Shown here piece by piece: positions 1 to 64,000 of a DNA stretch of 64,000 bases. Both the position numbers and the translations under genes were made by a program. The notes under the pieces are model-generated. The model was not told where the DNA came from, made no database searches, and saw only the letters and a program-made list of their open reading frames with translations. Position 1 is the first letter of the stretch, and every line of letters starts with the position of its first letter. This DNA comes from Paenibacillus sp. FSL M7-0420 (GTDB lineage Bacteria; Bacillota; Bacilli; Paenibacillales; Paenibacillaceae), in contig NZ_JBBOCJ010000001.1 of the NCBI RefSeq assembly GCF_038002345.1, forward strand, positions 1,674,001 to 1,738,000, given 5' to 3'.

Positions 1-573
1 ATCGAAGAGGACCCGACGACTACAGACTGGGAATCCTCCAAGGCAGATCTGGCGAACGGTAAAATCGGTACGATGATGCTTGGCTCCTGGGCCATCGGTC
101 AGATTAAAGGGCTGGCTGCCAGCCCGGATGATATAGGCTTCATGCCATTCCCTACCAACGCCGACAAGATCCTGGTGCCTCTATCTGACGACTATAATCT
201 GGGGGTTAGCCTTCACAGTAAAAACAAAGAGGCCGCCAGAGCCTGGGTAGACTGGTTCATCAATGAATCCGGTTACCCGACTACTGAAGGCGGGGGCATG
301 AGCCCTGTAAAAGGAGCGGAATTGCCGGAAATTCTCAAGCAATTTGCAGGCACAGACATTACCTTTGACACGCTTGCTCCAGCCAAAGCCGGTGAAGAGG
401 GCTGGGTGGATGCCATTGATAAAGAAGCTGAAATCGGTCTCTGGCAGCCTGACTTCAAGAAAGTAATCATCGAGGCGGCGATTGGCAACCGGAAAGAATC
501 CTATGATGACATTATGAAAGAACTGAATGATAAATGGAAAGCAGCCAGAGCCAAAATTGTGACTGCCAAGTAA
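1..573 (+). CDS. ABC transporter sugar-binding protein, C-terminal part (5' end outside window)
   Basis: The frame is open from base 1, so the start and signal peptide lie upstream. The visible 190 residues look like the C-terminal lobe of a family 1 extracellular solute-binding protein: a GKIGTMMLGSWAIGQIKG segment, then a helix-rich end finishing in an amphipathic lysine-rich helix. Two MalF/MalG-type permeases follow on the same strand, so this is inferred to be the surface lipoprotein that delivers a carbohydrate to them. The GH130 enzyme at the end of the cluster points to a beta-mannoside-type substrate, but the ligand cannot be read from this fragment. Confidence 0.85.
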   Translation: MEEDPTTTDWESSKADLANGKIGTMMLGSWAIGQIKGLAASPDDIGFMPFPTNADKILVPLSDDYNLGVSLHSKNKEAARAWVDWFINESGYPTTEGGGMSPVKGAELPEILKQFAGTDITFDTLAPAKAGEEGWVDAIDKEAEIGLWQPDFKKVIIEAAIGNRKESYDDIMKELNDKWKAARAKIVTAK

Positions 574-680
574 ATTAAAGAACAAAGGAAAGGGGAGATG
601 CCGGTAACGGCATAATCCCCTTCACTTTTGCAGGGATGGAAGCCGACTTAAGAGCAGTAAGTTTTCTGGAGGTGTGGAGA

Positions 681-1562
681 GTGCCCAAATTGTCTAACAT
701 GAGCTATAAAAATCAACGGATTTTGATCATCTTTTTATTTTCGCTAGTACCTGTAGTACTGCTGCTGACGTTCTCCTATTTACCTGTGCTCAAAATGTTT
801 CAGTACAGCTTCACCAGCTGGAACGGGCTAAGCAAAAATATGGAGTATATCGGCTTCGACAACTACAAGACGATCTTTACCAAGCCGGAGTACTTCGCCG
901 TATTCAAGGTCAGCTTGTATTACTTTTTTGCCACCTTTGTCCAGATGGGGCTGGCGCTTTATTTTGCCACGATTCTGAGCTTCAATGTCCGGATGAAGAA
1001 CTGGTTCAAGGGGATTCTGTTCTTTCCGACCTTGCTGAACGGTGTGGCGATCGGGTTCATCTTCCTGTTCTTCTTCAAGCCGGAAGGCACTCTTAATACC
1101 ATTCTTGATCTGCTTGGCCTCGGGGCGCTGCAACAGAAATGGCTGCTGAATCCGCAGCTCATTAACATCTCTCTCGCTTTTGCCTCGGTATGGAGGTATA
1201 TGGGGATGAACTTTATTATCTTCCTGGGCGCAATCTCCTCGATCGGCAGCGATATCTATGAAGCCTCGGAGATAGACGGCGCTAACCGCTGGCATCAGTT
1301 CCGGCATATTATCATCCCAAGCATCAAGCGTATCCTCCAGCTCAATCTGATCCTCGCGGTCAGCGGGGCGATCGGGGTGTTTGAAATTCCGTACGTTATG
1401 ACCGGCGGCTCCAACGGCAGCGGCACTTTTGTCATCCAGACCGTCGATGTGGCCTTCAAATACAGTAAGCTGGGGCTGGCTTCGGCAATGGCTGTGGTCC
1501 TGCTGGGCATCGTTGTTCTGGTTACCATTCTGCAGCGCATTCTGATCAAGGAGGAGAAATAG
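681..1562 (+). CDS. carbohydrate ABC transporter permease (MalF/UgpA-like)
   Basis: This integral membrane subunit of a sugar importer has about six hydrophobic segments. It carries the EAA-type cytoplasmic loop around EASEIDGANRWHQFRHI, which docks the ATPase. I place the start at GTG 681 because GGAGGT at 668-673 sits 7 nt upstream; an in-frame ATG at 636 would put that site inside the gene, and ATG 699 is a further alternative. The 293-residue product has the usual length. It follows the solute-binding gene by about 107 bp and precedes the second permease by 4 bp. No ATPase is encoded here, as is common for these importers, which share a MsmX/UgpC-type ATPase. Confidence 0.9.
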   Translation: MPKLSNMSYKNQRILIIFLFSLVPVVLLLTFSYLPVLKMFQYSFTSWNGLSKNMEYIGFDNYKTIFTKPEYFAVFKVSLYYFFATFVQMGLALYFATILSFNVRMKNWFKGILFFPTLLNGVAIGFIFLFFFKPEGTLNTILDLLGLGALQQKWLLNPQLINISLAFASVWRYMGMNFIIFLGAISSIGSDIYEASEIDGANRWHQFRHIIIPSIKRILQLNLILAVSGAIGVFEIPYVMTGGSNGSGTFVIQTVDVAFKYSKLGLASAMAVVLLGIVVLVTILQRILIKEEK

Positions 1563-1566
1563 AGCG

Positions 1567-2400
1567 ATGCATACCTTGAAATACAACGTGGCGGCCTTCT
1601 TCAAATATCTCTCCCTGGTGCTGGGTGCGCTGATGGCGCTGATCCCGATTGTCGTTGTCTTCTTCGCCTCCTTGAAGACCAATGCTGAGTACGCTTCAAC
1701 CGGTCCGCTGACCCTGCCGGAGAACTGGCTGAATTTCGCCAACTACACCAAAGCCTTCGTAGACGGGAACATGCTGCTCGGCTTCATGAACACGATTATT
1801 ATTGTGTTGATCTCCATCGCCGGCGCCACACTTACCGGTTCGATGATGGCTTATATTCTGGCCCGGTTCAAATTCAGAGGCAGCAAGGCGCTGATGGGGG
1901 CTTTTCTGCTGGCTACGCTGATTCCCGGAGTAACTACCCAAGTAGCAACTTTTCAGATTATCAATGCTCTGGATTTGTTCAATACCCGCTGGGCGCCGAT
2001 TCTGATGTATCTGGGGACCGATATTATCGCTGTCTATATCTTCATGCAGTTCCTGGACTCGATCTCTGAATCGCTGGATGAATCCGCAATGCTGGATGGT
2101 GCCTCCTACTGGACGATCTACTGGAGAATCATTCTTCCGCTGCTGAGTCCGGCCATTGTGACGGTGATCATCGTGAAGGGTGTTAATATCTACAATGACT
2201 TCTACACCCCGTTTCTGTATATGCCCAAAAGCAGCCTGCAGGTCGTATCTACCGCACTGTTCAAATTCAAAGGACCCTACGGCTCCCAGTGGGAGGTTAT
2301 CTGCGCCGCGATTATGATCGCCATCATTCCGACGCTGATTGCGTTCGTCGCGCTACAAAAATACATTTATAACGGCTTCGCCCAAGGGTCGGTCAAATAA
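1567..2400 (+). CDS. carbohydrate ABC transporter permease (MalG/AraQ-like)
   Basis: This is the second membrane subunit of the sugar importer, 277 residues with six predicted membrane segments. Its EAA loop is ESLDESAMLDGASYWTIYWR, in the usual place before the fifth segment, and the C-terminus YNGFAQGSVK is typical of the MalG branch. Its ribosome binding site, AAGGAGGAG, lies inside the end of the upstream permease gene, only 4 bp away, so the two are probably translationally coupled. It should heterodimerise with the preceding permease. The substrate is inferred only from the neighbouring GH130 gene. Confidence 0.92.
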   Translation: MHTLKYNVAAFFKYLSLVLGALMALIPIVVVFFASLKTNAEYASTGPLTLPENWLNFANYTKAFVDGNMLLGFMNTIIIVLISIAGATLTGSMMAYILARFKFRGSKALMGAFLLATLIPGVTTQVATFQIINALDLFNTRWAPILMYLGTDIIAVYIFMQFLDSISESLDESAMLDGASYWTIYWRIILPLLSPAIVTVIIVKGVNIYNDFYTPFLYMPKSSLQVVSTALFKFKGPYGSQWEVICAAIMIAIIPTLIAFVALQKYIYNGFAQGSVK

Positions 2401-2467
2401 AACGGCAAGCCGGGGAGCAACACACCACCGCAGCGGCTGCTGCAACTATCATTGGAGGGATTCTATT

Positions 2468-3493
2468 ATGAGAGAAGTAAAGCTGACTGGCAGCCACAGC
2501 CTGCCGAATATACCATGGCAGGACAGACCTGCCGGGAATGATAATCCGGTCTGGAGACATAGCGATAACCCGGTGATCAAGCGCAATCCGGCGAAGGGGG
2601 TCGCCCGTATCTTCAACAGCGCCGTGATTGCTTATGAAGGCAGCTTCCTGGGAGTCTTCCGCGTGGAAGATCACACGACCCGCCCCCATCTGCGGATGGG
2701 CCGCAGCGTGAACGGCCTGGATTGGGTCATTGATGAGCAGCCGATCCAATTCACAGACGAGATAGGTAACCCTTACATGCCTCGTTACGCGTACGATCCC
2801 CGTCTGGTGAAGGTGGAGGATACGTATTACATCATCTGGTGCACAGACTTCTATGGAGCAGCCATCGGTGTAGCGAAGACACAGGATTTCAAGCATTTCA
2901 TCAGCCTGGAGAATCCGTTCCTGCCGTTCAACCGCAACGGCGTGCTGTTCCCGAAGAAAATAGGCGGCAATTTCGTCATGCTCTCCCGTCCAAGCGATAG
3001 CGGACATACGCCGTTCGGTGATGTCTTCCTGAGCGAGAGCCCTGACTTCGTATACTGGGGCAAACACCGTCATGTCATGACCAAGGGCGGACAAGGCTGG
3101 TGGCAGAGCACCAAGATCGGCGGCGGACCTGCGCCCATTGAGACCTCGGAAGGCTGGCTGATGTTCTATCACGGGGTTACAGGGACCTGCAATGGTCTCG
3201 TCTACAGCATGGGCGCTGTGATTCTGGATGCGGATGAGCCTTCGAGAGTGAAATACCGCTCCCGGAACTTCGTGCTGACCCCTGAAGAGTGGTATGAAGA
3301 AAGAGGGTTTGTCAACAACGTGCTCTTCCCTTGTGCTGCGCTGAACGATGCGGATACCGGCCGGATTGCCATCTATTACGGGGCTGCGGATACCTATGTT
3401 GGTGTTGCCTACACTACTGTCCAAGAGATTGTTAACTACGTAATCGATACTCATGAAGAGGTTGGCGATGATGCCGGTCCTGGTAAGATCTAG
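2468..3493 (+). CDS. GH130 family glycosidase (beta-mannoside phosphorylase type)
   Basis: This is a 341-residue cytoplasmic five-bladed beta-propeller enzyme of glycoside hydrolase family 130. Family features visible are the N-terminal DNPVIKRNP block, the YAYDPRLVK segment with the conserved Asp of the DPR motif, FNRNGVLFPKKI, and SDSGHTPFGDVF followed by WGKHRHVM. These match the branch that phosphorolyses or hydrolyses beta-1,4-mannosyl-glucose or manno-oligosaccharides. ATG 2468 is preceded by GGAGGG at 2455-2460; the open frame extends upstream into the permease gene but without a suitable start. There is no signal peptide, which fits intracellular processing of the sugar imported by the three upstream proteins. 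Confidence 0.88.
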   Translation: MREVKLTGSHSLPNIPWQDRPAGNDNPVWRHSDNPVIKRNPAKGVARIFNSAVIAYEGSFLGVFRVEDHTTRPHLRMGRSVNGLDWVIDEQPIQFTDEIGNPYMPRYAYDPRLVKVEDTYYIIWCTDFYGAAIGVAKTQDFKHFISLENPFLPFNRNGVLFPKKIGGNFVMLSRPSDSGHTPFGDVFLSESPDFVYWGKHRHVMTKGGQGWWQSTKIGGGPAPIETSEGWLMFYHGVTGTCNGLVYSMGAVILDADEPSRVKYRSRNFVLTPEEWYEERGFVNNVLFPCAALNDADTGRIAIYYGAADTYVGVAYTTVQEIVNYVIDTHEEVGDDAGPGKI

Positions 3494-3614
3494 ACCTGTC
3501 CGCCATCCGACGCAATTTGCTGCATCCAACAAAATCACAGCCACCAAGGAGCTGATGGTATATCATGAATAGGATCATGAATATCAAGAATACATAGAAT
3601 CTGGCGGTGGTTTT

Positions 3615-5684
3615 TTGAGCAGTTCAACAGTTCGCAGTAGCTCTATTCTTTCTCGGCTGCATCCCTCCAAGTCGCTGGGGATGCGGCTCTTTCTGGTTTT
3701 TTTCATCGCGACCATGGGTATTGTGCTGTCTCTGGGGTATATTTCCTACGCTGTGGCGAGACACACGATTGAGAACAATGCATTGTCCGCTAATCAGCAG
3801 ACCGTGGAGCAGACGGCAGAGAAGCTGGATGTGAGCCTGCTGCGCTATGAAGATAATCTGGGTCAGCTGTTCTACAATGAGGATATTCAGCAGGCTATTG
3901 CCTTGGAAGGTCTTGCTGCCGCAGATTCAGCGAAGCGCACGGAGCTGTCCGAGACGATTAACGGGGAGCTCGATCAATGGCTCTCGGCTGTGCCTGGGGT
4001 GCAGGCAGTGTATCTGGTTCCGCTGGATGAAGCGTTGCCCGCTGCCGGAGCCGGTGAAGTGGACAATGATTTCCTGGCGGCTATCCGTGATGCAGCATGG
4101 TACAAGCAGCTGCGGGAGAAGCCGCAGAGCCAGTGGATTACTGAAGCGTTGAAGCAGGGAGAGGCCGCAGGAGTAGTGCGTTTCGCTAAGTCTGTGGCGG
4201 CGGAAGCGGGTCAAACCGGTTATCTGGCGGTCTGCGATATTAAGACTACAGAGCTTGACAGCCAGCTGAAAATGGTTGATCTGGGCCAGGGTTCCTATAT
4301 CCAGCTGCTGACGTCCGCAGATGAGCTGATCGCCTCTTCCCAGCAAGAGGAGACGGACACCTATCTGCGTCTGGGCGGCACTCTGTTCAACGGCTTAAGC
4401 GACACCTCCGGCTCTCTGCCAACCAAAGATGAGCAGGGCAAATCCATTCTTGCGGTCTACGGCACGCTGCATACCTCCGGCTGGAGGCTGCTCGGTGTGG
4501 TGCCTTCCGGCAATCTGACCAAGGACGCGGGACGGATTCTTAACACGACCTACCTGGCGGTGGCCGCCGCTGCCGCGGTTGCCGTGCTGATTGGACTCTG
4601 GATGGTACGGATGGTCTCGCGTCCGCTCTCACGGCTGCGGGATCTGATGGTTAAGGGGGCAGACGGGGATCTGCGCGTACGCACTGATGTCGTCACCCGT
4701 GATGAGATAGGCCAGCTGTCCGGCTCCTTCAACCTGATGATGGAGCAGATTACAGAGCTGGTCGTCCACACCAATGAGACCGCGCGTGAGGTTACGGAAG
4801 CAGCGGAAGCCCTTGGCAATGCCTCGCGGGACACAGCGGTGGCAGCGAAGGATATTGCCGCAGCCACGGAAGAGATTGCCGGCGGTGCCGGCAGCCTCTC
4901 ACTGGAGGCGGACCGGGGGAATGAGATGACGGCTCAGATCTCGGAGAAGATGGAAGCTGTCATTGCAGTAGCCCATGAGATTGGCGGAACTGCGCATAGT
5001 GTGGAGCAAGCGAGTGCAGAGGGGGTAGTCAAGCTGCAGGAGCTGCTGGGCAGAACGCAAGAGACTGGCGACAGGACAGGCAAGCTGGTCCTTAAGGTGA
5101 ATGAGCTTAAGGATACTGCCTCATCGGTCATTCAGGTGCTGGAGGTCATGCAGAGCATCACCCAGCAGACCAATATCCTGTCGCTGAACGCCACTATTGA
5201 AGCGGCGCGGGCAGGCGAAGCGGGCAAGGGCTTCACGGTTGTCGCTGATGAAATCCGCCAGCTGGCGGAGCAGTCCAAGCGTTCCATTGCCGTGGTGGGC
5301 GAGATTACGGACCGGATCATGCGGGATATGCATGAGACGGTAGACGCCTTGTCCGAGGTTGCGCCGCTGTTCGGGGAGCAGATGGACTATGTTCAGAACA
5401 CCAGTGAGATCTTCATTAGTGTGCAGGGGCAGATGCATCAGCTGATCACCAGGCTGGATTCGGTATCTTCTTCGATTGACGGCCTGAACCACTCGCAGCA
5501 GGTCTTGTCAGAGACGATAGGCAATGTCAGCTCCTTCGCCGAAGAATCCTCGGCCGCCTCTGAAGAGGTAGCCTCCCTGACCGGAGAACAGGAGAATGTC
5601 AGCGAATACCTGGTTACGCTCTCCGGTAAGCTGGAGAATGCTTCCTCCAGACTGCGGGAGCGATTATCCAAGTTCAACGTGTGA
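3615..5684 (+). CDS. methyl-accepting chemotaxis protein
   Basis: This is a 689-residue transmembrane chemoreceptor. It has one membrane segment near residues 22-45, an extracellular sensor region of about 260 residues (probably a Cache-type fold), a second segment at about 312-333, a HAMP domain, and a long cytoplasmic coiled coil. The signalling hairpin core is at residues 517-553 ([20 protein letters not shown]), which contacts CheA and CheW. TTG 3615 is the first start giving the full membrane anchor, with only a weak GGCGGTGG upstream; ATG 3681 is an alternative. It lies downstream of a sugar importer cluster, so a carbohydrate-related ligand is possible but unproven. Confidence 0.93.
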
Positions 5685-5698
5685 TCCGTTCATCAGCG

Positions 5699-5729
5699 CC
5701 GCCTTTCCCTAGAGGGAAGGCGGTTTTTT
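5699..5729 (+). terminator. Rho-independent terminator after the chemoreceptor gene
   Basis: CCGCCTTTCCCT pairs with AGGGAAGGCGG across a 2-nt loop and is followed by six T. It begins 15 bp after the stop codon. Confidence 0.9.
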
Positions 5730-5730
5730 G

Positions 5731-5790
5731 GCATGTAAGCTAAAAACCGAATACAGTGTGCTGGGCTCCTCCCAAAAGTGCAACATTACC
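5731..5790 (+). repeat. mosaic of two single repeat units (families A and D)
   Basis: ACCGAATACAGTGTGC (5748-5763) matches the family A core of the array at 61.66-61.81 kb at 14 of 16 positions. Directly after it, GTGCAACATT (5778-5787) is the family D core of the array at 53.17-53.36 kb. So two repeat types that form arrays elsewhere occur here as single adjacent units in the spacer between the chemoreceptor terminator and the penicillin-binding protein gene. Confidence 0.6.
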
Positions 5791-5918
5791 ATTACTGCTC
5801 CTTAAAAGCGGCCGTAGAGAGAGGCATTAGCATCGTTCACCCGCAGGGTTATTTTGCTTCATGAGGTGGGCATAATATTAGCCATGGTTCTGCAGCCCAC
5901 TGGATGGAGGAATAGCAA

Positions 5919-7736
5919 TTGCACAAGCTGATTCATAGACGTATCTTTTGGGGATGCCTGATCCTGTGTATGCTGCTGGCGGGCCTGATGATCAGGCTGG
6001 CCTGGGTACAGCTGCTGCTGAAGGATAGTGTAGTAAGCGGCACCCGTTACACAGTAGCTCAGATGGCAGAGCTGCAAAGTGAGCGGGAGACGGTGCTGGA
6101 CAGCGGAAGAGGACGGCTGTATGACAAACACGGAAGGGCGCTGGCTGGAGAGACGGTCTGGACCGCTGCGCTGTTCCCGCCGGAGGAAGAGCTTCACCGG
6201 CATCATGGTGCCGGTGAATATAACGATGACCAGCAGCTTCACCGTCTGGCGGAGATTCTTGGCGTCAGCTACAGCCAGCTGCAGGCAAGACGGCTGGGGC
6301 TGAAGGAGCCGCTGCTCTGGCCTTCCGGCCAAGGCACGGGGCCGCTGGCCCTGACCCTGCCGCAAGCCAGAGAAGTGGAGACGCTTGCGATCGAAGGTGT
6401 CCGGGCGCTCCCTTTTGCCCGCAGATATAACGGGTCTGAATCCGGCCGACAGTGGCTCGGTTATCTGTCTGAAGCTTCAGGCGAAGCTGTCACTCAATCC
6501 CCTACAGGGCTGAGAATTCCAAGAACCGGTACAGACGGGCTGGAGAAGACGCTGGAGCCGCTGCTGCAGGGCGTGGGGCACACGGAGGCTGTTGCCCAGG
6601 TAGACGCGCGCGGCAAACGGGTTCCGGGAAGCCCGATCACAGTCAAGGCGCCGGGCAACCCCTATTATCCGTTGTCTCTATATACCACAATTGATCTGAA
6701 GCTTCAGGAGAGCATTGAGCAGCTGGCGGCGGAAGCCGGGGTGAAGGAAGGGGCGATTGTGGTAATGGACAGCCGGAGCGGTGATATCGCAGCGATGGTC
6801 TCCTTGCCGTTCTACAATCCGCAGCAGGTCTCACCGCAAGGTGGAGAATGGAACAACCGTGCTCTTCAAGCGGCCGCCCCGGGCTCCATCTTCAAAATTG
6901 TGACGGCCGCTGCCGCACTTGAAGCCGGGCTGACCACACCGGAGGAGCCCTTCTTCTGTGCTGGAGCATATGGGAAATACGGATTGTCCTGTCCCCACGG
7001 CAAAGGACACGGCGCCCTTACGCTTAAGCAAGGGTTCGCCGTGTCCTGTAATACTGTATTTGCTACGCTGGCCGAGCGGCTGAGCGGTGTGAAGCTTCAA
7101 GCTACCGCCCTTGCCCTTGGACTGGGCCGGAGCATCGGGTGGCAGGCGGAGAATACGCTCGGTTTGCCGTTGCTCCGGCCGCTGGCCGGAGAGCAGCCGG
7201 GTACTATCTTCACCACGCTCCTGCCGGATGACGGCGGGGCGAGAGTCCAGACGGCGATCGGCCAGCGCGATGTGCGGATCACTCCGCTGCAGGCGGCGAA
7301 TCTGGTCGTCACACTGCTGCATGGCGGTGAGGTGAGAGCGCCGCGGATTCTGGAGCGGGTTGCTTTTGCCAATGGACAGACGCTTAAGGAGCTCCCGGGA
7401 CATCTGGCGCCAGCGCCGGAGGGCCGGATCGCTCCGGCCACTGCCCGTGTGCTGCTGGGCATGATGCGCAGCGTAGTCACAGAGGGCACAGGCCGGATGC
7501 TGAAGCCTTCCGCTTGGCCGCTCGCCGGCAAATCAGGCACGGCCCAGACGCTGGTGCATGGCACGCCGCGCAACAATCAATGGTTCATCGGCTATGGTCC
7601 GGTTGACCATCCGAAATATGCGGTGTCTGTGGCGATAGAGAATGTGGCTCCAGACAGTCCGCAGGCAGCCACCCGCCTGTTCGGTCAGGTGTTCGAGCTG
7701 TTGTCGGGGCTGGAAGGCGGATCAACCGGGGCCTGA
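5919..7736 (+). CDS. penicillin-binding protein, class B transpeptidase
   Basis: This is a 605-residue membrane-anchored peptidoglycan transpeptidase. It has an N-terminal membrane segment at about residues 8-28, then the dimerisation-type region with RGRLYDKHGRALAG, then the catalytic domain. The active-site motifs are S323-x-x-K326 (PGSIFK), S376-C-N378 and K538-S-G. KSG replaces the commoner KTG, which is tolerated in this family. No PASTA domain follows. TTG 5919 is used because GGAGG at 5906-5910 lies 8 nt upstream. The last 52 bp overlap the convergent membrane-protein gene. Its role in division, elongation or sporulation cannot be decided from the sequence. Confidence 0.92.
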   Translation: MHKLIHRRIFWGCLILCMLLAGLMIRLAWVQLLLKDSVVSGTRYTVAQMAELQSERETVLDSGRGRLYDKHGRALAGETVWTAALFPPEEELHRHHGAGEYNDDQQLHRLAEILGVSYSQLQARRLGLKEPLLWPSGQGTGPLALTLPQAREVETLAIEGVRALPFARRYNGSESGRQWLGYLSEASGEAVTQSPTGLRIPRTGTDGLEKTLEPLLQGVGHTEAVAQVDARGKRVPGSPITVKAPGNPYYPLSLYTTIDLKLQESIEQLAAEAGVKEGAIVVMDSRSGDIAAMVSLPFYNPQQVSPQGGEWNNRALQAAAPGSIFKIVTAAAALEAGLTTPEEPFFCAGAYGKYGLSCPHGKGHGALTLKQGFAVSCNTVFATLAERLSGVKLQATALALGLGRSIGWQAENTLGLPLLRPLAGEQPGTIFTTLLPDDGGARVQTAIGQRDVRITPLQAANLVVTLLHGGEVRAPRILERVAFANGQTLKELPGHLAPAPEGRIAPATARVLLGMMRSVVTEGTGRMLKPSAWPLAGKSGTAQTLVHGTPRNNQWFIGYGPVDHPKYAVSVAIENVAPDSPQAATRLFGQVFELLSGLEGGSTGA

Positions 7737-8926
7737 GGGCCTGGACCGGCAGGCTGCGCATTAGACTCGGCATTCCCGGCTGGACTGCCGCTTACGGGAC
7801 CGCCTGCCGTAGAGGTCCCCGAGGCCGCGAAGGGCGAGACGACGAACTCCTCCTGCGGCAGATAGATCCACTGCTGGAGATATCCCTGCTGGAGCAGCTC
7901 CTTGAGCAGAATCAGCAGAATCGGCGACAGAATGAGTCCTGCTATCCCGAACAGGGAGGAGGACAGAATCACGAAGGAGAGCATCAGGAAGGCGGAGGAG
8001 ACACCGATCGAATTCCCTGTGATTTTGGGCTCCAGCAGCTGTCTAACCACCATTACCACCGCCAGCAGAACGATGAGCCCGATAGCCAGTGACGTATTGC
8101 CGACAATGAACAGATAGATGATCCAAGGGATCAGCACCGCAGGTACCCCGAGCAGCGGAAGCAGATCGACCACGGCGCAGACCAGCGCGATGGTGAGTAC
8201 ATTGCCCGTCCGAAGAATCAGCAGGCCAGCAAGAATAATGACGAAGGTGATGCTGATCAGGATCATCTGTGCTTTGATATAAGAACCGATAGCCTTGAAC
8301 ACATTTCCCTGCAGGAAGGCATAGGCGGTCTTGAACGTCTTCGGCAGCTTCTCATGGGCAATTCGGCGCCAGTCCTTAATCTCCATGCTGAGGAAAAAGG
8401 CGAGAATGATCGCAATCCCGAAATTAGCCATAAAGGAAGAGAAAGAGCCAAGCACTCCGACCATATATTTGAAGAAGGCGACCATCCACTTCGAGAGAAT
8501 ATTGGTGGCATCTGTGAAATAACCGTTCAGCTTATCCGTCACATCGGATGGAAGCGAATCGATTTTGAGCTGAAGATAGGTCGTAGTCTGTGCGAAATGC
8601 TGCTGGACCACGTATGTATATTTGGGCAGATTATTCTGGAGGTGAATCGCCTGGGTCGTAATCAGCAGTCCGGCACCGAAGAGGACGCCCAGCAGGATGA
8701 CCAGGAAGAGCACCACGGAGATCGCGGAGGCGAAGGGCTTGGCCATTCCCTTGCGGTTCAGGAAGCGGGCGAGCGGCTCAATCAGCAGAAATACAAAGAA
8801 GGACAGGAACACCGGCGCAGCCAGCTGGTACAATTTACTGAAGCCGAGCATCACTAAATATACGGTCAGAACAAGCAGCCCAATGTCGAAAAAGGTGCGC
8901 CAATATTTTTTGTACAGCGGCAGCAT
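7685..8926 (-). CDS. AI-2E family transporter-like membrane protein
   Basis: This is a 413-residue polytopic protein of the AI-2E (UPF0118) family, with about eight hydrophobic segments. The family regions LLPLLGVPAVLIPWIIYLF and the C-terminal LLEPKITGNSIGVSSAFLMLS are present. The family includes YtvI-like sporulation proteins, small-molecule exporters and sodium/proton antiporters. After the last membrane helix come about 60 residues rich in Ser, Pro, Gly and Ala that look disordered. That tail is the part that overlaps the end of the penicillin-binding protein gene. The transported substrate is unknown. Confidence 0.88.
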   Translation of the reverse strand: MLPLYKKYWRTFFDIGLLVLTVYLVMLGFSKLYQLAAPVFLSFFVFLLIEPLARFLNRKGMAKPFASAISVVLFLVILLGVLFGAGLLITTQAIHLQNNLPKYTYVVQQHFAQTTTYLQLKIDSLPSDVTDKLNGYFTDATNILSKWMVAFFKYMVGVLGSFSSFMANFGIAIILAFFLSMEIKDWRRIAHEKLPKTFKTAYAFLQGNVFKAIGSYIKAQMILISITFVIILAGLLILRTGNVLTIALVCAVVDLLPLLGVPAVLIPWIIYLFIVGNTSLAIGLIVLLAVVMVVRQLLEPKITGNSIGVSSAFLMLSFVILSSSLFGIAGLILSPILLILLKELLQQGYLQQWIYLPQEEFVVSPFAASGTSTAGGPVSGSPAGNAESNAQPAGPGPQAPVDPPSSPDNSSNT

Positions 8927-8978
8927 AGATTTAAACGACCCCTTTGTGAAGATGAATTTGTAACCTGCACTTCAACTC

Positions 8979-9008
8979 ATTGTACACGATTTTAATAAAA
9001 AACGTCTA
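8979..9008 (-). promoter_or_regulatory. possible sigma-A promoter for the AI-2E family gene
   Basis: On the minus strand TAGACG and TACAAT are separated by 18 bp, and the -10 lies about 50 bp upstream of the start codon. The -35 match is only 4 of 6. Confidence 0.35.
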
Positions 9009-9149
9009 TTTCTTTGGCAGCTGTGTTAAACTAGGAGGTGATGTTTTTTAAAGCTGTCGCTTCTACTTACTCTACTTGGCCGTATCACATCTATCTCTTA
9101 ACAGACGTAAGGCGAGCCAAAGTCAACTCTGGAAAAGCGGTGATTGTAC

Positions 9150-10520
9150 ATGCAGACTTTGCTGCTCTGGCTATTTTATATCTCTACCTTTTATGCTTTT
9201 ATTCCCGGTATGATCAGCCGTTTATTTGGTTATCGTGTCTTCCGCAAAGGAATCGGGCGTACGGATTACGGCCTGACCTTTGATGACGGGCCAGACCCGC
9301 ATTATACACCGCTGCTGCTGGATCTGCTTAAACGCTACGATGCGAAGGCGACCTTTTTTGTCGTTGGCTCGCACGCGGAGCAGCACCCCGAGATCATCAA
9401 GCGAATGCATGACGAAGGGCATTTGATCGGAATTCATAATTATGTGCACAAGACGAACTGGCTGATGCGTCCCGCCACGGTGAGGAAGCAGATCGACCGG
9501 ACAGACGAGATCATCTTCTCCATTACCGGCGAGCGCAGCACTTATTACCGTCCTCCTTGGGGAATCGTGAACCTGTTCGACTTCTCCAAACGCCGTCAGG
9601 TGCAGATTGTGCTGTGGTCGGCGATGTTCGGCGACTGGAAGGAGAAGCTTGGAGCGGAGAAGCTGACCGAGAAGCTCATTGCGAAGCTCGGCCCGGGTGA
9701 GGTGCTGCTGCTGCATGACTGCGGGAAGACGATCGGCGCTGATCCGAATGCACCGGAGCATATGCTGATTGCGCTGGAGCGGATGCTGGCCGAGGCCGAG
9801 CGGCGCGGACTGCACAGCGTCCGGATTGACGAGATGATCAAGGCGGTGCAGCGCTCCCCGATCACGCATCTGTCCTTCGGCAAGCGGCTGCTTGTCGGAT
9901 TGTGGCTGGCGTGGGAGAAGCTGTTCCAGCTAATGTTCCAGCTCAAGACGATAACGCCAGCAGATCCGTTCCTTCATTACCGTCTGCGCAAGTATCAGGG
10001 GAATACAGTGCTGATGGACAACGGCGAGACCTTGAGCAAAGGCGACAAGGTCATTGAGCTGCATATCGACAACAGGCAGCTGTTCGAGCTGGGGATTCAT
10101 TCCCGTTCTCCGGCCCAGCTGGCGATCCGCATGATCCGCCGGATGGAGAAGGATCTGCCGCTGCTCGCAGTGCAGATTGCCGGTGAACTCGAGCTGGCCG
10201 AAGCGAAGGCGCTCTACGGCGTGAGTATGATCAACCGCGGGCCGGAGAAATTCGGCTTCATGGTGGTGGATCTGCCCAGCGGCATGTTCGCCCGCTCGAC
10301 CAAATTCTACCTTAGTGTTCTGCTGAGCGTCATCCACCCCTCGGGCGGGGCAAGGCTCAAGGTACGCAGCGAGGTACTGGTGCCCAAGATGATGCTGATG
10401 CCGGTGTCTCAGCTGCTGAACCAGATGAACCAGCGGCGTCCGCATAAGCATGTGGAGCGGGTACACGAAGAGGAACTGACGCTTGAAGCTGAGCTGCCCG
10501 GAGCAACGGTAGTTCATTGA
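9150..10520 (+). CDS. polysaccharide deacetylase family protein with C-terminal extension
   Basis: This 456-residue protein has an N-terminal hydrophobic anchor (about residues 1-22) and a NodB-type deacetylase domain (about 35-235). Visible motifs are TFDDGPDP with the catalytic and metal Asp pair, the metal His pair in HNYVHK, RPPWG, and LLLHDCG. The family removes N- or O-acetyl groups from peptidoglycan or other cell-wall glycans. The second half (about 245-456) is a separate domain; such tails resemble the YkoP-like domain found after deacetylases in Bacilli, but that match is from memory. ATG 9150 follows GCGGTGA by 6 nt; TTG 9144 is an alternative. Confidence 0.87.
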   Translation: MQTLLLWLFYISTFYAFIPGMISRLFGYRVFRKGIGRTDYGLTFDDGPDPHYTPLLLDLLKRYDAKATFFVVGSHAEQHPEIIKRMHDEGHLIGIHNYVHKTNWLMRPATVRKQIDRTDEIIFSITGERSTYYRPPWGIVNLFDFSKRRQVQIVLWSAMFGDWKEKLGAEKLTEKLIAKLGPGEVLLLHDCGKTIGADPNAPEHMLIALERMLAEAERRGLHSVRIDEMIKAVQRSPITHLSFGKRLLVGLWLAWEKLFQLMFQLKTITPADPFLHYRLRKYQGNTVLMDNGETLSKGDKVIELHIDNRQLFELGIHSRSPAQLAIRMIRRMEKDLPLLAVQIAGELELAEAKALYGVSMINRGPEKFGFMVVDLPSGMFARSTKFYLSVLLSVIHPSGGARLKVRSEVLVPKMMLMPVSQLLNQMNQRRPHKHVERVHEEELTLEAELPGATVVH

Positions 10521-10565
10521 AGAGGAAGCCTAAGCAGTTTAATGCACTTATATTGATTATAATCT

Positions 10566-10596
10566 CCGCTGGCCTATCTGGGCTGGCGGTTTTTTT
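10566..10596 (+). terminator. Rho-independent terminator after the deacetylase gene
   Basis: A 9-bp stem (CCGCTGGCC with GGGCTGGCGG, two G-U pairs) is followed by seven T, 45 bp after the stop codon. Confidence 0.85.
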
Positions 10597-10625
10597 GTGC
10601 GCCTCAAAGCTGCAATTCCATGCAA

Positions 10626-10668
10626 CAAAAAGAGCAGCTCCGGCCGCATTCGCGGTTGGAACTGCTCT
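10626..10668 (-). terminator. Rho-independent terminator after ilvD
   Basis: On the minus strand a 17-bp stem starting AGAGCAGTTCC and ending GGAGCTGCTCT is followed by a T run. It lies just past the ilvD stop. Confidence 0.9.
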
Positions 10669-10705
10669 TCATCATTACATTTGCTTAAGGCTGCGGCTCT
10701 GACGA

Positions 10706-12391
10706 TTAGATCTTCAGCACGCCGCCCTTGCTTGCATTGGTAACCAGCTTGGAGTAACGGGCCAGATAACCGGTCTTCACCTTCGGCTCGAATTCTTTCC
10801 AGCCCTGGCGGCGGACAGCCAGTACTTCTTCTTCCACCAGCAGCTCAATCTTGCGGTTAATCAGATCCAGTTCGATGATGTCGCCATCCTCTACAAAAGC
10901 AATCGGTCCGCCCTCGGCCGCTTCCGGCGAGATATGGCCGATGCTGATGCCGCGGGACGCTCCGGAGAAGCGGCCATCGGTGATCAGGCCGACCTTGGCG
11001 CCAAGACCCATACCGACGATCTGTGAAGTCGGTGCCAGCATTTCCGGCATCCCCGGTCCGCCCTTCGGACCTTCATACCGGATAACTACGACATGGCCTT
11101 CTTTGACCTTGCCGTTCGCAATCCCTTCCAGCGCCTGTTCCTGGGAGTCGAAGCAGATGGCAGGCCCTTTGTGGTAGCCGCCAACGGAAGCATCTACGGC
11201 ACCCACCTTGATGATGGAGCCTTCGGGAGCCAGGTTGCCGTAGAGTACAGCCAATCCGCCAACTTGGGAATAGGGGTTGTCGATGGTATGGATAACAGAT
11301 GTATCCTGGATCTCATGGCCGGTTACATTCTCGGCCAGTGTCTTGCCGGTAACCGTCATGCAATCGCCGAAGATTGCGCCCGGCTTCTTCAGTAATTCGT
11401 TCAGCACGGCGCTTACGCCGCCCGCCCGGTCCACATCTTCGATGAAGATATCGGAGGCCGGAGCCAGCTTGGCCAGATAAGGAACGCGGTTGGCTACTTC
11501 ATTAATCCGTTCCAGCGGATAATCGATTTCGGCTTCCTGAGCCAGTGCCAGGGTATGCAGTACGGTGTTGGTCGAGCCGCCCATCGCCATATCCAGTGCG
11601 AAGGCATTGTCCAGCGATTCCTGGGTTACGATATCACGCGGCTTCAGGTCCAGCTTAATCAGCTCCATAAGCTGGGTTGCTGATTTGCGGACGAAGTCTC
11701 TGCGTTCTTCGGCTACGGCCAGGATGGTGCCGTTGCCCGGAAGCGCAAGGCCCATAGCTTCGGCCAGACAGTTCATGGAGTTGGCAGTGAACATGCCGGA
11801 GCATGAACCGCAGGTAGGACAGCCGAATTGTTCGAGTTCAAGCAGCTCAGCGTCATTGATTTTACCGACCTGATGCGCACCAACGCCTTCGAAGACGGAG
11901 GTCAGGGAGAGCTTCTTGCCTTTGCTGTCTACGCCGGCCTTCATCGGCCCGCCGCTGACGAAGATCGTCGGGATGTTGACGCGCAGTGCGCCCATCATCA
12001 TGCCCGGGGTGATTTTATCACAGTTGGGAATGCACACCATGCCGTCGAACCAGTGCGCGGATACTACCGTTTCCAGAGAGTCGGCAATGATCTCGCGGCT
12101 TGGCAGCGAATAACGCATACCGATATGACCCATGGCAATTCCGTCATCTACGCCGATCGTATTGAATTCAAACGGAACCCCGCCGGCTTCACGGATGGCT
12201 TCCTTCACGATCTTGCCGAATTCCTGCAGATGCACATGACCCGGTACAATATCGATATAGGAATTGCAGACCGCGATGAACGGTTTGCCGAAATCCTCTT
12301 CTTTAACGCCTGCTGCCCGCAGAAGGCTGCGGTGAGGAGCGCGGTCGAAGCCTTTTTTGATCATATCTGATCGCATTTTCTTGTTTGCCAT
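10706..12391 (-). CDS. ilvD: dihydroxy-acid dehydratase
   Basis: This 561-residue enzyme dehydrates 2,3-dihydroxy-isovalerate and 2,3-dihydroxy-3-methylvalerate to the 2-keto acids, the third common step of valine and isoleucine synthesis. It has the family length and motifs: [29 protein letters not shown] and [18 protein letters not shown], whose cysteines hold the iron-sulfur cluster, plus [14 protein letters not shown] near the C-terminus. ATG at 12391 follows AGGGGGAAA. It is monocistronic here: it has its own terminator, and no other ilv or leu gene is nearby. I saw no T-box or obvious CodY box in the leader. Confidence 0.97.
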
Positions 12392-12425
12392 GATGACTTT
12401 TCCCCCTAACAGTATTGGTGAAGCG

Positions 12426-12453
12426 AATATAGTGCCGCATTAACGCAATGCAA
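12426..12453 (-). promoter_or_regulatory. possible promoter of ilvD
   Basis: On the minus strand TTGCAT and TATATT are separated by 16 bp, with the -10 about 35 bp before the start codon. Confidence 0.35.
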
Positions 12454-12592
12454 TCCCGAAATATACGTACTCTGCGGTGATTGGTTACGAACGTTAATAG
12501 AGAGTCTATCACAAAAAAGCTCTTTTTTCTACCGGACAATGTGAAGTTTGTCGGCGGGTTACGCATGTAAAGTCTGGGCTAATATACAGAAA

Positions 12593-12620
12593 GAAGCCTA
12601 TTCCGTAAAGGATAGACTTC
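12593..12620 (-). terminator. probable terminator after the acyltransferase gene
   Basis: An 11-bp stem with one mismatch (GAAG..CTAT with ATAG..CTTC) is followed on the minus strand by TTTCTG. The T tract is short. Confidence 0.5.
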
Positions 12621-12650
12621 AGTAAATTGATATAGCGTGGCAGCTTCATT

Positions 12651-13691
12651 CTATAGAGAGCGCCGGATGGCGGCACGCTGCAGGGAGATCATCCACTCTA
12701 CGGACGGCTCCACAAGCGGATTCAGCAGACGTCTGACCGCAGGCTGGGCGAGCAGCACCGTGCATCCTACTGCACCGGCGAGCAGCAATGCTGCTCCGGC
12801 AGAATTACTGATATAGGTATACAATCCGGAAATCACCGCCGTGCGGACCACAAAGCCATGCAGCAGAAAAACATAGAGAGTCCGGCGTCCCAGGCCGGTC
12901 ATGCGGCTTAACCCGTAAGGCACCAGACCCAAAAATGCCAGGGAAGCGATGAATTGCAGGCCATAGACTGCGAGCCGGAACAGACCCGCGTACCATTCAT
13001 GGGCGCCAAGCTGCATATAAGTCATACTGCCGTATAGCCAGCCTATGGGGAGATTACCGTCAAGCAGGCTGAGAGCAAGGAGCAGCAGGAGCGAAGCGGC
13101 GGCGGCAATGCTTTTGACATACCGCTGATACAGCTTCACGAATGCCCCGAAGGAGAAATGGTATCCGATCACAAAAAAGGGCAGATACACAAAGGTGCGG
13201 CTGATGCTGAACCAGATCCCGTCCAGTTGCAGATAACCTACGGCCACCCCTGCGGTAACAGCGAAGGCCAGCTGGGCGCTGACGGTCCAGCGGCTCATGC
13301 CCAGCATCAGCAGGCGCCAGCAGATGTGGCTGGCCAGGAACCAGAGCAGCAGATAGGGAGCGAAGAACGAATGCTGTATATTATTGACATGAAACAGGGA
13401 GGCGTCAAGTAGGGAGTAGAGGCTCTGAAAAATAACATATTGAAGGGCAATCTGCAGCAGGACTTTGCGTCCTGGCGCTCCATGTAAGCTTGAACGGGCG
13501 AAGTATCCGGTCACCAGCACAAACAGCGGCATATGAAAACTGAAGATCCACTGGTAAAGAGTGTGAAGTCCGCTCATTTCTTGAATCAGGGGTTCGATCG
13601 CATTGGCCACAAAGACAGTTACAATTAGCATGAAGCGCAGATTAAGAAAAAATGTCTCTCCGCGCGTGTTAAGCGGGCTTTCCCGGGTCAT
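12651..13691 (-). CDS. membrane-bound acyltransferase 3 family protein
   Basis: This 346-residue protein has about ten hydrophobic segments and the look of the acyltransferase 3 family (fucose 4-O-acetylase branch). It has a cytoplasmic N-terminus with NLRFMLIVTVFVANAIEP, then WIFSFHMPLFVLVTGYFARS with the conserved HMPLF, and later FVYLPFFVIGYHF. Members move acetyl or similar groups onto extracellular or wall-linked sugars. It is alone on the minus strand, with a divergent hydrolase gene upstream. Its acceptor cannot be told from the sequence. Confidence 0.85.
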   Translation of the reverse strand: MTRESPLNTRGETFFLNLRFMLIVTVFVANAIEPLIQEMSGLHTLYQWIFSFHMPLFVLVTGYFARSSLHGAPGRKVLLQIALQYVIFQSLYSLLDASLFHVNNIQHSFFAPYLLLWFLASHICWRLLMLGMSRWTVSAQLAFAVTAGVAVGYLQLDGIWFSISRTFVYLPFFVIGYHFSFGAFVKLYQRYVKSIAAAASLLLLLALSLLDGNLPIGWLYGSMTYMQLGAHEWYAGLFRLAVYGLQFIASLAFLGLVPYGLSRMTGLGRRTLYVFLLHGFVVRTAVISGLYTYISNSAGAALLLAGAVGCTVLLAQPAVRRLLNPLVEPSVEWMISLQRAAIRRSL

Positions 13692-13904
13692 GACGTAACC
13701 TCCAATGAAATTAGGGTTTGCGCAGGGTACGATACTTTAATTTTAAAATACATGATTTCCGGACAATAAATTGTGAAATACATCACAATAGTAAGCGCTA
13801 TCATTGGAAATGGATAGGGCCAGATGTGGCGAAGTCTTGAAGGTTGTTTGAATTCACCGATTCCCTTATAATTTTCAGTATGCAGGAATCGGGAGTGAAC
13901 ACTA

Positions 13905-14654
13905 ATGAAAAAGAATATAATCAGACGCCGTGTGCTTATTGGAGTGGTATTGGTTCTGTTGACGGCGGGGGTGTTTATATGGAGATATCTGACTCCGTAT
14001 ACACCGGAGGCACGGGCGGAAACGGCTCTGATCTCTGCCGGGGGAGTCTCTGTCGAGCAGAATGACAACTGGATCTCGTTCGACCCTTCAGTGGTGCTCG
14101 GCACCTCCATAATTTTTTATCCGGGAGCACTGGTCAAGGCAGAAGCATATGCGCCACTGGCCCGTAAAGTTGCCGCTGCCGGTCACCCCTTCTACATTGC
14201 CAGAATGCCGCTTAATCTGGCTGTAATCAAAGGGGATGCCGCCGAAGAGATTATCCGCGTGCATCCGAAGCAGTCCTTCGTCCTGGGCGGACATTCGCTC
14301 GGCGGCGTAATGGCTTCACGCTTCGCTGCAGATCATGCCGGCCAGCTGGAAGGCGTTTTTTTTCTGGCCTCGTATCCCGATGAGAAAGGCAGCCTGAAGG
14401 ACACCACGCTATCCGTCTTGTCTGTGCTGGGGACGCAGGATGAAGTCGTAGACCAGAAGAGCTATAACAAAGGGCGTTCCTATTTACCGGGCAATACCGT
14501 ATATGTGTCGGTTGACGGCGGTAACCATGCCCAATTTGGCAGTTATGGAGCGCAAAAGGGGGACGGTACCGCTACGATTACCGAAGAAGAACAGCAGACA
14601 CGGACCGCCCGGGCGATGCTGGACTGGCTGGGGAATCTGCGCCAGAGCAAATAG
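13905..14654 (+). CDS. alpha/beta hydrolase
   Basis: This 249-residue protein starts with an Arg/Lys-rich stretch and one membrane segment (about residues 10-27), so it is probably anchored with the catalytic domain outside. It shows the nucleophile elbow G-H-S-L-G-G (FVLGGHSLGGVMASRF) and a C-terminal DGGNHAQFGSYG that should supply the catalytic His; GTQDEVV probably holds the Asp. The family includes esterases and dienelactone-hydrolase-like enzymes. ATG 13905 follows GGGAGTG. No substrate can be assigned, and the downstream HAD gene starts 46 bp later, so the two may be cotranscribed. Confidence 0.85.
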   Translation: MKKNIIRRRVLIGVVLVLLTAGVFIWRYLTPYTPEARAETALISAGGVSVEQNDNWISFDPSVVLGTSIIFYPGALVKAEAYAPLARKVAAAGHPFYIARMPLNLAVIKGDAAEEIIRVHPKQSFVLGGHSLGGVMASRFAADHAGQLEGVFFLASYPDEKGSLKDTTLSVLSVLGTQDEVVDQKSYNKGRSYLPGNTVYVSVDGGNHAQFGSYGAQKGDGTATITEEEQQTRTARAMLDWLGNLRQSK

Positions 14655-14700
14655 ATACGAATACCTGAAGTAATATAACTTATGCGGAAGGAGCGCTGGA

Positions 14701-15471
14701 ATGCCTGTATTGCACATCAATGAACTCTCTGTTCCCGTAAGCGGCCTCCTGTTCGATAAGGACGGCACGCTGCTTGATCTCCTGGCCACCTGGGGCAGCT
14801 GGGCTGAGCTGGTGCTTGAGGGGCTGGGCAGCCAGCTGACTTTAATGGGCAGCAGACCTGTAACGGGAGCAGATTTGGCCCCGGTGCTGGGGACGACGCA
14901 TGATGCTTCCGGACGAATTACCGGTTATGATCCTGCCGGTCCGCTCTCCATGGCAACGGCTGAGGAATCCACCGGGATTCTGGCCTGGCAGCTCTATACA
15001 GCGGGTGTCCCCTGGAATGAAGCGGTGACGCGAGTGAATGCCATCTCCAAGGAGGCCATGAATGAGCTTCGCCGCCGCCGTACGGCTGTGCCCATGCCGG
15101 GATTATTGCCGTTCCTGGAGCAGTGTGCTGCCGCCTCCCTGAAGCTTGGCGTTGTGACCTCCGACAATCTGTCCACCACCCGCGAGCATCTGGAATGGCT
15201 GGGCATCTCCGGGTACTTCGGGGCGGTGGTTACCCGCGACCGGGTAAAGTACGGCAAGCCTGCACCGGAGATGGCCGAGAAGGCCTGCCGGGAGCTGGAG
15301 CTGCGGCCTGAAGAGACGGTTATCATAGGTGACAGCAATGCGGATATGCAGCTGGGCCGGGGGGCGGGGCTGCGTCTTGCGGTCGGGATCTCCCCGGACG
15401 GAAATACAGACCATCTGCTGGATGCGGATATTGTGGTAACCGGCTATCCGGCGCTCCGCTTAACGATCTGA
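14701..15471 (+). CDS. HAD family hydrolase (phosphatase)
   Basis: This 256-residue cytoplasmic protein has all HAD motifs: motif I LLFDKDGTLLD with the nucleophile Asp and the acid/base Asp, motif II LGVVTSDN, motif III Lys in RVKYGKPAPEM, and motif IV VIIGDSNADMQLG. The helical cap lies between motifs I and II. This is the phosphoglycolate phosphatase/beta-phosphoglucomutase-like branch, whose substrates are small phosphorylated metabolites. GGAAGGAG precedes ATG 14701. The sirtuin gene follows after 40 bp on the same strand. Confidence 0.9.
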   Translation: MPVLHINELSVPVSGLLFDKDGTLLDLLATWGSWAELVLEGLGSQLTLMGSRPVTGADLAPVLGTTHDASGRITGYDPAGPLSMATAEESTGILAWQLYTAGVPWNEAVTRVNAISKEAMNELRRRRTAVPMPGLLPFLEQCAAASLKLGVVTSDNLSTTREHLEWLGISGYFGAVVTRDRVKYGKPAPEMAEKACRELELRPEETVIIGDSNADMQLGRGAGLRLAVGISPDGNTDHLLDADIVVTGYPALRLTI

Positions 15472-15511
15472 ATTCATTACGATTTACGTACAGAGAGGAC
15501 AGGTGTAGATT

Positions 15512-16252
15512 ATGGAACAATTACAGCTACTGGCTTCCTGGATACAAGACAGCAACAATATTGTGTTTTTCGGCGGTGCCGGAACATCGACAGAGAGCGG
15601 CATCCCGGACTTCCGTTCGGCAGCCGGTCTGTACCAGACCCAGCACAACTCTCCCTATCCGCCTGAGGTGATGCTCAGCCGCAGCTTTTTTATGTCCTCG
15701 CCGGACATTTTTTTTGATTTCTACCGCAGCAAGATGATTCATCCCGGAGCGAAGCCGAACGGGGCCCACCGGCTGCTTGCGGAGCTGGAGGATAGCGGCA
15801 GGCTGAAGGCGGTCATAACGCAAAATATCGACGGACTTCATCAGATTGCCGGAAGCCGCCGGGTTCTGGAGCTGCACGGCTCTATCCACCGCAATCACTG
15901 CATGGGCTGTCAGCGCTATTACGGCCTGGAGGAATGGCTGGAGCAGGAAGGCTCTGTGCCGCGCTGTGAGGACTGCGGGGGGATCATCAAGCCGGATGTG
16001 GTGCTCTATGAGGAAGCACTCGATCATGAGGTGCTTGTTGAGGCCGTGGATGCCATTGCAGCGGCGGATCTGCTGATCATCGGCGGTACCTCGCTTACCG
16101 TTCATCCTGCCGCAAGCCTGGTCACTTACTTCAGGGGGCGGCATACTGTACTGATTAACGGCGAGCCTACCCCGTATGATGATCAGGCAGACCTGATTAT
16201 TACAGAACGGATCGGAGATGTGCTGGGCAGAGTGCAGGGACTGCTGGGCTAA
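15512..16252 (+). CDS. NAD-dependent protein deacylase (sirtuin)
   Basis: This 246-residue Sir2-family enzyme uses NAD to remove acyl groups from protein lysines. Visible motifs are GGAGTSTESGIPDFRS (NAD binding), TQNIDGLH, the catalytic His in ELHGSIH, the zinc cysteines C-x-x-C in NHCMGCQ and C-x-x-C in CEDCGG, and GTSLTVHPAASL. This matches the bacterial CobB/SrtN type in length. Its stop codon TAA lies in the loop of its terminator. In Bacilli such enzymes reset acetylation of central-metabolism proteins such as AcsA; no acs or acu gene is present here. Confidence 0.94.
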   Translation: MEQLQLLASWIQDSNNIVFFGGAGTSTESGIPDFRSAAGLYQTQHNSPYPPEVMLSRSFFMSSPDIFFDFYRSKMIHPGAKPNGAHRLLAELEDSGRLKAVITQNIDGLHQIAGSRRVLELHGSIHRNHCMGCQRYYGLEEWLEQEGSVPRCEDCGGIIKPDVVLYEEALDHEVLVEAVDAIAAADLLIIGGTSLTVHPAASLVTYFRGRHTVLINGEPTPYDDQADLIITERIGDVLGRVQGLLG

Positions 16253-16272
16253 CGCCCAGTCAGTCTTTTTTT
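16244..16272 (+). terminator. Rho-independent terminator overlapping the sirtuin stop codon
   Basis: CTGGGC pairs with GCCCAG across a 4-nt loop, followed by TCAGTC and seven T. The TAA stop falls in the loop. Confidence 0.75.
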
Positions 16273-16350
16273 GTAGAACAAGATTACTTATGAAGCCGTG
16301 AGTTTATAGAAGGGTATTCACACATGAGATACGAGAGGCAGGGATATAAC

Positions 16351-17349
16351 ATGGTATATGTGGCTAGTGATGAACGGTATGAAGGAATGCGTTACAACCG
16401 CACCGGCAGGTCAGGTCTCAAGCTTCCGGCCATCTCACTGGGCCTGTGGCATAATTTTGGCGGCATTGATGCCTTTGAGAACGGACGTGAGATGATTACC
16501 CGCGCCTTTGATCTCGGAATTACCCACTTCGACCTGGCGAATAACTACGGGCCTCCGGCCGGATCGGCGGAGGAGCTGTTCGGCAAGGTACTGGCCCGGG
16601 ATCTCGCGCCGTACCGTGACGAGCTGATAATCTCCACCAAGGCGGGATATACGATGTGGCCCGGCCCTTACGGGGACTGGGGTTCACGTAAATATATCCT
16701 GTCGAGTCTGGACCAGAGCCTGAAGCGGCTGGGGCTGGACTATGTGGATATCTTCTACTCCCACCGCCCGGACCCGGACACGCCCATGGAAGAAACGATG
16801 GGAGCGCTGGATCATGCTGTACGCTCAGGCAAGGCACTGTACATCGGCTTGTCCAACTATACGGCAGAGCAGACGCAGCAGGCTATTGCGATCTTGAAGG
16901 AGCTGGGCACCCCGCTGCTGATTCATCAGCCGAGGTATTCCATGCTGGACCGCTGGATTGAAGGCGGGCTTCAGGATGTACTGGAGGAGCATGGGGTGGG
17001 CAGCATCGCCTTCACTCCGCTGGCGCAGGGTCTGCTGACGAATAAATATCTGAACGGCATCCCCGAAGATTCCCGGGCAGCCGGACCTTCGGCTGCGCTG
17101 AATGAGAGCCGGATTACGCCGGAGGTGCTGCGCAGAATCCACGCGCTGAACCAGATGGCCGTAGCGCGCGGCCAGAGTCTGGCCCAGTTCGCCCTGCTCT
17201 GGACGCTGCGCGGCGGCCGGATCACCTCGGCGCTGATCGGCGCCAGCCGGGTCAGCCAGATCGAGGAAAATATCGCCGCGCTGTCCCACAGTGACTTCAC
17301 GCAGGAGGAGCTGGACCGGATCGAAACGATCCTTAAGACAGAGGAGTGA
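16351..17349 (+). CDS. aldo/keto reductase (YghZ/Gpr-like)
   Basis: This 332-residue NADPH-dependent oxidoreductase has an (alpha/beta)8 barrel fold. The start MVYVASDERYEGMRYNRTG and the GLWHNFGG block match the branch known as L-glyceraldehyde 3-phosphate reductase. FDLANNYGPPAGSAEE carries the catalytic Asp and Tyr, STKAGY the Lys, and YSHRPDPDTP the His region. ATG 16351 is chosen over ATG 16324 because family members begin at MVY. The branch handles methylglyoxal and related aldehydes. It is monocistronic; the next gene converges on it. Confidence 0.92.
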   Translation: MVYVASDERYEGMRYNRTGRSGLKLPAISLGLWHNFGGIDAFENGREMITRAFDLGITHFDLANNYGPPAGSAEELFGKVLARDLAPYRDELIISTKAGYTMWPGPYGDWGSRKYILSSLDQSLKRLGLDYVDIFYSHRPDPDTPMEETMGALDHAVRSGKALYIGLSNYTAEQTQQAIAILKELGTPLLIHQPRYSMLDRWIEGGLQDVLEEHGVGSIAFTPLAQGLLTNKYLNGIPEDSRAAGPSAALNESRITPEVLRRIHALNQMAVARGQSLAQFALLWTLRGGRITSALIGASRVSQIEENIAALSHSDFTQEELDRIETILKTEE

Positions 17350-17398
17350 AGCCTAAGAGTTGCCATAAGGTCCGGCTTCCATAGATAACCATGCAAGC

Positions 17399-17426
17399 AG
17401 CCCGCTTCCTGTTCAGGAGACGGGCT
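17399..17426. terminator. possible bidirectional terminator between convergent genes
   Basis: AGCCCG..TCCTG pairs with CAGGA..CGGGCT across a 2-nt loop, between the aldo/keto reductase and the AraC regulator. T tracts on both sides are poor. Confidence 0.45.
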
Positions 17427-17445
17427 GTTGCTCTAGGCGATAGGG

Positions 17446-18303
17446 CTATTTCTCTCCAGGGTTCACCGTGGCCTGGCGGTAAGCGGAGGGGGATTGGCGG
17501 TAGAAGCGCTTGAACTGCCGGGAGAAATACAGGGCATCAGTCAGTCCGACCGATGCCGCTACCTGCTCCACGGACAGCTCGGGACGTTCACGCAGCAGCT
17601 GGCGGGATTTCTCTACCCGCAGCTTGAGCAGGTAAGTGACCGGAGAGAGCCCCGTCTCCTGCTTGAAGATACGGGAGAGATAAGCGCGGTTATATCCCAG
17701 AGAGCCGCACATCTGTTCAATCGAGACCGGATGGGCATACTGGGAAGCCATGTAGTGAATCATCTGCTTCACTGTCCGCTTGATCTGTGATTCCGCACCC
17801 GGCAGCCGGGAGGATGAGACCAGCAGCTCCGCTGCCTCCCCTGCAATGAGGTACAGATATCCCAGAGAGGTCAGGGCGGCGCTCTCCTTATTGGCATAGA
17901 AGGCGGACATCATCCCGGCAAGCGCTCCGGGAATGACACTGCCGCCTGCGGTAGACAGCACCGGGGCTAGCGGAGCGAAGCCCGCCTGCTGCGCAAGCTG
18001 CCCGGCATCAGCGCCGGTGAAGGCCGCCCAGCGGTAACGCCAGGGCTGCTGCTGATCCGAGATATAGCTGACCAGCTGGCCCGGATGGATCAGGAAGCAG
18101 TCTCCTGCTCCCAGCTCATACGTGTGCTCCTCTGTCCGGAAGACCCCGGCGCCTGATTCAATATAATGGAGCAGATAGTAATCGTAGATCTTGGGACCCG
18201 CCTGATGCAGCGGGAGGGTCTGGCTCTCTCCCGCAAAGAGTACATGCAGCAGCTGCTTATCGTAATATACAGGATTTGATCCTACTGAATAGGTATGTTG
18301 CAC
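17446..18303 (-). CDS. AraC family transcriptional regulator, likely of the galactose genes
   Basis: This 285-residue regulator has an N-terminal cupin-type sugar-binding half (about residues 20-150, with YYLLHYIESGAGVF and GDCFLIHPGQ) and a C-terminal double helix-turn-helix (about 185-280, with SLGYNRAYLSRIFKQETG and VGLTDALYFSRQFKRF). This is the layout of MsmR/RafR-like activators. It is divergent from galKET with a 235-bp gap, so control of galactose use is the natural inference. The effector is likely galactose or an alpha-galactoside, but nothing in the sequence proves it. Confidence 0.88.
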   Translation of the reverse strand: MQHTYSVGSNPVYYDKQLLHVLFAGESQTLPLHQAGPKIYDYYLLHYIESGAGVFRTEEHTYELGAGDCFLIHPGQLVSYISDQQQPWRYRWAAFTGADAGQLAQQAGFAPLAPVLSTAGGSVIPGALAGMMSAFYANKESAALTSLGYLYLIAGEAAELLVSSSRLPGAESQIKRTVKQMIHYMASQYAHPVSIEQMCGSLGYNRAYLSRIFKQETGLSPVTYLLKLRVEKSRQLLRERPELSVEQVAASVGLTDALYFSRQFKRFYRQSPSAYRQATVNPGEK

Positions 18304-18422
18304 TGCAAGCCGCCCTTCTTGAAGAGAACGCTCCTATCGCTAAGTGTATAAGGAGCGCCCGTTCACTTTTCTTCTTACTGAGTATAGTCTCTTCAGAGAC
18401 GAAAGTCACATTTGTCCATATA

Positions 18423-18469
18423 TTGCACACATGATTGCATTATCAGGGCAAGTCTGATTTTATTATAAT
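18423..18469 (+). promoter_or_regulatory. likely galKET promoter with possible AraC-type operator
   Basis: A perfect -10 TATAAT (18464-18469) lies 69 bp before the galK start, with no good -35 at 16-18 bp. Two direct TTGCA repeats (18423-18427 and 18435-18439) lie upstream. A strong -10 without a -35 is what an activator-dependent promoter looks like; the repeats could be half-sites for the divergent AraC regulator. Confidence 0.45.
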
Positions 18470-18538
18470 GTAAGCATGAAGGACGCAAGCTATAATCCAC
18501 AGTCCCAGCACAAGCAGCGAAAGGATGGAGTGTCAATA

Positions 18539-19717
18539 ATGAGCATACAGGAACTTAACAGTACATTTATCAAGAAGTACGGGGAGAGCGGGGAAGCCGC
18601 GCGGGTATTCTACGCACCGGGCCGCGTGAATCTGATCGGAGAGCATCTGGACTACAACGGAGGTTATGTTTTCCCGGCCGCCCTGGACTTCGGAACCACC
18701 CTGATCGTGCGCCCGCGTACAGACGGCAAGGTTCAATTCGCATCCACGAATTTCCCTTATGAAGCTTCCATCGACTTCCGCGACACCGGCGCAGCCAAGA
18801 CCGGCGAATGGGTGGACTATCCGGTCGGCGTAATGGTGGAGCTGGCTAAGAAGGGGCACCCGGTATCCGGGGGCTACGATCTTTTGTTCCATGGTGAGAT
18901 TCCTAACGGTTCCGGCTTGTCCTCTTCCGCTTCGATTGAGGTTGTGACCGGCTATGCCTTCCTGACGCTGCTTGGCGGTGACACAGATACGGTGGAGATC
19001 GCTCTGTTGTCCCAGCGTGCGGAGAACCAGTATGTCGGCGTGAATTCCGGGATCATGGACCAGTTCGCAGTAGCCAACGGCAAGCGCGACCACGCGATTC
19101 TGCTAATGTGTGACACGCTGGAGTACAGCCTGGTCCCATTCGTGACGGGCAGCTATAAGCTGGTCATCGGCAACACGAACAAGAAGCGCGGTCTGGTGGA
19201 CTCGAAGTATAATGAGCGCCGCAGCCAATGTGAAGAGGCACTCGCTATTCTGAAGCAGGAGGTTCCATCCCTGTCCTATCTGGCTGAGATGAAGCCTGAG
19301 CAGTTCGAGCTTCACCAGGATAAAATCGCTGACGAGACCGTCAGACGCCGGGCCCGCCATGTGGTGGAGGAGAATCAGCGTGTGCTTGACTCGGTGGAGG
19401 TGCTGAAGAACAATGATCTGAAGCAATTCGGACTCTATATGAATGACTCGCACGTATCCCTGCGCGATCTGTATGAAGTCAGCTGTGAAGAGCTGGACGT
19501 TATGGTAGAAGAAGCGCAGCGCATTCCTGGCACACTGGGCTCACGGATGACCGGCGCAGGATTCGGGGGATGTACGGTATCTCTGGTGCACGAGGATGAT
19601 GTGCAACGTTTCATAACAGAAGTTGGAGAAGCCTACAAGAACAGAACCGGCCTGACCGGCGAATTCTATGTATGCGGCATCGGCAACGGCGTGGAAGAAT
19701 TGAAAGGAGTGAAATAA
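18539..19717 (+). CDS. galK: galactokinase
   Basis: This 392-residue GHMP kinase phosphorylates galactose at C1 with ATP, the first Leloir step. Motifs are the galactokinase signature GRVNLIGEHLDYNGGYVFP at about residues 26-44, the ATP-binding PNGSGLSSSASIE, and the C-terminal GAGFGGCTV. ATG 18539 has GGATGGAG 8 nt upstream; longer in-frame starts lack a site. galE begins 1 bp after the stop, so the two are one operon. Confidence 0.97.
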   Translation: MSIQELNSTFIKKYGESGEAARVFYAPGRVNLIGEHLDYNGGYVFPAALDFGTTLIVRPRTDGKVQFASTNFPYEASIDFRDTGAAKTGEWVDYPVGVMVELAKKGHPVSGGYDLLFHGEIPNGSGLSSSASIEVVTGYAFLTLLGGDTDTVEIALLSQRAENQYVGVNSGIMDQFAVANGKRDHAILLMCDTLEYSLVPFVTGSYKLVIGNTNKKRGLVDSKYNERRSQCEEALAILKQEVPSLSYLAEMKPEQFELHQDKIADETVRRRARHVVEENQRVLDSVEVLKNNDLKQFGLYMNDSHVSLRDLYEVSCEELDVMVEEAQRIPGTLGSRMTGAGFGGCTVSLVHEDDVQRFITEVGEAYKNRTGLTGEFYVCGIGNGVEELKGVK

Positions 19718-19718
19718 G

Positions 19719-20705
19719 ATGGCGATTCTGGTAACGGGCGGCGCAGGATACATCGGTTCACACACAGTAGCAGAGCTGCTGGACCGCGGTGAAGAGGTTG
19801 TGGTGATTGACAATCTGCTGACAGGGCACCGGGAGGCGCTGCTGGGCGGCAAGCTGTACGAGGGCGACCTGCGCGACAAGGCGCTGCTGGCGAAGCTGTT
19901 CTCCGAGAATGAGATCGAAGCGGTGATTCACTTCGCAGCCAGCTCCCTGGTGGGCGAGAGCATGAAGGACCCGGTTAAATACTACGACAACAATGTGTAC
20001 GGAACGCAGTGTCTTCTAGAAGCCATGCAGCATGCCGGTGTGGATAAAATCGTCTTCTCATCCACAGCCGCCACCTACGGCGAACCGGAAAAGGTACCTA
20101 TCGAAGAGACCGACCGCACCGAGCCTGCGAATGTCTACGGTGAGACCAAGCTGACCATGGAACGCATGATGGCCTGGTTCGACAAAGTGCTCGGCATCAA
20201 ATACGTAGCGCTTCGCTACTTCAATGCCGCAGGCGCACATGCCAGCGGCAAGATCGGCGAAGACCACCGTCCGGAGAGCCATCTGATTCCGCTGGTGCTC
20301 CAGGCTGCGCTGAAGCAGCGCGAGAATATCGCAGTGTTCGGGGAAGACTATCCGACAGAGGACGGAACCTGCGTACGCGACTACATTCATGTCAGCGATC
20401 TGGCGGATGCGCATGTCCGTGCAGTCACTTATCTGCGCAGCGGCAGTGCAAGCAATATCTTCAACCTTGGCAACGGCCTGGGCTTCTCAGTGAAGCAGGT
20501 CATTGAGACGGCGAAGAAGGTTACCGGCCTGGACATTCCGGTTGTGGTTCAGGAACGCCGCGCCGGAGATCCGGCAGTGCTCGTCGCTTCCTCTGACAAA
20601 GCCCGCAAGGTTCTGGGCTGGGACCCGCAGCATGCCGACCTGGAAGGCATTATTCAGAGCGCCTGGAGCTGGCACTCTGCCAATCCGCAAGGGTACGGGG
20701 AGTAA
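19719..20705 (+). CDS. galE: UDP-glucose 4-epimerase
   Basis: This 328-residue short-chain dehydrogenase-type enzyme interconverts UDP-galactose and UDP-glucose using bound NAD. It has the Rossmann motif GGAGYIGSHT at residues 6-15, the catalytic SSTAATYG serine region, YGETK with the Tyr and Lys pair, and the family segment GDGTCVRDYIHVSDLADAH in the variant form EDGTCVRDYIHV. GGAGTG of the upstream galK end serves as ribosome binding site. It is the middle gene of galKET. Confidence 0.97.
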   Translation: MAILVTGGAGYIGSHTVAELLDRGEEVVVIDNLLTGHREALLGGKLYEGDLRDKALLAKLFSENEIEAVIHFAASSLVGESMKDPVKYYDNNVYGTQCLLEAMQHAGVDKIVFSSTAATYGEPEKVPIEETDRTEPANVYGETKLTMERMMAWFDKVLGIKYVALRYFNAAGAHASGKIGEDHRPESHLIPLVLQAALKQRENIAVFGEDYPTEDGTCVRDYIHVSDLADAHVRAVTYLRSGSASNIFNLGNGLGFSVKQVIETAKKVTGLDIPVVVQERRAGDPAVLVASSDKARKVLGWDPQHADLEGIIQSAWSWHSANPQGYGE

Positions 20706-20786
20706 GCAGCAATTCTGCTTGTTGCCCGAAGGTGAAATAGACAGAATGCAAAGCGCCGCATAAGGCACCATAGAAGGAGAAATGAA

Positions 20787-22370
20787 ATGCAGAACGATAA
20801 TAGTACGGCTTCTGCCGCTGAGAAGGCGCTGTATGCGATTGAACAGCTGGTTCTGTTTGCCGGACATACGGGACTTATCCAGCCAGCAGATGTGGATTAC
20901 AGCCGCAATGAACTCCTGGACCAGTTCGGCTTCAGCGAGCCGTATCCCGGCGAGTTCACTGAAGGTCCGCTGGACAGTCCGCAGGCCCCGCTGGACCAGC
21001 TGATTGATTACGGGTTCAGTCTCGGGCTGATCCCGGAGAATACCGATACGTACCGCGACCTGCTGGATGCGAAGATTATGGGCCTTCTGATGGCCCGCCC
21101 GTCTGAGGTCAATGCGGAGTTCGCCGCGATCCAGGCGGCACAGGGCATTCAGGCGGCAACGGACCGCTTTTATAAGCTGAGCATTGATTCCAACTATATC
21201 CGTATGGACCGTGTAGCGAAGAATGTGTATTGGCTTCAGGAGTCGCCGTACGGGGATATTGAGATGACAATCAACCTCTCCAAGCCGGAGAAAAGTCCGA
21301 AGGAAATCGCTATGGCCCGGCTGCTTCCGCCTCCGGTCTATCCGAAGTGCCAGCTCTGCCGCGAGAATGTCGGCTATGCCGGCCGGGTCAATCACCCGCC
21401 GCGTCAGAACCTGCGCGTGATCCCGCTCCCGATGAACAACGAGAAATGGTTCTTCCAGTACTCGCCGTATGTCTACTATAACGAGCATTGCATTGTGTTC
21501 CACCACGATCATGTGCCGATGAAGCTGACGAAGGATACGCTGAAGCGTCTGCTTAGCTTCGTGGAAGCCTTCCCGCATTATTTCATCGGCTCGAATGCCG
21601 ATCTGCCGATTGTCGGCGGCTCGATTCTGACGCATGACCACTTCCAGGGCGGACGGCATACGTTCCCGATCCAGAAGGCACCCAAAGAGGATACCTTCAC
21701 GCATGCCTCGTATCCCGGTGTCAGCTTAAGCACTGTGAAGTGGCCGATGTCCGTGCTGCGGATGCATGCGGAAGATCCGGCGGTGCTGCTGGAGGCAGGC
21801 AACCATATCTACGAGTCCTGGAAAAGGTATAGCGATCCGGCCGCCGAAGTGCTGGCGTTCAGTGAAGAGGACGGAGAGAGCGTTCCGCACAACACTGTTA
21901 CCCCTATCGTGCGCCGGGCAGAGGACGGCGGCTACGAGATGGATCTGGTGCTGCGCAACAACCGGACCAGCGAAGAATATCCCGAAGGGATCTTCCACCC
22001 GCACCGGGAGATGCACCATATCAAGAAGGAGAACATCGGCCTGATTGAGGTGATGGGCCTGGCTATTCTGCCGGGACGGCTTAAGGAAGAGCTTGACGCC
22101 ATCGCCGGCATACTGGCGGGCGATACTGCGCTTCTCGGAGCTGTCCAGAGCGAGGGCAAGGATCATCCGCTGGCGCTGCATGCTTCCTGGATTGTAGAGC
22201 TGGTAAGCCGCTTCAGTACCTCCCTGAACCGCGAAGAAGCAGTGAAGGCCGTGCAGAATGAGGTGGGTACGAAGTTCACCCACATTCTGGAGCATGCCGG
22301 AGTCTACAAACGCACGCCGGAAGGGCAGGCGGCCTTCCGCCGGTTCCTGAACAGCAGTGGTTTTAACTGA
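20787..22370 (+). CDS. galT: UDP-glucose--hexose-1-phosphate uridylyltransferase, class II
   Basis: This 527-residue enzyme swaps UMP between UDP-glucose and galactose-1-phosphate. Its length and sequence fit the Firmicute class II GalT, not the 350-residue E. coli type. The conserved LTHDHFQGGRHTFPI holds the His-x-His-x-Gln nucleotidylation motif, and CQLCRENVGYAGR an early Cys pair. ATG 20787 follows AAGGAGAA. It is the last gene of the galactose operon, 81 bp after galE, and is followed by a terminator at 22411. Confidence 0.96.
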   Translation: MQNDNSTASAAEKALYAIEQLVLFAGHTGLIQPADVDYSRNELLDQFGFSEPYPGEFTEGPLDSPQAPLDQLIDYGFSLGLIPENTDTYRDLLDAKIMGLLMARPSEVNAEFAAIQAAQGIQAATDRFYKLSIDSNYIRMDRVAKNVYWLQESPYGDIEMTINLSKPEKSPKEIAMARLLPPPVYPKCQLCRENVGYAGRVNHPPRQNLRVIPLPMNNEKWFFQYSPYVYYNEHCIVFHHDHVPMKLTKDTLKRLLSFVEAFPHYFIGSNADLPIVGGSILTHDHFQGGRHTFPIQKAPKEDTFTHASYPGVSLSTVKWPMSVLRMHAEDPAVLLEAGNHIYESWKRYSDPAAEVLAFSEEDGESVPHNTVTPIVRRAEDGGYEMDLVLRNNRTSEEYPEGIFHPHREMHHIKKENIGLIEVMGLAILPGRLKEELDAIAGILAGDTALLGAVQSEGKDHPLALHASWIVELVSRFSTSLNREEAVKAVQNEVGTKFTHILEHAGVYKRTPEGQAAFRRFLNSSGFN

Positions 22371-22410
22371 GAGCATACTTACTTAATTTAATGATCGCAA
22401 AATTTACTGT

Positions 22411-22439
22411 CCCTGCCGGATTCGGCGGGGGCATTTTTT
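22411..22439 (+). terminator. Rho-independent terminator of galKET
   Basis: CCCTGCCG pairs with CGGCGGGG across GATT, followed by GCA and six T. It lies 41 bp after the galT stop. Confidence 0.85.
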
Positions 22440-22495
22440 ATCATTGGGAAATGATGATATTCGCCTCTATTGTGGATTAATTACTGCTGCCTGCG

Positions 22496-22685
22496 GATGA
22501 AACGGACTGAGAAGACGTTATATCCCTCAGAAACTAATAAATGAGGATGTAACGGACTGAGAAGCGCTTATCTTGTTCATTTGAGCGTAATATGACGGAT
22601 ATCAGGACGCTTAACGGAATCTCAGTCCGTTTATCCTGTCATCTGATCAGATTTGCCAACATAACGGAATCTCAGTCCAACTTAC
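22496..22685. repeat. family E repeat: two forward and two inverted units, 50-bp pitch
   Basis: AACGGACTGAGAAG occurs at 22501 and 22551 (forward). AACGGAATCTCAGTCC, the same motif inverted, occurs at 22613 and 22663. Start-to-start spacing is 50 bp in both pairs. The inverted unit at 22613-22632 also carries its own dyad, AACGGA with TCCGTT. The whole block fills the 427-bp gap between the galT terminator and the alcohol dehydrogenase promoter; otherwise that gap holds only those two elements. Confidence 0.75.
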
Positions 22686-22725
22686 GGGTAGAGGAGTAAA
22701 GTATGCCTGTCTCTTTCCGGGCCAT

Positions 22726-22754
22726 TTGAATGCGCCAAGCCGGAGGACTATAAT
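22726..22754 (+). promoter_or_regulatory. sigma-A promoter of the alcohol dehydrogenase gene
   Basis: TTGAAT and TATAAT are separated by exactly 17 bp, with the -10 44 bp before the start codon. Confidence 0.75.
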
Positions 22755-22797
22755 AGACAGGTGCTTCACATTCACATACTCATGGAGGTTTACTCAT

Positions 22798-23961
22798 ATG
22801 CGCAAGTTTGAATTTTATAACCCGACCAAGCTTATTTTCGGACAGGGAACATTGCAGGCACTCCGTACCGAGGTGCCGAAATACGGTAAGAACGTACTGC
22901 TGATGTACGGCGGCGGCAGCATCAAGCGCAGCGGCTTGTACGACAACGTCATCGCTGAGCTGGCAGCGGTTGGTGCCGTAGTTACCGAGCTTGCCGGAGT
23001 GGAGCCGAATCCGCGTCTCTCGACGGTACATAAGGGTGTAGCGTTATGCCGCGAGCATAATATCGACCTGATTCTTGCCGTCGGCGGCGGCAGTGTGCTT
23101 GATTGTGCCAAGGCGGTGGCCGTCGGAGCGAAATATGAAGGGGATATGTGGGACTTCGTAGAACGCAAGGCCGCACCTCAAGGTGCGCTTCCGTTTGGAA
23201 CGGTGCTGACAATGGCAGCCACCGGCTCCGAAATGAACAACGGCTCGGTGATCACCAACGAAGTGACCAAGGAGAAAATGGGCTGGGGCAGCATCCATGC
23301 CTATCCGGCATTCTCGGTTCTTGACCCGGAGAACACCTTCTCCCTGCCGCGTGACCAGACAGTCTACGGTATGGTGGACATCATGTCCCATACGCTGGAG
23401 CATTATTTCCATACAGACAGCAATACGCCCTTACAGGACGGCTTCTTGGAGGCTCTGCTTCGTACGGTCATTGAGACGGCGCCGAAGCTGATTGAGGATC
23501 TGAACAACTACGAGCTGCGCGAGACCATTATGTACTGCGGGACGATGGCGCTGAACGGAATGGTCAGCATGGGCTTTGCCGGTGACTGGGCTACGCACAA
23601 CATTGAGCATGCCGTATCCGCTGTGTATGATATTCCCCACGGCGGCGGCCTGGCGATTCTCTTCCCGCAGTGGATGAGATATAACCTCAGCACGAATCCT
23701 GCCCGCTTCCGCCTGCTGGCTGTGAACGTGTTCGGCATTGACCCTGCCGGCAAAACCGATGAACAGACCGGCCTCGAAGGCATTGAAGCGCTCCGCCGCT
23801 TCTGGGATTCCATTGGCGCTCCGAAGACGCTCGGCGATTACGACATCGACGACAGCGAAATCGGCAGCATGGCCGACAAGGCGGTCCGCTTCGGTCCGTT
23901 CGGCAACTTCCGCAAGCTGGAGCGTCAGGACGTAGTTGAAATTTATAAGCTGGCTTTGTAA
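22798..23961 (+). CDS. iron-containing alcohol dehydrogenase (butanol dehydrogenase-like)
   Basis: This 387-residue cytoplasmic NAD(P)H-dependent dehydrogenase belongs to the Fe-ADH family, BDH/YugJ-YugK branch. The N-terminal [17 protein letters not shown], the cofactor motif [13 protein letters not shown], and the metal-binding region [12 protein letters not shown] with a later His in [15 protein letters not shown] are all present. ATG 22798 follows GGAGG (22784-22788); an upstream in-frame ATG would begin before the likely transcript. It probably reduces aldehydes to alcohols during oxygen-limited growth, although its substrate range is not visible here. Confidence 0.93.
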
Positions 23962-23979
23962 GTCAGCCATCGGCAGTAC

Positions 23980-24010
23980 AGCCGCTTCCCGTCTACGGGG
24001 GCGGCTTCTT
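23980..24010 (+). terminator. probable terminator after the alcohol dehydrogenase gene
   Basis: AGCCGC.TCCCGT pairs with ACGGG.GCGGCT, followed by TCTTT. The T tract is weak. Confidence 0.6.
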
Positions 24011-24067
24011 TGGTCTGTTAATTTTCCCGCTTCCGGCATACATTAATGAGAGCAATACCCAACTTTG

Positions 24068-24094
24068 TGAAACCAAGGGCATGACAGTTGCGTT
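24068..24094 (+). promoter_or_regulatory. candidate sigma-W (ECF) promoter of yuaF-floT
   Basis: TGAAAC (24068-24073) and CGTT (24091-24094) are spaced 17 bp. This is close to the Bacillus sigma-W pattern TGAAAC-N16/17-CGTA. The yuaF operon of B. subtilis is a known sigma-W target. Confidence 0.5.
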
Positions 24095-24139
24095 TATACT
24101 AGTATGACAGTCCGGAAGTAATGACGGGAGGAGACTAAC

Positions 24140-24676
24140 ATGCAAACGCTGTATTTGGGCTGTTTGGCGCTGGGTATTCTTTTTGCTGTAGTCAGTGTAG
24201 TGGTAGGCGACCTGATTGGGAGCGCTCTGGACGGGATTTTTGACATCGTATCCTTTGATTTCCTGAATCCTACCCTATTGGCAGGAGGGATCACTGTATT
24301 CGGTGGAGCAGGCATGCTGCTGGGCCGCTACAGCGGACTGGAAGATGGCGTGATTCTCGCCTTGTCCCTGCTGGTTGCGGCATTCGTGGGCGTATTGATG
24401 CATTTGGTGGTAGTGAAGCCAATGAGGAACAGCGAGATGTCGAACGGCTTCTCCATGAATGAACTGCCGGGTAAGATCGGTGAGGTTACCGTCCCGGTCC
24501 CCGGCACAGGCTACGGTGAGATTATGGTGAAGTTCGGTGCAGGCAACAGCCTGCATACGGCGGCCAGCTTCGAGCAGCATGCACTGCCGGCCGGAATCAA
24601 GGTTGTAGTAGTTGAGGTACGTGAGGGTGTAGCACTTGTGTCTGAATTCGAAGAGAGAAAAGGAGTGGACTTATGA
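24140..24676 (+). CDS. yuaF: NfeD-like membrane protein YuaF
   Basis: This 178-residue protein has about three membrane segments in its first 95 residues (LYLGCLALGILFAVVSVVV, then GGITVFGGAGMLLG and LALSLLVAAFVGVLMHLVV). A C-terminal soluble OB-like domain follows, with GKIGEVTVPVPGTGYGEI and a beta-rich end. This is the YuaF type of NfeD family, the usual partner of flotillin, and it sits directly before floT with a 4-bp overlap. In B. subtilis the pair organises membrane microdomains and responds to envelope stress. GGGAGGAG precedes ATG 24140. Confidence 0.85.
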   Translation: MQTLYLGCLALGILFAVVSVVVGDLIGSALDGIFDIVSFDFLNPTLLAGGITVFGGAGMLLGRYSGLEDGVILALSLLVAAFVGVLMHLVVVKPMRNSEMSNGFSMNELPGKIGEVTVPVPGTGYGEIMVKFGAGNSLHTAASFEQHALPAGIKVVVVEVREGVALVSEFEERKGVDL

Positions 24677-26262
24677 TGCTAGAGAATATTCCAGAATCCC
24701 TATTTATACCTGCGATAGTAATCGCTGTACTGCTTGTCCTCGGACTCGCCTTCTGGGCGCGTTACAAGACGGTTGGCCCGGATGAAGGCATGATCGTCAC
24801 CGGTTCCTTCCTGGGCAACAATCATATATCAGATGATGGCTCCGGCCGCAAAATCAAAATCGTCCGCGGCGGCGGTGCATTCATTCTGCCCGTCTTCCAG
24901 AAGGCGGAGTTCATGTCGCTGCTCTCCCATAAGCTCGATGTGACGACCCCGGAGGTCTATACGGAGCAAGGCGTGCCGGTCATTGCCGACGGGGTCGCCA
25001 TCATCAAGGTAGGCAGCTCCACGGAAGATGTGGCAACGGCAGCCGAGCAGTTCATGGGCAAGCCGATTGAATCCCTGAAGAGCGAAGCGCAGGAAGTGCT
25101 GGAAGGACATCTGCGGGCGATTCTTGGTACGATGACCGTAGAAGAGGTCTACCGCAACCGGGACCGCTTCGCCCAGGAGGTTCAGGGGGTTGCCGCCCGT
25201 GACCTGAAGAAGATGGGACTTCAGATTGTCTCATTTACCATCAAGGACGTACGCGATAAGCACGGATACCTGGAAGCGCTGGGTAAACCGCGGATTGCCG
25301 CAGTGAAGCGGGATGCGGAGATTGCGGAAGCGGAAGCTGTCCGTGACGCGCGGATTCAGAAGGCCAATGCCGAGGAGCAGGGGCAGAAGGCGGAGCTGCT
25401 GCGGGATACCAACATTGCCGAAGCATCGAAGGAGAACCAGCTCAAGGTCGCAGCGTTCAAGCGCGATCAGGATACTGCCAAGGCGGAAGCCGATCAGGCG
25501 TACCACATTCAGGAGGCGCGTGCCAAGCAGACCGTGGTGGAAGAGCAGATGAAGGTTGAGCTGGTCCGCAAGGAACGCGAAATCGATATTCAGGCGAAGG
25601 AAATCCAGGTACGCGAGAAGCAGTATGATGCTGAAGTGAAGAAGAAAGCGGAAGCAGACCGTTATGCGGTAGAGCAGGCGGCGGAAGCCGACAAGGCCAA
25701 GCGCATGCGTGAAGCCGATGCTGTGCAGTACAGCATTGAGACTCAGGCTAAGGCAACCTCCGAGCAGAAGCGGCTGGAAGGTCAGGCGATTGCGGATGCA
25801 GAGCTGGCCAAAGGTAAAGCAGAGTCTGAAGTTATCCGTCTGCGCGGTCTGGCCGAAGCGGAAGCCAAGGAGAAGCTGGCAGAAGCCTTCCAGAAATTCG
25901 GCGAAGCGGCGGTTCTCGATATTATCGTCAAAATGCTGCCTGAGCTGGCCGGGAAGATTGCCGAGCCGCTGGCGTCTATCGACAAGCTGACTGTGGTGGA
26001 TACCGGCAACGGTGAAGGAGCTGCGCGTGTCAGTAATTATGTGACCCAACTGATGTCGACAGCCCCCGAGATGCTCAAAAGTGTGTCCGGTATTGACGTC
26101 GAGGCGCTGATCAAAGGGCTGACGAAGGGCAATTCTGAACAGAAGGATGTTGTCAGACACACAGCAGCACCCATAACCTCTGTGGTCTCAAGACCGGCCC
26201 CGGCTGCTGCTCCGGTCACTCCGGCACAACCGGTGGAACCTTCAGAACACCCTGAAGGATAA
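24673..26262 (+). CDS. floT: flotillin
   Basis: This 529-residue flotillin (YuaG) has an N-terminal membrane segment (about residues 8-30), an SPFH/PHB domain (about 35-210) and a long Glu/Ala/Lys/Arg-rich coiled coil (about 210-400) that mediates oligomerisation. A C-terminal region with LPELAGKIAEPLASIDKLTV and a Pro/Ala tail follows. It starts inside the yuaF stop codon, so the pair is translationally coupled. It scaffolds detergent-resistant membrane domains. Confidence 0.95.
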   Translation: MMLENIPESLFIPAIVIAVLLVLGLAFWARYKTVGPDEGMIVTGSFLGNNHISDDGSGRKIKIVRGGGAFILPVFQKAEFMSLLSHKLDVTTPEVYTEQGVPVIADGVAIIKVGSSTEDVATAAEQFMGKPIESLKSEAQEVLEGHLRAILGTMTVEEVYRNRDRFAQEVQGVAARDLKKMGLQIVSFTIKDVRDKHGYLEALGKPRIAAVKRDAEIAEAEAVRDARIQKANAEEQGQKAELLRDTNIAEASKENQLKVAAFKRDQDTAKAEADQAYHIQEARAKQTVVEEQMKVELVRKEREIDIQAKEIQVREKQYDAEVKKKAEADRYAVEQAAEADKAKRMREADAVQYSIETQAKATSEQKRLEGQAIADAELAKGKAESEVIRLRGLAEAEAKEKLAEAFQKFGEAAVLDIIVKMLPELAGKIAEPLASIDKLTVVDTGNGEGAARVSNYVTQLMSTAPEMLKSVSGIDVEALIKGLTKGNSEQKDVVRHTAAPITSVVSRPAPAAAPVTPAQPVEPSEHPEG

Positions 26263-26279
26263 GAGCAGAGCAAGCCACC

Positions 26280-26321
26280 AAGGTATGGCAGGCAGCAGTA
26301 ACGCCAGCCATACCTTTTTTG
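26280..26321 (+). terminator. Rho-independent terminator after floT
   Basis: AAGGTATGG pairs with CCATACCTT around a loop, followed by a T run. Confidence 0.85.
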
Positions 26322-26379
26322 TAAGTGATCCGCGCAACAGAGATTCCTTATCGTTCAACGCTGAAACGGAGGCAGAGGC

Positions 26380-27087
26380 ATGGAGCTTATACTGGATAAT
26401 ATACGCAAGAGCTTTGACAGCAGAGAGGTGCTGAAGGGAATTGACTTCACCTTCGAGCAAGGCAAGATATACGGCTTGCTCGGCCGTAACGGCGCGGGGA
26501 AGACCTCGTTGTTCAACTGCCTGAGCGGGGAGATCCAAATGGACAGCGGCGGGGCTTTTCTGCGGAGAGATGAAGTGAGTCTTCCGCTGCTTGAGGAGGA
26601 GATCGGCTACGTCTTTTCCTTGCCGATTCTGCCTGACTTCCTGACCGGTTATGAGTTTGTGAAGTTCTACATGGACATCAATAAAGGGAAGATCCAAGCG
26701 GACCGGACCATCGAGGAATATTTCGATATCATCCGTTTCGAGGAGGCGGACAGGCACCGTCTGATCAAGGGCTATTCCCACGGGATGAAGAACAAAATTC
26801 AGATGCTGTGCTTTATCATCTCCCGTCCGCCGCTGATCCTGCTGGATGAGCCGTTAACCTCGTTCGATGTGGTAGTTGCGCTGGAGATCAAGAAGCTGCT
26901 GCGGGAGATGAAGCAGGATCATATCATTATTTTCTCCACTCATATTCTGCAGCTGGCCGCCGATCTCTGCGATGAGCTGGTGATTCTGAATAACGGCACA
27001 CTGCGGGAGATTCCGGCGGAGACCCTGCACAGTCCGGAATTTGAAGAGCAGATTATTGCCCTGCTGAAGGATGAGGATCATGATTAG
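26380..27087 (+). CDS. ABC transporter ATP-binding protein
   Basis: This 235-residue nucleotide-binding subunit has Walker A GLLGRNGAGKTS, Walker B LILLDEPLTSFD and the H-loop FSTHIL. The signature region reads YSHGMKNK instead of the LSGGQ consensus, which is seen in ABC-2 type exporter ATPases. Its last 8 bases overlap the next gene, which encodes the membrane partner. Transport direction is probably outward, but no substrate gene is linked. Confidence 0.9.
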   Translation: MELILDNIRKSFDSREVLKGIDFTFEQGKIYGLLGRNGAGKTSLFNCLSGEIQMDSGGAFLRRDEVSLPLLEEEIGYVFSLPILPDFLTGYEFVKFYMDINKGKIQADRTIEEYFDIIRFEEADRHRLIKGYSHGMKNKIQMLCFIISRPPLILLDEPLTSFDVVVALEIKKLLREMKQDHIIIFSTHILQLAADLCDELVILNNGTLREIPAETLHSPEFEEQIIALLKDEDHD

Positions 27088-28699
27088 GACGCTGAAGGCG
27101 ATTCTGGAAGTGCGGGGGATGTCCGGCGCTAATCGGCTGATGTTCTATGCCCGTAAGCTCCCTGTGCTGGGCAAGCTGATCCCGGCCTCGGTCTATTCGG
27201 AAACCACGCTGAAGCGGACCTTATCTGTTATCGTGCATATCCTCAAGGTACTTATGGCCTTTGTGACGAAGTTCGCTTATCTTGGGATCATGATCTATCT
27301 GCCGGTGAAGTTCATCGGTAATGATATCGCCTTATCCCTTTCTGTTCAGTACCAGCTTTATTTGCAGATGCTGCTATGTATAAGCTTCCTTACGGCCGGG
27401 GTTTCCAGCGCGGTTATTCTGGAGCCGAAGCGGGATAAATACATATTCGTGAAGCTGATGAGGCTGCCGGCAGAGCGGTATATGCGGACCACACTGACCC
27501 TGCGCGGGATCAGCTTCCTGGTTACTTTTATGCCGGCGATGCTGGTCTTCGGGAATCTTCTCGGTGCTCCGCTGTGGCATGGGGCGGTTCTTACGCTGCT
27601 GCTGACGTTCTGGCGTACGGCTTGCGAGGCGCTGCATCTGCGGGTGTTTGACCGCTACGGCATCGTTATTGTCAAAAAAACAAGCTGGATCTGGACCGTC
27701 ATCGGCGCTGGCTACCTGCTGGCCTATCTTCCGCTGCTCCCCGGATTTGCGGTAGTAGAGAGCGGAATGCTGTTCAATCTGCCTGTGGTGCTTGGCGTGC
27801 TGGTGCTGGGAGCCTTAAGTGCGGTCTATATCGCCCGTTATAAGGACTATACGAATGCCGTCGATGCCGTCACCAAAATCGATGATCCGCTGCTCGACAT
27901 GAGCCGGATGATGAAAGAAGCACGGGTGAAGGATGTGGCCACCCAAGATCAGCACTACTCGGCGGAACAACAGAATCAAGGCCAGTTCGAGGGGAAAAGC
28001 GGGTACGCTTACCTGAATGCAATCTTTTTCTCACGTCACCGGCGGCTGATCACCAGTCCGATAGAGCGCAGGCTGGTCATCATTGGCTCGCTTTTTGCCG
28101 CTGCTTTGCTGACGATGCTGTTGTCCCAATCCGCTTTTACAAAACTGACTCATTATCTGATTACCGCATTGCCGACCTTCCTGATCATTATGAACTATAC
28201 GTCCATTGGCGAACGCCTCTGCAAGGCGATGTTCTATAACTGTGATCTCAGCCTGCTGCGCTACGGATTCTACCGTGAACAATCGGCCATTCTAAGCAAC
28301 TTCCGCATCCGGCTGCTGCGTATCAGCGTGCTTAATCTGATCCCGGCTGCCGCGATCTGTCTGGCGGTGAACGTGCTGCTGCTGCTGTCAGCGGAGAACT
28401 GGGGGGCGGGGGATGCTGCACTCTTTTGCGTGACGATTGTGGCACTGTCCCTGTTCTTCTCGGTGCATCATCTGTTCATGTACTATATCTTCCAGCCCTA
28501 TAGCACGGAGCTCAATGTGAAGAATCCGTTCTTTACGATTGTGAACAGTGTGGTGCTGGGGGTAGGATTCATCGCCATGCAGTTCAAGAGTGAGCTTGGT
28601 ATGTTTGCCATGATCGTAGTGCTCTCTGCTGTGGTGTATATGCTGGCTGCCCTGATTATGGTATACAGGTTCTCGGGCCGGACGTTTCGGGTGAAATGA
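27080..28699 (+). CDS. ABC transporter membrane protein, unknown substrate
   Basis: This 539-residue polytopic protein has about twelve hydrophobic segments in two halves, joined by a charged, Gln-rich stretch near residues 275-315. I recognise no specific family beyond ABC-2-like permeases. ATG 27080 is chosen because GGATGAGG ends close upstream; ATG 27071 gives three more residues. The overlap with the ATPase gene makes the pair a transporter. No immunity, peptide or regulator gene is adjacent, so a bacteriocin role cannot be claimed. Confidence 0.75.
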   Translation: MIRTLKAILEVRGMSGANRLMFYARKLPVLGKLIPASVYSETTLKRTLSVIVHILKVLMAFVTKFAYLGIMIYLPVKFIGNDIALSLSVQYQLYLQMLLCISFLTAGVSSAVILEPKRDKYIFVKLMRLPAERYMRTTLTLRGISFLVTFMPAMLVFGNLLGAPLWHGAVLTLLLTFWRTACEALHLRVFDRYGIVIVKKTSWIWTVIGAGYLLAYLPLLPGFAVVESGMLFNLPVVLGVLVLGALSAVYIARYKDYTNAVDAVTKIDDPLLDMSRMMKEARVKDVATQDQHYSAEQQNQGQFEGKSGYAYLNAIFFSRHRRLITSPIERRLVIIGSLFAAALLTMLLSQSAFTKLTHYLITALPTFLIIMNYTSIGERLCKAMFYNCDLSLLRYGFYREQSAILSNFRIRLLRISVLNLIPAAAICLAVNVLLLLSAENWGAGDAALFCVTIVALSLFFSVHHLFMYYIFQPYSTELNVKNPFFTIVNSVVLGVGFIAMQFKSELGMFAMIVVLSAVVYMLAALIMVYRFSGRTFRVK

Positions 28700-28846
28700 A
28701 GGGAGCCTGCGGGCGGGTTGCGGCACACTTCTAATTTGAGATTCTTGATGTTATGATAGGAGCTTAAGGGAACGAATCACACACGTTGAACCATGTATCG
28801 TGCTGCTGGAATAGATCAGGATTCAGAAGTAAAAGAGGTGTCGCAA

Positions 28847-29710
28847 GTGAGCAGCATTACCGTGGGCAAGGTGCTTAACAATAACGTGATCATTGCCGAG
28901 CATCCCCAGTATGCCGAGGTTGTGGTGATCGGCAAGGGGATCGGCTTCAACCGTAAGACGCGGGACCGGATTAATCTATCCTCTGTGGAGAAGATGTTCA
29001 TCCTGCGCAGCCAGGAGGAGCAGGAGCAATACAAACAGCTGGTGCCGCAGGTAGACGAGAAGCTGATTGAGGTGGTCCAGGAGATTGTGCTGCATATTAT
29101 GCAGAGCAGCCGCCAGACACTGAATGAGCATATCCATATTGCTCTTACCGACCATATTTCCTTTGCGATCCGCAGAAGCGAACAGCATATGGCTATTCAT
29201 AATCCGTTTCTGTACGAGACCCGGGAGATTTATCCGGAGGAATACAGTCTGGCGGAATATGCGGTGGAGCGGATCAATGAGGCGATGAAGGTGACGCTGC
29301 CGCCGGATGAGATCGGCTTCGTGGCTCTGCATATTGTCAGTGCGCTTAGCAACCGCCATATCTCCGAGGTGAAGCAGCATTCCCAGCTTATCGGGGATAT
29401 GGTGGGGCTGGTGGAGGATAATCTGGAATACCGTATTCCGCGGGATTCGCTGGATTATTCAAGGCTGGTGACCCATTTGCGGTTCGTTCTGGAACGTCTG
29501 CGCCGGGGAGAGACTGTGCGCGAGACCTCGTCCCTGGATGGACTAATGAAGCGGGAGTATCCCGAGATGTACATGCTTGCCTGGAAGCTGACGAAGGTGA
29601 TTGAGCAGCGGGTGCGCATTCCGGTATATCCGGCCGAGGTCAGCTATCTGACGATTCATCTGCAGCGTATCGCCCAGAAGAAGGAAGATGAGCCGGAGCT
29701 GGACCTGTAG
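28847..29710 (+). CDS. glcT: transcription antiterminator of ptsG (GlcT type)
   Basis: This 287-residue BglG/SacT family RNA-binding antiterminator has an N-terminal CAT RNA-binding domain (about 1-57, with KVLNNNVIIAEH and KGIGFNRKTRDRI) followed by two PRD domains. The phosphorylatable histidines are in regions such as NEHIHIALTDHISFA and FVALHIVSALSNRH. GTG 28847 follows GAGGTG by 6 nt; the longer frame lacks a site. When not phosphorylated by PtsG it binds the RAT RNA at 29783 and prevents the overlapping terminator from forming, allowing ptsG expression when glucose is present. Confidence 0.93.
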   Translation: MSSITVGKVLNNNVIIAEHPQYAEVVVIGKGIGFNRKTRDRINLSSVEKMFILRSQEEQEQYKQLVPQVDEKLIEVVQEIVLHIMQSSRQTLNEHIHIALTDHISFAIRRSEQHMAIHNPFLYETREIYPEEYSLAEYAVERINEAMKVTLPPDEIGFVALHIVSALSNRHISEVKQHSQLIGDMVGLVEDNLEYRIPRDSLDYSRLVTHLRFVLERLRRGETVRETSSLDGLMKREYPEMYMLAWKLTKVIEQRVRIPVYPAEVSYLTIHLQRIAQKKEDEPELDL

Positions 29711-29723
29711 CCGATTTTAGGGG

Positions 29724-29752
29724 TTGCAACTTCAAATCAATGGTGCTACAAT
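29724..29752 (+). promoter_or_regulatory. promoter of ptsG
   Basis: TTGCAA and TACAAT are separated by 17 bp, upstream of the RAT leader. Confidence 0.7.
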
Positions 29753-29782
29753 GATCCCTGTTATGAACTACAACAGAATACC

Positions 29783-29815
29783 TACGTGTAACTGATACGA
29801 TCAGGCATGAGTGAT
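29783..29815 (+). promoter_or_regulatory. RAT: GlcT-binding RNA antiterminator
   Basis: The stretch ACGTGTAACTGATACGATCA followed by GGCATGAGTGATT is very close to the B. subtilis ptsG RAT as I know it. It overlaps the 5' arm of the leader terminator, so bound GlcT blocks termination. The position directly behind glcT supports this. Confidence 0.85.
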
Positions 29816-29908
29816 TTACAGTATTATGGTTGTCCAGCCCCATCTCGGGGTACTCTAACGTTAGCGTTAGCCGGGCAATCTGCGTGCTGTATTGCTCATG
29901 CCTTTTTT
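29804..29908 (+). terminator. conditional leader terminator of ptsG
   Basis: GGCATGAG at 29804 (extended by ACAG) pairs with CTGTATTGCTCATGCC ending at 29902, followed by six T. The arms are unusually far apart; the insert holds two small hairpins, CCCC/GGGG (about 29839-29851) and CTAACG/CGTTAG (about 29856-29871). Confidence 0.8.
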
Positions 29909-29949
29909 GGCTTCTGTTGAAAGAAATTAAGGATTAGGAAGTGACCCGA

Positions 29950-32007
29950 ATGTTTAAAAAATTATTTGGCGTTCTGCAGAGAGTCGGTAAGGCGCTTATG
30001 CTCCCTGTGGCCATTCTGCCTGCGGCGGGCCTGCTGCTTGGAATCGGGAACATGCTGGTTAACCCGGACTTCCTGCAATATGTGCCTGCATTGGAGAACC
30101 ATACTGTTCAGGCGATAGCCACCGTGCTTATGAACTCCGGGCAAATCGTATTTGATAACCTCTCCCTGCTCTTTGCAGTCGGCGTTGCCATCGGGCTGGC
30201 CGGAGGAGAAGGCGTAGCCGGGCTTGCAGCGATTATCGGCTTCCTGGTGATGAACGTAACCATGGGTACGGTAGTGGGCGTCAATGCTTACGTGCTGACC
30301 TGGAAGGATTTCTCGTATTCCAGCGTGCTGGGGATTCCCACATTGCAGACAGGGGTGTTCGGTGGTATCCTGGTCGGGATCCTGGCTGCATCCATGTACA
30401 AAAGGTTCTTCCGTATAGAATTGCCGTCGTACTTAGGCTTCTTCGCGGGTAAACGGTTCGTACCGATTATGACGGCAGTGACCTCCCTGATGCTTGGTCT
30501 TGCGCTCACGATTGTGTGGCCGCCGATCCAGCACGGTCTGAACTATGTGTCACAGAGTATGATTAATACCAACCTGACGCTGTCGGCCTTTATCTTCGGG
30601 GTCATCGAGCGTTCCCTGATTCCGTTCGGCCTGCACCATATCTTCTATTCACCGTTCTGGTATGAATTCGGAAGCTATATTGACAAGGCGGGCGATCTGG
30701 TCCGCGGCGACCAGCGGATCTTCATGCAGCAGCTCCGTGACGGTGTGGAGTTCACAGCGGGTACATTTACAACCGGTAAATATCCGTTCATGATGTTCGG
30801 TCTTCCGGCTGCAGCCCTTGCGATCTACCACGAGTCGAAGCCTGAGAACAGACGGATTGTCGGAAGCTTGATGATCTCCGCAGCGCTGACCTCGTTCCTG
30901 ACGGGGATTACCGAGCCGCTGGAATTCTCATTCCTGTTCGTGGCTCCGCTGCTGTTCGCCGTCCATGCTGTATTCGCAGGATTGTCCTTCATGACCATGC
31001 ACATCCTTGATGTTAAAATCGGCATGACCTTCTCCGGCGGGTTCATCGACTATGTGCTGTTCGGCGTCATTCCTAACCGTACCGCCTGGTGGCTGGTTAT
31101 CCCGGTAGGTCTGGTATTGGCCGTGATCTATTACTTCGGGTTCCGCTTCGTCATCCGTAAGTTTAACCTGAAGACTCCGGGCCGTGAGGATGATTCCGGG
31201 GATGAGGATGAAGTAAGCACGGAGAGCGTGTCCAAGACGGGCGACGATCTGCCGCGCAACATTCTGTCCGCCCTGGGCGGCAAAGAGAACATCACCCATC
31301 TGGATGCCTGCATCACGCGTCTGCGGGTCGAAGTGAAGGACAAAGCAGGCGTAGACAAGAACCGTCTGAAGAAACTGGGTGCTTCTGGTGTTCTCGAAGT
31401 GGGTAACAACGTACAAGCGATCTTCGGCACACGTTCGGACACGATCAAGTCACAGATTCAGGATGTGATGAACGGCAGAACACCGGCTGCAGCCCCTGCT
31501 GCTCCGAAGCCGGAGCTTGAACAACAGGCCGGCGAGCAGGGCGATGCTATTATCCCTGAGGATATCGTATCTCCGGTAAACGGCCAGCTGATGGATATTA
31601 CAGAGGTTCCTGATGCGGTCTTCTCGCAGAAAATGACCGGTGACGGCTTCGCCTTCCTGTCCGAAGACGGCAAGATTGCTTCGCCGGTATACGGCAAGGT
31701 ATTCAACGTGTTCCCTAGTAAGCATGCCATTGGCATCATGTCAGACGGCGGCAAGGAAGTCCTTGTGCATATCGGGGTCAACACCGTGAAGCTTAAGGGC
31801 CAGGGCTTCACGGTTCTGGTGGAGGAAGGCGATCTGGTAGCTGCCGGACAGCCGATTATGGAAGTGGATCTGGAGTATGTGAAGGCGAATGCACCTTCTG
31901 TCATCTCTCCGGTCATCTTCTCCAACCTGCCTGAAGGCTCCTCTGTTACGCTGAAGAAGCCCGGCAAAGTAGTTATCGGCGACAAGGATATCATCACCAT
32001 TCAGTAA
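29950..32007 (+). CDS. ptsG: PTS glucose-specific EIICBA component
   Basis: This 685-residue membrane enzyme takes up and phosphorylates glucose. Domain order is EIIC (about 1-410, about ten membrane segments), EIIB with phospho-Cys454 in [13 protein letters not shown], a Pro/Ala linker, and EIIA with phospho-His607 in [13 protein letters not shown] 29950 follows AGGAAGTG; GTG 29941 is an alternative start. It is the first gene of the ptsGHI block and is controlled by GlcT through the leader. It also phosphorylates and inactivates GlcT when glucose is absent. Confidence 0.97.
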
Positions 32008-32107
32008 AATGTGCAATGGCGAAGCGCTTCCATTATAATGAAAGGGAGCGCAAGCCTTCACTATAATTCACCATCCCAAATTAACAGAAAGCGAGTTGGA
32101 TTATATT

Positions 32108-32383
32108 ATGCAAACAACTTTCAGAATTATTGACGAAGACGGAATTCACGCACGCCCGGCAACAGCGCTGGTAAATACAGCTACAAAATTTAAAGGCACT
32201 GAAGCTTTTGCAGAAGCTAAAGGCAAAAAAGTTACCCTTAAATCCATCCTGGGCGTTCTTTCCCTGGGCCTTGAAGCAGGAGATACCCTGACTCTTATTA
32301 CTGAAGGCAGTGAAGAAGCAGAAGCATTGAACGCGCTACAGGAGGTTATGGTTAAAGAAGGGCTGGGAGAAGTTCATGAATAA
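32108..32383 (+). CDS. ptsH: phosphocarrier protein HPr
   Basis: This 91-residue PTS phosphocarrier takes phosphate from enzyme I on His14 (GIHARPAT; His15 in other numbering) and passes it to EIIA domains. Ser46 in [11 protein letters not shown] is the site of HPr kinase, so Ser-phosphorylated HPr can act with CcpA in catabolite repression. The 88-90 residue family size supports ATG 32108 over an upstream start. The stop overlaps the ptsI start by 8 bp. A TATAAT at 32034-32039 with a nearby GAAGCGCTTC dyad could give a second promoter. Confidence 0.97.
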
Positions 32384-34088
32384 AATTTCAGGAATCGCGG
32401 CTTCCGCAGGTATTGCAGTAGCCCGTGCCTTTATCCTGGAACACCCGGACTATACCATTACCAAAACAGCGGTCACGGATGTGGACGCTGAGCTTGCGAA
32501 GCTGAAGGATGCCCTGGACAAATCCAGAGGCGAACTTCAGACCATCAAAGAGCGTACCCTGGCTGAGCTTGGCGAGAAGAAGGCGGAGATTTTCGAATCA
32601 CATCTGCTGATCCTTGATGACCCTGAGCTCATTACCCCTGTAATGGACAAAATCCGTGAGGAATCGGTAAATGCGGACTACGCACTGAATGAAGTAGCTG
32701 CTCAATTCGTGGAAATGTTCCAGAACATGAAGAGCGCATACCTGCAGGAACGTGCAGCGGATATGCGTGACGTAACCAAACGTGTGCTGAATCACCTGCT
32801 TGGCATTCACTATGTGAGCCCGGCTGAGATCAGTGAAGAGGTTATTGTTATTGCACTGGATCTGACCCCATCGGATACAGCACAGCTTAACCGCAACTTC
32901 GTCAAAGGCTTCACCACCAATATCGGCGGACGGACTTCCCATTCGGCCATTATGGCCCGTTCCCTGGAGATTCCGGCGGTTGTGGGCACGAAGAACGTGA
33001 TGTCCCTGGTCAAAGCAGGCGATCTGGTTATCGTGGATGGTCTGAGCGGCGATGTGCTGATCAACCCTTCGGAAGCTGAAGTGGCCGAGTATACAGCGAA
33101 GCAGGAAGCTTACAATCTTCAGATTGCTGAATGGAAAAAGCTCCGCGACGAGCCAACGGTATCTGCCGACGGCAAGCATGTAGAGCTGGCAGCCAACATC
33201 GGAACTCCGAATGATGTGACTGGCGTTATTGAGAACGGCGGCGAAGGTGTAGGTCTGTACCGCACCGAGTTCCTCTATATGGGCCGCGACAAGCTGCCTT
33301 CCGAAGAGATCCAGTATAATGCCTACAAGACGGTGCTTGAGAATATGCAAGGCAAGCCGGTAGTAGTGCGTACGCTGGATATCGGCGGAGACAAGGAGCT
33401 GCCTTATCTGGAGCTGCCGAAGGAAATGAACCCGTTCCTCGGCTACCGTGCGATCCGTCTCTGTCTGGACCGTCAGGATATCTTCCGCACCCAGCTGCGT
33501 GCCTTGCTCAGAGCAAGTGCCCACGGCGACCTGCGCATTATGTTCCCGATGATCGCTACCCTTGGTGAATTCCGTGCAGCCCGTGATCTGCTGCTGGAAG
33601 AGAAGGCCAAGCTGCGTGAAGAAGGCAAAGAAGTGTCCGACAGCATCCAGCTGGGCATCATGGTAGAGATTCCTTCGACGGCTGTACTGGCGGATCAGTT
33701 CGCCAAGGAAGTGGATTTCTTCAGTATCGGAACCAACGACCTTATCCAATATACAATGGCTGCGGACCGTATGAATGAACAGGTAGCCTACCTGTATCAG
33801 CCATACAACCCGGCAATTCTGCGACTGGTCAAAATCGTCATTGATGCTGCACACGCCGAAGGCAAGTGGACCGGGATGTGCGGAGAAATGGCGGGGGATG
33901 CCACGGCTATTCCTCTGCTGCTCGGTCTTGGTCTCGATGAATTTAGCATGAGCGCTACCTCTATCCTGCCAGCACGCAGCCAGATCTCGAAGCTGTCTGC
34001 GGCCGACATGAAGGAAATGGCTGCCCAGGCCCTGCAGCTCGGCACGGCCGAGGAAGTAGCCGCACTGGTGCAATCCCGCGTGAATTAA
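32376..34088 (+). CDS. ptsI: PTS enzyme I (phosphoenolpyruvate-protein phosphotransferase)
   Basis: This 570-residue enzyme transfers phosphate from phosphoenolpyruvate to HPr and starts the PTS cascade. The phospho-accepting His189 lies in [17 protein letters not shown]. The C-terminal PEP-binding barrel has [34 protein letters not shown] and the Cys region GMCGEMAGD. Length equals that of B. subtilis PtsI. The gene overlaps ptsH and is followed by a terminator at 34130. Confidence 0.98.
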
Positions 34089-34129
34089 TTCTTTACTCAA
34101 GCATTGGTTATAACTCCAACTACTTTGCG

Positions 34130-34155
34130 GCCTCCTTTACAGGGGGCTTTTTTTT
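34130..34155 (+). terminator. Rho-independent terminator after ptsI
   Basis: GCCTCC pairs with GGGGGC across TTTACA, followed by eight T. Confidence 0.85.
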
Positions 34156-34245
34156 GCGGTTATTTGAATTTCAGCAAATCTGGAACCGCCCGCCCGGGCC
34201 TTATTTTATATAATGAGTCCATTACTTTCGGAGGGTGGAACCTTT

Positions 34246-35490
34246 GTGCAGAGATTCAGTGCTTCACAGATTTATTTGTTTATCGTATTTATGATGTCTT
34301 TGGCGGCCAGTACTATATTTACAACCTACAGTATTTACTATGTAACGGAGCTTGGGCTGAATCCGCTCCAGCTTGTGCTGGTGGGAACCGTTGTGGAGCT
34401 CACCGTGCTTGTGTTCGAGGGAATTACCGGAGTGGTCGCTGATACCTATAGCCGCAGACTGTCCGTCATTATTGCCGTGTTCGTACTGGGGAGTGCCTTT
34501 GTCCTCGAAGGGAGTATTGTCTGGATCATGCATCCGGCTTCCCTGTTGCCTGCCTTCGGCTGGCTGCTGATCTCCCAGATACTGTACGGGATCGGCTGGA
34601 CCTTCCTGAGCGGAGCGGATACCGCATGGATCGTGGACGAGCTTGGAGAAGAACATACGGGAAGCCTCTTCATGCGCTCCAAAATATTCGGCTTAAGCGC
34701 TTCCCTGTTAGGCATTGCGGTCAGCGTAGGTTTATCCCAGGTTGCGTCCAATCTCCCTTTTCTGGCGGGCGGAGTCATCTATTTCGTCCTGGGGTTCATA
34801 CTGATCCGGTACATGAAGGAGACGGGGTTCATACGCCGGGAGCGTGCGCCGCATTCCTCTGCTATCCGTGAGCTGGGCAAGACCTGGGTCAGCGGTGCGG
34901 CTATTCTGAGGCATCATCCGCTGCTCCTGCTGCTGACGGTTGTAACTTTATTCAGCGGTGCTGCGTCTGAGGGATATGATCGTCTGTGGCCAGTCTTTCT
35001 TATGAATGAAATCGGATTCCCGGAGATTGGAGTCTCGATGGCGGCTGGCTTCGGGCTGATCAGTGCGGCGACTACTCTGCTGGGTGTGCTGGCTGTCTAT
35101 ATGGCCGGGAAAATCATTGATTTGCAAAAGGAACGTCAAGTAGCGGCCGCCTTGTTCCTCCTGACATCCGTCCGTGCTGGCTGCATTATACTGGTGGCGC
35201 TTGCGCCTGATTTCTACTGGGCGATCGGGGCCGTACTGCTCCTGGGGGTGGTCGCTTCGGTCAGCGACCCGATCTATACCACCTGGCTGAACACGAAGCT
35301 GCCATCCCAGAACCGGGCTACGCTCTTGTCGATGATCAGCCAGTCCGATGCCCTGGGCCAGAGCGCAGGCGGTCCGGTTGTAGGTTATATCGGCAGCCGG
35401 ATCTCTATCAGAGCTTCGCTGCTGTCGGCGGGCTTCCTGCTGGTACCTGTGATTGCGTTATACGGCAGGGTGCTGCGGAGGCGGTCATGA
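34246..35490 (+). CDS. MFS transporter
   Basis: This 414-residue major facilitator has about twelve membrane segments. The loop 2-3 motif reads VFEGITGVVADTYSRR, a usual place for the conserved Gly-Asp-Arg pattern. GTG 34246 is chosen because the strong site GGAGGGTGGA (34230-34239) lies before it; an in-frame ATG at 34213 would place that site inside the gene. It stands alone between the PTS block and pullulanase. The branch with this look is usually annotated as a drug or small-molecule exporter, but no substrate can be assigned. Confidence 0.87.
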   Translation: MQRFSASQIYLFIVFMMSLAASTIFTTYSIYYVTELGLNPLQLVLVGTVVELTVLVFEGITGVVADTYSRRLSVIIAVFVLGSAFVLEGSIVWIMHPASLLPAFGWLLISQILYGIGWTFLSGADTAWIVDELGEEHTGSLFMRSKIFGLSASLLGIAVSVGLSQVASNLPFLAGGVIYFVLGFILIRYMKETGFIRRERAPHSSAIRELGKTWVSGAAILRHHPLLLLLTVVTLFSGAASEGYDRLWPVFLMNEIGFPEIGVSMAAGFGLISAATTLLGVLAVYMAGKIIDLQKERQVAAALFLLTSVRAGCIILVALAPDFYWAIGAVLLLGVVASVSDPIYTTWLNTKLPSQNRATLLSMISQSDALGQSAGGPVVGYIGSRISIRASLLSAGFLLVPVIALYGRVLRRRS

Positions 35491-35757
35491 TGTTCTGGAA
35501 CTTCATTAGCTTCAATCCCCGGCGATCCCTGCCGATATAGGATATATCCGGTGACATAATTCAACCCTTAACCCAGACCTGTGAACATAGTGTTACATAT
35601 TATATAATGAACCCTATGTAGCAAATCCGGCGTCATCCGCTTGCAGAGCTGTGCAAGTACAAAGTATTAGTTAAGGAGAATGTGGACATAGCTTGATAGT
35701 AATAGAATGATAGTTCTCCGGGAGTATTACGGATGAGCGTAGGGATGGTGAATAGCA

Positions 35758-38157
35758 ATGAGCAGCAATTATATACAAGCAGAACAAGAAATCGATACCT
35801 ATCAAGGCAATGACCTCGGGTTAACCTACACGGCGGAATACAGTGTATTCAAGGTCTGGGCGCCAACAGCCTTCACAGTGTCGCTCGTATTATATGCAAC
35901 AGGCGGAAACGGGTTGACCCCGCAGACCGCAGATTACAAGGACAGCGGCAAAATTCTTAGTATGGAGCGCGCTGAGGGCGGAGTATGGACGATCCAGGTT
36001 CCCGGTAACCTGAAGGGGAAGTATTATATGTACCGCGCCGTATTTGCTGACGGTTCGATTAATGAAGCGGCCGATCCTTATGCAGTAGCTGTATCGGCCA
36101 ATGGAACACGGACGGCCATCGTTGATTTGTCCGAGACAGACCCGGACGGCTGGGAGAGCGATGCCTCTCCGGTGCTGCCGCATCCGGCAGATGCTGTAAT
36201 CTATGAGCTGCATGTCCGTGATTTCTCGGCGGACCAGAGCTCCGGTATGACGTATAAGGGGAAATTCAAGGCCTTCACCGAGACTGGCCTGCGGGATGAG
36301 GCGGGTCATCTGCTGGGCATTGATCATCTGGCCGAGCTGGGCATCACGCATGTTCATCTGCTGCCGGTGTTCGATTATCAGACGGTGGATGAGCTGGGCA
36401 AGCCAGGGGAAGAACCGGCATCCTCCATCTTCACAGACTATAACTGGGGCTACGACCCCCAGCACTATAATGTGCCGGAAGGCTCTTACAGCTCAGACCC
36501 GGCTAACCCGCTAACCCGTATCCGGGAATTCAAGGAGCTGGTTCAGGCGCTGCACAGCCGCGGCATCTCGGTGATTATGGATGTGGTCTACAATCATACC
36601 TATGGCTTCCAGAAGGGACCCTTCCAGCCGCTGGTGCCGGACTATTACTACCGGCATGATCAGAGCGGCCGGCTCTCTAACGGCTCGGGCGTCGGCAATG
36701 AGCTGGCTACAGAACGGCCGATGGTCCGCAAGTATATCAAGGATTCCCTGTCCTACTGGGCTAAGGAGTACCATATTGACGGGTTCCGCTTCGATCTGAT
36801 GGGGCTGATGGACAGCGTGACCATGCGCGAGATTACCGAGGAGCTGCGGCTGGAGATTAATCCGGGGCTGCTGCTCTACGGTGAGCCGTGGACAGGCGGC
36901 GACTCCCCGCTTGCCTCCAAGACGCTGAAGGGCGTACAGCGCGGCAAAGGCTACGCCGTCTTCAACGACAACTTCCGTGCGGCCATCAAGGGAGACAGCG
37001 ACGGCTGGGGCAAAGGCTTCGTGACCGGGGAATACGGCAAGGAAGGTGCGATCGCGTCCGGGGTGAGCGGGGCGATTCATGAATTCACCGATGCGCCTAC
37101 AGAGACTGTGAACTATGTAACCGCACATGATAATCTCAACCTGTGGGACAAAATTCTGGCGACCCAAGGACTTCGCGGGGAAGCCGGGCTGCCGGAGCTT
37201 GAGGGCGGCAAGCTGCGGAGCGGCGGGGATCTAAAGGCCGCACTAGAGCAGGCGAATCCGTATGTGGGAGTAGATCCCGAGAATGTGCTGGACCATGAGA
37301 CGGTACGCCGTTCGTTGCTGGCTAACGGAATCATTCTGACCTCGCAGGGGATTCCGTTCCTCCATGCCGGGGATGAGCTCCTGCGCAGCAAATACGGAGA
37401 TCATAACAGCTACCGCAGCCCGGACTGTATCAATGCGATCCGCTGGGAGAACAAAAGCAAATTCATTGCAGTATTTCAATATTACAAAGGGCTGATTGAG
37501 CTGCGCCGGACACATCCGGCCTTCCGCCTGCACGGGCGCCAGGAGATTGAGCGCAGTCTGGAGTTCCTGCGCTGTGATGGCGGAGTCGTTGCCTATAGAC
37601 TGAAGGATCACGCCGGCGGAGATACATGGAATAATATCGTGGTGATCTACAATGCCAATATGGAGCCGGTCACCCAGTGTCTCCCGGAGACCTCCGGCTG
37701 CTGGAACATCGTAGTCGATCATACCCATGCCGGACCTGAGGCCTTCCGGCAGACGGAGAACGGCAGTGTAGAGGTGGCCGGACTGTCGATGATGGTACTC
37801 TATGATAAATACGGGGAGCCTGAGCCGAGATCGAAGATTGTAGAAGTTCATTATGACCGTCCGGACGGCGATTACCGGGGCTGGAATCTCTGGGTGTGGG
37901 GTACAGGCATTCAGGATGGACAACGGGACTTCCAGTATATGGAGGAAGATCATGCCGTAGCACGGATTGAAGTGCTGCCGGGGACCTCCACGATAGGCTA
38001 CATCCTCCGGCTGAACGACTGGGAGGAGAAGGACGGCACTGCTGACCGCTTCATCGACTGCTCGGGCAGCGGGGAGCAGGTTATCAAGGTGACGGTTCGG
38101 GAGCGTAGTCCGGAGCATAGCACCGAACTGGCTGATCCGCTGCAGCGGACCAGCTAG
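35758..38157 (+). CDS. pulA: type I pullulanase with C-terminal carbohydrate-binding-like domain
   Basis: This 799-residue debranching enzyme cleaves alpha-1,6 bonds in pullulan and branched glucans. It has an N-terminal CBM48-type domain (about 15-125), then the GH13 barrel with the pullulanase signature YNWGYDPQHYNVPEGSYS. Catalytic residues are Asp346 (GFRFDLMG), Glu376 (LYGEPW) and Asp458 (TAHDNLNLWD). Residues about 692-790, starting VEVHYDRPDGDYRGWNLWVW, look like a CBM41/PUD domain, which usually lies at the N-terminus. There is no signal peptide, so it probably acts on internal glycogen or imported oligosaccharides. GGGATGG precedes ATG 35758. Confidence 0.93.
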   Translation: MSSNYIQAEQEIDTYQGNDLGLTYTAEYSVFKVWAPTAFTVSLVLYATGGNGLTPQTADYKDSGKILSMERAEGGVWTIQVPGNLKGKYYMYRAVFADGSINEAADPYAVAVSANGTRTAIVDLSETDPDGWESDASPVLPHPADAVIYELHVRDFSADQSSGMTYKGKFKAFTETGLRDEAGHLLGIDHLAELGITHVHLLPVFDYQTVDELGKPGEEPASSIFTDYNWGYDPQHYNVPEGSYSSDPANPLTRIREFKELVQALHSRGISVIMDVVYNHTYGFQKGPFQPLVPDYYYRHDQSGRLSNGSGVGNELATERPMVRKYIKDSLSYWAKEYHIDGFRFDLMGLMDSVTMREITEELRLEINPGLLLYGEPWTGGDSPLASKTLKGVQRGKGYAVFNDNFRAAIKGDSDGWGKGFVTGEYGKEGAIASGVSGAIHEFTDAPTETVNYVTAHDNLNLWDKILATQGLRGEAGLPELEGGKLRSGGDLKAALEQANPYVGVDPENVLDHETVRRSLLANGIILTSQGIPFLHAGDELLRSKYGDHNSYRSPDCINAIRWENKSKFIAVFQYYKGLIELRRTHPAFRLHGRQEIERSLEFLRCDGGVVAYRLKDHAGGDTWNNIVVIYNANMEPVTQCLPETSGCWNIVVDHTHAGPEAFRQTENGSVEVAGLSMMVLYDKYGEPEPRSKIVEVHYDRPDGDYRGWNLWVWGTGIQDGQRDFQYMEEDHAVARIEVLPGTSTIGYILRLNDWEEKDGTADRFIDCSGSGEQVIKVTVRERSPEHSTELADPLQRTS

Positions 38158-38166
38158 AACATTAGA

Positions 38167-38218
38167 AGAGCTGATTAGTTCCATCTCCTGGGAGGAGGGG
38201 AGCTAATCAGCTCTTTTT
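38167..38218 (+). terminator. Rho-independent terminator after pulA
   Basis: AGAGCTGATTAG pairs with CTAATCAGCTCT around a 24-nt loop, followed by a T run. Confidence 0.88.
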
Positions 38219-38257
38219 GGCTAGGAGTTATATGTAGGAAGTCAGCTTCTGCCGGTG

Positions 38258-39868
38258 CTAGTTCCGCTGATCGCTGTACTTCTTATCCACATGCTCGCTG
38301 TACAGATTAGCCTCATTGCCACCATGGTTCTTGGAGCGGTACATCGCAAGATCGGCGGCACGAAGTAGCTCGTTGATGCTGCTGCCGTGCTGCGGGTACA
38401 GAGCCACGCCAATGCTGGCAGAGGTGTGGAAGCTGGAGCCCTGATTGACGGACCAGGATTTGTTGAACAGCTGGAGCAGACGGTTCAGCAGCTCGTCCAG
38501 CATTTGCGGGCTGGTGAACCGGTGCAGCACCACCGCGAATTCATCTCCGCCGATCCGGAAGGCCTGGCCGGAGCCCTTCACGGTCTGCTGCAGCTCCCGG
38601 GAGAGCAGCTGCAGGAACTCATCTCCGGCCAGATGGCCGAGTGTGTCATTGAGCTGCTTGAACCGGTCGCAGTCCAGCAGCGCCACGGCGATCTCCTGCC
38701 GGCGCTCCTCAGGCTGGTTGATCAGGTTCTCCATGTACATTTTGAAATGGGCACGGTTGGGAATCGCGGTCAGATGATCATAGAAGGCCAGCTTGTGCAG
38801 GCGCTCCTCATATTGCTTGCGCTGGGTAATCTCACGCGAGACCAGCATGAACTGTGCCGGGAAATTGCGGCTGCCCGCAATAGGGGTAACCTTGGTCTCC
38901 AGCCACACCCAGTGCCCTTCGGCCGAACGCATGCGCAGCTCGGATATTCTCGGTGAAGACTGCACCACGCTCTTGAGCTTGGCCCAGGAGATTTCGGCTT
39001 CACGGATATAGTTGGAGAGCGGCGCCCCTTTGCTTGGCACATAGCCCAGTGCAGCTGCATGGGAAGGCGAGGCATACAGGATCAGACCGTTCGGATCTGT
39101 CAGCACAATGAAGTCGGACATCGTCTCACCGATCAGCTGGTAGAGCGATTGCTCGTCCTGCATTTCGTTCTGCAGGGAGATGAGTCTGCGGCTGAGATAG
39201 ATGATGACCATAACCAGCAGGAACAGAAATACAGAGTAGACGGCGAACAGGGAGCTTTTGAGATTATTGAACTCTGTCATCACTTGGCTTGCATAGGTGT
39301 CAATCTTGTCCTCTGCCTGATTCAAGCTTTCCCGTACTTCATTCAGCTCGGTATGTATGGTAAGGGCAGAATAAGAGGCGGGATTCCAGCTCTTCTGAAC
39401 CCGCTGCGAGATCAGCTCCCGGCCGTTATCCCTCCACGCGGTAAGCGTGGTTCCGAAGTGATCCAGCTCGTTCCTCAGCTTGTCCAGCAGCAGCTCGCTC
39501 TGCTTCATTCCATTGAACGGGCTCTTCACAGCATCCAGATTGTAGCGGGCGGTATTGACCCGCTGCAGCGCCTGGGCATTATTGTCCTCGAATTCCTGCG
39601 ACAGCGTACTGCGCTGCGCGCTGGTCAGCGCCCCGCCGACTGTGGTCTGAAGCGCAAGGGCTGCCTGATAGAGATCGCGGTCGGCATTCAGAATGAGCTC
39701 GGAATTCTGGTAGACGTCACTGTATAGGGAGTCGGATAATTTGTTCATCGTATGATTCAGAATCAGCAGGGAGGCCACACTGATCCCAACCAGAAGAACG
39801 GTGATGGACGTGAATAATATAATCAGTCTGCGTGTACTTGTGTTTTCCGAAAAAACTGCCACTGTCAT
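38258..39868 (-). CDS. PAS-GGDEF diguanylate cyclase, membrane-bound
   Basis: This protein of about 536 residues has two membrane segments (LIILFTSITVLLVGISVASL near the start and LFAVYSVFLFLLVMVIIYL about 200 residues later) around an extracellular helical sensor. A cytoplasmic PAS domain follows (IVLTDPNGLILYASPSHAAA), then a C-terminal GGDEF domain. The active site RIGGDEFAVV is intact, so it should make cyclic di-GMP. I see no RxxD inhibitory site just upstream. ATG 39868 and GTG 39862 both lie near GGGGAGAGG; a longer frame begins at 39901. It is monocistronic. Confidence 0.9.
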   Translation of the reverse strand: MTVAVFSENTSTRRLIILFTSITVLLVGISVASLLILNHTMNKLSDSLYSDVYQNSELILNADRDLYQAALALQTTVGGALTSAQRSTLSQEFEDNNAQALQRVNTARYNLDAVKSPFNGMKQSELLLDKLRNELDHFGTTLTAWRDNGRELISQRVQKSWNPASYSALTIHTELNEVRESLNQAEDKIDTYASQVMTEFNNLKSSLFAVYSVFLFLLVMVIIYLSRRLISLQNEMQDEQSLYQLIGETMSDFIVLTDPNGLILYASPSHAAALGYVPSKGAPLSNYIREAEISWAKLKSVVQSSPRISELRMRSAEGHWVWLETKVTPIAGSRNFPAQFMLVSREITQRKQYEERLHKLAFYDHLTAIPNRAHFKMYMENLINQPEERRQEIAVALLDCDRFKQLNDTLGHLAGDEFLQLLSRELQQTVKGSGQAFRIGGDEFAVVLHRFTSPQMLDELLNRLLQLFNKSWSVNQGSSFHTSASIGVALYPQHGSSINELLRAADLAMYRSKNHGGNEANLYSEHVDKKYSDQRN

Positions 39869-40393
39869 CCTCTCCCCGCGCAGAACTTTTGCAAATCTCA
39901 TGGGTGTAGCTTTGGTGCATGCGAAACTTATCCTTATGCGGAATATGGCTTCATGCAGGCATGTAAGAGAGTATACATTAGCGAGTCCTAGAGAGCAGGG
40001 GAAGAAAGAGGCAATAGAAAGAATAACTTCCGGTTAGATCGCGGTTTCTTTTCACCAGTATATAGGACATCCCTTAAGCAGAGCAATTGCTGAAAAAATA
40101 ATAAGCCCCGTCAGCTTCCGCTGCGGATGCACAGGCCGTGAAGTACACCCTGGAGCCGGAGTGGAAACAGTGGAGACATATCCGTTACAGCCGATACAAA
40201 GAACTATTATGTATACCCTACTACTATGTAAAAGGTATTCTGACCTTTGAGTCCTATTACCCACTTTTGCTGCAAACGATACCCCTTTGGTATCAATTGT
40301 GCATTAAAAATAAAACAGAAAAATCCGCCAGCCCGGGAATCTGAGACTGGCGGATGGAACAGCAGATTACAAACTGCAGCGTCTAGGAGGATG
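39869..40393. other. intergenic gap of 525 bp
   Basis: Apart from the terminator at 40319-40354 I see no gene, RNA element or repeat here. A short hairpin AAAGGT/ACCTTT at about 40229-40246 is the only other structure. Confidence 0.5.
40319..40354 (-). terminator. Rho-independent terminator of the four-gene export operon
   Basis: On the minus strand TCCGCCAG pairs with CTGGCGGA, followed by five T, 40 bp after the permease stop codon. Confidence 0.85.
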
Positions 40394-41566
40394 CTACTCG
40401 TTGCGCAGCGCATGAATAGGGCGCATTCTTGCAGCCTTGCTTGCAGGAATCATTCCGAATATGACACCGATGATCAAGGAGAAGGAAAAGGAGATCAGGA
40501 CCATATTCCAGGAGGGCGCCACATTCAAGGCTGTATAATGACCGACGGCCCAGCTGGCGCCAAGTCCCAGTGCGACTCCGATCAGGCCCCCGGTGCCGCT
40601 TAAGACCACGGACTCGATCATGAACTGCAGCATAATATTCTTTTTTTTGGCCCCGATGGCCTTGCGGATGCCTATCTCTCTGGTTCGCTCATTGACCGAG
40701 ACAATCATAATGTTCATAATCCCTATCCCGCCTACAAATAACGAGATACCGGCGATACCGCCAAGGGCCAAGGACAGAGTGGCGCTGGTCTCATTTACCG
40801 TTTCCAGCATCTCCCGGGAATCAAAAACAGAGTAGGCATTCTCGGCTGCACTGAATTTGGCAGTAAGGCTGGCCTCCAGCTTGGTTTTGACATCATCCAC
40901 ATTGTCATTTGAAGTAGTTGTGAGAGTAATGGAGCGGACTCCCTTGCTCTGCAGGAACCGTTCGGCTGTAGAGATGGGGATCAGCAGCTTCTCGTCGCTT
41001 GAGCCGACGCTGGTGGAGCCTTTACTCTCCAGCAGCCCGACGATCTTGAAGCTGCTTCCGTTGATCTGTACCTTTTGGCCTACAGGATTATCTGTACCGA
41101 ATAGATCCTCCGCTGTATCTGATCCGATTAACGCAACCTTCTGCCGGTATTCTGTATCCATCTCAAGCAGGAATCTTCCGGATTGCACGTGGAAATCCTG
41201 AACCTCTTCGTAGGCAGGTGTAATGCCTTCTACGGATACGGAAACGTTCTCGGTACCGTGCTTGGCGGTAACGTTCCCGGAGATTACCGGGGATACATTG
41301 TCCACCCCTTCAATCTCACCCAGGGCCAGGGCCTCCTCGTAGGTTAGCGAAGTGGTGGCTCCGCGGCCCATAATGTTGACGGTCAGCTGGTTGGTTCCCA
41401 GGGAGCTTAGGGACTCTGTAATCTGTGAGGTGGTGCCCTGGCCCACAGCGACAAGTGCAATAACGGAGGATACCCCGATAATGATGCCCAGCATGGTAAG
41501 AAAGGCTCTTATTTTACTGCTGAGGATACTTTTGAAGGCCATTTTCATACTCTGGTACAGCATCAT
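40394..41566 (-). CDS. MacB-like ABC transporter permease
   Basis: This 390-residue protein has the MacB/FtsX layout: one N-terminal membrane helix (AFLTMLGIIIGVSSVIALVAV), a large extracellular MacB-type domain of about 220 residues, and three C-terminal helices with the coupling motif NERTREIGIRKAIGAKKKNI. It matches the YknZ type of Bacilli. The start overlaps the ATPase stop by 4 bp. The MacB class works as a mechanotransmitter or exporter with an adaptor instead of a classical channel. It is the last gene of the operon. Confidence 0.92.
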   Translation of the reverse strand: MMLYQSMKMAFKSILSSKIRAFLTMLGIIIGVSSVIALVAVGQGTTSQITESLSSLGTNQLTVNIMGRGATTSLTYEEALALGEIEGVDNVSPVISGNVTAKHGTENVSVSVEGITPAYEEVQDFHVQSGRFLLEMDTEYRQKVALIGSDTAEDLFGTDNPVGQKVQINGSSFKIVGLLESKGSTSVGSSDEKLLIPISTAERFLQSKGVRSITLTTTSNDNVDDVKTKLEASLTAKFSAAENAYSVFDSREMLETVNETSATLSLALGGIAGISLFVGGIGIMNIMIVSVNERTREIGIRKAIGAKKKNIMLQFMIESVVLSGTGGLIGVALGLGASWAVGHYTALNVAPSWNMVLISFSFSLIIGVIFGMIPASKAARMRPIHALRNE

Positions 41567-42264
41567 GAATGCGCCACCTTCCGATCCTCTACAAGATCCC
41601 CGTCCTGAATCCGGATCACCCGTTTGGCCTGCTCGGCAATCTCCAGGTCATGCGTGATCAGAATAATGGTATGCCCCTGTGCGTTAAGCTCCTTAATCAT
41701 CTCCAGAACTTCCTTGCCTGTCTTGGAGTCCAGCGCTCCGGTTGGCTCATCGGCAAGAAGAATAGGGGGGGTTCCGGCAAGGGCGCGGGCAATAGCCACA
41801 CGCTGCTGCTGGCCTCCGGACAGCTCGGAGGGACGATGATTCATTCTGCTCTCCAGGCCTACCCGGACCAGGGCACTGCGGGCAATCTCTCTGCGCTCCC
41901 TATGGGACATTCCACGATAGATCAAGGGCAGCTCTACATTCTCTACCGCTGATAATTTCGGCAATAGATTAAAGTTTTGAAATATAAAGCCAATCTTTTC
42001 GTTGCGGATCTGGGCCAGCCTGTTGTCAGACAGCCTGCGGATCTCCTGGCCGTCCAGGAAATAATCGCCTTCATTCGCCACATCCAGGCAGCCCAGCATG
42101 TTCATCAGGGTGGACTTGCCTGAACCTGACGGGCCGATGATCGCAACGAATTCACCGTGATGAATGTTGAAGCTCAGGCTTCTCAGAACCGTCATCGATT
42201 CTCCGGCCATCGTGTAGCTGTGCTGCATCTTCTCAACCCGGATCAGCGGCTCTGGTGAGGTCAT
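41563..42264 (-). CDS. MacB/LolD-type ABC ATPase
   Basis: This 233-residue ATPase has Walker [13 protein letters not shown], the Q-loop in [20 protein letters not shown], signature [16 protein letters not shown] and Walker [18 protein letters not shown]. This is the MacB/LolD/YknY group that drives FtsX-like permeases. It overlaps both neighbours by 4 bp (ATGA junctions), so the operon products are probably made in fixed ratios. Confidence 0.95.
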
Positions 42265-43577
42265 CGTCCGCCACCGCCTCCACTGAAGCCACCGCCGCTG
42301 CCACCGCCGCCGAAACCGCCCGTCCCGCCGCCAGCACCTCCACCGGTACCACCTCCGCCACCGAAGCCGCCCATACCGCCCATGCCGCCTTGCTGCGGAA
42401 GCTGCGGGGAGGTAGCATTGCCTGAGGAGATCACGGTCGGGAGGATCACTTCATCCCCTTCACTTAAGCCGCTGACGATTTCGATGCTGCTCTCATTGTG
42501 GATACCAGCCTCTACAGCTATCCGTTTCATGCCTGAGGCGAGACCGGCTGGACCTCTGCTTCCGGCTGCTCTGCCGGGGAACTCCGCGCCAGCAGAGGGC
42601 TTGGTTTCAGCAGCACCTCTGTCCGCCCTGCCGGATTCTTCATCCCCGGTCCCCGGCACATTGACGAAGGATTTCCCGTTTATCTTCGTTACAGCTTCGA
42701 TGGGAACGGTCAGAATATCCTTCTTCTCTTCGATCGTAATCGCCACCTCCGCAGACATGCCGATAAGCACACCCTCTGAGTCATTTAATCCTACAGTGAC
42801 GTTGAACAGGGAGACACCATTAGAGGAGGTCCCTTCTTTGGCGATATCTATGACCTTACCGGTAAAAGACTTGTCCTCAAGGGCATCCAGTGTAATGGCC
42901 GAGGCTTGATTCAGCTTGATTTGGGGGATATCCAGCTCATCTACCTGTACGGTTACGCTTAGATTCACGTAGTCGGTCATAGTGAACAGCTCTGTGCCAT
43001 TCTGGGCCTGTTCGCCGTCCGTAATATTCACGGCAGTGATCGTTCCATCGATAGGAGCGGTCAGCGGATCAGGCGGAGCCATAGCTTCATGGATGGCAGC
43101 GATGGATTCCTGCCCGTCCACGATATCGCTATTGGCTTTATCAATGGCTTTTTTTGCCGATTCCAGCTCTTCCTCTGTCGCGTTATTCATAGCCAGCGTC
43201 TTGTAGCTCTCCTGTTTATTCTTAAGCTCTGTCTTGAGATTCTCCAGTGACTTTGTCGCTTCCTTCAGCTTATCGTCCAGATCGCCCGCAACAAACGTGA
43301 TCAGCACAGCACCTTTTTCAACAACATCGCCTTTCTTAACCATGACCGTATCGACCTTCCCGGCTTCTTTGGTACGGATGCTCTCGCTGTTGATCGCCGA
43401 TACTGCACCTGAACCCGAGACACCCACCAGGATATCCCCCTTACTGGCAACTGCCGTATTCAGCGGAGCGGCATTGATCTGCCGGTTCTGATCCGGCCAG
43501 AGCCTATAGCCCGCAATCCCTGCAATAGCAACGAGGACTATCGCTGAAGCGATAATGATGATCTTCTTCTTATTCAT
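42261..43577 (-). CDS. HlyD/MacA-like efflux adaptor with Gly-rich tail
   Basis: This 438-residue protein has an N-terminal membrane anchor (about 5-24), a lipoyl-like half (VSGSGAVSAINSESIRTKEA), a coiled-coil hairpin (about 85-145), the second half with DPLTAPIDGTITAVNITDGE, and beta-barrel and membrane-proximal domains. This is the YknX/MacA family. A Ser/Gly/Ala-rich linker is inserted at about 310-345. The last 45 residues are almost pure Gly with Met, Phe, Thr and Ser, which is not a family feature. It should bridge the permease and an outer partner on the cell surface. Confidence 0.9.
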   Translation of the reverse strand: MNKKKIIIIASAIVLVAIAGIAGYRLWPDQNRQINAAPLNTAVASKGDILVGVSGSGAVSAINSESIRTKEAGKVDTVMVKKGDVVEKGAVLITFVAGDLDDKLKEATKSLENLKTELKNKQESYKTLAMNNATEEELESAKKAIDKANSDIVDGQESIAAIHEAMAPPDPLTAPIDGTITAVNITDGEQAQNGTELFTMTDYVNLSVTVQVDELDIPQIKLNQASAITLDALEDKSFTGKVIDIAKEGTSSNGVSLFNVTVGLNDSEGVLIGMSAEVAITIEEKKDILTVPIEAVTKINGKSFVNVPGTGDEESGRADRGAAETKPSAGAEFPGRAAGSRGPAGLASGMKRIAVEAGIHNESSIEIVSGLSEGDEVILPTVISSGNATSPQLPQQGGMGGMGGFGGGGGTGGGAGGGTGGFGGGGSGGGFSGGGGGR

Positions 43578-46120
43578 TGTGCAGCTCCTTCGGGGGAAGA
43601 GGTGGTTGCTTTGGCGGTAACCTCAAGGGAATAGGCCTGGCTGGCGAGCTCTGTCCGCACTCCCTGGAATTCATCGTAGAATTTAAGGGCATAGGTGCCG
43701 GAGCTCAGATTTTTGAACAGGACGCTGGTAAGGGTCGTAGAATAAGAATTGTTTGTTCCCAGGGTCAAGTCGGTGCCGAGCATCAGTGCTTTCTCATGAG
43801 ACTGTCCATAAGGATCTATAACCTGAAGGATGAGCTTATGCTGGTAAGCGCCTGTCTGATAGGTAGTATCCTGATTGAGATTGTAATTGAACGTCACTGC
43901 AATGCTGCTTGCACCCTTGGTGAGTTCCCCTGTAGAGCTGGTAACTGCCAGTGTATAAGGGAAGAGGGGGACAGAAGCCAGATTGGTCAAAGGGGTAACC
44001 TCTGCCGGTGTCAGTGTCAGCGCTGCCGTATTCACGTATCCCGTCGCAGCCGTTCCTGCGGCAGTCAGCTTGCCATCCGCAATCGCCTGGCTGATATACA
44101 GCTGAAGACCTGCGGTGTCCAGTGTGGCCGGGACTTTCGCCCAGAAGGTAACCAGTGTTTTGCCTTCAGGGCTGGTCGACAGCTCGGACTGGTTGGCGGT
44201 TGCTTCAAAATATTGCCCGTCAGCAGTCCTGAACTGCCCGTACAGACGGGCCAGATCTGCCTGCCGGACTTCGTCGCTGTTCATTTCCACTTCGCTGTAC
44301 ACCAGGTTCGAGCCGGTTCCTGTATACAGGAGGGTGGAACGTTCCTTCACGGTGGCTTTTTTGCCGGTGGCTGTGATCTTGAAGGCTTCCCCTGCAGCCA
44401 GCGGCGCTACACTCTTAACGGTACTGTCGCTTGTACTGAGAGAGAGGAATTGCGACACTTCTGTACCCTTGGTCTCCTGGAGGATGAGCTTGACTAGCCT
44501 GAAATCCAGAGTGTATGGAATATGGCCTTGAACCGTTATTTGAGTGCTGGCACCAGGGGCAAGGACTGAAGAGCTGTTGTCCGTATAAGTCTGCGAAGAG
44601 GAGCTGAGATCCTTCTGATCCACCAGGAGTATTCCTGTAAAAGCAGGCAAAGTAATGGTCTTGGACGTTGCATTGCGTATCGTTAGTACAGCCTGTACCA
44701 GATCCTCGCTGCCCCAAGGCAGACGCAGCAGGGAGTCCAGAGAGACAGCGAAGATACCATAGGTATTGGTTACGCTGGTCTCGGCAGCGAGATGAATCTG
44801 GCTCTCCGGCGTATAAGGGATGCGGAAATAGGCCACAGGCAGCGTTACTTTATCCGCGCTGGCCGCAGGAGCAATCATTTGCAGCTCCAGCGAATTCTGA
44901 GCCAGCTCCAGCGGAACATTCGCGCTCAGCTCAATCAGCTTCTCTTCCAGCGGCTTCAGGGTCAGGCTGCTCAAGGCAGTGGCCGTCACCGGGAAGCTAT
45001 AGCCTTCCGCCGACTTGACGTTAAGCTCATAAGCAGGCAAAGTGACCGCTGTGCTGCCGGTATTTTTCACCCGGAGCTGATAGCTCCAGACGCCATTCCC
45101 GTTATCCGCATGCACATTTGCCTTCAGCAGCTGCATATCCACATTATTGCTGCCGATGGAGACCTTCTTGGTGTAGCCTGCCGCTACGGTGAAATCTGCC
45201 GTTACCGCAGCCGGAAGAGCGTAGGAAGAGACAGGCAGGTACAGCTTGAGTCCTTCATCCAGCTTGGCGATCTGCAGCGTCATCCGGGTGACATTCATGT
45301 AGGAGGGAATCTCGGTCATATAATAGAGCGTCTTCTTCTCCTGAGGCTGAAGCTTGAATTCGGGGCTGCTGTCATCCAGCGTAAGCGTGAAGACAGAGCC
45401 GCCCGAGGATTTCAGGTACAAGGTATAGCCCGGATCTGTAAGCACTTTGTTACCTAGATTGGTTAGGCTAAGCCCGACCTTGGCATAGACTTTACTGTTA
45501 TATTTGTAGATTTGCACGGATTCGGCTTTGGTGCCGGCTGTAATACCGCCGAGTTCGACCTTTCGGGTCTCCCCTATCAGGGAAGACAGTGAGTAATTGG
45601 AAGGAATCGTGAACGTGCCTATACGCTGTTCATAATTAGCGGCGCTGAAATTCCAGCCGTATATGTTGATATTGAGTCCTTTGACTGAGGCGGCAGTTCC
45701 AATATTCGCATAGTATGTAAGACTGGTGCTTTGTTTAGCAGGGATTTTCTTGACCGCACTGTCTGCGCTGACCGGAATTCCTTTAATGATGCTGCCGCCC
45801 ACAGTTACAACTTTGGAGAAATAGTCCGCCAGATTGACGCTGCTGCCGGCAGTGTTGGTATAGGTAAGCGTGTAGGTGAGAATATTACCGCCGGTTTGGC
45901 TCTGAATCCCTACATGGCTCAGCTTCACCTGAAGCGCGGTGCCGAGCTTGAGCGCACTTAGACCGTTAAGTGTGGAGACTTCCGTGACCGCGCTTGCTGC
46001 TGTGGCAGCCGTTGAACCGGATGAAGCGGCATAGGCCGTGGTTCCCGTGCTGCCTGCGGTTTGACTTGCGGCAAATGTGCTGAGCAGCAGCAGAACAAAT
46101 GCTTTTTTTCGTGTAAGCAT
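43574..46120 (-). CDS. large secreted protein of unknown function
   Basis: This 848-residue protein has a clear Sec signal (MLTRKKAFVLLLLSTFAASQ, cleavage likely near residue 31 after TAYA). The mature part is Ser/Thr/Leu-rich, with few Cys, and looks like several beta-sandwich modules: segments such as YTLTYTNTAGSSVNL, YQLRVKNTGSTAVTLPAYEL and AVLTIRNATSKTITLPAF recur in similar form. I recognise no catalytic motif, sortase signal or S-layer repeat. AAGGAGG precedes the start. Its stop overlaps the adaptor start by 4 bp, so it is the first gene of the export operon, either as cargo or as an extracellular component. Confidence 0.85.
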   Translation of the reverse strand: MLTRKKAFVLLLLSTFAASQTAGSTGTTAYAASSGSTAATAASAVTEVSTLNGLSALKLGTALQVKLSHVGIQSQTGGNILTYTLTYTNTAGSSVNLADYFSKVVTVGGSIIKGIPVSADSAVKKIPAKQSTSLTYYANIGTAASVKGLNINIYGWNFSAANYEQRIGTFTIPSNYSLSSLIGETRKVELGGITAGTKAESVQIYKYNSKVYAKVGLSLTNLGNKVLTDPGYTLYLKSSGGSVFTLTLDDSSPEFKLQPQEKKTLYYMTEIPSYMNVTRMTLQIAKLDEGLKLYLPVSSYALPAAVTADFTVAAGYTKKVSIGSNNVDMQLLKANVHADNGNGVWSYQLRVKNTGSTAVTLPAYELNVKSAEGYSFPVTATALSSLTLKPLEEKLIELSANVPLELAQNSLELQMIAPAASADKVTLPVAYFRIPYTPESQIHLAAETSVTNTYGIFAVSLDSLLRLPWGSEDLVQAVLTIRNATSKTITLPAFTGILLVDQKDLSSSSQTYTDNSSSVLAPGASTQITVQGHIPYTLDFRLVKLILQETKGTEVSQFLSLSTSDSTVKSVAPLAAGEAFKITATGKKATVKERSTLLYTGTGSNLVYSEVEMNSDEVRQADLARLYGQFRTADGQYFEATANQSELSTSPEGKTLVTFWAKVPATLDTAGLQLYISQAIADGKLTAAGTAATGYVNTAALTLTPAEVTPLTNLASVPLFPYTLAVTSSTGELTKGASSIAVTFNYNLNQDTTYQTGAYQHKLILQVIDPYGQSHEKALMLGTDLTLGTNNSYSTTLTSVLFKNLSSGTYALKFYDEFQGVRTELASQAYSLEVTAKATTSSPEGAAQ

Positions 46121-46258
46121 GTAATTTCCTCCTTGTATGATCTCTTAAGGGAAAATATCAACATTGACTGAATGTCCGCTGAAAAAAAAGCCGTCAAACC
46201 GCGCTGAAGCTTAAAGGGAGCTTAAAAGAAGATAAAAAATAAGCGGAAGGTGCGCGGC

Positions 46259-46287
46259 TTGTCAAACGGGCAGTTTTTGCATATAAT
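46259..46287 (+). promoter_or_regulatory. promoter of the pheS T-box leader
   Basis: TTGTCA and TATAAT are separated by 17 bp. Transcription would start near 46294, giving a leader of about 380 nt before pheS. Confidence 0.8.
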
Positions 46288-46319
46288 AGATGGGCATATC
46301 TTCCCAAGTGGAGGATCGA

Positions 46320-46640
46320 AGTGCAGAGGTTATAATCCGCATACATGCAATGATGGAGAAGAGTACGCAGTGCCTGGCTTACAGGGAGGAAGCGCCGTAG
46401 ATTGAGAGCGTTTCTAAGAGAGCAGAGCTGCCGAAGTTCACTCCGGAGCAGTTCCCTGAATGTGCTTGAAGAGCGCTAGTAGGGGGGACCGGCCGCAGAC
46501 CGTTATTTCTGTATAAAGTGAGACAGGTCTTTGCCGCACCGAAAGAGGGAATATTGCTCTTAAGGGAAGCGTACGGCCGTCTAACAAGGGTGGTACCACG
46601 GTCTTTTCGTCCCTTTACCGGGAGGAAAGGCCTTTTTTTG
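46320..46640 (+). promoter_or_regulatory. T-box riboswitch of pheS (Phe)
   Basis: The T-box core AAGGGTGGTACCACGG at 46586-46601 is followed by an intrinsic terminator (stem about 46600-46632, seven T at 46633-46639). Upstream lies a stem I region with purine-rich bulges. Phe codons TTC occur at 46437-46439 and 46452-46454; I cannot decide which is the specifier without folding. Uncharged tRNA-Phe should stabilise the antiterminator and turn on pheS. The 556-bp gap holds only this element and its promoter. Confidence 0.92.
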
Positions 46641-46676
46641 TTGAACAATATGAGATTTGAGGGGGCAGTACAAGCC

Positions 46677-47711
46677 ATGAAAGACAAATTGGAAGCACTG
46701 AAGGCTGAGGCGCTGACGAAGCTGCAGGCGGTAAACGATCCGCAGATTCTGAATGACCTTCGTGTCAAATACCTTGGCAAAAAAGGCGAGCTGACAGAGG
46801 TTCTGCGCGGTATGGGCGGACTAAGCGCGGAGGAGCGTCCGGTGATCGGCCAGGTGGCCAATCTGGTGCGCAGCGCCATTGAAGAGGTGATCGGCGCCAA
46901 GCAGGAGCTGTTCCAGCAGCAGGAGACAGAGAGCCGTCTGAATGCGGAGAAGGTCGATGTAACCCTGCCGGGCCGCGGCCTGCCGCAGGGCGGCATTCAT
47001 CCGCTGAGCCGGGTGATCCAGGAGATCGAGGATATTTTCATCGGCATGGGCTTCCAGGTTGCAGAAGGACCAGAAGTGGAGACGGATTATTATAACTTCG
47101 AGGCGCTGAACCTTCCGAAGAACCATCCGGCCCGCGACATGCAGGATTCCTTCTATATCACGGAAGATATTCTGATGCGTACCCAGACCTCGCCGGTACA
47201 GGTGCGTACCATGCAGGCCATGAACGGGGAGACTCCGGTCAAGGTCATCTGTCCGGGCAAGGTGTTCCGCCGTGACGACGACGATGCGACCCACTCCTTC
47301 CAGTTCCATCAGATTGAAGGCCTGGTGATCGGCCGCAATATCCGCATGAGTGACCTCAAGGGTACCCTGCAGCAGTTCACCAAGGAGATGTTCGGGCCTG
47401 CGGCGGGCATCCGCCTGCGCCCAAGCTTCTTCCCGTTCACCGAGCCTAGCGTTGAGGTGGATGTAAGCTGCTTCAAATGCGGCGGCGAAGGCTGCCGTCT
47501 CTGCAAGCAGAGCGGCTGGCTGGAGATTCTCGGTGCCGGTATGGTGCACCCGAATGTGCTGCGGATGGGCGGATATGATCCGGAAGAATACAGCGGCTTC
47601 GCGTTCGGCATGGGCGCTGAGCGGATCGCGATGCTGAAATATGGTATTGATGACATCCGTTATTTCTACACGAATGATATGGGCTTTGTGAAGCAATTCA
47701 AGGGTATTTAG
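46677..47711 (+). CDS. pheS: phenylalanine--tRNA ligase alpha subunit
   Basis: This 344-residue catalytic subunit charges tRNA-Phe. It has an N-terminal coiled coil (about 1-85) and the class II core: motif 2 region [23 protein letters not shown] and motif 3 [19 protein letters not shown] Cys cluster C-x-x-C..C-x-x-C ([12 protein letters not shown]) is inserted, as is normal in this family. ATG 46677 gives the B. subtilis length; longer frames run back into the T-box. It pairs with PheT as an alpha2-beta2 enzyme. Confidence 0.98.
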
Positions 47712-47808
47712 GGATTTGGCGGGTGTGTGCGGGGGCGGGACGGATATTGTTAAGCCGGAGGGATGACGGCAGTGCTAATTAAATGACTGCGATTGAAGGA
47801 CCGGAGGG

Positions 47809-47921
47809 GAATTTTGGAACTGTAGGAGCGGTAGCGTCCGCCTTTAGGATTGGATTTCTACTGCGGCCGGCAGTGTAATCAGGAAATTCAATCCTAACAG
47901 CGGCCGGAAGTCCAAAACTTC
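47809..47921. repeat. nested inverted-repeat element between pheS and pheT
   Basis: Outer arms GAATTTTGGAACT (47809-47821) and AAGTCCAAAACTTC (47908-47921) enclose inner arms TTAGGATTGGATTTC (47844-47858) and GAAATTCAATCCTAA (47883-47897), which pair at 14 of 15 positions. GCGGCCGG occurs twice inside. CTGTAGGA occurs at 47820 and again just outside at 47923. Nothing else is visible in the 341-bp pheS-pheT gap. Confidence 0.65.
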
Positions 47922-48052
47922 TCTGTAGGAACACTGCAATGCAGAATTTTGTTGCGCGAAGTTGACGTGGGCTTGTTTATATCCGCTTCCGCGCCCCGGC
48001 GCAGGCCGGCATGGAGATCAATACATCTGAAACAAAAAGGAAGTGTGCGATT

Positions 48053-50497
48053 ATGAAAGTATCAACCGCCTGGCTGGCCGATTATATATCGCTGGAAGGG
48101 GTGACCGCAGATGAGTTGGCGGATAAAATCACCACCGCCGGCATTGAGATTGACGGAGTAGAACGCCGCAACAAAGGGATTTCCGGGATTGTGACCGGCT
48201 ACGTGAAATCCAAGGAGAAGCACCCGGACGCCGATAAGCTGAACATCTGTATCGTCGATGCAGGGCAGGGTGAGGATCTGCAGATTGTCTGCGGAGCTAA
48301 GAATGTCGCAGCGGGCCAGAAGGTTCCGGTCGCGCTGGTAGGCGCCAAGCTGCCGGGCCTGGAGATCAAAAAAGCCAAGCTGCGCGGCGTGCTGTCGCAG
48401 GGGATGATCTGCTCGGCCAAGGAGCTGGGCCTGAACGACAAGCTGCTGCCCAAAGAGCTGCAGGAGGGCATTCTCGTGCTGCCGGAGCAGACCGAGGTGG
48501 GCCAGGATATTCTCAAGCTGCTGGGTCTGAATGACGAAATCCTTGATTTCGACCTGACGCCGAACCGTTCCGACTGCCTGAGCATGATCGGTGCCGCTTA
48601 TGAAGTAAGCGCAGTGCTGGGCCGTGAGCTGAAGCTGGCTGATCCGGCGGCAGAGCTCGTGGAAACGGGCGGGAAGGCTGCGGACTCCATCACGGTTACC
48701 ATTGAGGACGAGGCATTCTGCAGCCATTACGCCGTGCGTTATATTGCCGGAGTGAAGACCGCGCCGTCCCCGCTGTGGATTCAGAACCGCCTGATGGCGG
48801 CCGGGGTACGTCCGATTAACAATATCGTAGACATCACCAACTATGTGATGCTGGAATACGGACAGCCGCTGCATGCATTTGACGGCGGGCAGGTCCAGGG
48901 CGGAACCATCGGTGTACGGTTTGCCCATGAAGGGGAAGGACTGGTTACCCTTGACGGACAAGAGCGCAAGCTGGAGCCGCAGATGCTGGTGATTGCAGAT
49001 GGCTCAGGTGCCATTGGCCTGGCCGGAGTGATGGGCGGACTGTCTACAGAGGTTACCGCAGACACCGTTAATATCGTACTGGAATCAGCCAGATTCGATG
49101 GCGGAACAGTACGCAAGACCTCGCGTCAGCTGGGTCTGCGCTCGGAAGCATCCCAGCGGTTCGAGAAGGAAGTCGACCCGAATGCAGTCATCCCTGCACT
49201 TAACCGTGCGGCTGCCCTGATTGCCCGGTATGCCGGAGGAATGGTGCATGAAGGAATTGTTCAGGCCGGCAGTATCGCTGGTCAGGAGAAGGTGCTGCAC
49301 TTATCGCTGGAGAAGCTGAACCGCTATCTTGGCACGGAGCTGTCGCTGCTGGAAGTGAAAACCCTGTTCGGACGTCTGCACTTCAAGTGTGGTGATGCGG
49401 CCCAGGGAATCGTCGAGGTCGAGGTTCCGACACGGCGCGGAGACATTACCCAGGATGTGGATCTGATAGAAGAGATCGCCCGCTTGTACGGCTACGACAA
49501 CATTCCGACCACCCTGATCGAAGGCACTACGACGCCGGGCGCGCTTACCAGACAGCAGTCTCTGCGCCGCGAGCTGCGACGCCTGCTCTCGCTCGGCGGG
49601 TATCAGGAGGTTATGGGCTATTCCTTCATCCAGCCGGAGCAGAGCAAGCTCTTCCCGATCCTGGCGGAAGGCAGGCAGTCTGTGAAGCTGGCGATGCCGA
49701 TGAGCGAGGAGCGCAGCGTGCTGCGTACCAGCCTGCTGCCGCAGCTGCTGGAGATTGCCCTCTACAATACGAACCGCCGCCAAGGCGATCTGGCGTTATT
49801 CGAAATCGGCAACGTCTTCTTCACGGAGGAAGAAGTCCTTACCCGCCAGCCGAGTGAGCTGCCGGTACTGGGGCTGCTGCTGAGCGGAACACGTGCACCC
49901 AAGCAGTGGAACGTGACTGCTGAGCCGGTGGATTTCTTCGACCTTAAGGGTGCGCTGGAGACTGTATTTGCGCATCTGGGCCTTACAGATCGCGTAGTCT
50001 ATGAAGGGGATGCGCCTGAAGGCTATCATCCGGGACGCTCCGCTTCCATCTATCTGCTTCAGGCAGAAGGCCGTGTGAAGATCGGTTCGATGGGGCAGCT
50101 TCATCCTGAGCTGCAGCGCCGGATGGATCTGGAGGATACGTACGTATCTGAAGTTCTGCTGCAGCCTCTCTATGATGCGGCACGCGCCCAGCTGCAGTAC
50201 AGCGAGCTTCACCGCTTCCCGGGCATGGAGCGGGACATTGCGGTGGTAGTGGATGACGCGGTTCCGGCAGGCGACCTGATCGCGGCGATCCGTGAGCATG
50301 GCGGCACATTGCTGCAGAATGTGCAGGTATTCGATATCTACACAGGAGGCAAGATGGAGGCGGGCAAGAAGAGTGTTGCCCTGTCGCTCGTGTACCGTCA
50401 TACCGAGCATACGCTGACAGACGAAGAGGTTGTGGAAGTGCATGACAAAGTGGTCTCTGCGCTTGAACAAACTTTTGGTGCAGAATTAAGAAAATAG
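48053..50497 (+). CDS. pheT: phenylalanine--tRNA ligase beta subunit
   Basis: This 814-residue subunit recognises tRNA-Phe and edits mischarged tyrosine. It shows the N-terminal tRNA-binding OB domain (about 40-150, VDAGQGEDLQIVCGAKNV), the B3/B4 editing domain (about 210-395), the B5 domain, the catalytic-like core and the C-terminal anticodon-binding domain (FPGMERDIAVVVDD onward). ATG 48053 matches the family start MKVSTAWLADYISLEG. It is separated from pheS by an unusual 341-bp spacer and is followed by a terminator. Confidence 0.97.
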   Translation: MKVSTAWLADYISLEGVTADELADKITTAGIEIDGVERRNKGISGIVTGYVKSKEKHPDADKLNICIVDAGQGEDLQIVCGAKNVAAGQKVPVALVGAKLPGLEIKKAKLRGVLSQGMICSAKELGLNDKLLPKELQEGILVLPEQTEVGQDILKLLGLNDEILDFDLTPNRSDCLSMIGAAYEVSAVLGRELKLADPAAELVETGGKAADSITVTIEDEAFCSHYAVRYIAGVKTAPSPLWIQNRLMAAGVRPINNIVDITNYVMLEYGQPLHAFDGGQVQGGTIGVRFAHEGEGLVTLDGQERKLEPQMLVIADGSGAIGLAGVMGGLSTEVTADTVNIVLESARFDGGTVRKTSRQLGLRSEASQRFEKEVDPNAVIPALNRAAALIARYAGGMVHEGIVQAGSIAGQEKVLHLSLEKLNRYLGTELSLLEVKTLFGRLHFKCGDAAQGIVEVEVPTRRGDITQDVDLIEEIARLYGYDNIPTTLIEGTTTPGALTRQQSLRRELRRLLSLGGYQEVMGYSFIQPEQSKLFPILAEGRQSVKLAMPMSEERSVLRTSLLPQLLEIALYNTNRRQGDLALFEIGNVFFTEEEVLTRQPSELPVLGLLLSGTRAPKQWNVTAEPVDFFDLKGALETVFAHLGLTDRVVYEGDAPEGYHPGRSASIYLLQAEGRVKIGSMGQLHPELQRRMDLEDTYVSEVLLQPLYDAARAQLQYSELHRFPGMERDIAVVVDDAVPAGDLIAAIREHGGTLLQNVQVFDIYTGGKMEAGKKSVALSLVYRHTEHTLTDEEVVEVHDKVVSALEQTFGAELRK

Positions 50498-50510
50498 CAG
50501 GAATTGTGCA

Positions 50511-50556
50511 AAGCCGCAGCGAATCCATTTAGAAACAGAGATTCGCTGCGGCTTTT
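50511..50556 (+). terminator. Rho-independent terminator after pheT
   Basis: AAGCCGCAGCGAATC pairs with GATTCGCTGCGGCTT, followed by TT and CT. Strong 15-bp stem. Confidence 0.92.
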
Positions 50557-50612
50557 CTGTACCCTTGTGAAGTGCGGAGGAACATGCAAATAAATGCAGT
50601 AGACGCGTGCTT

Positions 50613-50642
50613 TTGCCAAAGGTCAGGAAATCACGCTACAAT
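50613..50642 (+). promoter_or_regulatory. promoter of the zapA fusion gene
   Basis: TTGCCA and TACAAT are separated by 18 bp, about 60 bp before the GTG start. Confidence 0.6.
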
Positions 50643-50701
50643 AGGAGTAAGAGCAAAGAAACCAACTTAGAATCCGCACACATACAAAGGAGGGCACAAC
50701 T

Positions 50702-53020
50702 GTGGCTATGGACCGGACCCGTGTCGCCGTGGAGATATACGGAACTTCCTACAAGCTTGTCGGAAGCAGCACAGAATATATGAAGCAGGTCGCCCGTCAT
50801 GTCGATGAGCATATGCGTGCAATATCGAAATCACATTCCAGACTGGATACGCCGCGGATTGCGGTGCTTACAGCTGTACATATGGCAGAGCAGGCAATCC
50901 AGGTTCAGGATTTCAAGAATGAGCTGAATATGCTGACCGGTGAACGTACCGAGCTGCGAGTAGAGGTGTCACGCCTTCAGGAAGCGCAGCGTGAACAGCA
51001 GGAAGAATATGAGAAGCTGGAAGCGGCAGCGAAGGAAGAGGCGGCGCGGTTGATTGCCGCTGCCGAAGAAGAACGCTCAAGGCATCTGGAGCAGCAGGAG
51101 CAGGAGCGGCAGCTGCAAGCCCAGCTGCTGGAGGAAGAGAAGCAGGCTGCGGCCGCCGCCCGCGAGCAGCTGGTGCAGGAGCTGAAGACACGCGAGGAGG
51201 AGCTTAAGGCGCTGCGCCAAGGTCATGCAGCAGAGCAGGCTGCAAGCCGTGAGACGGCGCGGCAGGAGCTGGAAGCCGCAGAAGCCATGCGGCTACAGCA
51301 GCTGGAAGAGTTGAAGTCTGCCCATCAGCAGGAACTGGAGCAGCTGCGCGAGACGCTGATCCGCGAGAAGACAGAGACGTTGTCTGCCCTGGAGCAGGAG
51401 CTGCATGAGACGCGGGAGTCGATGGGCAGCGAGATCGTGGAGATCCGCTCCACGCTCAGCAAGGAGCTGGCTGATACCAAGGCCGCGCTCACGAGTGAGC
51501 TTACCGGGGAACGGGAAGCGCTTGAGAAGGAGCAGGCCAAGAACAAGGAGCTGCGGCAGTCCCAGGGGACGCAGGAGCACCGGCACAAGCAGCAGCTTCA
51601 GGAGCTGGAGAAGCAGCTTGGGGAGCTGCGCGGCGGAACCGGGCAGCTCCAGTCCCGGCTGCGGGCGGCGGAAGCCGGGCTGAAGGGCGAACGCGATGCG
51701 CGGCTGACGCTGCTGGCGCAGTACGAAGCTGTGCTGAAGCGGGAGGAGCAGCTCGGGGAGGAGCTGCGGCTCGCGGCAGAGGGGGCGGAGCAGCATAGCG
51801 CCGAGCTGGAGGAAGCTCGCCGGCGCTATGGGGCTGTAGAGAGCGAAGCGGCAGAGCTGCGCGGCGCGCTGCAGGAGAAGGCGGACAAGCTGAGCACGGC
51901 GCTTGAGGAGCTGCACACTGCTACGGAGCTTGGCAATCTGCTGAACGATGAACTGGAAGGGCTCCGCCAGCGTTATGAGCTGACGCAGGAAGAGGCGGCA
52001 GCTCTACGCACATCGCTGCGTGAGACCGCAGACAAGCTGAGCACGGCGCTTGAGGAGCTGCACACCGCTACGGAGCTTGGCAATCAGCTGAACGATGAGC
52101 TGGAAGGGCTCCGCCAGCGTTATGAGCTGACGCAGGAAGAAGCGGCAGCACTGCGCACATCTCTGCGGGAGACCGGGGACAAGCTGAGCCGGACGCAGGT
52201 CGAATTCGACCGCACGGCCGAGGAGGCTGCTTCCTGGCAGGAGCGCGCCAATAAGCATATGGAGGATATCGGCGAGCTGGAGATGAAGCTTCTGGAAGAA
52301 GGGGAGAAGTCGGCAGCACTGCAGCGTGAAGTGGAGACCCTGCGCGGACAGGCAGACGGCATGGTTCAGCAGCTTGATCAGGAAGCGCGGCTTCGTGCCG
52401 AAGCGGAGCAGGAGCTTACCGTTCAGCAGGAGGCGGCAGAGACAGCCCGCAAGGAACTGGCAGCGCTGCGCGGCCGTTACGAGGAGCTGATCGCCCAGTA
52501 CGACGAGATTCTGCAGGACGGGGAGCAGCTGAAGGAACGCTGCGAGCTGCTGGAAGCTGAAGGCGAGGAAGCTGCGCGGCGAATGGAAGAGCTGTATGAG
52601 GCAGGCCGTGAAGCTGCCGCTGCGTCGGCGGAGCAGCAGGAAGCACTCCGCGAGACCCGGGAGTACGAAGCTACCTGGAAGCAGAAAGCTGAGGAGCTTC
52701 AGCAGCGCGAGCAGCAGTGGAACGAGCAGGAGGCACAGCTGCGCGAGGAGATAGAGATCTGGCAGCAGGAGGCCCGGGAAGCCGAGGCCCAGGCGGAAGC
52801 AGTCAGCCGCTCGCGCACTGAGGCAGCGCAGCAGCTGGATGAAATCGGCGAGAGCTATGAGATGGTCCAAGGCCAGCTGCGGCTGGTTCAGGCCCAGTTC
52901 GAGCTGCAGCAAGGGGAGCTGGAGAAGCTGTCCCAGGAGCATCGCAGCCTGCAGGCGGAATATGCCAAGCTGCAGAGTGAATATAATGAATGGATTCAAC
53001 TGATCGAACAGGACAGTTGA
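50702..53020 (+). CDS. zapA: ZapA-domain protein with very long coiled coil
   Basis: This 772-residue protein begins with a ZapA domain (about residues 5-95: RVAVEIYGTSYKLVGSSTEY, then ARHVDEHMRAI and IAVLTAVHMAEQAI). ZapA is normally 85-110 residues and bundles FtsZ at the division ring. The other 680 residues are one Glu/Gln/Leu/Ala-rich coiled coil with almost no Cys or Pro. Residues 394-442 and 443-491 are near-identical 49-residue repeats, and a third begins at 492. GTG 50702 follows AAGGAGGG by 7 nt. Position after pheT matches zapA synteny in Bacilli, so a divisome role is inferred. Confidence 0.85.
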   Translation: MAMDRTRVAVEIYGTSYKLVGSSTEYMKQVARHVDEHMRAISKSHSRLDTPRIAVLTAVHMAEQAIQVQDFKNELNMLTGERTELRVEVSRLQEAQREQQEEYEKLEAAAKEEAARLIAAAEEERSRHLEQQEQERQLQAQLLEEEKQAAAAAREQLVQELKTREEELKALRQGHAAEQAASRETARQELEAAEAMRLQQLEELKSAHQQELEQLRETLIREKTETLSALEQELHETRESMGSEIVEIRSTLSKELADTKAALTSELTGEREALEKEQAKNKELRQSQGTQEHRHKQQLQELEKQLGELRGGTGQLQSRLRAAEAGLKGERDARLTLLAQYEAVLKREEQLGEELRLAAEGAEQHSAELEEARRRYGAVESEAAELRGALQEKADKLSTALEELHTATELGNLLNDELEGLRQRYELTQEEAAALRTSLRETADKLSTALEELHTATELGNQLNDELEGLRQRYELTQEEAAALRTSLRETGDKLSRTQVEFDRTAEEAASWQERANKHMEDIGELEMKLLEEGEKSAALQREVETLRGQADGMVQQLDQEARLRAEAEQELTVQQEAAETARKELAALRGRYEELIAQYDEILQDGEQLKERCELLEAEGEEAARRMEELYEAGREAAAASAEQQEALRETREYEATWKQKAEELQQREQQWNEQEAQLREEIEIWQQEAREAEAQAEAVSRSRTEAAQQLDEIGESYEMVQGQLRLVQAQFELQQGELEKLSQEHRSLQAEYAKLQSEYNEWIQLIEQDS
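51881..52174 (+). repeat. 147-bp tandem duplication inside the zapA fusion gene
   Basis: Two in-frame units begin at 51881 and 52028, and the start of a third lies at 52175. Spacing is 147 bp (49 codons). The copies differ at few positions, which suggests a recent duplication. Confidence 0.85.
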
Positions 53021-53169
53021 ATGGCGGATGCATCACAGGAAGAGCTGTTGTAAGCAGGAATGCTTAGAACGGCTTTTTCTGCTGTGCAGGGACGGGGGAC
53101 GGATTCCTCCTTAGGGGGACTGCAAGGGAGGGTTGCTGCTCTAAAGTTGGCTGGAGTGATTTAGTGGAC

Positions 53170-53355
53170 AAATCCTGCACTAAATACAACATTCGTACCT
53201 CTGAAGCAGCAAATTGCGGGAAATCCTGCCCAGAATGCAATATATCTCAGCCAATGCCCCGCTACACCGGTAACATTCCTGCAAAATATGCAACATTAGG
53301 CGTTCTCAAGCTGCAATCCGTTAGAAATCCTGCAAAATGTGCAACATTCAGCGAG
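53170..53355 (+). repeat. family D tandem array, four units, 51-53 bp pitch
   Basis: TCCTGC starts units at 53173, 53224, 53277 and 53328, so the spacings are 51, 53 and 51. The best conserved part is TCCTGCAAAATGTGCAACAT in the last unit, containing the dyad AATGT-GCA-ACATT. The array fills most of the 428-bp gap between the zapA fusion gene and the sensor operon; I see no clear terminator in the first 130 bp of that gap. Confidence 0.75.
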
Positions 53356-53400
53356 CCCAGGCTGCTTTGAGGAGCACAGGTGCCCTCAACACAATAACTG

Positions 53401-53415
53401 TTGCAACCGGTTACA
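53401..53415 (+). promoter_or_regulatory. candidate CcpA (cre) site before the xylose sensor operon
   Basis: TTGCAACCGGTTACA fits the degenerate consensus WTGNAANCGNWNNCW at every fixed position and has the palindromic core AACCGGTT. It lies 34 bp before the start codon. Confidence 0.55.
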
Positions 53416-53448
53416 ACCCGGGGTAGGATGTTGGTTGAGGTGAACGGG

Positions 53449-54438
53449 ATGGATAAGAAATGGGTAAGCGGCGTTGGGGTTATTGTGCTTTTTATACTGT
53501 TGTCCTATTTGTTTATAGGCTTCGCGCGCCATTCTGCCCGGATGGGCAATATTGTCAAGGAATTAAGCGGCAAGCCCAGTCAGGAGAAGCCCGGATATCA
53601 TATTGTGCTGATCGAGCAGGAGCGGTACCACCCGTACTGGGAAATGGTCGAGAAGGGGGCCGCAGAGGCCGCAGCGAAATACGGGATAGAGATCGAATTC
53701 ACGGGACCGGTGCGCAATAACATGGAGGAGCAGATCAGCCTGCTGGAAAAAGCGATTGCCGCCCAGGTGGATGCCATCATCGTGCAGGGGCTCAACGACG
53801 AGAAGTTCACGCCGGTGATTGATAAGGCCGTGAACCGGGGGATTCCGGTGATCACGATTGACACGGATGCTCCGGCCAGCCGGAGACTGGCCTATGTGGG
53901 CACTGACAATGTAGCTGCCGGTGAGGCGCTGGGGCGCATGGTAGTGAAGACGACTGGCGGAAAAGGCAAAATAGGCGTAATCATCGGCAGCGAGCTGGCC
54001 AAGAACCAGCTTCAGCGTCTGGACGGGCTGAAGAACATCGTGAAGGACTACGGCGGCATGGAGATTGTCGATGTCCGCAGTTCCAACATCTCGCATATGG
54101 AGGCGATCCAGCAGGCGGCAGATATGCTGCGGTATCATCCGGAGATCGATGTCATGGTCGGGACCAGTTCAACGGACGCGCTGGGGGTCTTGCAGGCATC
54201 GAGAAGCCTGAAGCACGGGCCGCTGACCATTATCGGCTTCGATAATCAGGCGGAGACGCTGGATGCCATCAGCCGGGGAGCGATCACAGCGACTGTTGCG
54301 CAGCAGCCCTACCTGATGGGGAATATGGCGGTCCGGCTCCTCCATGAGCATTTTAATGGTGCCCAGTTACAGCCCAGGTACTATACCGGTGTGAAGGTGC
54401 TGGATAAGACCAATGTGCAGGAGGGAGAGAGCCTATGA
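53449..54438 (+). CDS. membrane-anchored sugar-binding sensor protein (XylFII-like)
   Basis: This 329-residue protein has an N-terminal membrane helix (about residues 4-26, VSGVGVIVLFILLSYLFIGF) and a periplasmic-binding-protein type 1 domain of the RbsB kind (YHPYWEMVEKGAAEAAAKYG, DAIIVQGLNDEKFTPVIDKA, ITIDTDAPASRRLAYVGTDN). It has no lipobox, so it is anchored, not lipidated. Its stop overlaps the kinase start (ATGA). In Clostridium, XylFII binds xylose and signals through LytS and YesN to xylFGH; gene order here is the same. ATG 53449 follows GAGGTGA. Confidence 0.87.
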   Translation: MDKKWVSGVGVIVLFILLSYLFIGFARHSARMGNIVKELSGKPSQEKPGYHIVLIEQERYHPYWEMVEKGAAEAAAKYGIEIEFTGPVRNNMEEQISLLEKAIAAQVDAIIVQGLNDEKFTPVIDKAVNRGIPVITIDTDAPASRRLAYVGTDNVAAGEALGRMVVKTTGGKGKIGVIIGSELAKNQLQRLDGLKNIVKDYGGMEIVDVRSSNISHMEAIQQAADMLRYHPEIDVMVGTSSTDALGVLQASRSLKHGPLTIIGFDNQAETLDAISRGAITATVAQQPYLMGNMAVRLLHEHFNGAQLQPRYYTGVKVLDKTNVQEGESL

Positions 54439-55868
54439 GTATCCGCCTGAAGCTGCTGATCTGCATTCCGCTGCTGGTGCTGCTGATGAGCTCGGTCTCC
54501 TTCGTACTGTTCCAGAGCGGGAAGAATGTGCAGGAGAGCTACCACCTGATGATGAACCGGATCATGCTGTATAAGGAGGTATCCTATGAGGTCGGCGAGA
54601 ATATGCGCTCCTTGAACCGCTTCATTATGCAGGTGGATACAGACAGCTTCCCGGAGGTGGAGAAGCATCTGGGCGCGGTACTCGAGCTGCGCAGCAGGCT
54701 GGACGGGATGAATACCATCGGGGGCAGCGGCCTTCCGCTGATGAACTACAGCCACCTTATTGATACTTTTGTCGAGCAGGCGGGCCAGATGATCACGGAG
54801 ATTGACGGACAGGATGCGAATTCGCTGGCAGGGGCCTATATCGAGGCAGAGCAGACGCAGCGGTTCATCCGTGAGGAGGCCCAGGAGCTGGTCGATCTGG
54901 AGCTGGACCAATATAAGCCGATCTACGCTGAGATTATGTCCACGACAGCGAAGCTGAACCGGATGGGCAGTCTGCTGGTGATTACCGCGGCGCTGCTTAG
55001 CATCTGTATGGCAGTCTGGCTGTCCAGCAGCATTACCGGACCGATCCGCCGCCTGGTGGCAACGGCCAAGCAAATCTCGAAGGGACGGATGGATACCAAG
55101 GCGCCGGAGAGCGCGGGGAACGATGAGATCAGCATACTGTGCCGCGCTTTTAACGGGATGATCGATAATATCCAGGAGCTGATGAAGGAGAATATCAAGA
55201 GTGCGGAGAAGGACCGGCTGGTCAAGGAGCTGGAGCTGAAAATGCTGCAGAGCCAGATCAATCCGCATTTCCTGTTCAACACACTGAATTCCATCGCCAA
55301 GCTTGCGTACCTTGAAGGGGCGGCGAGAACCAGCGATCTGACCGTGTCCGTCTCGCGTCTGCTCCGCTATAATCTGCAAAAGCTGGACCAGGCCGTTCCG
55401 CTGCGCGAGGAGGTCGAGCATGTGAACGAGTATATCAACATCCAGCGGGCCCGCTTCCGGGACCGGATTGCTTTTGAGATGGAGATTGATGAGGAGGCGA
55501 TGGACGGGATGGTGCCGTGTCTGACGCTGCAGCCGATCTTCGAGAATGCCTTCGTTCACGGTCTGGAGCAAATGGAGGAGGGGGCTAAGCTAACGCTGTC
55601 CATCCGTTACCGCAGCGGGCAGGTGGAGATTGTAATTAGCGATAACGGAGCGGGCATGAACCGCGAGACGGTAGCCCGTCTAATGGGCTCGATTCAGCAG
55701 GAGGCGCCGCATTCCAGCGGCAAGGGCCAGTCTACCGGACTTGGGACACATAATGTTTTTAAAAGACTGCATTTATTCTTCGACGGCCAGCAGCTCATCG
55801 AGATCAACAGCAGTGAAGGGCAGGGGACGGCGGTGCTGTTCCGGCTACCCTTCCAGACCTCGGCCTAG
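54435..55868 (+). CDS. sensor histidine kinase, LytS/YesM type
   Basis: This 477-residue kinase has membrane helices at about 5-25 and 175-200 around a small extracellular domain, then HAMP (about 200-252), then the His_kinase domain with the phospho-His in QSQINPHFLFNTLNSIAKLA. The HATPase domain has its N-box in LQPIFENAFVHGLEQ and GLGTHNVFKRL near the end. It overlaps the sugar-binding sensor gene and precedes the response regulator by 36 bp. The small sensor domain fits a kinase that reads ligand state from the anchored binding protein. Confidence 0.93.
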   Translation: MSIRLKLLICIPLLVLLMSSVSFVLFQSGKNVQESYHLMMNRIMLYKEVSYEVGENMRSLNRFIMQVDTDSFPEVEKHLGAVLELRSRLDGMNTIGGSGLPLMNYSHLIDTFVEQAGQMITEIDGQDANSLAGAYIEAEQTQRFIREEAQELVDLELDQYKPIYAEIMSTTAKLNRMGSLLVITAALLSICMAVWLSSSITGPIRRLVATAKQISKGRMDTKAPESAGNDEISILCRAFNGMIDNIQELMKENIKSAEKDRLVKELELKMLQSQINPHFLFNTLNSIAKLAYLEGAARTSDLTVSVSRLLRYNLQKLDQAVPLREEVEHVNEYINIQRARFRDRIAFEMEIDEEAMDGMVPCLTLQPIFENAFVHGLEQMEEGAKLTLSIRYRSGQVEIVISDNGAGMNRETVARLMGSIQQEAPHSSGKGQSTGLGTHNVFKRLHLFFDGQQLIEINSSEGQGTAVLFRLPFQTSA

Positions 55869-55904
55869 AGGCACTCATCCGAAGTGAAGGGGGAAACGAT
55901 AACG

Positions 55905-57485
55905 ATGTACAAGCTGCTGATCGCAGATGATGAAGCACTGGAGCGGGAGGGGCTGGAGCTGATGATCCGGCATCTGATCCCGGACAAATTCGAATTCCTG
56001 CATGCGGGGAACGGGCGGAAGGCGATTCAGCTGGCGGAGGAGCACCGGCCGGATATGATTTTCATGGATATTAAGATGCCCGGGATTCAGGGACTGGAGG
56101 CGGTGCGGCAGATCCGGGAGAAGCTTCCGGCGGCGCAGATTGTGATGATTACGGCCCATGACTACTTCGCGTATGCCAAGGAAGGGCTGCTGCTGGGTGT
56201 GCGCGACTATCTGCTGAAGCCGGCCCGGCGGGAAGAGGTTGCGGAGGTGCTGAGGAAGCTGATGGCGGTCATAGAGGAGGCGCGGGCGCGCAGGAATGAG
56301 CAGCTGGAGCTGCAGGAAAAGCTGGCCCATCTGCTGCCGCTGGCCGAGAATGAGCTGACCCTGATGCTGATGCTGGAGCATGTGCAGGATCTGGAGCCGG
56401 AGCAGCTGGCCGGGCTGCTGGAGCTGCACTTCAGCAAGGGCTACGCGATGGTCCTGTCATTCCCCCGGCATGGGGAGACGGGCTGGGAGACATTCCGGCA
56501 GTCCAAGCGGGAGATCTATGAGGCGGTCAAGCAGTTTGCCAAAACAGGACTGGGCTGCCTCGCCGGACCGCTGATCGGGCATCAGCTGGCGCTGTTCATT
56601 CCCTTGCCGCCGGGGAGGACCGGATATTCCCAGCGTGTCAGCTCGCTGGACTGGGGAGAGCGGCTCCGCACCTATGCCCGGGAACGCTTCGGCCTGCCCC
56701 TCGGCATCGGGATCGGCTCGATCCGTGAAGGCTGGGACGGGCTTAGCCGTTCCTACCGCGAAGCCGTCCGGGTATGTGCGGACCACCAGCATTCATTGGG
56801 TGTGCACCATTACGATGATATGATCCAGAGCTCGGGGCAGACGGCGGTCTCGCTGGATGAAGAGAAGAAGCTGCTTACCGCCCTGCTCCAGCGCAGCAAG
56901 CAGGAGGCCGCCCAGCGCTTCAGCCTGCTGTATGACTCCTTCGAGCAGGGAGGGGAGCAGCCGCTGTCCGCCGTGCGCGGGGAGGTAACCGGCCTGCTGC
57001 TGTTCCTGGCCAGAGGCGTTCACTCCACGGCCGGTGCGGAGCTGCTGGCTTCGCTGAATGCAGCGGAAGATCCGCATGCTCTGCGGTTAAGCGCGGAGGC
57101 CTGGCTGGAGCGGCTGATCGATGGCCTGGAGGAGGAGCAGGAGCATCACCGGTCCCATGTGCATCAGCGGGCGCTGCTCTATATCAGCCAGAAGTACAAA
57201 GAGGATATCTCGATGGAGCAGACGGCTGAATACGTGAACCTGAGCCCGCACTATTTCAGCAAATTATTCCGGCAGCATGAAGGAGAGACCTTCATCGACT
57301 ATGTCACACGGCTGCGGATGAATGAAGCGAAACGCCTGATCTCTGAGGATCAGCTGAACCTGAAGGAAATCTGCTATGAAGTAGGCTATAAGGACCCGAA
57401 TTATTTCAGCCGGGTCTTCAAGAAGGCTGCGGGGATGACGCCAAGCGAATTCCGCCAGCAGCAGGAGAAGCCGGGTCCTTGCTGA
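55905..57485 (+). CDS. response regulator with AraC-type DNA-binding domain (YesN-like)
   Basis: This 526-residue regulator has a receiver domain (about 1-120) with Asp8, Asp9, phospho-acceptor Asp55 (IFMDIKMPG), Thr in MITAHD and Lys in LLKPAR. A long linker domain (about 150-400) follows, then a C-terminal AraC double helix-turn-helix (YVNLSPHYFSKLFRQHEG, EVGYKDPNYFSRVFKKAAG). ATG 55905 begins the receiver directly; GTG 55884 is a weaker choice. It should activate xylFGH downstream. The stop codon lies in the terminator stem. Confidence 0.93.
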   Translation: MYKLLIADDEALEREGLELMIRHLIPDKFEFLHAGNGRKAIQLAEEHRPDMIFMDIKMPGIQGLEAVRQIREKLPAAQIVMITAHDYFAYAKEGLLLGVRDYLLKPARREEVAEVLRKLMAVIEEARARRNEQLELQEKLAHLLPLAENELTLMLMLEHVQDLEPEQLAGLLELHFSKGYAMVLSFPRHGETGWETFRQSKREIYEAVKQFAKTGLGCLAGPLIGHQLALFIPLPPGRTGYSQRVSSLDWGERLRTYARERFGLPLGIGIGSIREGWDGLSRSYREAVRVCADHQHSLGVHHYDDMIQSSGQTAVSLDEEKKLLTALLQRSKQEAAQRFSLLYDSFEQGGEQPLSAVRGEVTGLLLFLARGVHSTAGAELLASLNAAEDPHALRLSAEAWLERLIDGLEEEQEHHRSHVHQRALLYISQKYKEDISMEQTAEYVNLSPHYFSKLFRQHEGETFIDYVTRLRMNEAKRLISEDQLNLKEICYEVGYKDPNYFSRVFKKAAGMTPSEFRQQQEKPGPC

Positions 57486-57504
57486 GCGCAGCAAGGACTT
57501 TTTT
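57475..57504 (+). terminator. Rho-independent terminator overlapping the regulator stop codon
   Basis: GTCCTTGCTG pairs perfectly with CAGCAAGGAC across AGCG, followed by six T. The stop TGA (57483-57485) spans the end of the 5' arm and the first loop base. It separates the regulatory genes from xylFGH. Confidence 0.93.
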
Positions 57505-57643
57505 GTGCTGTTGCCCCGGTTTATCCTATGAAAGCCGGGGCGGAGAATTACATTACAGCAGGCAAGACCAAGAATGCGGGTGGAGGGCAAATAAGTGCAG
57601 GGAATCGCTGCTCCCGGGGCGGTTTTTCCATGCTACACTTTTT

Positions 57644-57658
57644 TTGTAAGCGCAATCA
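57644..57658 (+). promoter_or_regulatory. candidate CcpA (cre) site before xylF
   Basis: TTGTAAGCGCAATCA fits WTGNAANCGNWNNCW at every fixed position. It lies 33 bp before the GTG start, just downstream of TACACT (57633-57638), a possible -10, so bound CcpA would block transcription. Confidence 0.6.
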
Positions 57659-57691
57659 AATATAGGGCTGACGAAAAGGGGCGTAGCAATC

Positions 57692-58780
57692 GTGAGAAAA
57701 TACGGAAGAATAGTTTCCCTCGGGCTGGCGGCGATGGTGCTGGCGGCATCGGTGGCGGGCTGCGGTGTGGTCTCAAACGGTGACAACGAGAAGAAGGAGT
57801 CTGCGGGAGCGGCCAAGGACGGGGACAAAATTGTCATCGGCATGTCCATGGATACCTTGAAGGAGGAGCGCTGGCAGAAGGACCGGGATATTTTCACAGC
57901 AAAAGTACAGGAGCTTGGCGGTGAAGTGAAGGTGCTGGCGGCGAATGGAGATGATGCAACCCAGCTAAGCCAGGCGGAGCAACTGATCTCCCAGGGTGTG
58001 GATGTGCTCGTGGTCATTGCCCATAATGCGGAGGCTACGGCTCCCATCGTGGATAAGGCGCATAAGGAAGGCATCAAGGTCATTGCCTATGACCGGCTGA
58101 TTAACAATTCTGAGGTGGATTATTACATCTCCTTCGATAATGTGCGTGTTGGTGAATTCCAGGCTCAGGCGGTCATCGACAAGGCTCCGAAGGGCAATAT
58201 CGTTTACATCGGCGGCGCGGATACCGACAACAACGCCCACATGTTCAAGGAAGGTGCGATGAATATTCTGAAGCCGCTGGAAGAGAAGGGCGATATCAAA
58301 ATCGTCTACGACCAGTTCTCCAAGGACTGGAAGCCCGAAGAAGCGCTGAAGAATATGGAGAATGCGCTGACCGCGAACAATAATGATGTACAGGGCGTGG
58401 TGGCTGCGAATGACGGGACAGCAGGCGGCTCCATCCAGGCATTGACGGCACAGGGCATGGCGGGCAAAATTCCGGTATCCGGCCAGGATGCTGACCTTGC
58501 CGCTGTACAGCGCATCGCCGAAGGCACACAGCTGATGACGGTCTACAAGCCGATCAACGCAATCGCCACCAAGGCGGCGGAAATGGCGGTGGCGGCTGCC
58601 AAGGGCGAGAGCATTTCGACAGATAAGACCGTTAACAACGGTAAAATTGATGTTCCATCCGTGCTGCTTGATCCGCTTGCCGTCAACAAGGATAACCTGG
58701 ATGTGCTGATCAAGGACGGCTTCCACAAGCTGGAGGATGTGTACAAGAACGTTCCGAAGGACCAGTGGCCGAAACAATAA
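57692..58780 (+). CDS. xylF: D-xylose ABC transporter substrate-binding lipoprotein
   Basis: This 362-residue lipoprotein has a signal peptide with lipobox SVAGC (lipid Cys24), then a Ser/Lys/Glu linker, then a periplasmic-binding-protein domain very close to E. coli XylF: IGMSMDTLKEERWQKDRDIF, AYDRLINNSEVDYYISFDN, NMENALTANNNDVQGVVAAN and VSGQDADLAAVQRIAEGTQ. These contain the xylose-contacting Arg, Asp and Asn positions of the family. GTG 57692 follows AAGGGGCG. It feeds xylG and xylH and is probably controlled by the upstream regulator. Confidence 0.95.
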   Translation: MRKYGRIVSLGLAAMVLAASVAGCGVVSNGDNEKKESAGAAKDGDKIVIGMSMDTLKEERWQKDRDIFTAKVQELGGEVKVLAANGDDATQLSQAEQLISQGVDVLVVIAHNAEATAPIVDKAHKEGIKVIAYDRLINNSEVDYYISFDNVRVGEFQAQAVIDKAPKGNIVYIGGADTDNNAHMFKEGAMNILKPLEEKGDIKIVYDQFSKDWKPEEALKNMENALTANNNDVQGVVAANDGTAGGSIQALTAQGMAGKIPVSGQDADLAAVQRIAEGTQLMTVYKPINAIATKAAEMAVAAAKGESISTDKTVNNGKIDVPSVLLDPLAVNKDNLDVLIKDGFHKLEDVYKNVPKDQWPKQ

Positions 58781-58794
58781 GGGCAGCCTGTACG

Positions 58795-58836
58795 GCAAGC
58801 AGATGCGGCGCCAGTGGCGAACCCGCATCTGCTTGC
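58795..58836 (+). other. intercistronic hairpin between xylF and xylG
   Basis: GCAAGCAGATGCGG pairs perfectly with CCGCATCTGCTTGC (14 bp) around a 14-nt loop. There is no T tract, so it is more likely an mRNA-stability or processing element than a terminator. It could raise binding-protein levels over ATPase and permease. Confidence 0.7.
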
Positions 58837-58867
58837 TGCTTGAGGGCAGGAAGGAGGAACGGCAGGC

Positions 58868-60379
58868 ATGGATGTACTTGAAATGGTAGAGATCAGCAAG
58901 AGCTTCCCCGGTGTGAAGGCGCTGGACCATGTGAACTTCAAGGTGAAGCAAGGAGAGATTCACGCCTTGTGCGGAGAGAACGGCGCAGGCAAATCCACGC
59001 TGATGAAGGTGCTGAGCGGGCTGTACCCTGCGGGGACCTATGAAGGCGAAATCCGCATCGGCGGGGAGAAGAAGGCATTCCACCAAATTACCGATGCCGA
59101 GCAGGCCGGTATTGCGATTATCCATCAGGAGCTGGCGCTCGTGAAGGAGATGACCGTCGGCGAGAATATTTTCCTGGGGGCAGAGCCGGTGAAGCGCGGG
59201 GCCATCCAGTGGAATGAGCTGTACCATCAGGCTTCGCTGTGGCTGAAGAAGGTGGGGCTGAACCTGTCGCCGGATACGAAGATCGGCAATCTGGGCATCG
59301 GCCAGCAGCAGCTCGTAGAGATCGCCAAGGCGCTCTCCAAGCATACCCGGATTCTCATTCTGGATGAACCGACAGCGGCGCTGACCGAGAGCGAGGTGTC
59401 CATCCTGATGGGCATCCTGAACCAGCTGCGGCGCGAAGGGGTTACCTGTGTCTATATCTCCCACAAAATGCCCGAGGTGTTCGCGCTGGCCGATTCCATC
59501 ACCGTGCTGCGGGACGGGAAGACAGTGGCGACGCTGGACCGCCAGGCGACGAACGACGACCAGGTGGTATCGCTGATGGTCGGCCGTGAGCTGACCGAGC
59601 GCTATCCGCGCGTCCCGCATTCCCCCGGGGACAAGGTGCTTGAAGTCGCAGACTATAATGTCTGGCACCCGGAGAAGCGTCAGCAGAAGGTGCTTAGAGA
59701 TATTGGATTTACGCTCCGCCAGGGCGAAATTCTGGGTATTGCCGGGCTGATGGGGGCCGGACGGACAGAGCTGGTCAGCAGCCTGTTCGGCGCATATGGC
59801 GGAAGAAGCGAAGGCACGGTGCTGATCGAAGGCAAGGCCGTTAAGATCCGTTCCATTGCCGAAGCGATCAAGGCCGGGATTGCCCTGGTCACGGAAGACC
59901 GCAAGCGCCAGGGGCTGGTTATGGGAATGGATGTCAAGCGCAATACGACGCTGGCCACACTCGGCAAGGTCTCAAGGCTCGGAGTGATCAATGAGAATGA
60001 GGAGATCAAGTGGTCTGAGCAGTACGTAAAGGATCTGAAGACGAAGACAGCTTCGCTGGAGACGCTGGTAGGCACACTCTCCGGGGGGAACCAGCAGAAG
60101 GTGGTTATCGGCAAATGGCTGATGAGTGACCCCAAGATTCTGATTATGGACGAACCCACCCGGGGCATCGATGTCGGGGCAAAGTACGAAATCTATAATC
60201 TGATGAACAAGCTGGTAGAGCAGGGAGTAGCTATTATAATGATCTCCTCGGAGCTTCCGGAGGTGCTCGGGATGAGCGACCGGATTCTGGTGATGTGCGA
60301 AGGACAACTGGTACGGGAATATGACTGGCGCGAGGCAACGCAGGAGAATATTATGCTGGCCGCCACAGGAGGCAGATAG
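58868..60379 (+). CDS. xylG: xylose ABC transporter ATP-binding protein
   Basis: This 503-residue ATPase has two fused nucleotide-binding domains. The first has a full Walker A (CGENGAGKSTLMKVL) and Walker B (ILILDEPTAALTESE). The second has a divergent Walker A (GLMGAGRTELVSSL) with signature TLSGGNQQKVVIGKWL and Walker B ILIMDEPTRGIDVG. This is normal for XylG, RbsA and MglA. GGAGGAAC precedes ATG 58868. The permease gene starts 2 bp after the stop. Confidence 0.95.
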   Translation: MDVLEMVEISKSFPGVKALDHVNFKVKQGEIHALCGENGAGKSTLMKVLSGLYPAGTYEGEIRIGGEKKAFHQITDAEQAGIAIIHQELALVKEMTVGENIFLGAEPVKRGAIQWNELYHQASLWLKKVGLNLSPDTKIGNLGIGQQQLVEIAKALSKHTRILILDEPTAALTESEVSILMGILNQLRREGVTCVYISHKMPEVFALADSITVLRDGKTVATLDRQATNDDQVVSLMVGRELTERYPRVPHSPGDKVLEVADYNVWHPEKRQQKVLRDIGFTLRQGEILGIAGLMGAGRTELVSSLFGAYGGRSEGTVLIEGKAVKIRSIAEAIKAGIALVTEDRKRQGLVMGMDVKRNTTLATLGKVSRLGVINENEEIKWSEQYVKDLKTKTASLETLVGTLSGGNQQKVVIGKWLMSDPKILIMDEPTRGIDVGAKYEIYNLMNKLVEQGVAIIMISSELPEVLGMSDRILVMCEGQLVREYDWREATQENIMLAATGGR

Positions 60380-60381
60380 AG

Positions 60382-61575
60382 ATGCAGCTGCAAAAAGAGC
60401 TTAAGGAACCTGAAACGGTTCCGGCCGCCGGAGGATCGCGCTTGCGTACCCTGTTCGGCAAAATGGATATGCGTGCTTATACGATGATTGGCGCATTAAT
60501 TCTGATCTGGGTCCTGTTCGGCGCGTTGAATCCAACCTTCCTGACCTCGCGGAACCTGTCCAATCTGTTCACGCAGATGTCGGTGACCTCTATACTCGCC
60601 ATTGGCATGGTGCTGGTTATCGTAGCGGGCCATATCGATCTGTCCGTCGGCTCCATCGTCGGCTTGACCGGCGGGATGGCGGCGATTCTCAGCAACTGGC
60701 TGGAGCTGCCCGCTATCGTGGTCATTCTTGGTACCGTGGCCGCAGGTGCGGTGTTGGGTCTGGTGCAGGGCTGGCTGGTCGCCTATAAAATGATTCCCGC
60801 CTTCATCGTCACCCTCGGCGGGATGATGGTGTTCCGCGGGGTGCTGATGGGCGTGACTGAATCAATGACCATTCCGGTATCTGATCCGGTGCTGGCGCTG
60901 CTCGGCAATGCCTATTTTGCCTCAGGCTTCGGAATCATTCTGGGCGTACTCGCAGTGGCTCTGCTGCTGTATAGCGCGTTCACGAAGCGGCGCTCCCGCA
61001 AGAAATACGGGTTCACTGTCGCCCCGCTCGGCATGGATATCGCGAGGGTAACAGGACTGTCCCTGCTCGTGGTAGTCTTCGTGGCCTTGATGAACAACTA
61101 CAAAGGGATTCCGTTCCCGATCATCTTCGTCATTGTGCTGGCGGCCATCTTCTACTTCCTGTCCACCAAGACGACCTTCGGCCGCCATATCTATGCCATA
61201 GGCGGTAATATTGAGGCAGCGCGGCTCTCCGGGATCAACATCAAGCGCAAGACGATGATGGTCTTCATCCTCAGCGGCCTGCTCGGCTCCATCGCCGCCA
61301 TCGTGCTGACCTCCCGCCTGGCCTCGGCGACCATTACCGCAGGCAATATGGCCGAGATGGACGCCATTGCCGCCTGTGTCATCGGCGGCACCTCCCTGAT
61401 GGGCGGAGCCGGAACGGTCATCGGCGCTCTGATCGGAGCGCTGGTCATGACCTCGCTCGATAACGGCATGTCGCTGATGGGACTGGAGTCGTTCTGGCAG
61501 TATGTGGTCAAGGGCTCGATCCTGGTCATCGCCGTCTGGCTGGACATTTCAGGCCGCAGCAAGGGTGTGAAGTAA
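60382..61575 (+). CDS. xylH: xylose ABC transporter permease
   Basis: This 397-residue permease of the RbsC/XylH group has about ten membrane segments. Visible family blocks are VLVIVAGHIDLSVGSIVGLTG near the start, ALGGMMVFRG in the variant form VTLGGMMVFRG, GRHIYAIGGNIEAARLSGIN and the C-terminal GGTSLMGGAGTVIGALIGAL. It forms the membrane pore with XylG and is the last gene of xylFGH. A hairpin at 61592 follows. Confidence 0.95.
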   Translation: MQLQKELKEPETVPAAGGSRLRTLFGKMDMRAYTMIGALILIWVLFGALNPTFLTSRNLSNLFTQMSVTSILAIGMVLVIVAGHIDLSVGSIVGLTGGMAAILSNWLELPAIVVILGTVAAGAVLGLVQGWLVAYKMIPAFIVTLGGMMVFRGVLMGVTESMTIPVSDPVLALLGNAYFASGFGIILGVLAVALLLYSAFTKRRSRKKYGFTVAPLGMDIARVTGLSLLVVVFVALMNNYKGIPFPIIFVIVLAAIFYFLSTKTTFGRHIYAIGGNIEAARLSGINIKRKTMMVFILSGLLGSIAAIVLTSRLASATITAGNMAEMDAIAACVIGGTSLMGGAGTVIGALIGALVMTSLDNGMSLMGLESFWQYVVKGSILVIAVWLDISGRSKGVK

Positions 61576-61591
61576 GAGCAATTAACATGAA

Positions 61592-61627
61592 TAAGCCGGC
61601 CGGGACGATGTCCCTGCCGGTTTATTT
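61592..61627 (+). terminator. terminator after xylH
   Basis: CCGGC.GGGAC pairs with GTCCC.GCCGG across GAT, followed by TTTATTTG. Confidence 0.75.
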
Positions 61628-61653
61628 GTTGTAGTAGAAAACTATAGTATGTG

Positions 61654-61814
61654 ACGGACGGAAAACCGAACACAATGTACACGTGCTAGGTGAGTGAGCC
61701 GGATGTATGCGGAAAACCGAATATAATGTGCACGTGCGAGGGTGAGTGGGCCGGATGTATGCAAAAAAACTAATATAATATGCCAGTGCGTAGGTGAAAG
61801 AGCCACGTGCAGGC
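61654..61814. repeat. family A tandem array, three units, 51-52 bp pitch
   Basis: Units begin at 61660, 61711 and 61763. The core is GGAAAACCGAATATAATGTG in unit 2 and similar in unit 1; unit 3 is degenerate. GCACGTGC, a perfect dyad, follows in unit 2. A single unit of this family also occurs at 5.73-5.77 kb. Confidence 0.8.
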
Positions 61815-62100
61815 CAAGCGAACCCAATGAGACGCATTAGTACACCTGAATTCCTCAGATGAGGGCCGAATGAGCCCAATGAGGCGCACTAGTGCACCTG
61901 AATTCCTCGGATGAGGGCAGAACGAGCCAATGAGGTGCACTAGTACACCTGAATTCCTCAGATGAGGGCCGAACGAGCCAATGAGGTGCACTAGTACACC
62001 TGAATTCCTCAGATGAGGGCAGAACGAGCCAATGAGGTGCACTAGTGCACCTGAATTGCTCAGATGAGGGCCAGACGAGCCAATGAGGTGCACTAGTGCT
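61815..62100. repeat. family B tandem array, six units, 51-bp pitch
   Basis: AATGAG starts units at 61826, 61878, 61929, 61980, 62031 and 62082 (spacings 52, 51, 51, 51, 51). Each holds a dyad whose best form is GGTGCACTAGTGCACC, then TGAATTCCTCAGATGAGGG. Units 2-5 are nearly identical; the first and last are degenerate, and the last stops inside the dyad. Confidence 0.92.
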
Positions 62101-62141
62101 GCACAATTGCCCATGAGGCCCTGGAAAGTTGGCTAAACGAG

Positions 62142-62396
62142 CGAATGAAGGAAATGAAAGGGATAAATCCCTCTGAATCCGCCGAAAGTGGGCGGACGGA
62201 GTAAATGAAAGGGATAAATCCCTCTGAATCCGCCGAAAGTGGGCGGACGGATCAAATAAAAGGGATAAATCCCTCTGAATCCGCCGAAAGTGGGCGGACG
62301 GATCAAACGAAAGGGATAAATCCCTCTGAATCCGCCGAATGCGGGTGGACGGATCAAATGAAAGGGATAAATCCTTCAGAGCCCGCCGGAAGCTGG
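62142..62396. repeat. family C tandem array, five units, 51-bp pitch
   Basis: GGATAAATCC starts units at 62161, 62212, 62263, 62314 and 62365; every spacing is exactly 51 bp. Each unit holds the dyad GGGAT-AA-ATCCC and, in the first three units, a second hairpin TCCGCC/GGCGGA. The fifth unit is degenerate. With families A and B it fills the 847-bp convergent gap between xylH and the cupredoxin gene. Confidence 0.92.
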
Positions 62397-62422
62397 GTTA
62401 TTCCACTCTGTTAATCCCCCCT

Positions 62423-62809
62423 TTATTCCACAATAATCTTGGCGGTCATTGCGCTGTGGCCGGAGCCGCACATGATGGCACAGGTCATCTCGAAGGTTCC
62501 GGCTTCCTCGGGCAGCACCACCTGCGAGGAATTCTTGGCATCCAGCCGCAGCTTCATCTCCGGGATCAGAATGCCGTGATTGCCGCTCTCATTTTCAAAG
62601 ATGATTTTGACAGGGACGCCCTTCTTCAAATGGTACTCCGGCTGGTCAAAGCTATAATTGCTGGCCGTAATGACGAGTTCTTCCTCCGCCGTCAGATTGC
62701 TCCCGGCAGCTGCGTTGTTTGCGCTATCAGAATTGCTGCTGTTCCCTCCGCAGGCCGTTAGCAGAAGCACAAAAAGAATAGAACAAAGAATAGCCGACTT
62801 CCTGATCAT
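62423..62809 (-). CDS. cupredoxin lipoprotein with CuA-like copper site
   Basis: This 128-residue lipoprotein has a signal peptide with lipobox LLTAC (lipid Cys20), a Ser/Asn/Ala linker and a cupredoxin domain. Candidate copper ligands are His78 (GNHGILIPEM), Cys110, Cys114, His118 and Met121 in CAIMCGSGHSAM. That spacing, C-x3-C-x3-H-x2-M, is that of the CuA centre of cytochrome oxidase subunit II, but the usual Glu between the cysteines is Ile. ATG 62809 follows GAGGAGG by 6 nt. No oxidase genes are adjacent. It may be a copper carrier or an electron-transfer protein. Confidence 0.85.
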   Translation of the reverse strand: MIRKSAILCSILFVLLLTACGGNSSNSDSANNAAAGSNLTAEEELVITASNYSFDQPEYHLKKGVPVKIIFENESGNHGILIPEMKLRLDAKNSSQVVLPEEAGTFEMTCAIMCGSGHSAMTAKIIVE

Positions 62810-63035
62810 ATGCATCCTCCTCATCTACTTGGACAGTTGACCTTAGCATAGCCTAAATCGGTCAAGTTGTCTTGATCAATCTATGAAAAATACTCTATCC
62901 ACCGTTATTCAACGTATCTGCAAACTTTGTCGAAATTTGCAAAAATATGATGCAAAATAGTTTAAAATTAATTATAATTAAGCCTAATATAATTAAAGCT
63001 TCATATTATTCCACTAGAAGCAGGGGAGTCATATC

Positions 63036-64000
63036 ATTATAGATTACGCGTTGCAAAGTGCAGAGAGATGGCACCGGAGAATATTGTATGGCTACTGGAT
63101 CATCGTACTCTGTCTGCTGCTCGCCCAGTTCCTGTATATGCTGTACTCCCGTTCTGCCCAGATGCAGACGATTTTTAGTCCCGGCAAAGGCCATGTGTTC
63201 ATAGTCTGCAACCTGATGATTGTCCTGACAATGGCTTCTGCCGAGGTCTGGCTGCGGCGCTCGTTCCGTTATCATAAGCAGGCGGTTGTAGTCTGCAGCT
63301 TTATGGTTTCCTATCTGATGTATTTTGTGCTTGAGCCTTATGTAGACGGTGCCCAGATGACGCTGATGATGCCGATTATGCTGGCCCTCATCTATTTCGA
63401 CCAGCGGTTGCTGTATTCGCTTGGAGCGTTTAGCATTGTATTCTACGGGGGGATCTATTTCGGGCTTGAACGGCCGCTGCTTGGTAAGCCGCTGCTGGAG
63501 TTTGTGCTGGTGGAGTGTGTGTATGTTGTTTTTGCCCTGATGGCGCAGGCGGTGATCCTCCGTGGCCGCGAGACGCGCGAATATCTGGAGCAGCTCACCA
63601 AGTCGGAGCAGGAGCTGATGGTAGAGCGGGCGATTTCGGACAAGCTGCTGAAGATGGATGCGTTAACCGGCCTATATAATCACAAGACGTTCCATGAGTA
63701 TCTGGATTCGCTGCTGGAGCAGTGTGAGAGCAACGGACTGAGGCTGCAGCTTGCGCTGCTGGACATCGATAATTTCAAGCAGGTCAATGACAGATACGGA
63801 CACTGGGTGGGCGATCTTGTGCTGAAAGAGGTGGCGGCCAAGATGGGCAGCCTGATCGGGTTGAATGACTTCGCGGCAAGGTATGGCGGGGAAGAATTCG
63901 CAGTGATTTTTACGGATAAAAGCTTCCAGGAAGCCTACGCTGCTGTCGAACAAATGCGTATCAGCATTGCCGCCATGTGCCATCCGTATGCCGGGAACAA
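63036..64000 (+). CDS. membrane GGDEF diguanylate cyclase (3' end outside window)
   Basis: The frame is open from a stop at 63015 to the window end (about 321 residues). It encodes about six membrane segments (YGYWIIVLCLLLAQFLYMLY onward), a short coiled coil near residue 190, and a GGDEF domain beginning MDALTGLYNHKTF. Active-site residues are in DIDNFKQVNDRYGH and RYGGEEFAVIF. No ATG or GTG lies near the start: the GGGGAG site at 63023-63028 points to ATT 63036, and TTG 63051 is the other option. It should make cyclic di-GMP; the last third of the domain is missing here. Confidence 0.85.
   Translation, partial: MIDYALQSAERWHRRILYGYWIIVLCLLLAQFLYMLYSRSAQMQTIFSPGKGHVFIVCNLMIVLTMASAEVWLRRSFRYHKQAVVVCSFMVSYLMYFVLEPYVDGAQMTLMMPIMLALIYFDQRLLYSLGAFSIVFYGGIYFGLERPLLGKPLLEFVLVECVYVVFALMAQAVILRGRETREYLEQLTKSEQELMVERAISDKLLKMDALTGLYNHKTFHEYLDSLLEQCESNGLRLQLALLDIDNFKQVNDRYGHWVGDLVLKEVAAKMGSLIGLNDFAARYGGEEFAVIFTDKSFQEAYAAVEQMRISIAAMCHPYAGN

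Follow-up and report, generated by a model that had tools for sequence, protein, structure and literature searches.

Near the end of the 64,000-nucleotide stretch of Paenibacillus sp. FSL M7-0420 DNA analyzed here (hereafter the window), two genes converge on a gap that is filled by tandem repeats. The upstream gene, on the plus strand (60382–61575), was identified by gene calling and a domain match as an ABC permease (BPD_transp_2) and has a periplasmic binding protein gene and an ABC ATPase gene as neighbors, while the downstream gene, on the minus strand with its stop at 62423 (62423–62824), is cupredoxin-like, scoring 26.5 bits, slightly below the Pfam cut-off of 27. All gene calls come from a simple hexamer-based gene caller. 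Between the permease and the repeats lies a terminator-like hairpin with a T-rich tail (61590–61629, plus strand, by eye); a terminator of −21.4 kcal/mol is predicted in this interval, and a similar hairpin was seen by eye at the same place in most relatives inspected. The repeats, all listed on the plus strand, start about 30 bp past this hairpin. Array A (61659–61804) holds approximately 2.8 units of 51–52 bp with the short hairpin CGGAAAACCG (TRF: period 52, 2.8 copies, 80% matches); array B (61824–62097, TRF and profile) holds approximately 5.4 units of 51 bp with a palindrome around GGTGCACTAGTGCACC (period 51, 5.4 copies, 92% matches); and array C (62152–62397, TRF and profile), which has B's scaffold, holds approximately 4.8 units of 51 bp with the hairpin AGGGATAAATCCCT (period 51, 4.8 copies, 91% matches). 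The bases between them, at the A–B junction (61805–61823) and in the B–C linking stretch (62098–62151), resemble degenerate units by eye, so that the locus reads as one composite array. Thus, three back-to-back arrays with a pitch of 51–52 bp in a convergent intergenic gap, as described in the initial annotation, are confirmed. The units abut directly, and unique spacers of the CRISPR type are absent from the locus. At the gathering threshold, no Rfam family was placed over the array. The window's sole Rfam match is a T-box leader at 46341–46617 (RF00230, 100.8 bits), and a 147-bp repeat (49 codons; 2.2 copies, 91% matches), possibly coding, lies at 51867–52189.

The locus is one member of a genome-wide family of interspersed 51-bp tandem arrays. 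When 400 kb of evenly spaced sequence from the same genome was surveyed with TRF (period of at least 20, score of at least 80, overlapping rows merged by eye), 51–52 bp was the commonest tandem period, and within the window it accounted for three of four arrays. A genome-wide peak near 51 bp had been suggested as a check on whether the common pitch exceeds chance; it is passed, because 13 of the 22 distinct sampled arrays have this period, and the pitch is both real and genome-wide. A search of the genome with the locus returned at least 89 matches, with 40 of 155 first-look candidates scored, and TRF applied to 30 excised loci of this genome recovered the 51–52 bp period at the matching positions and separated the units into two main classes: class C, with the hairpin AGGGATAAATCCCT, and class B, with a palindrome around GTGCACTAGTGCAC. 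With the window left out, the B and C profiles align on one scaffold in one register with a score of 20.1, which none of 2000 column shuffles reached (null 0.4 ± 3.3; next-best rotation −0.6); B and C are therefore not independent. Comparisons of A with C and of A with B were not significant, as 1240 and 1026 of 2000 shuffles, respectively, did as well. The three families had been taken as unrelated, which thus fails for B and C and stands for A, and the pitch that A has in common with B/C is not explained by sequence in common.

In the examined sequence of this genome, the B/C profile found 46 clusters, five pairs of which represent one array each, interrupted by an insertion sequence (IS) or MITE-like insertion, and the A profile found 14 loci. 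The class A arrays come from the examined stretches only, and the nine that fall within the 400 kb sample scale to roughly 170 loci genome-wide. Overlap with called genes does not exceed 60 bp in any of the 46 B/C clusters, and by this simple caller the arrays are non-coding. Open frames run across them because 51 is divisible by 3; a coding function for units of 17 codons was considered and rejected, the dyads, the intergenic position and a 52-bp class A spacing in relative G118 speaking against it. Units are arranged head to tail, and for class C (27 loci) identity is 0.84 within arrays and 0.66 between them. Of the 26 loci that carry both classes, 24 have C ahead of B in the leading-strand direction, the exceptions being the window locus and one at 4.594 Mb. 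A adjoins the other classes at few places and in no fixed order (A to B twice; A to C, C to A and B to A once each), and A comes first at the window locus in the array-bearing relatives inspected by eye. The search gave no plasmid match.

The history of the window locus was followed in relatives with the cupredoxin-like gene as anchor, which occurs in 41 of the 43 genomes of the GTDB genus and allowed 30 loci to be excised. Among the 17 excised loci with the permease or units, B/C units are present in nine genomes (this one included), all oriented alike with respect to the cupredoxin-like gene, and absent from eight that have both flanking genes; the other 13 loci showed neither permease nor units in the slice. 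Gap inspection covered seven of the unit-less eight (all except G110) and found a short gap holding just a terminator-like hairpin in six and a longer gap without units in G074. Where arrays are present, their copy number differs widely between species, which fits growth by slippage, one of the origins put forward in the initial annotation. Across the genus, 14 of 43 genomes have at least eight copies of the class C word and the other 29 at most four, compared with none of 252 sampled genomes of other genera reaching eight; G118 and G157 have few class C words and many class A words. Carriers named in the genome scan were P. piscarius, P. tritici, P. phytohabitans, P. silagei and P. ihuae, and a single match in an unrelated MAG could be fortuitous. 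The hairpin words are nearly exact across loci and species. A flank match in the array or control stretches of the FSL M7-0420 genome was found for 39 of 64 relatives' loci, part of which may reflect shared mobile elements and not orthology.

The strongest feature of the family, which is not visible from the window alone, is its replication polarity. On the leading strand, all 58 arrays in the examined sequence of this genome, counted with insertion-split arrays joined, are in forward orientation, although a single unit hit inside one of them points the other way; of four lone units, three agree with replication and one (7169900) is opposite. Arrays lie on the plus strand from 0.09 to 3.4 Mb and on the minus strand from 3.8 to 7.23 Mb, flipping at the origin and the terminus. 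Since dnaA, dnaN, recF, gyrB and gyrA lie at 7.280–7.290 Mb, the second strand flip was predicted there before inspection, and in the 400 kb around dnaA the arrays are on the minus strand at 7.123, 7.147, 7.164 and 7.232 Mb and on the plus strand at 7.333 Mb. GC skew flips in step with the array strands near dnaA and at the other flip; a pattern built on the dif-site consensus gave no match. Among individual words, 99 of the 100 listed copies of GGGATAAATCCC (115 in total) and 40 of 40 copies of AGTGCACCTGAAT agree with replication.

This polarity is not a consequence of gene strand bias, because every one of the 26 arrays in convergent gaps is aligned with replication (p about 3e-8 versus an even split). 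The 58 arrays comprise 26 in convergent gaps, 29 between co-oriented genes, two in divergent gaps and one with both genes opposed. Relative to array-free gaps of at least 150 bp, convergent gaps are enriched (26/58 versus 12/94) and divergent gaps depleted (2/58 versus 24/94). Arrays are purine-rich on the leading strand (62% versus 53%, from base counts that include overlapping stretches twice). The orientation of the family follows the direction of replication, the purine-rich strand being the leading strand, that is, the lagging-strand template.

The same polarity holds in relatives. In six of them, 102 of the 105 listed B/C loci agree with replication (G222, 31/32; G126, 30/31; G202, 18/18; G207, 14/14; G042, 8/9; G013, 1/1), with replichores assumed for G207, where skew was read only near 2.8 Mb, and for G013. 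More telling are G126 and G222, whose contigs start elsewhere than that of FSL M7-0420 and whose array strands flip at other contig positions, matching the flips of GC skew. Class A words agree at 68 of 68 places in G202 (skew read), at 12 of 13 listed loci in G207 and at 18 of 21 listed loci in G118, the last on assumed replichores. G157 was left out of these tallies; nearly all of the 50 listed among its 236 copies lie on one strand up to 2.04 Mb. Misoriented arrays of approximately 3 to 8 units occur at one locus shared by G126 (1.57 Mb) and G222 (1.77 Mb) and in G042 (6.08 Mb); further cases are a class A array at 2.81 Mb in G207 and, provided that its replichores are those the strands suggest, three of the 21 listed in G118. 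The G126/G222 locus was considered as the orthologue of that at 5.77 Mb in FSL M7-0420 and rejected, the shared flank being a dispersed element. In G118 (127231–5640263), most listed arrays space the class A word at 52 bp instead of 51 bp, which weakens strict helical phasing. The shared pitch noted initially is genome-wide and not absolute.

In G230, from another genus, a different 51-bp family fits replication at 9 of 13 loci, which is not significant (p 0.27; a 34-bp hit was omitted, two hits 3 kb apart were counted as one, and skew was read to 6.67 Mb), and three of its arrays lie within a dispersed repeat of approximately 650 bp. Three further 51-bp families with other palindromes were observed in this genome (loci L282, L285 and L288). 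The sole 51-bp array in 400 kb of G025 resembles, by eye, a collagen-type coding repeat.

Several mobile elements were observed in or near the arrays. A 1.66-kb IS (DDE_Tnp_1) splits 51-bp arrays of FSL M7-0420 in near-identical copies at 1250507–1252178, 1538189–1539847, 1770210–1771863 and 5895477–5897135; at least four of its six near-full copies are in arrays, the others lying near 2.60 and 5.80 Mb, and the copy at 1.25 Mb sits, by eye, inside a class B dyad. A MITE-like element of roughly 340–480 bp with ends GGGGCTGTCYCAAAAGT lies in or beside C units (2707092–2707548, 4015571–4016055 and 6926686–6927027), the copy at 4.016 Mb being between C and B blocks. A dispersed element of about 150 bp adjoins or sits inside the IS or MITE-like elements, near several arrays (5753583, 783310, 6146025 and 5771363; loci L199 and L205). 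Shared array flanks were considered as element ends and set aside, since the strongest are the IS, a MITE-like insertion inside arrays, or the 150-bp element; other short flank matches remain, including those at 389788 and 4601975. The search for recent transposition, a target site or an enzyme found none.

The short dyads reported at first sight in the units are borne out. Double-sided changes number 34 for class B versus at most 25 in 500 shuffles, and 33 for class A versus at most 30; the class A count (27 rows) pools CG and CGG before the A-run, which are two registers, and includes some non-A rows by eye, and its paired fraction of 0.615 exceeds the shuffles (at most 0.611) by a thin margin. 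Class C dyads showed no excess covariation over shuffles. The dyads are near-symmetric, and the polarity of a unit lies in its linkers and loops.

Several known systems resemble these arrays in part. Mycobacterial MIRU and pneumococcal BOX elements are intergenic tandem units of approximately 50 bp at many loci, and we know of no replication polarity of comparable strength in them. REP/RAYT systems, in which a conserved tetranucleotide stands beside the hairpin, are likewise short hairpin DNA. Units here run head to tail, whereas REPs in BIMEs alternate in orientation (PMC2817692). Y1_Tnp (PF01797), the sole single-strand transposase family searched for, was found in 23 of 43 genus genomes; unlike in REP/RAYT systems with their cognate Y1 (HUH) transposase, it was not detected in 4 of the 14 genomes with at least eight class C words (G134, G042, G029 and G013), two of which are drafts (50 and 20 contigs) and one of which has 198 class C words, and mobilization by a RAYT/Y1 enzyme is thereby weakened. 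The KOPS/SRS sequences recognized by the gamma domain of FtsK/SpoIIIE are skewed from origin to terminus, as the arrays are. KOPS, oriented from origin to terminus in each arm (PMC2680272), are single 8-bp motifs, whereas the arrays are tandem 51-bp hairpin units in gene gaps. The closest published behavior is that of IS200/IS605 elements, also short hairpin DNA, which are oriented in keeping with the direction of replication (review PMC5371812).

The initial annotation knew of no described element with this design, and on that point it is superseded: arrays of constant length (51–53 nt) and variable sequence, with function unassigned, have been published for Bacillus and other Firmicutes and are stated to be particularly abundant in Paenibacillus (Subirana & Messeguer 2021, PMC8161180). 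The 52-nt Firmicutes arrays are called enigmatic and stated to lack sequence conservation and an obvious function; proposals published for them are nucleoid binding and small RNA. The present arrays belong to this class in repeat length, in having several families of one length per genome (A versus B/C here, and more in G230), in being non-coding, in carrying short conserved words that often recur in reverse inside the unit, here as dyads, and in array presence and length that vary, between strains there and between species at one locus here (PMC8161180). In Table 1 of that paper, families 4_52_21 and 5_52_21 of B. thermoamylovorans resemble, by eye, each other's reverse complement and have similar numbers. 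What is added to the class is replication polarity, the B/C scaffold, the C-before-B order and the bias among gene gaps. The words “orientation,” “leading strand,” “intergenic” and “hairpin” do not occur in the main text of PMC8161180, and the literature searched by title and start of abstract, a scope that excluded a 2020 J. Bacteriol. paper on Paenibacillus, yielded no report of the replication orientation of such arrays. Overall, the initial interpretation is partly supported, with a role in binding a nucleoid protein still a candidate.

To account for these features, we tentatively propose, with confidence a little short of even, that hairpin units spread and are set in place through a process linked to the exposed template of the lagging strand, and that 51-bp slippage or unequal recombination then enlarges the arrays. 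The units would be single-strand hairpin elements dispersed by a fork process, with orientation fixed at birth by lagging-strand coupling, by analogy with IS200/IS605; 51-bp steps of slippage or unequal recombination would then expand, contract and homogenize each array, and arrays would be retained at sites where their cost is low, between genes and away from promoters. The pitch could reflect common descent for B and C and, for A, a common process copying in steps of about 51 nt. Misoriented arrays in some relatives, few in number, suit a bias at birth better than strict selection. Against the proposal, the near-exact hairpin words and the C-before-B order look like function or descent from one composite, and the family of another genus that lacks significant polarity (G230) counts against its generality.

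The main rival, and a serious one that we regard as quite possible if somewhat doubtful, is that the arrays are polar protein sites, each unit bound by a protein that has to approach it from one side, such as an FtsK/SpoIIIE-type translocase, a protein associated with the fork or an ordered nucleoid protein that repeats every 51 bp, and that misoriented arrays are removed by selection. Such sites would be expected to give the near-absolute polarity, the retention of hairpin words across loci and species, the C-before-B order at 24 of 26 loci and, as far as the flank matches of 39 of 64 relatives' loci reflect orthology and not shared mobile elements, array positions common to species. However, misoriented arrays of about 3–8 units persist in G126/G222, G042, G207 and G118 (the last on assumed replichores), 29 of 43 genus genomes manage with at most four class C words, though some of these are rich in class A words, and the near-symmetric dyads leave polarity to linkers and loops.

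Orientation-dependent survival, in which units arise both ways and are stable only with the purine-rich strand as lagging-strand template, being otherwise deleted by replication, appears improbable. It would draw on the strong purine skew, on the hairpins formed by B and C units and on the changes in copy number between species, but multi-unit misoriented arrays exist in relatives, and the dyads form alike on both strands, which would leave the linkers to supply the strand asymmetry.

Least credible, indeed very improbable, is that the arrays are structured 3′ regions or small RNAs of an upstream leading-strand gene, with polarity a side effect of gene strand bias. In its favor, a co-oriented gene precedes 55 of the 58 arrays, two-unit C and B stretches fold as RNA better than 200 of 200 and 199 of 200 shuffles, respectively, and transcription is reported for the 52-nt repeats of B. 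coagulans, which appear in RNA-seq (PMC8625621), but none of the 58 arrays follows a lagging-strand gene in its sense, although lagging-strand genes contribute 24 of the 100 gene 3′ ends at background gaps (probability of about 1e-7 if propensity were equal), single A units fold no better than shuffled ones (91 and 49 of 200 shuffles as good), and no Rfam family covers the array. A terminator is predicted before 22 of the 53 arrays with a co-oriented upstream gene and not before the other 31, with insertion-split arrays counted separately; this argues against the RNA reading less strongly than polarity in convergent gaps does. A structured 3′ RNA, suggested initially as a reason for the layout, is disfavored because all 26 convergent-gap arrays follow replication.

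Taken further, the proposal of lagging-strand setting leads to a speculative and, at present, unlikely extension, namely that a still-unknown fork-coupled process of Firmicutes writes hairpin units onto the lagging-strand template about 51 nt at a time and so generates a polar interspersed satellite with a chromosome-wide direction, by which replication or segregation might in turn be guided. Unit sequence would be free to change, as between A, B/C and the families of other genera, because such a process would measure length and strand and not sequence. That the arrays align almost without exception with replication, whichever way the genes point, narrows the candidates to causes that act at the fork or read its strand polarity. 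A strand flip at the origin and the terminus offers a cheap test for other array-bearing genomes, and polarity thus provides a testable handle on a repeat class of enigmatic purpose.
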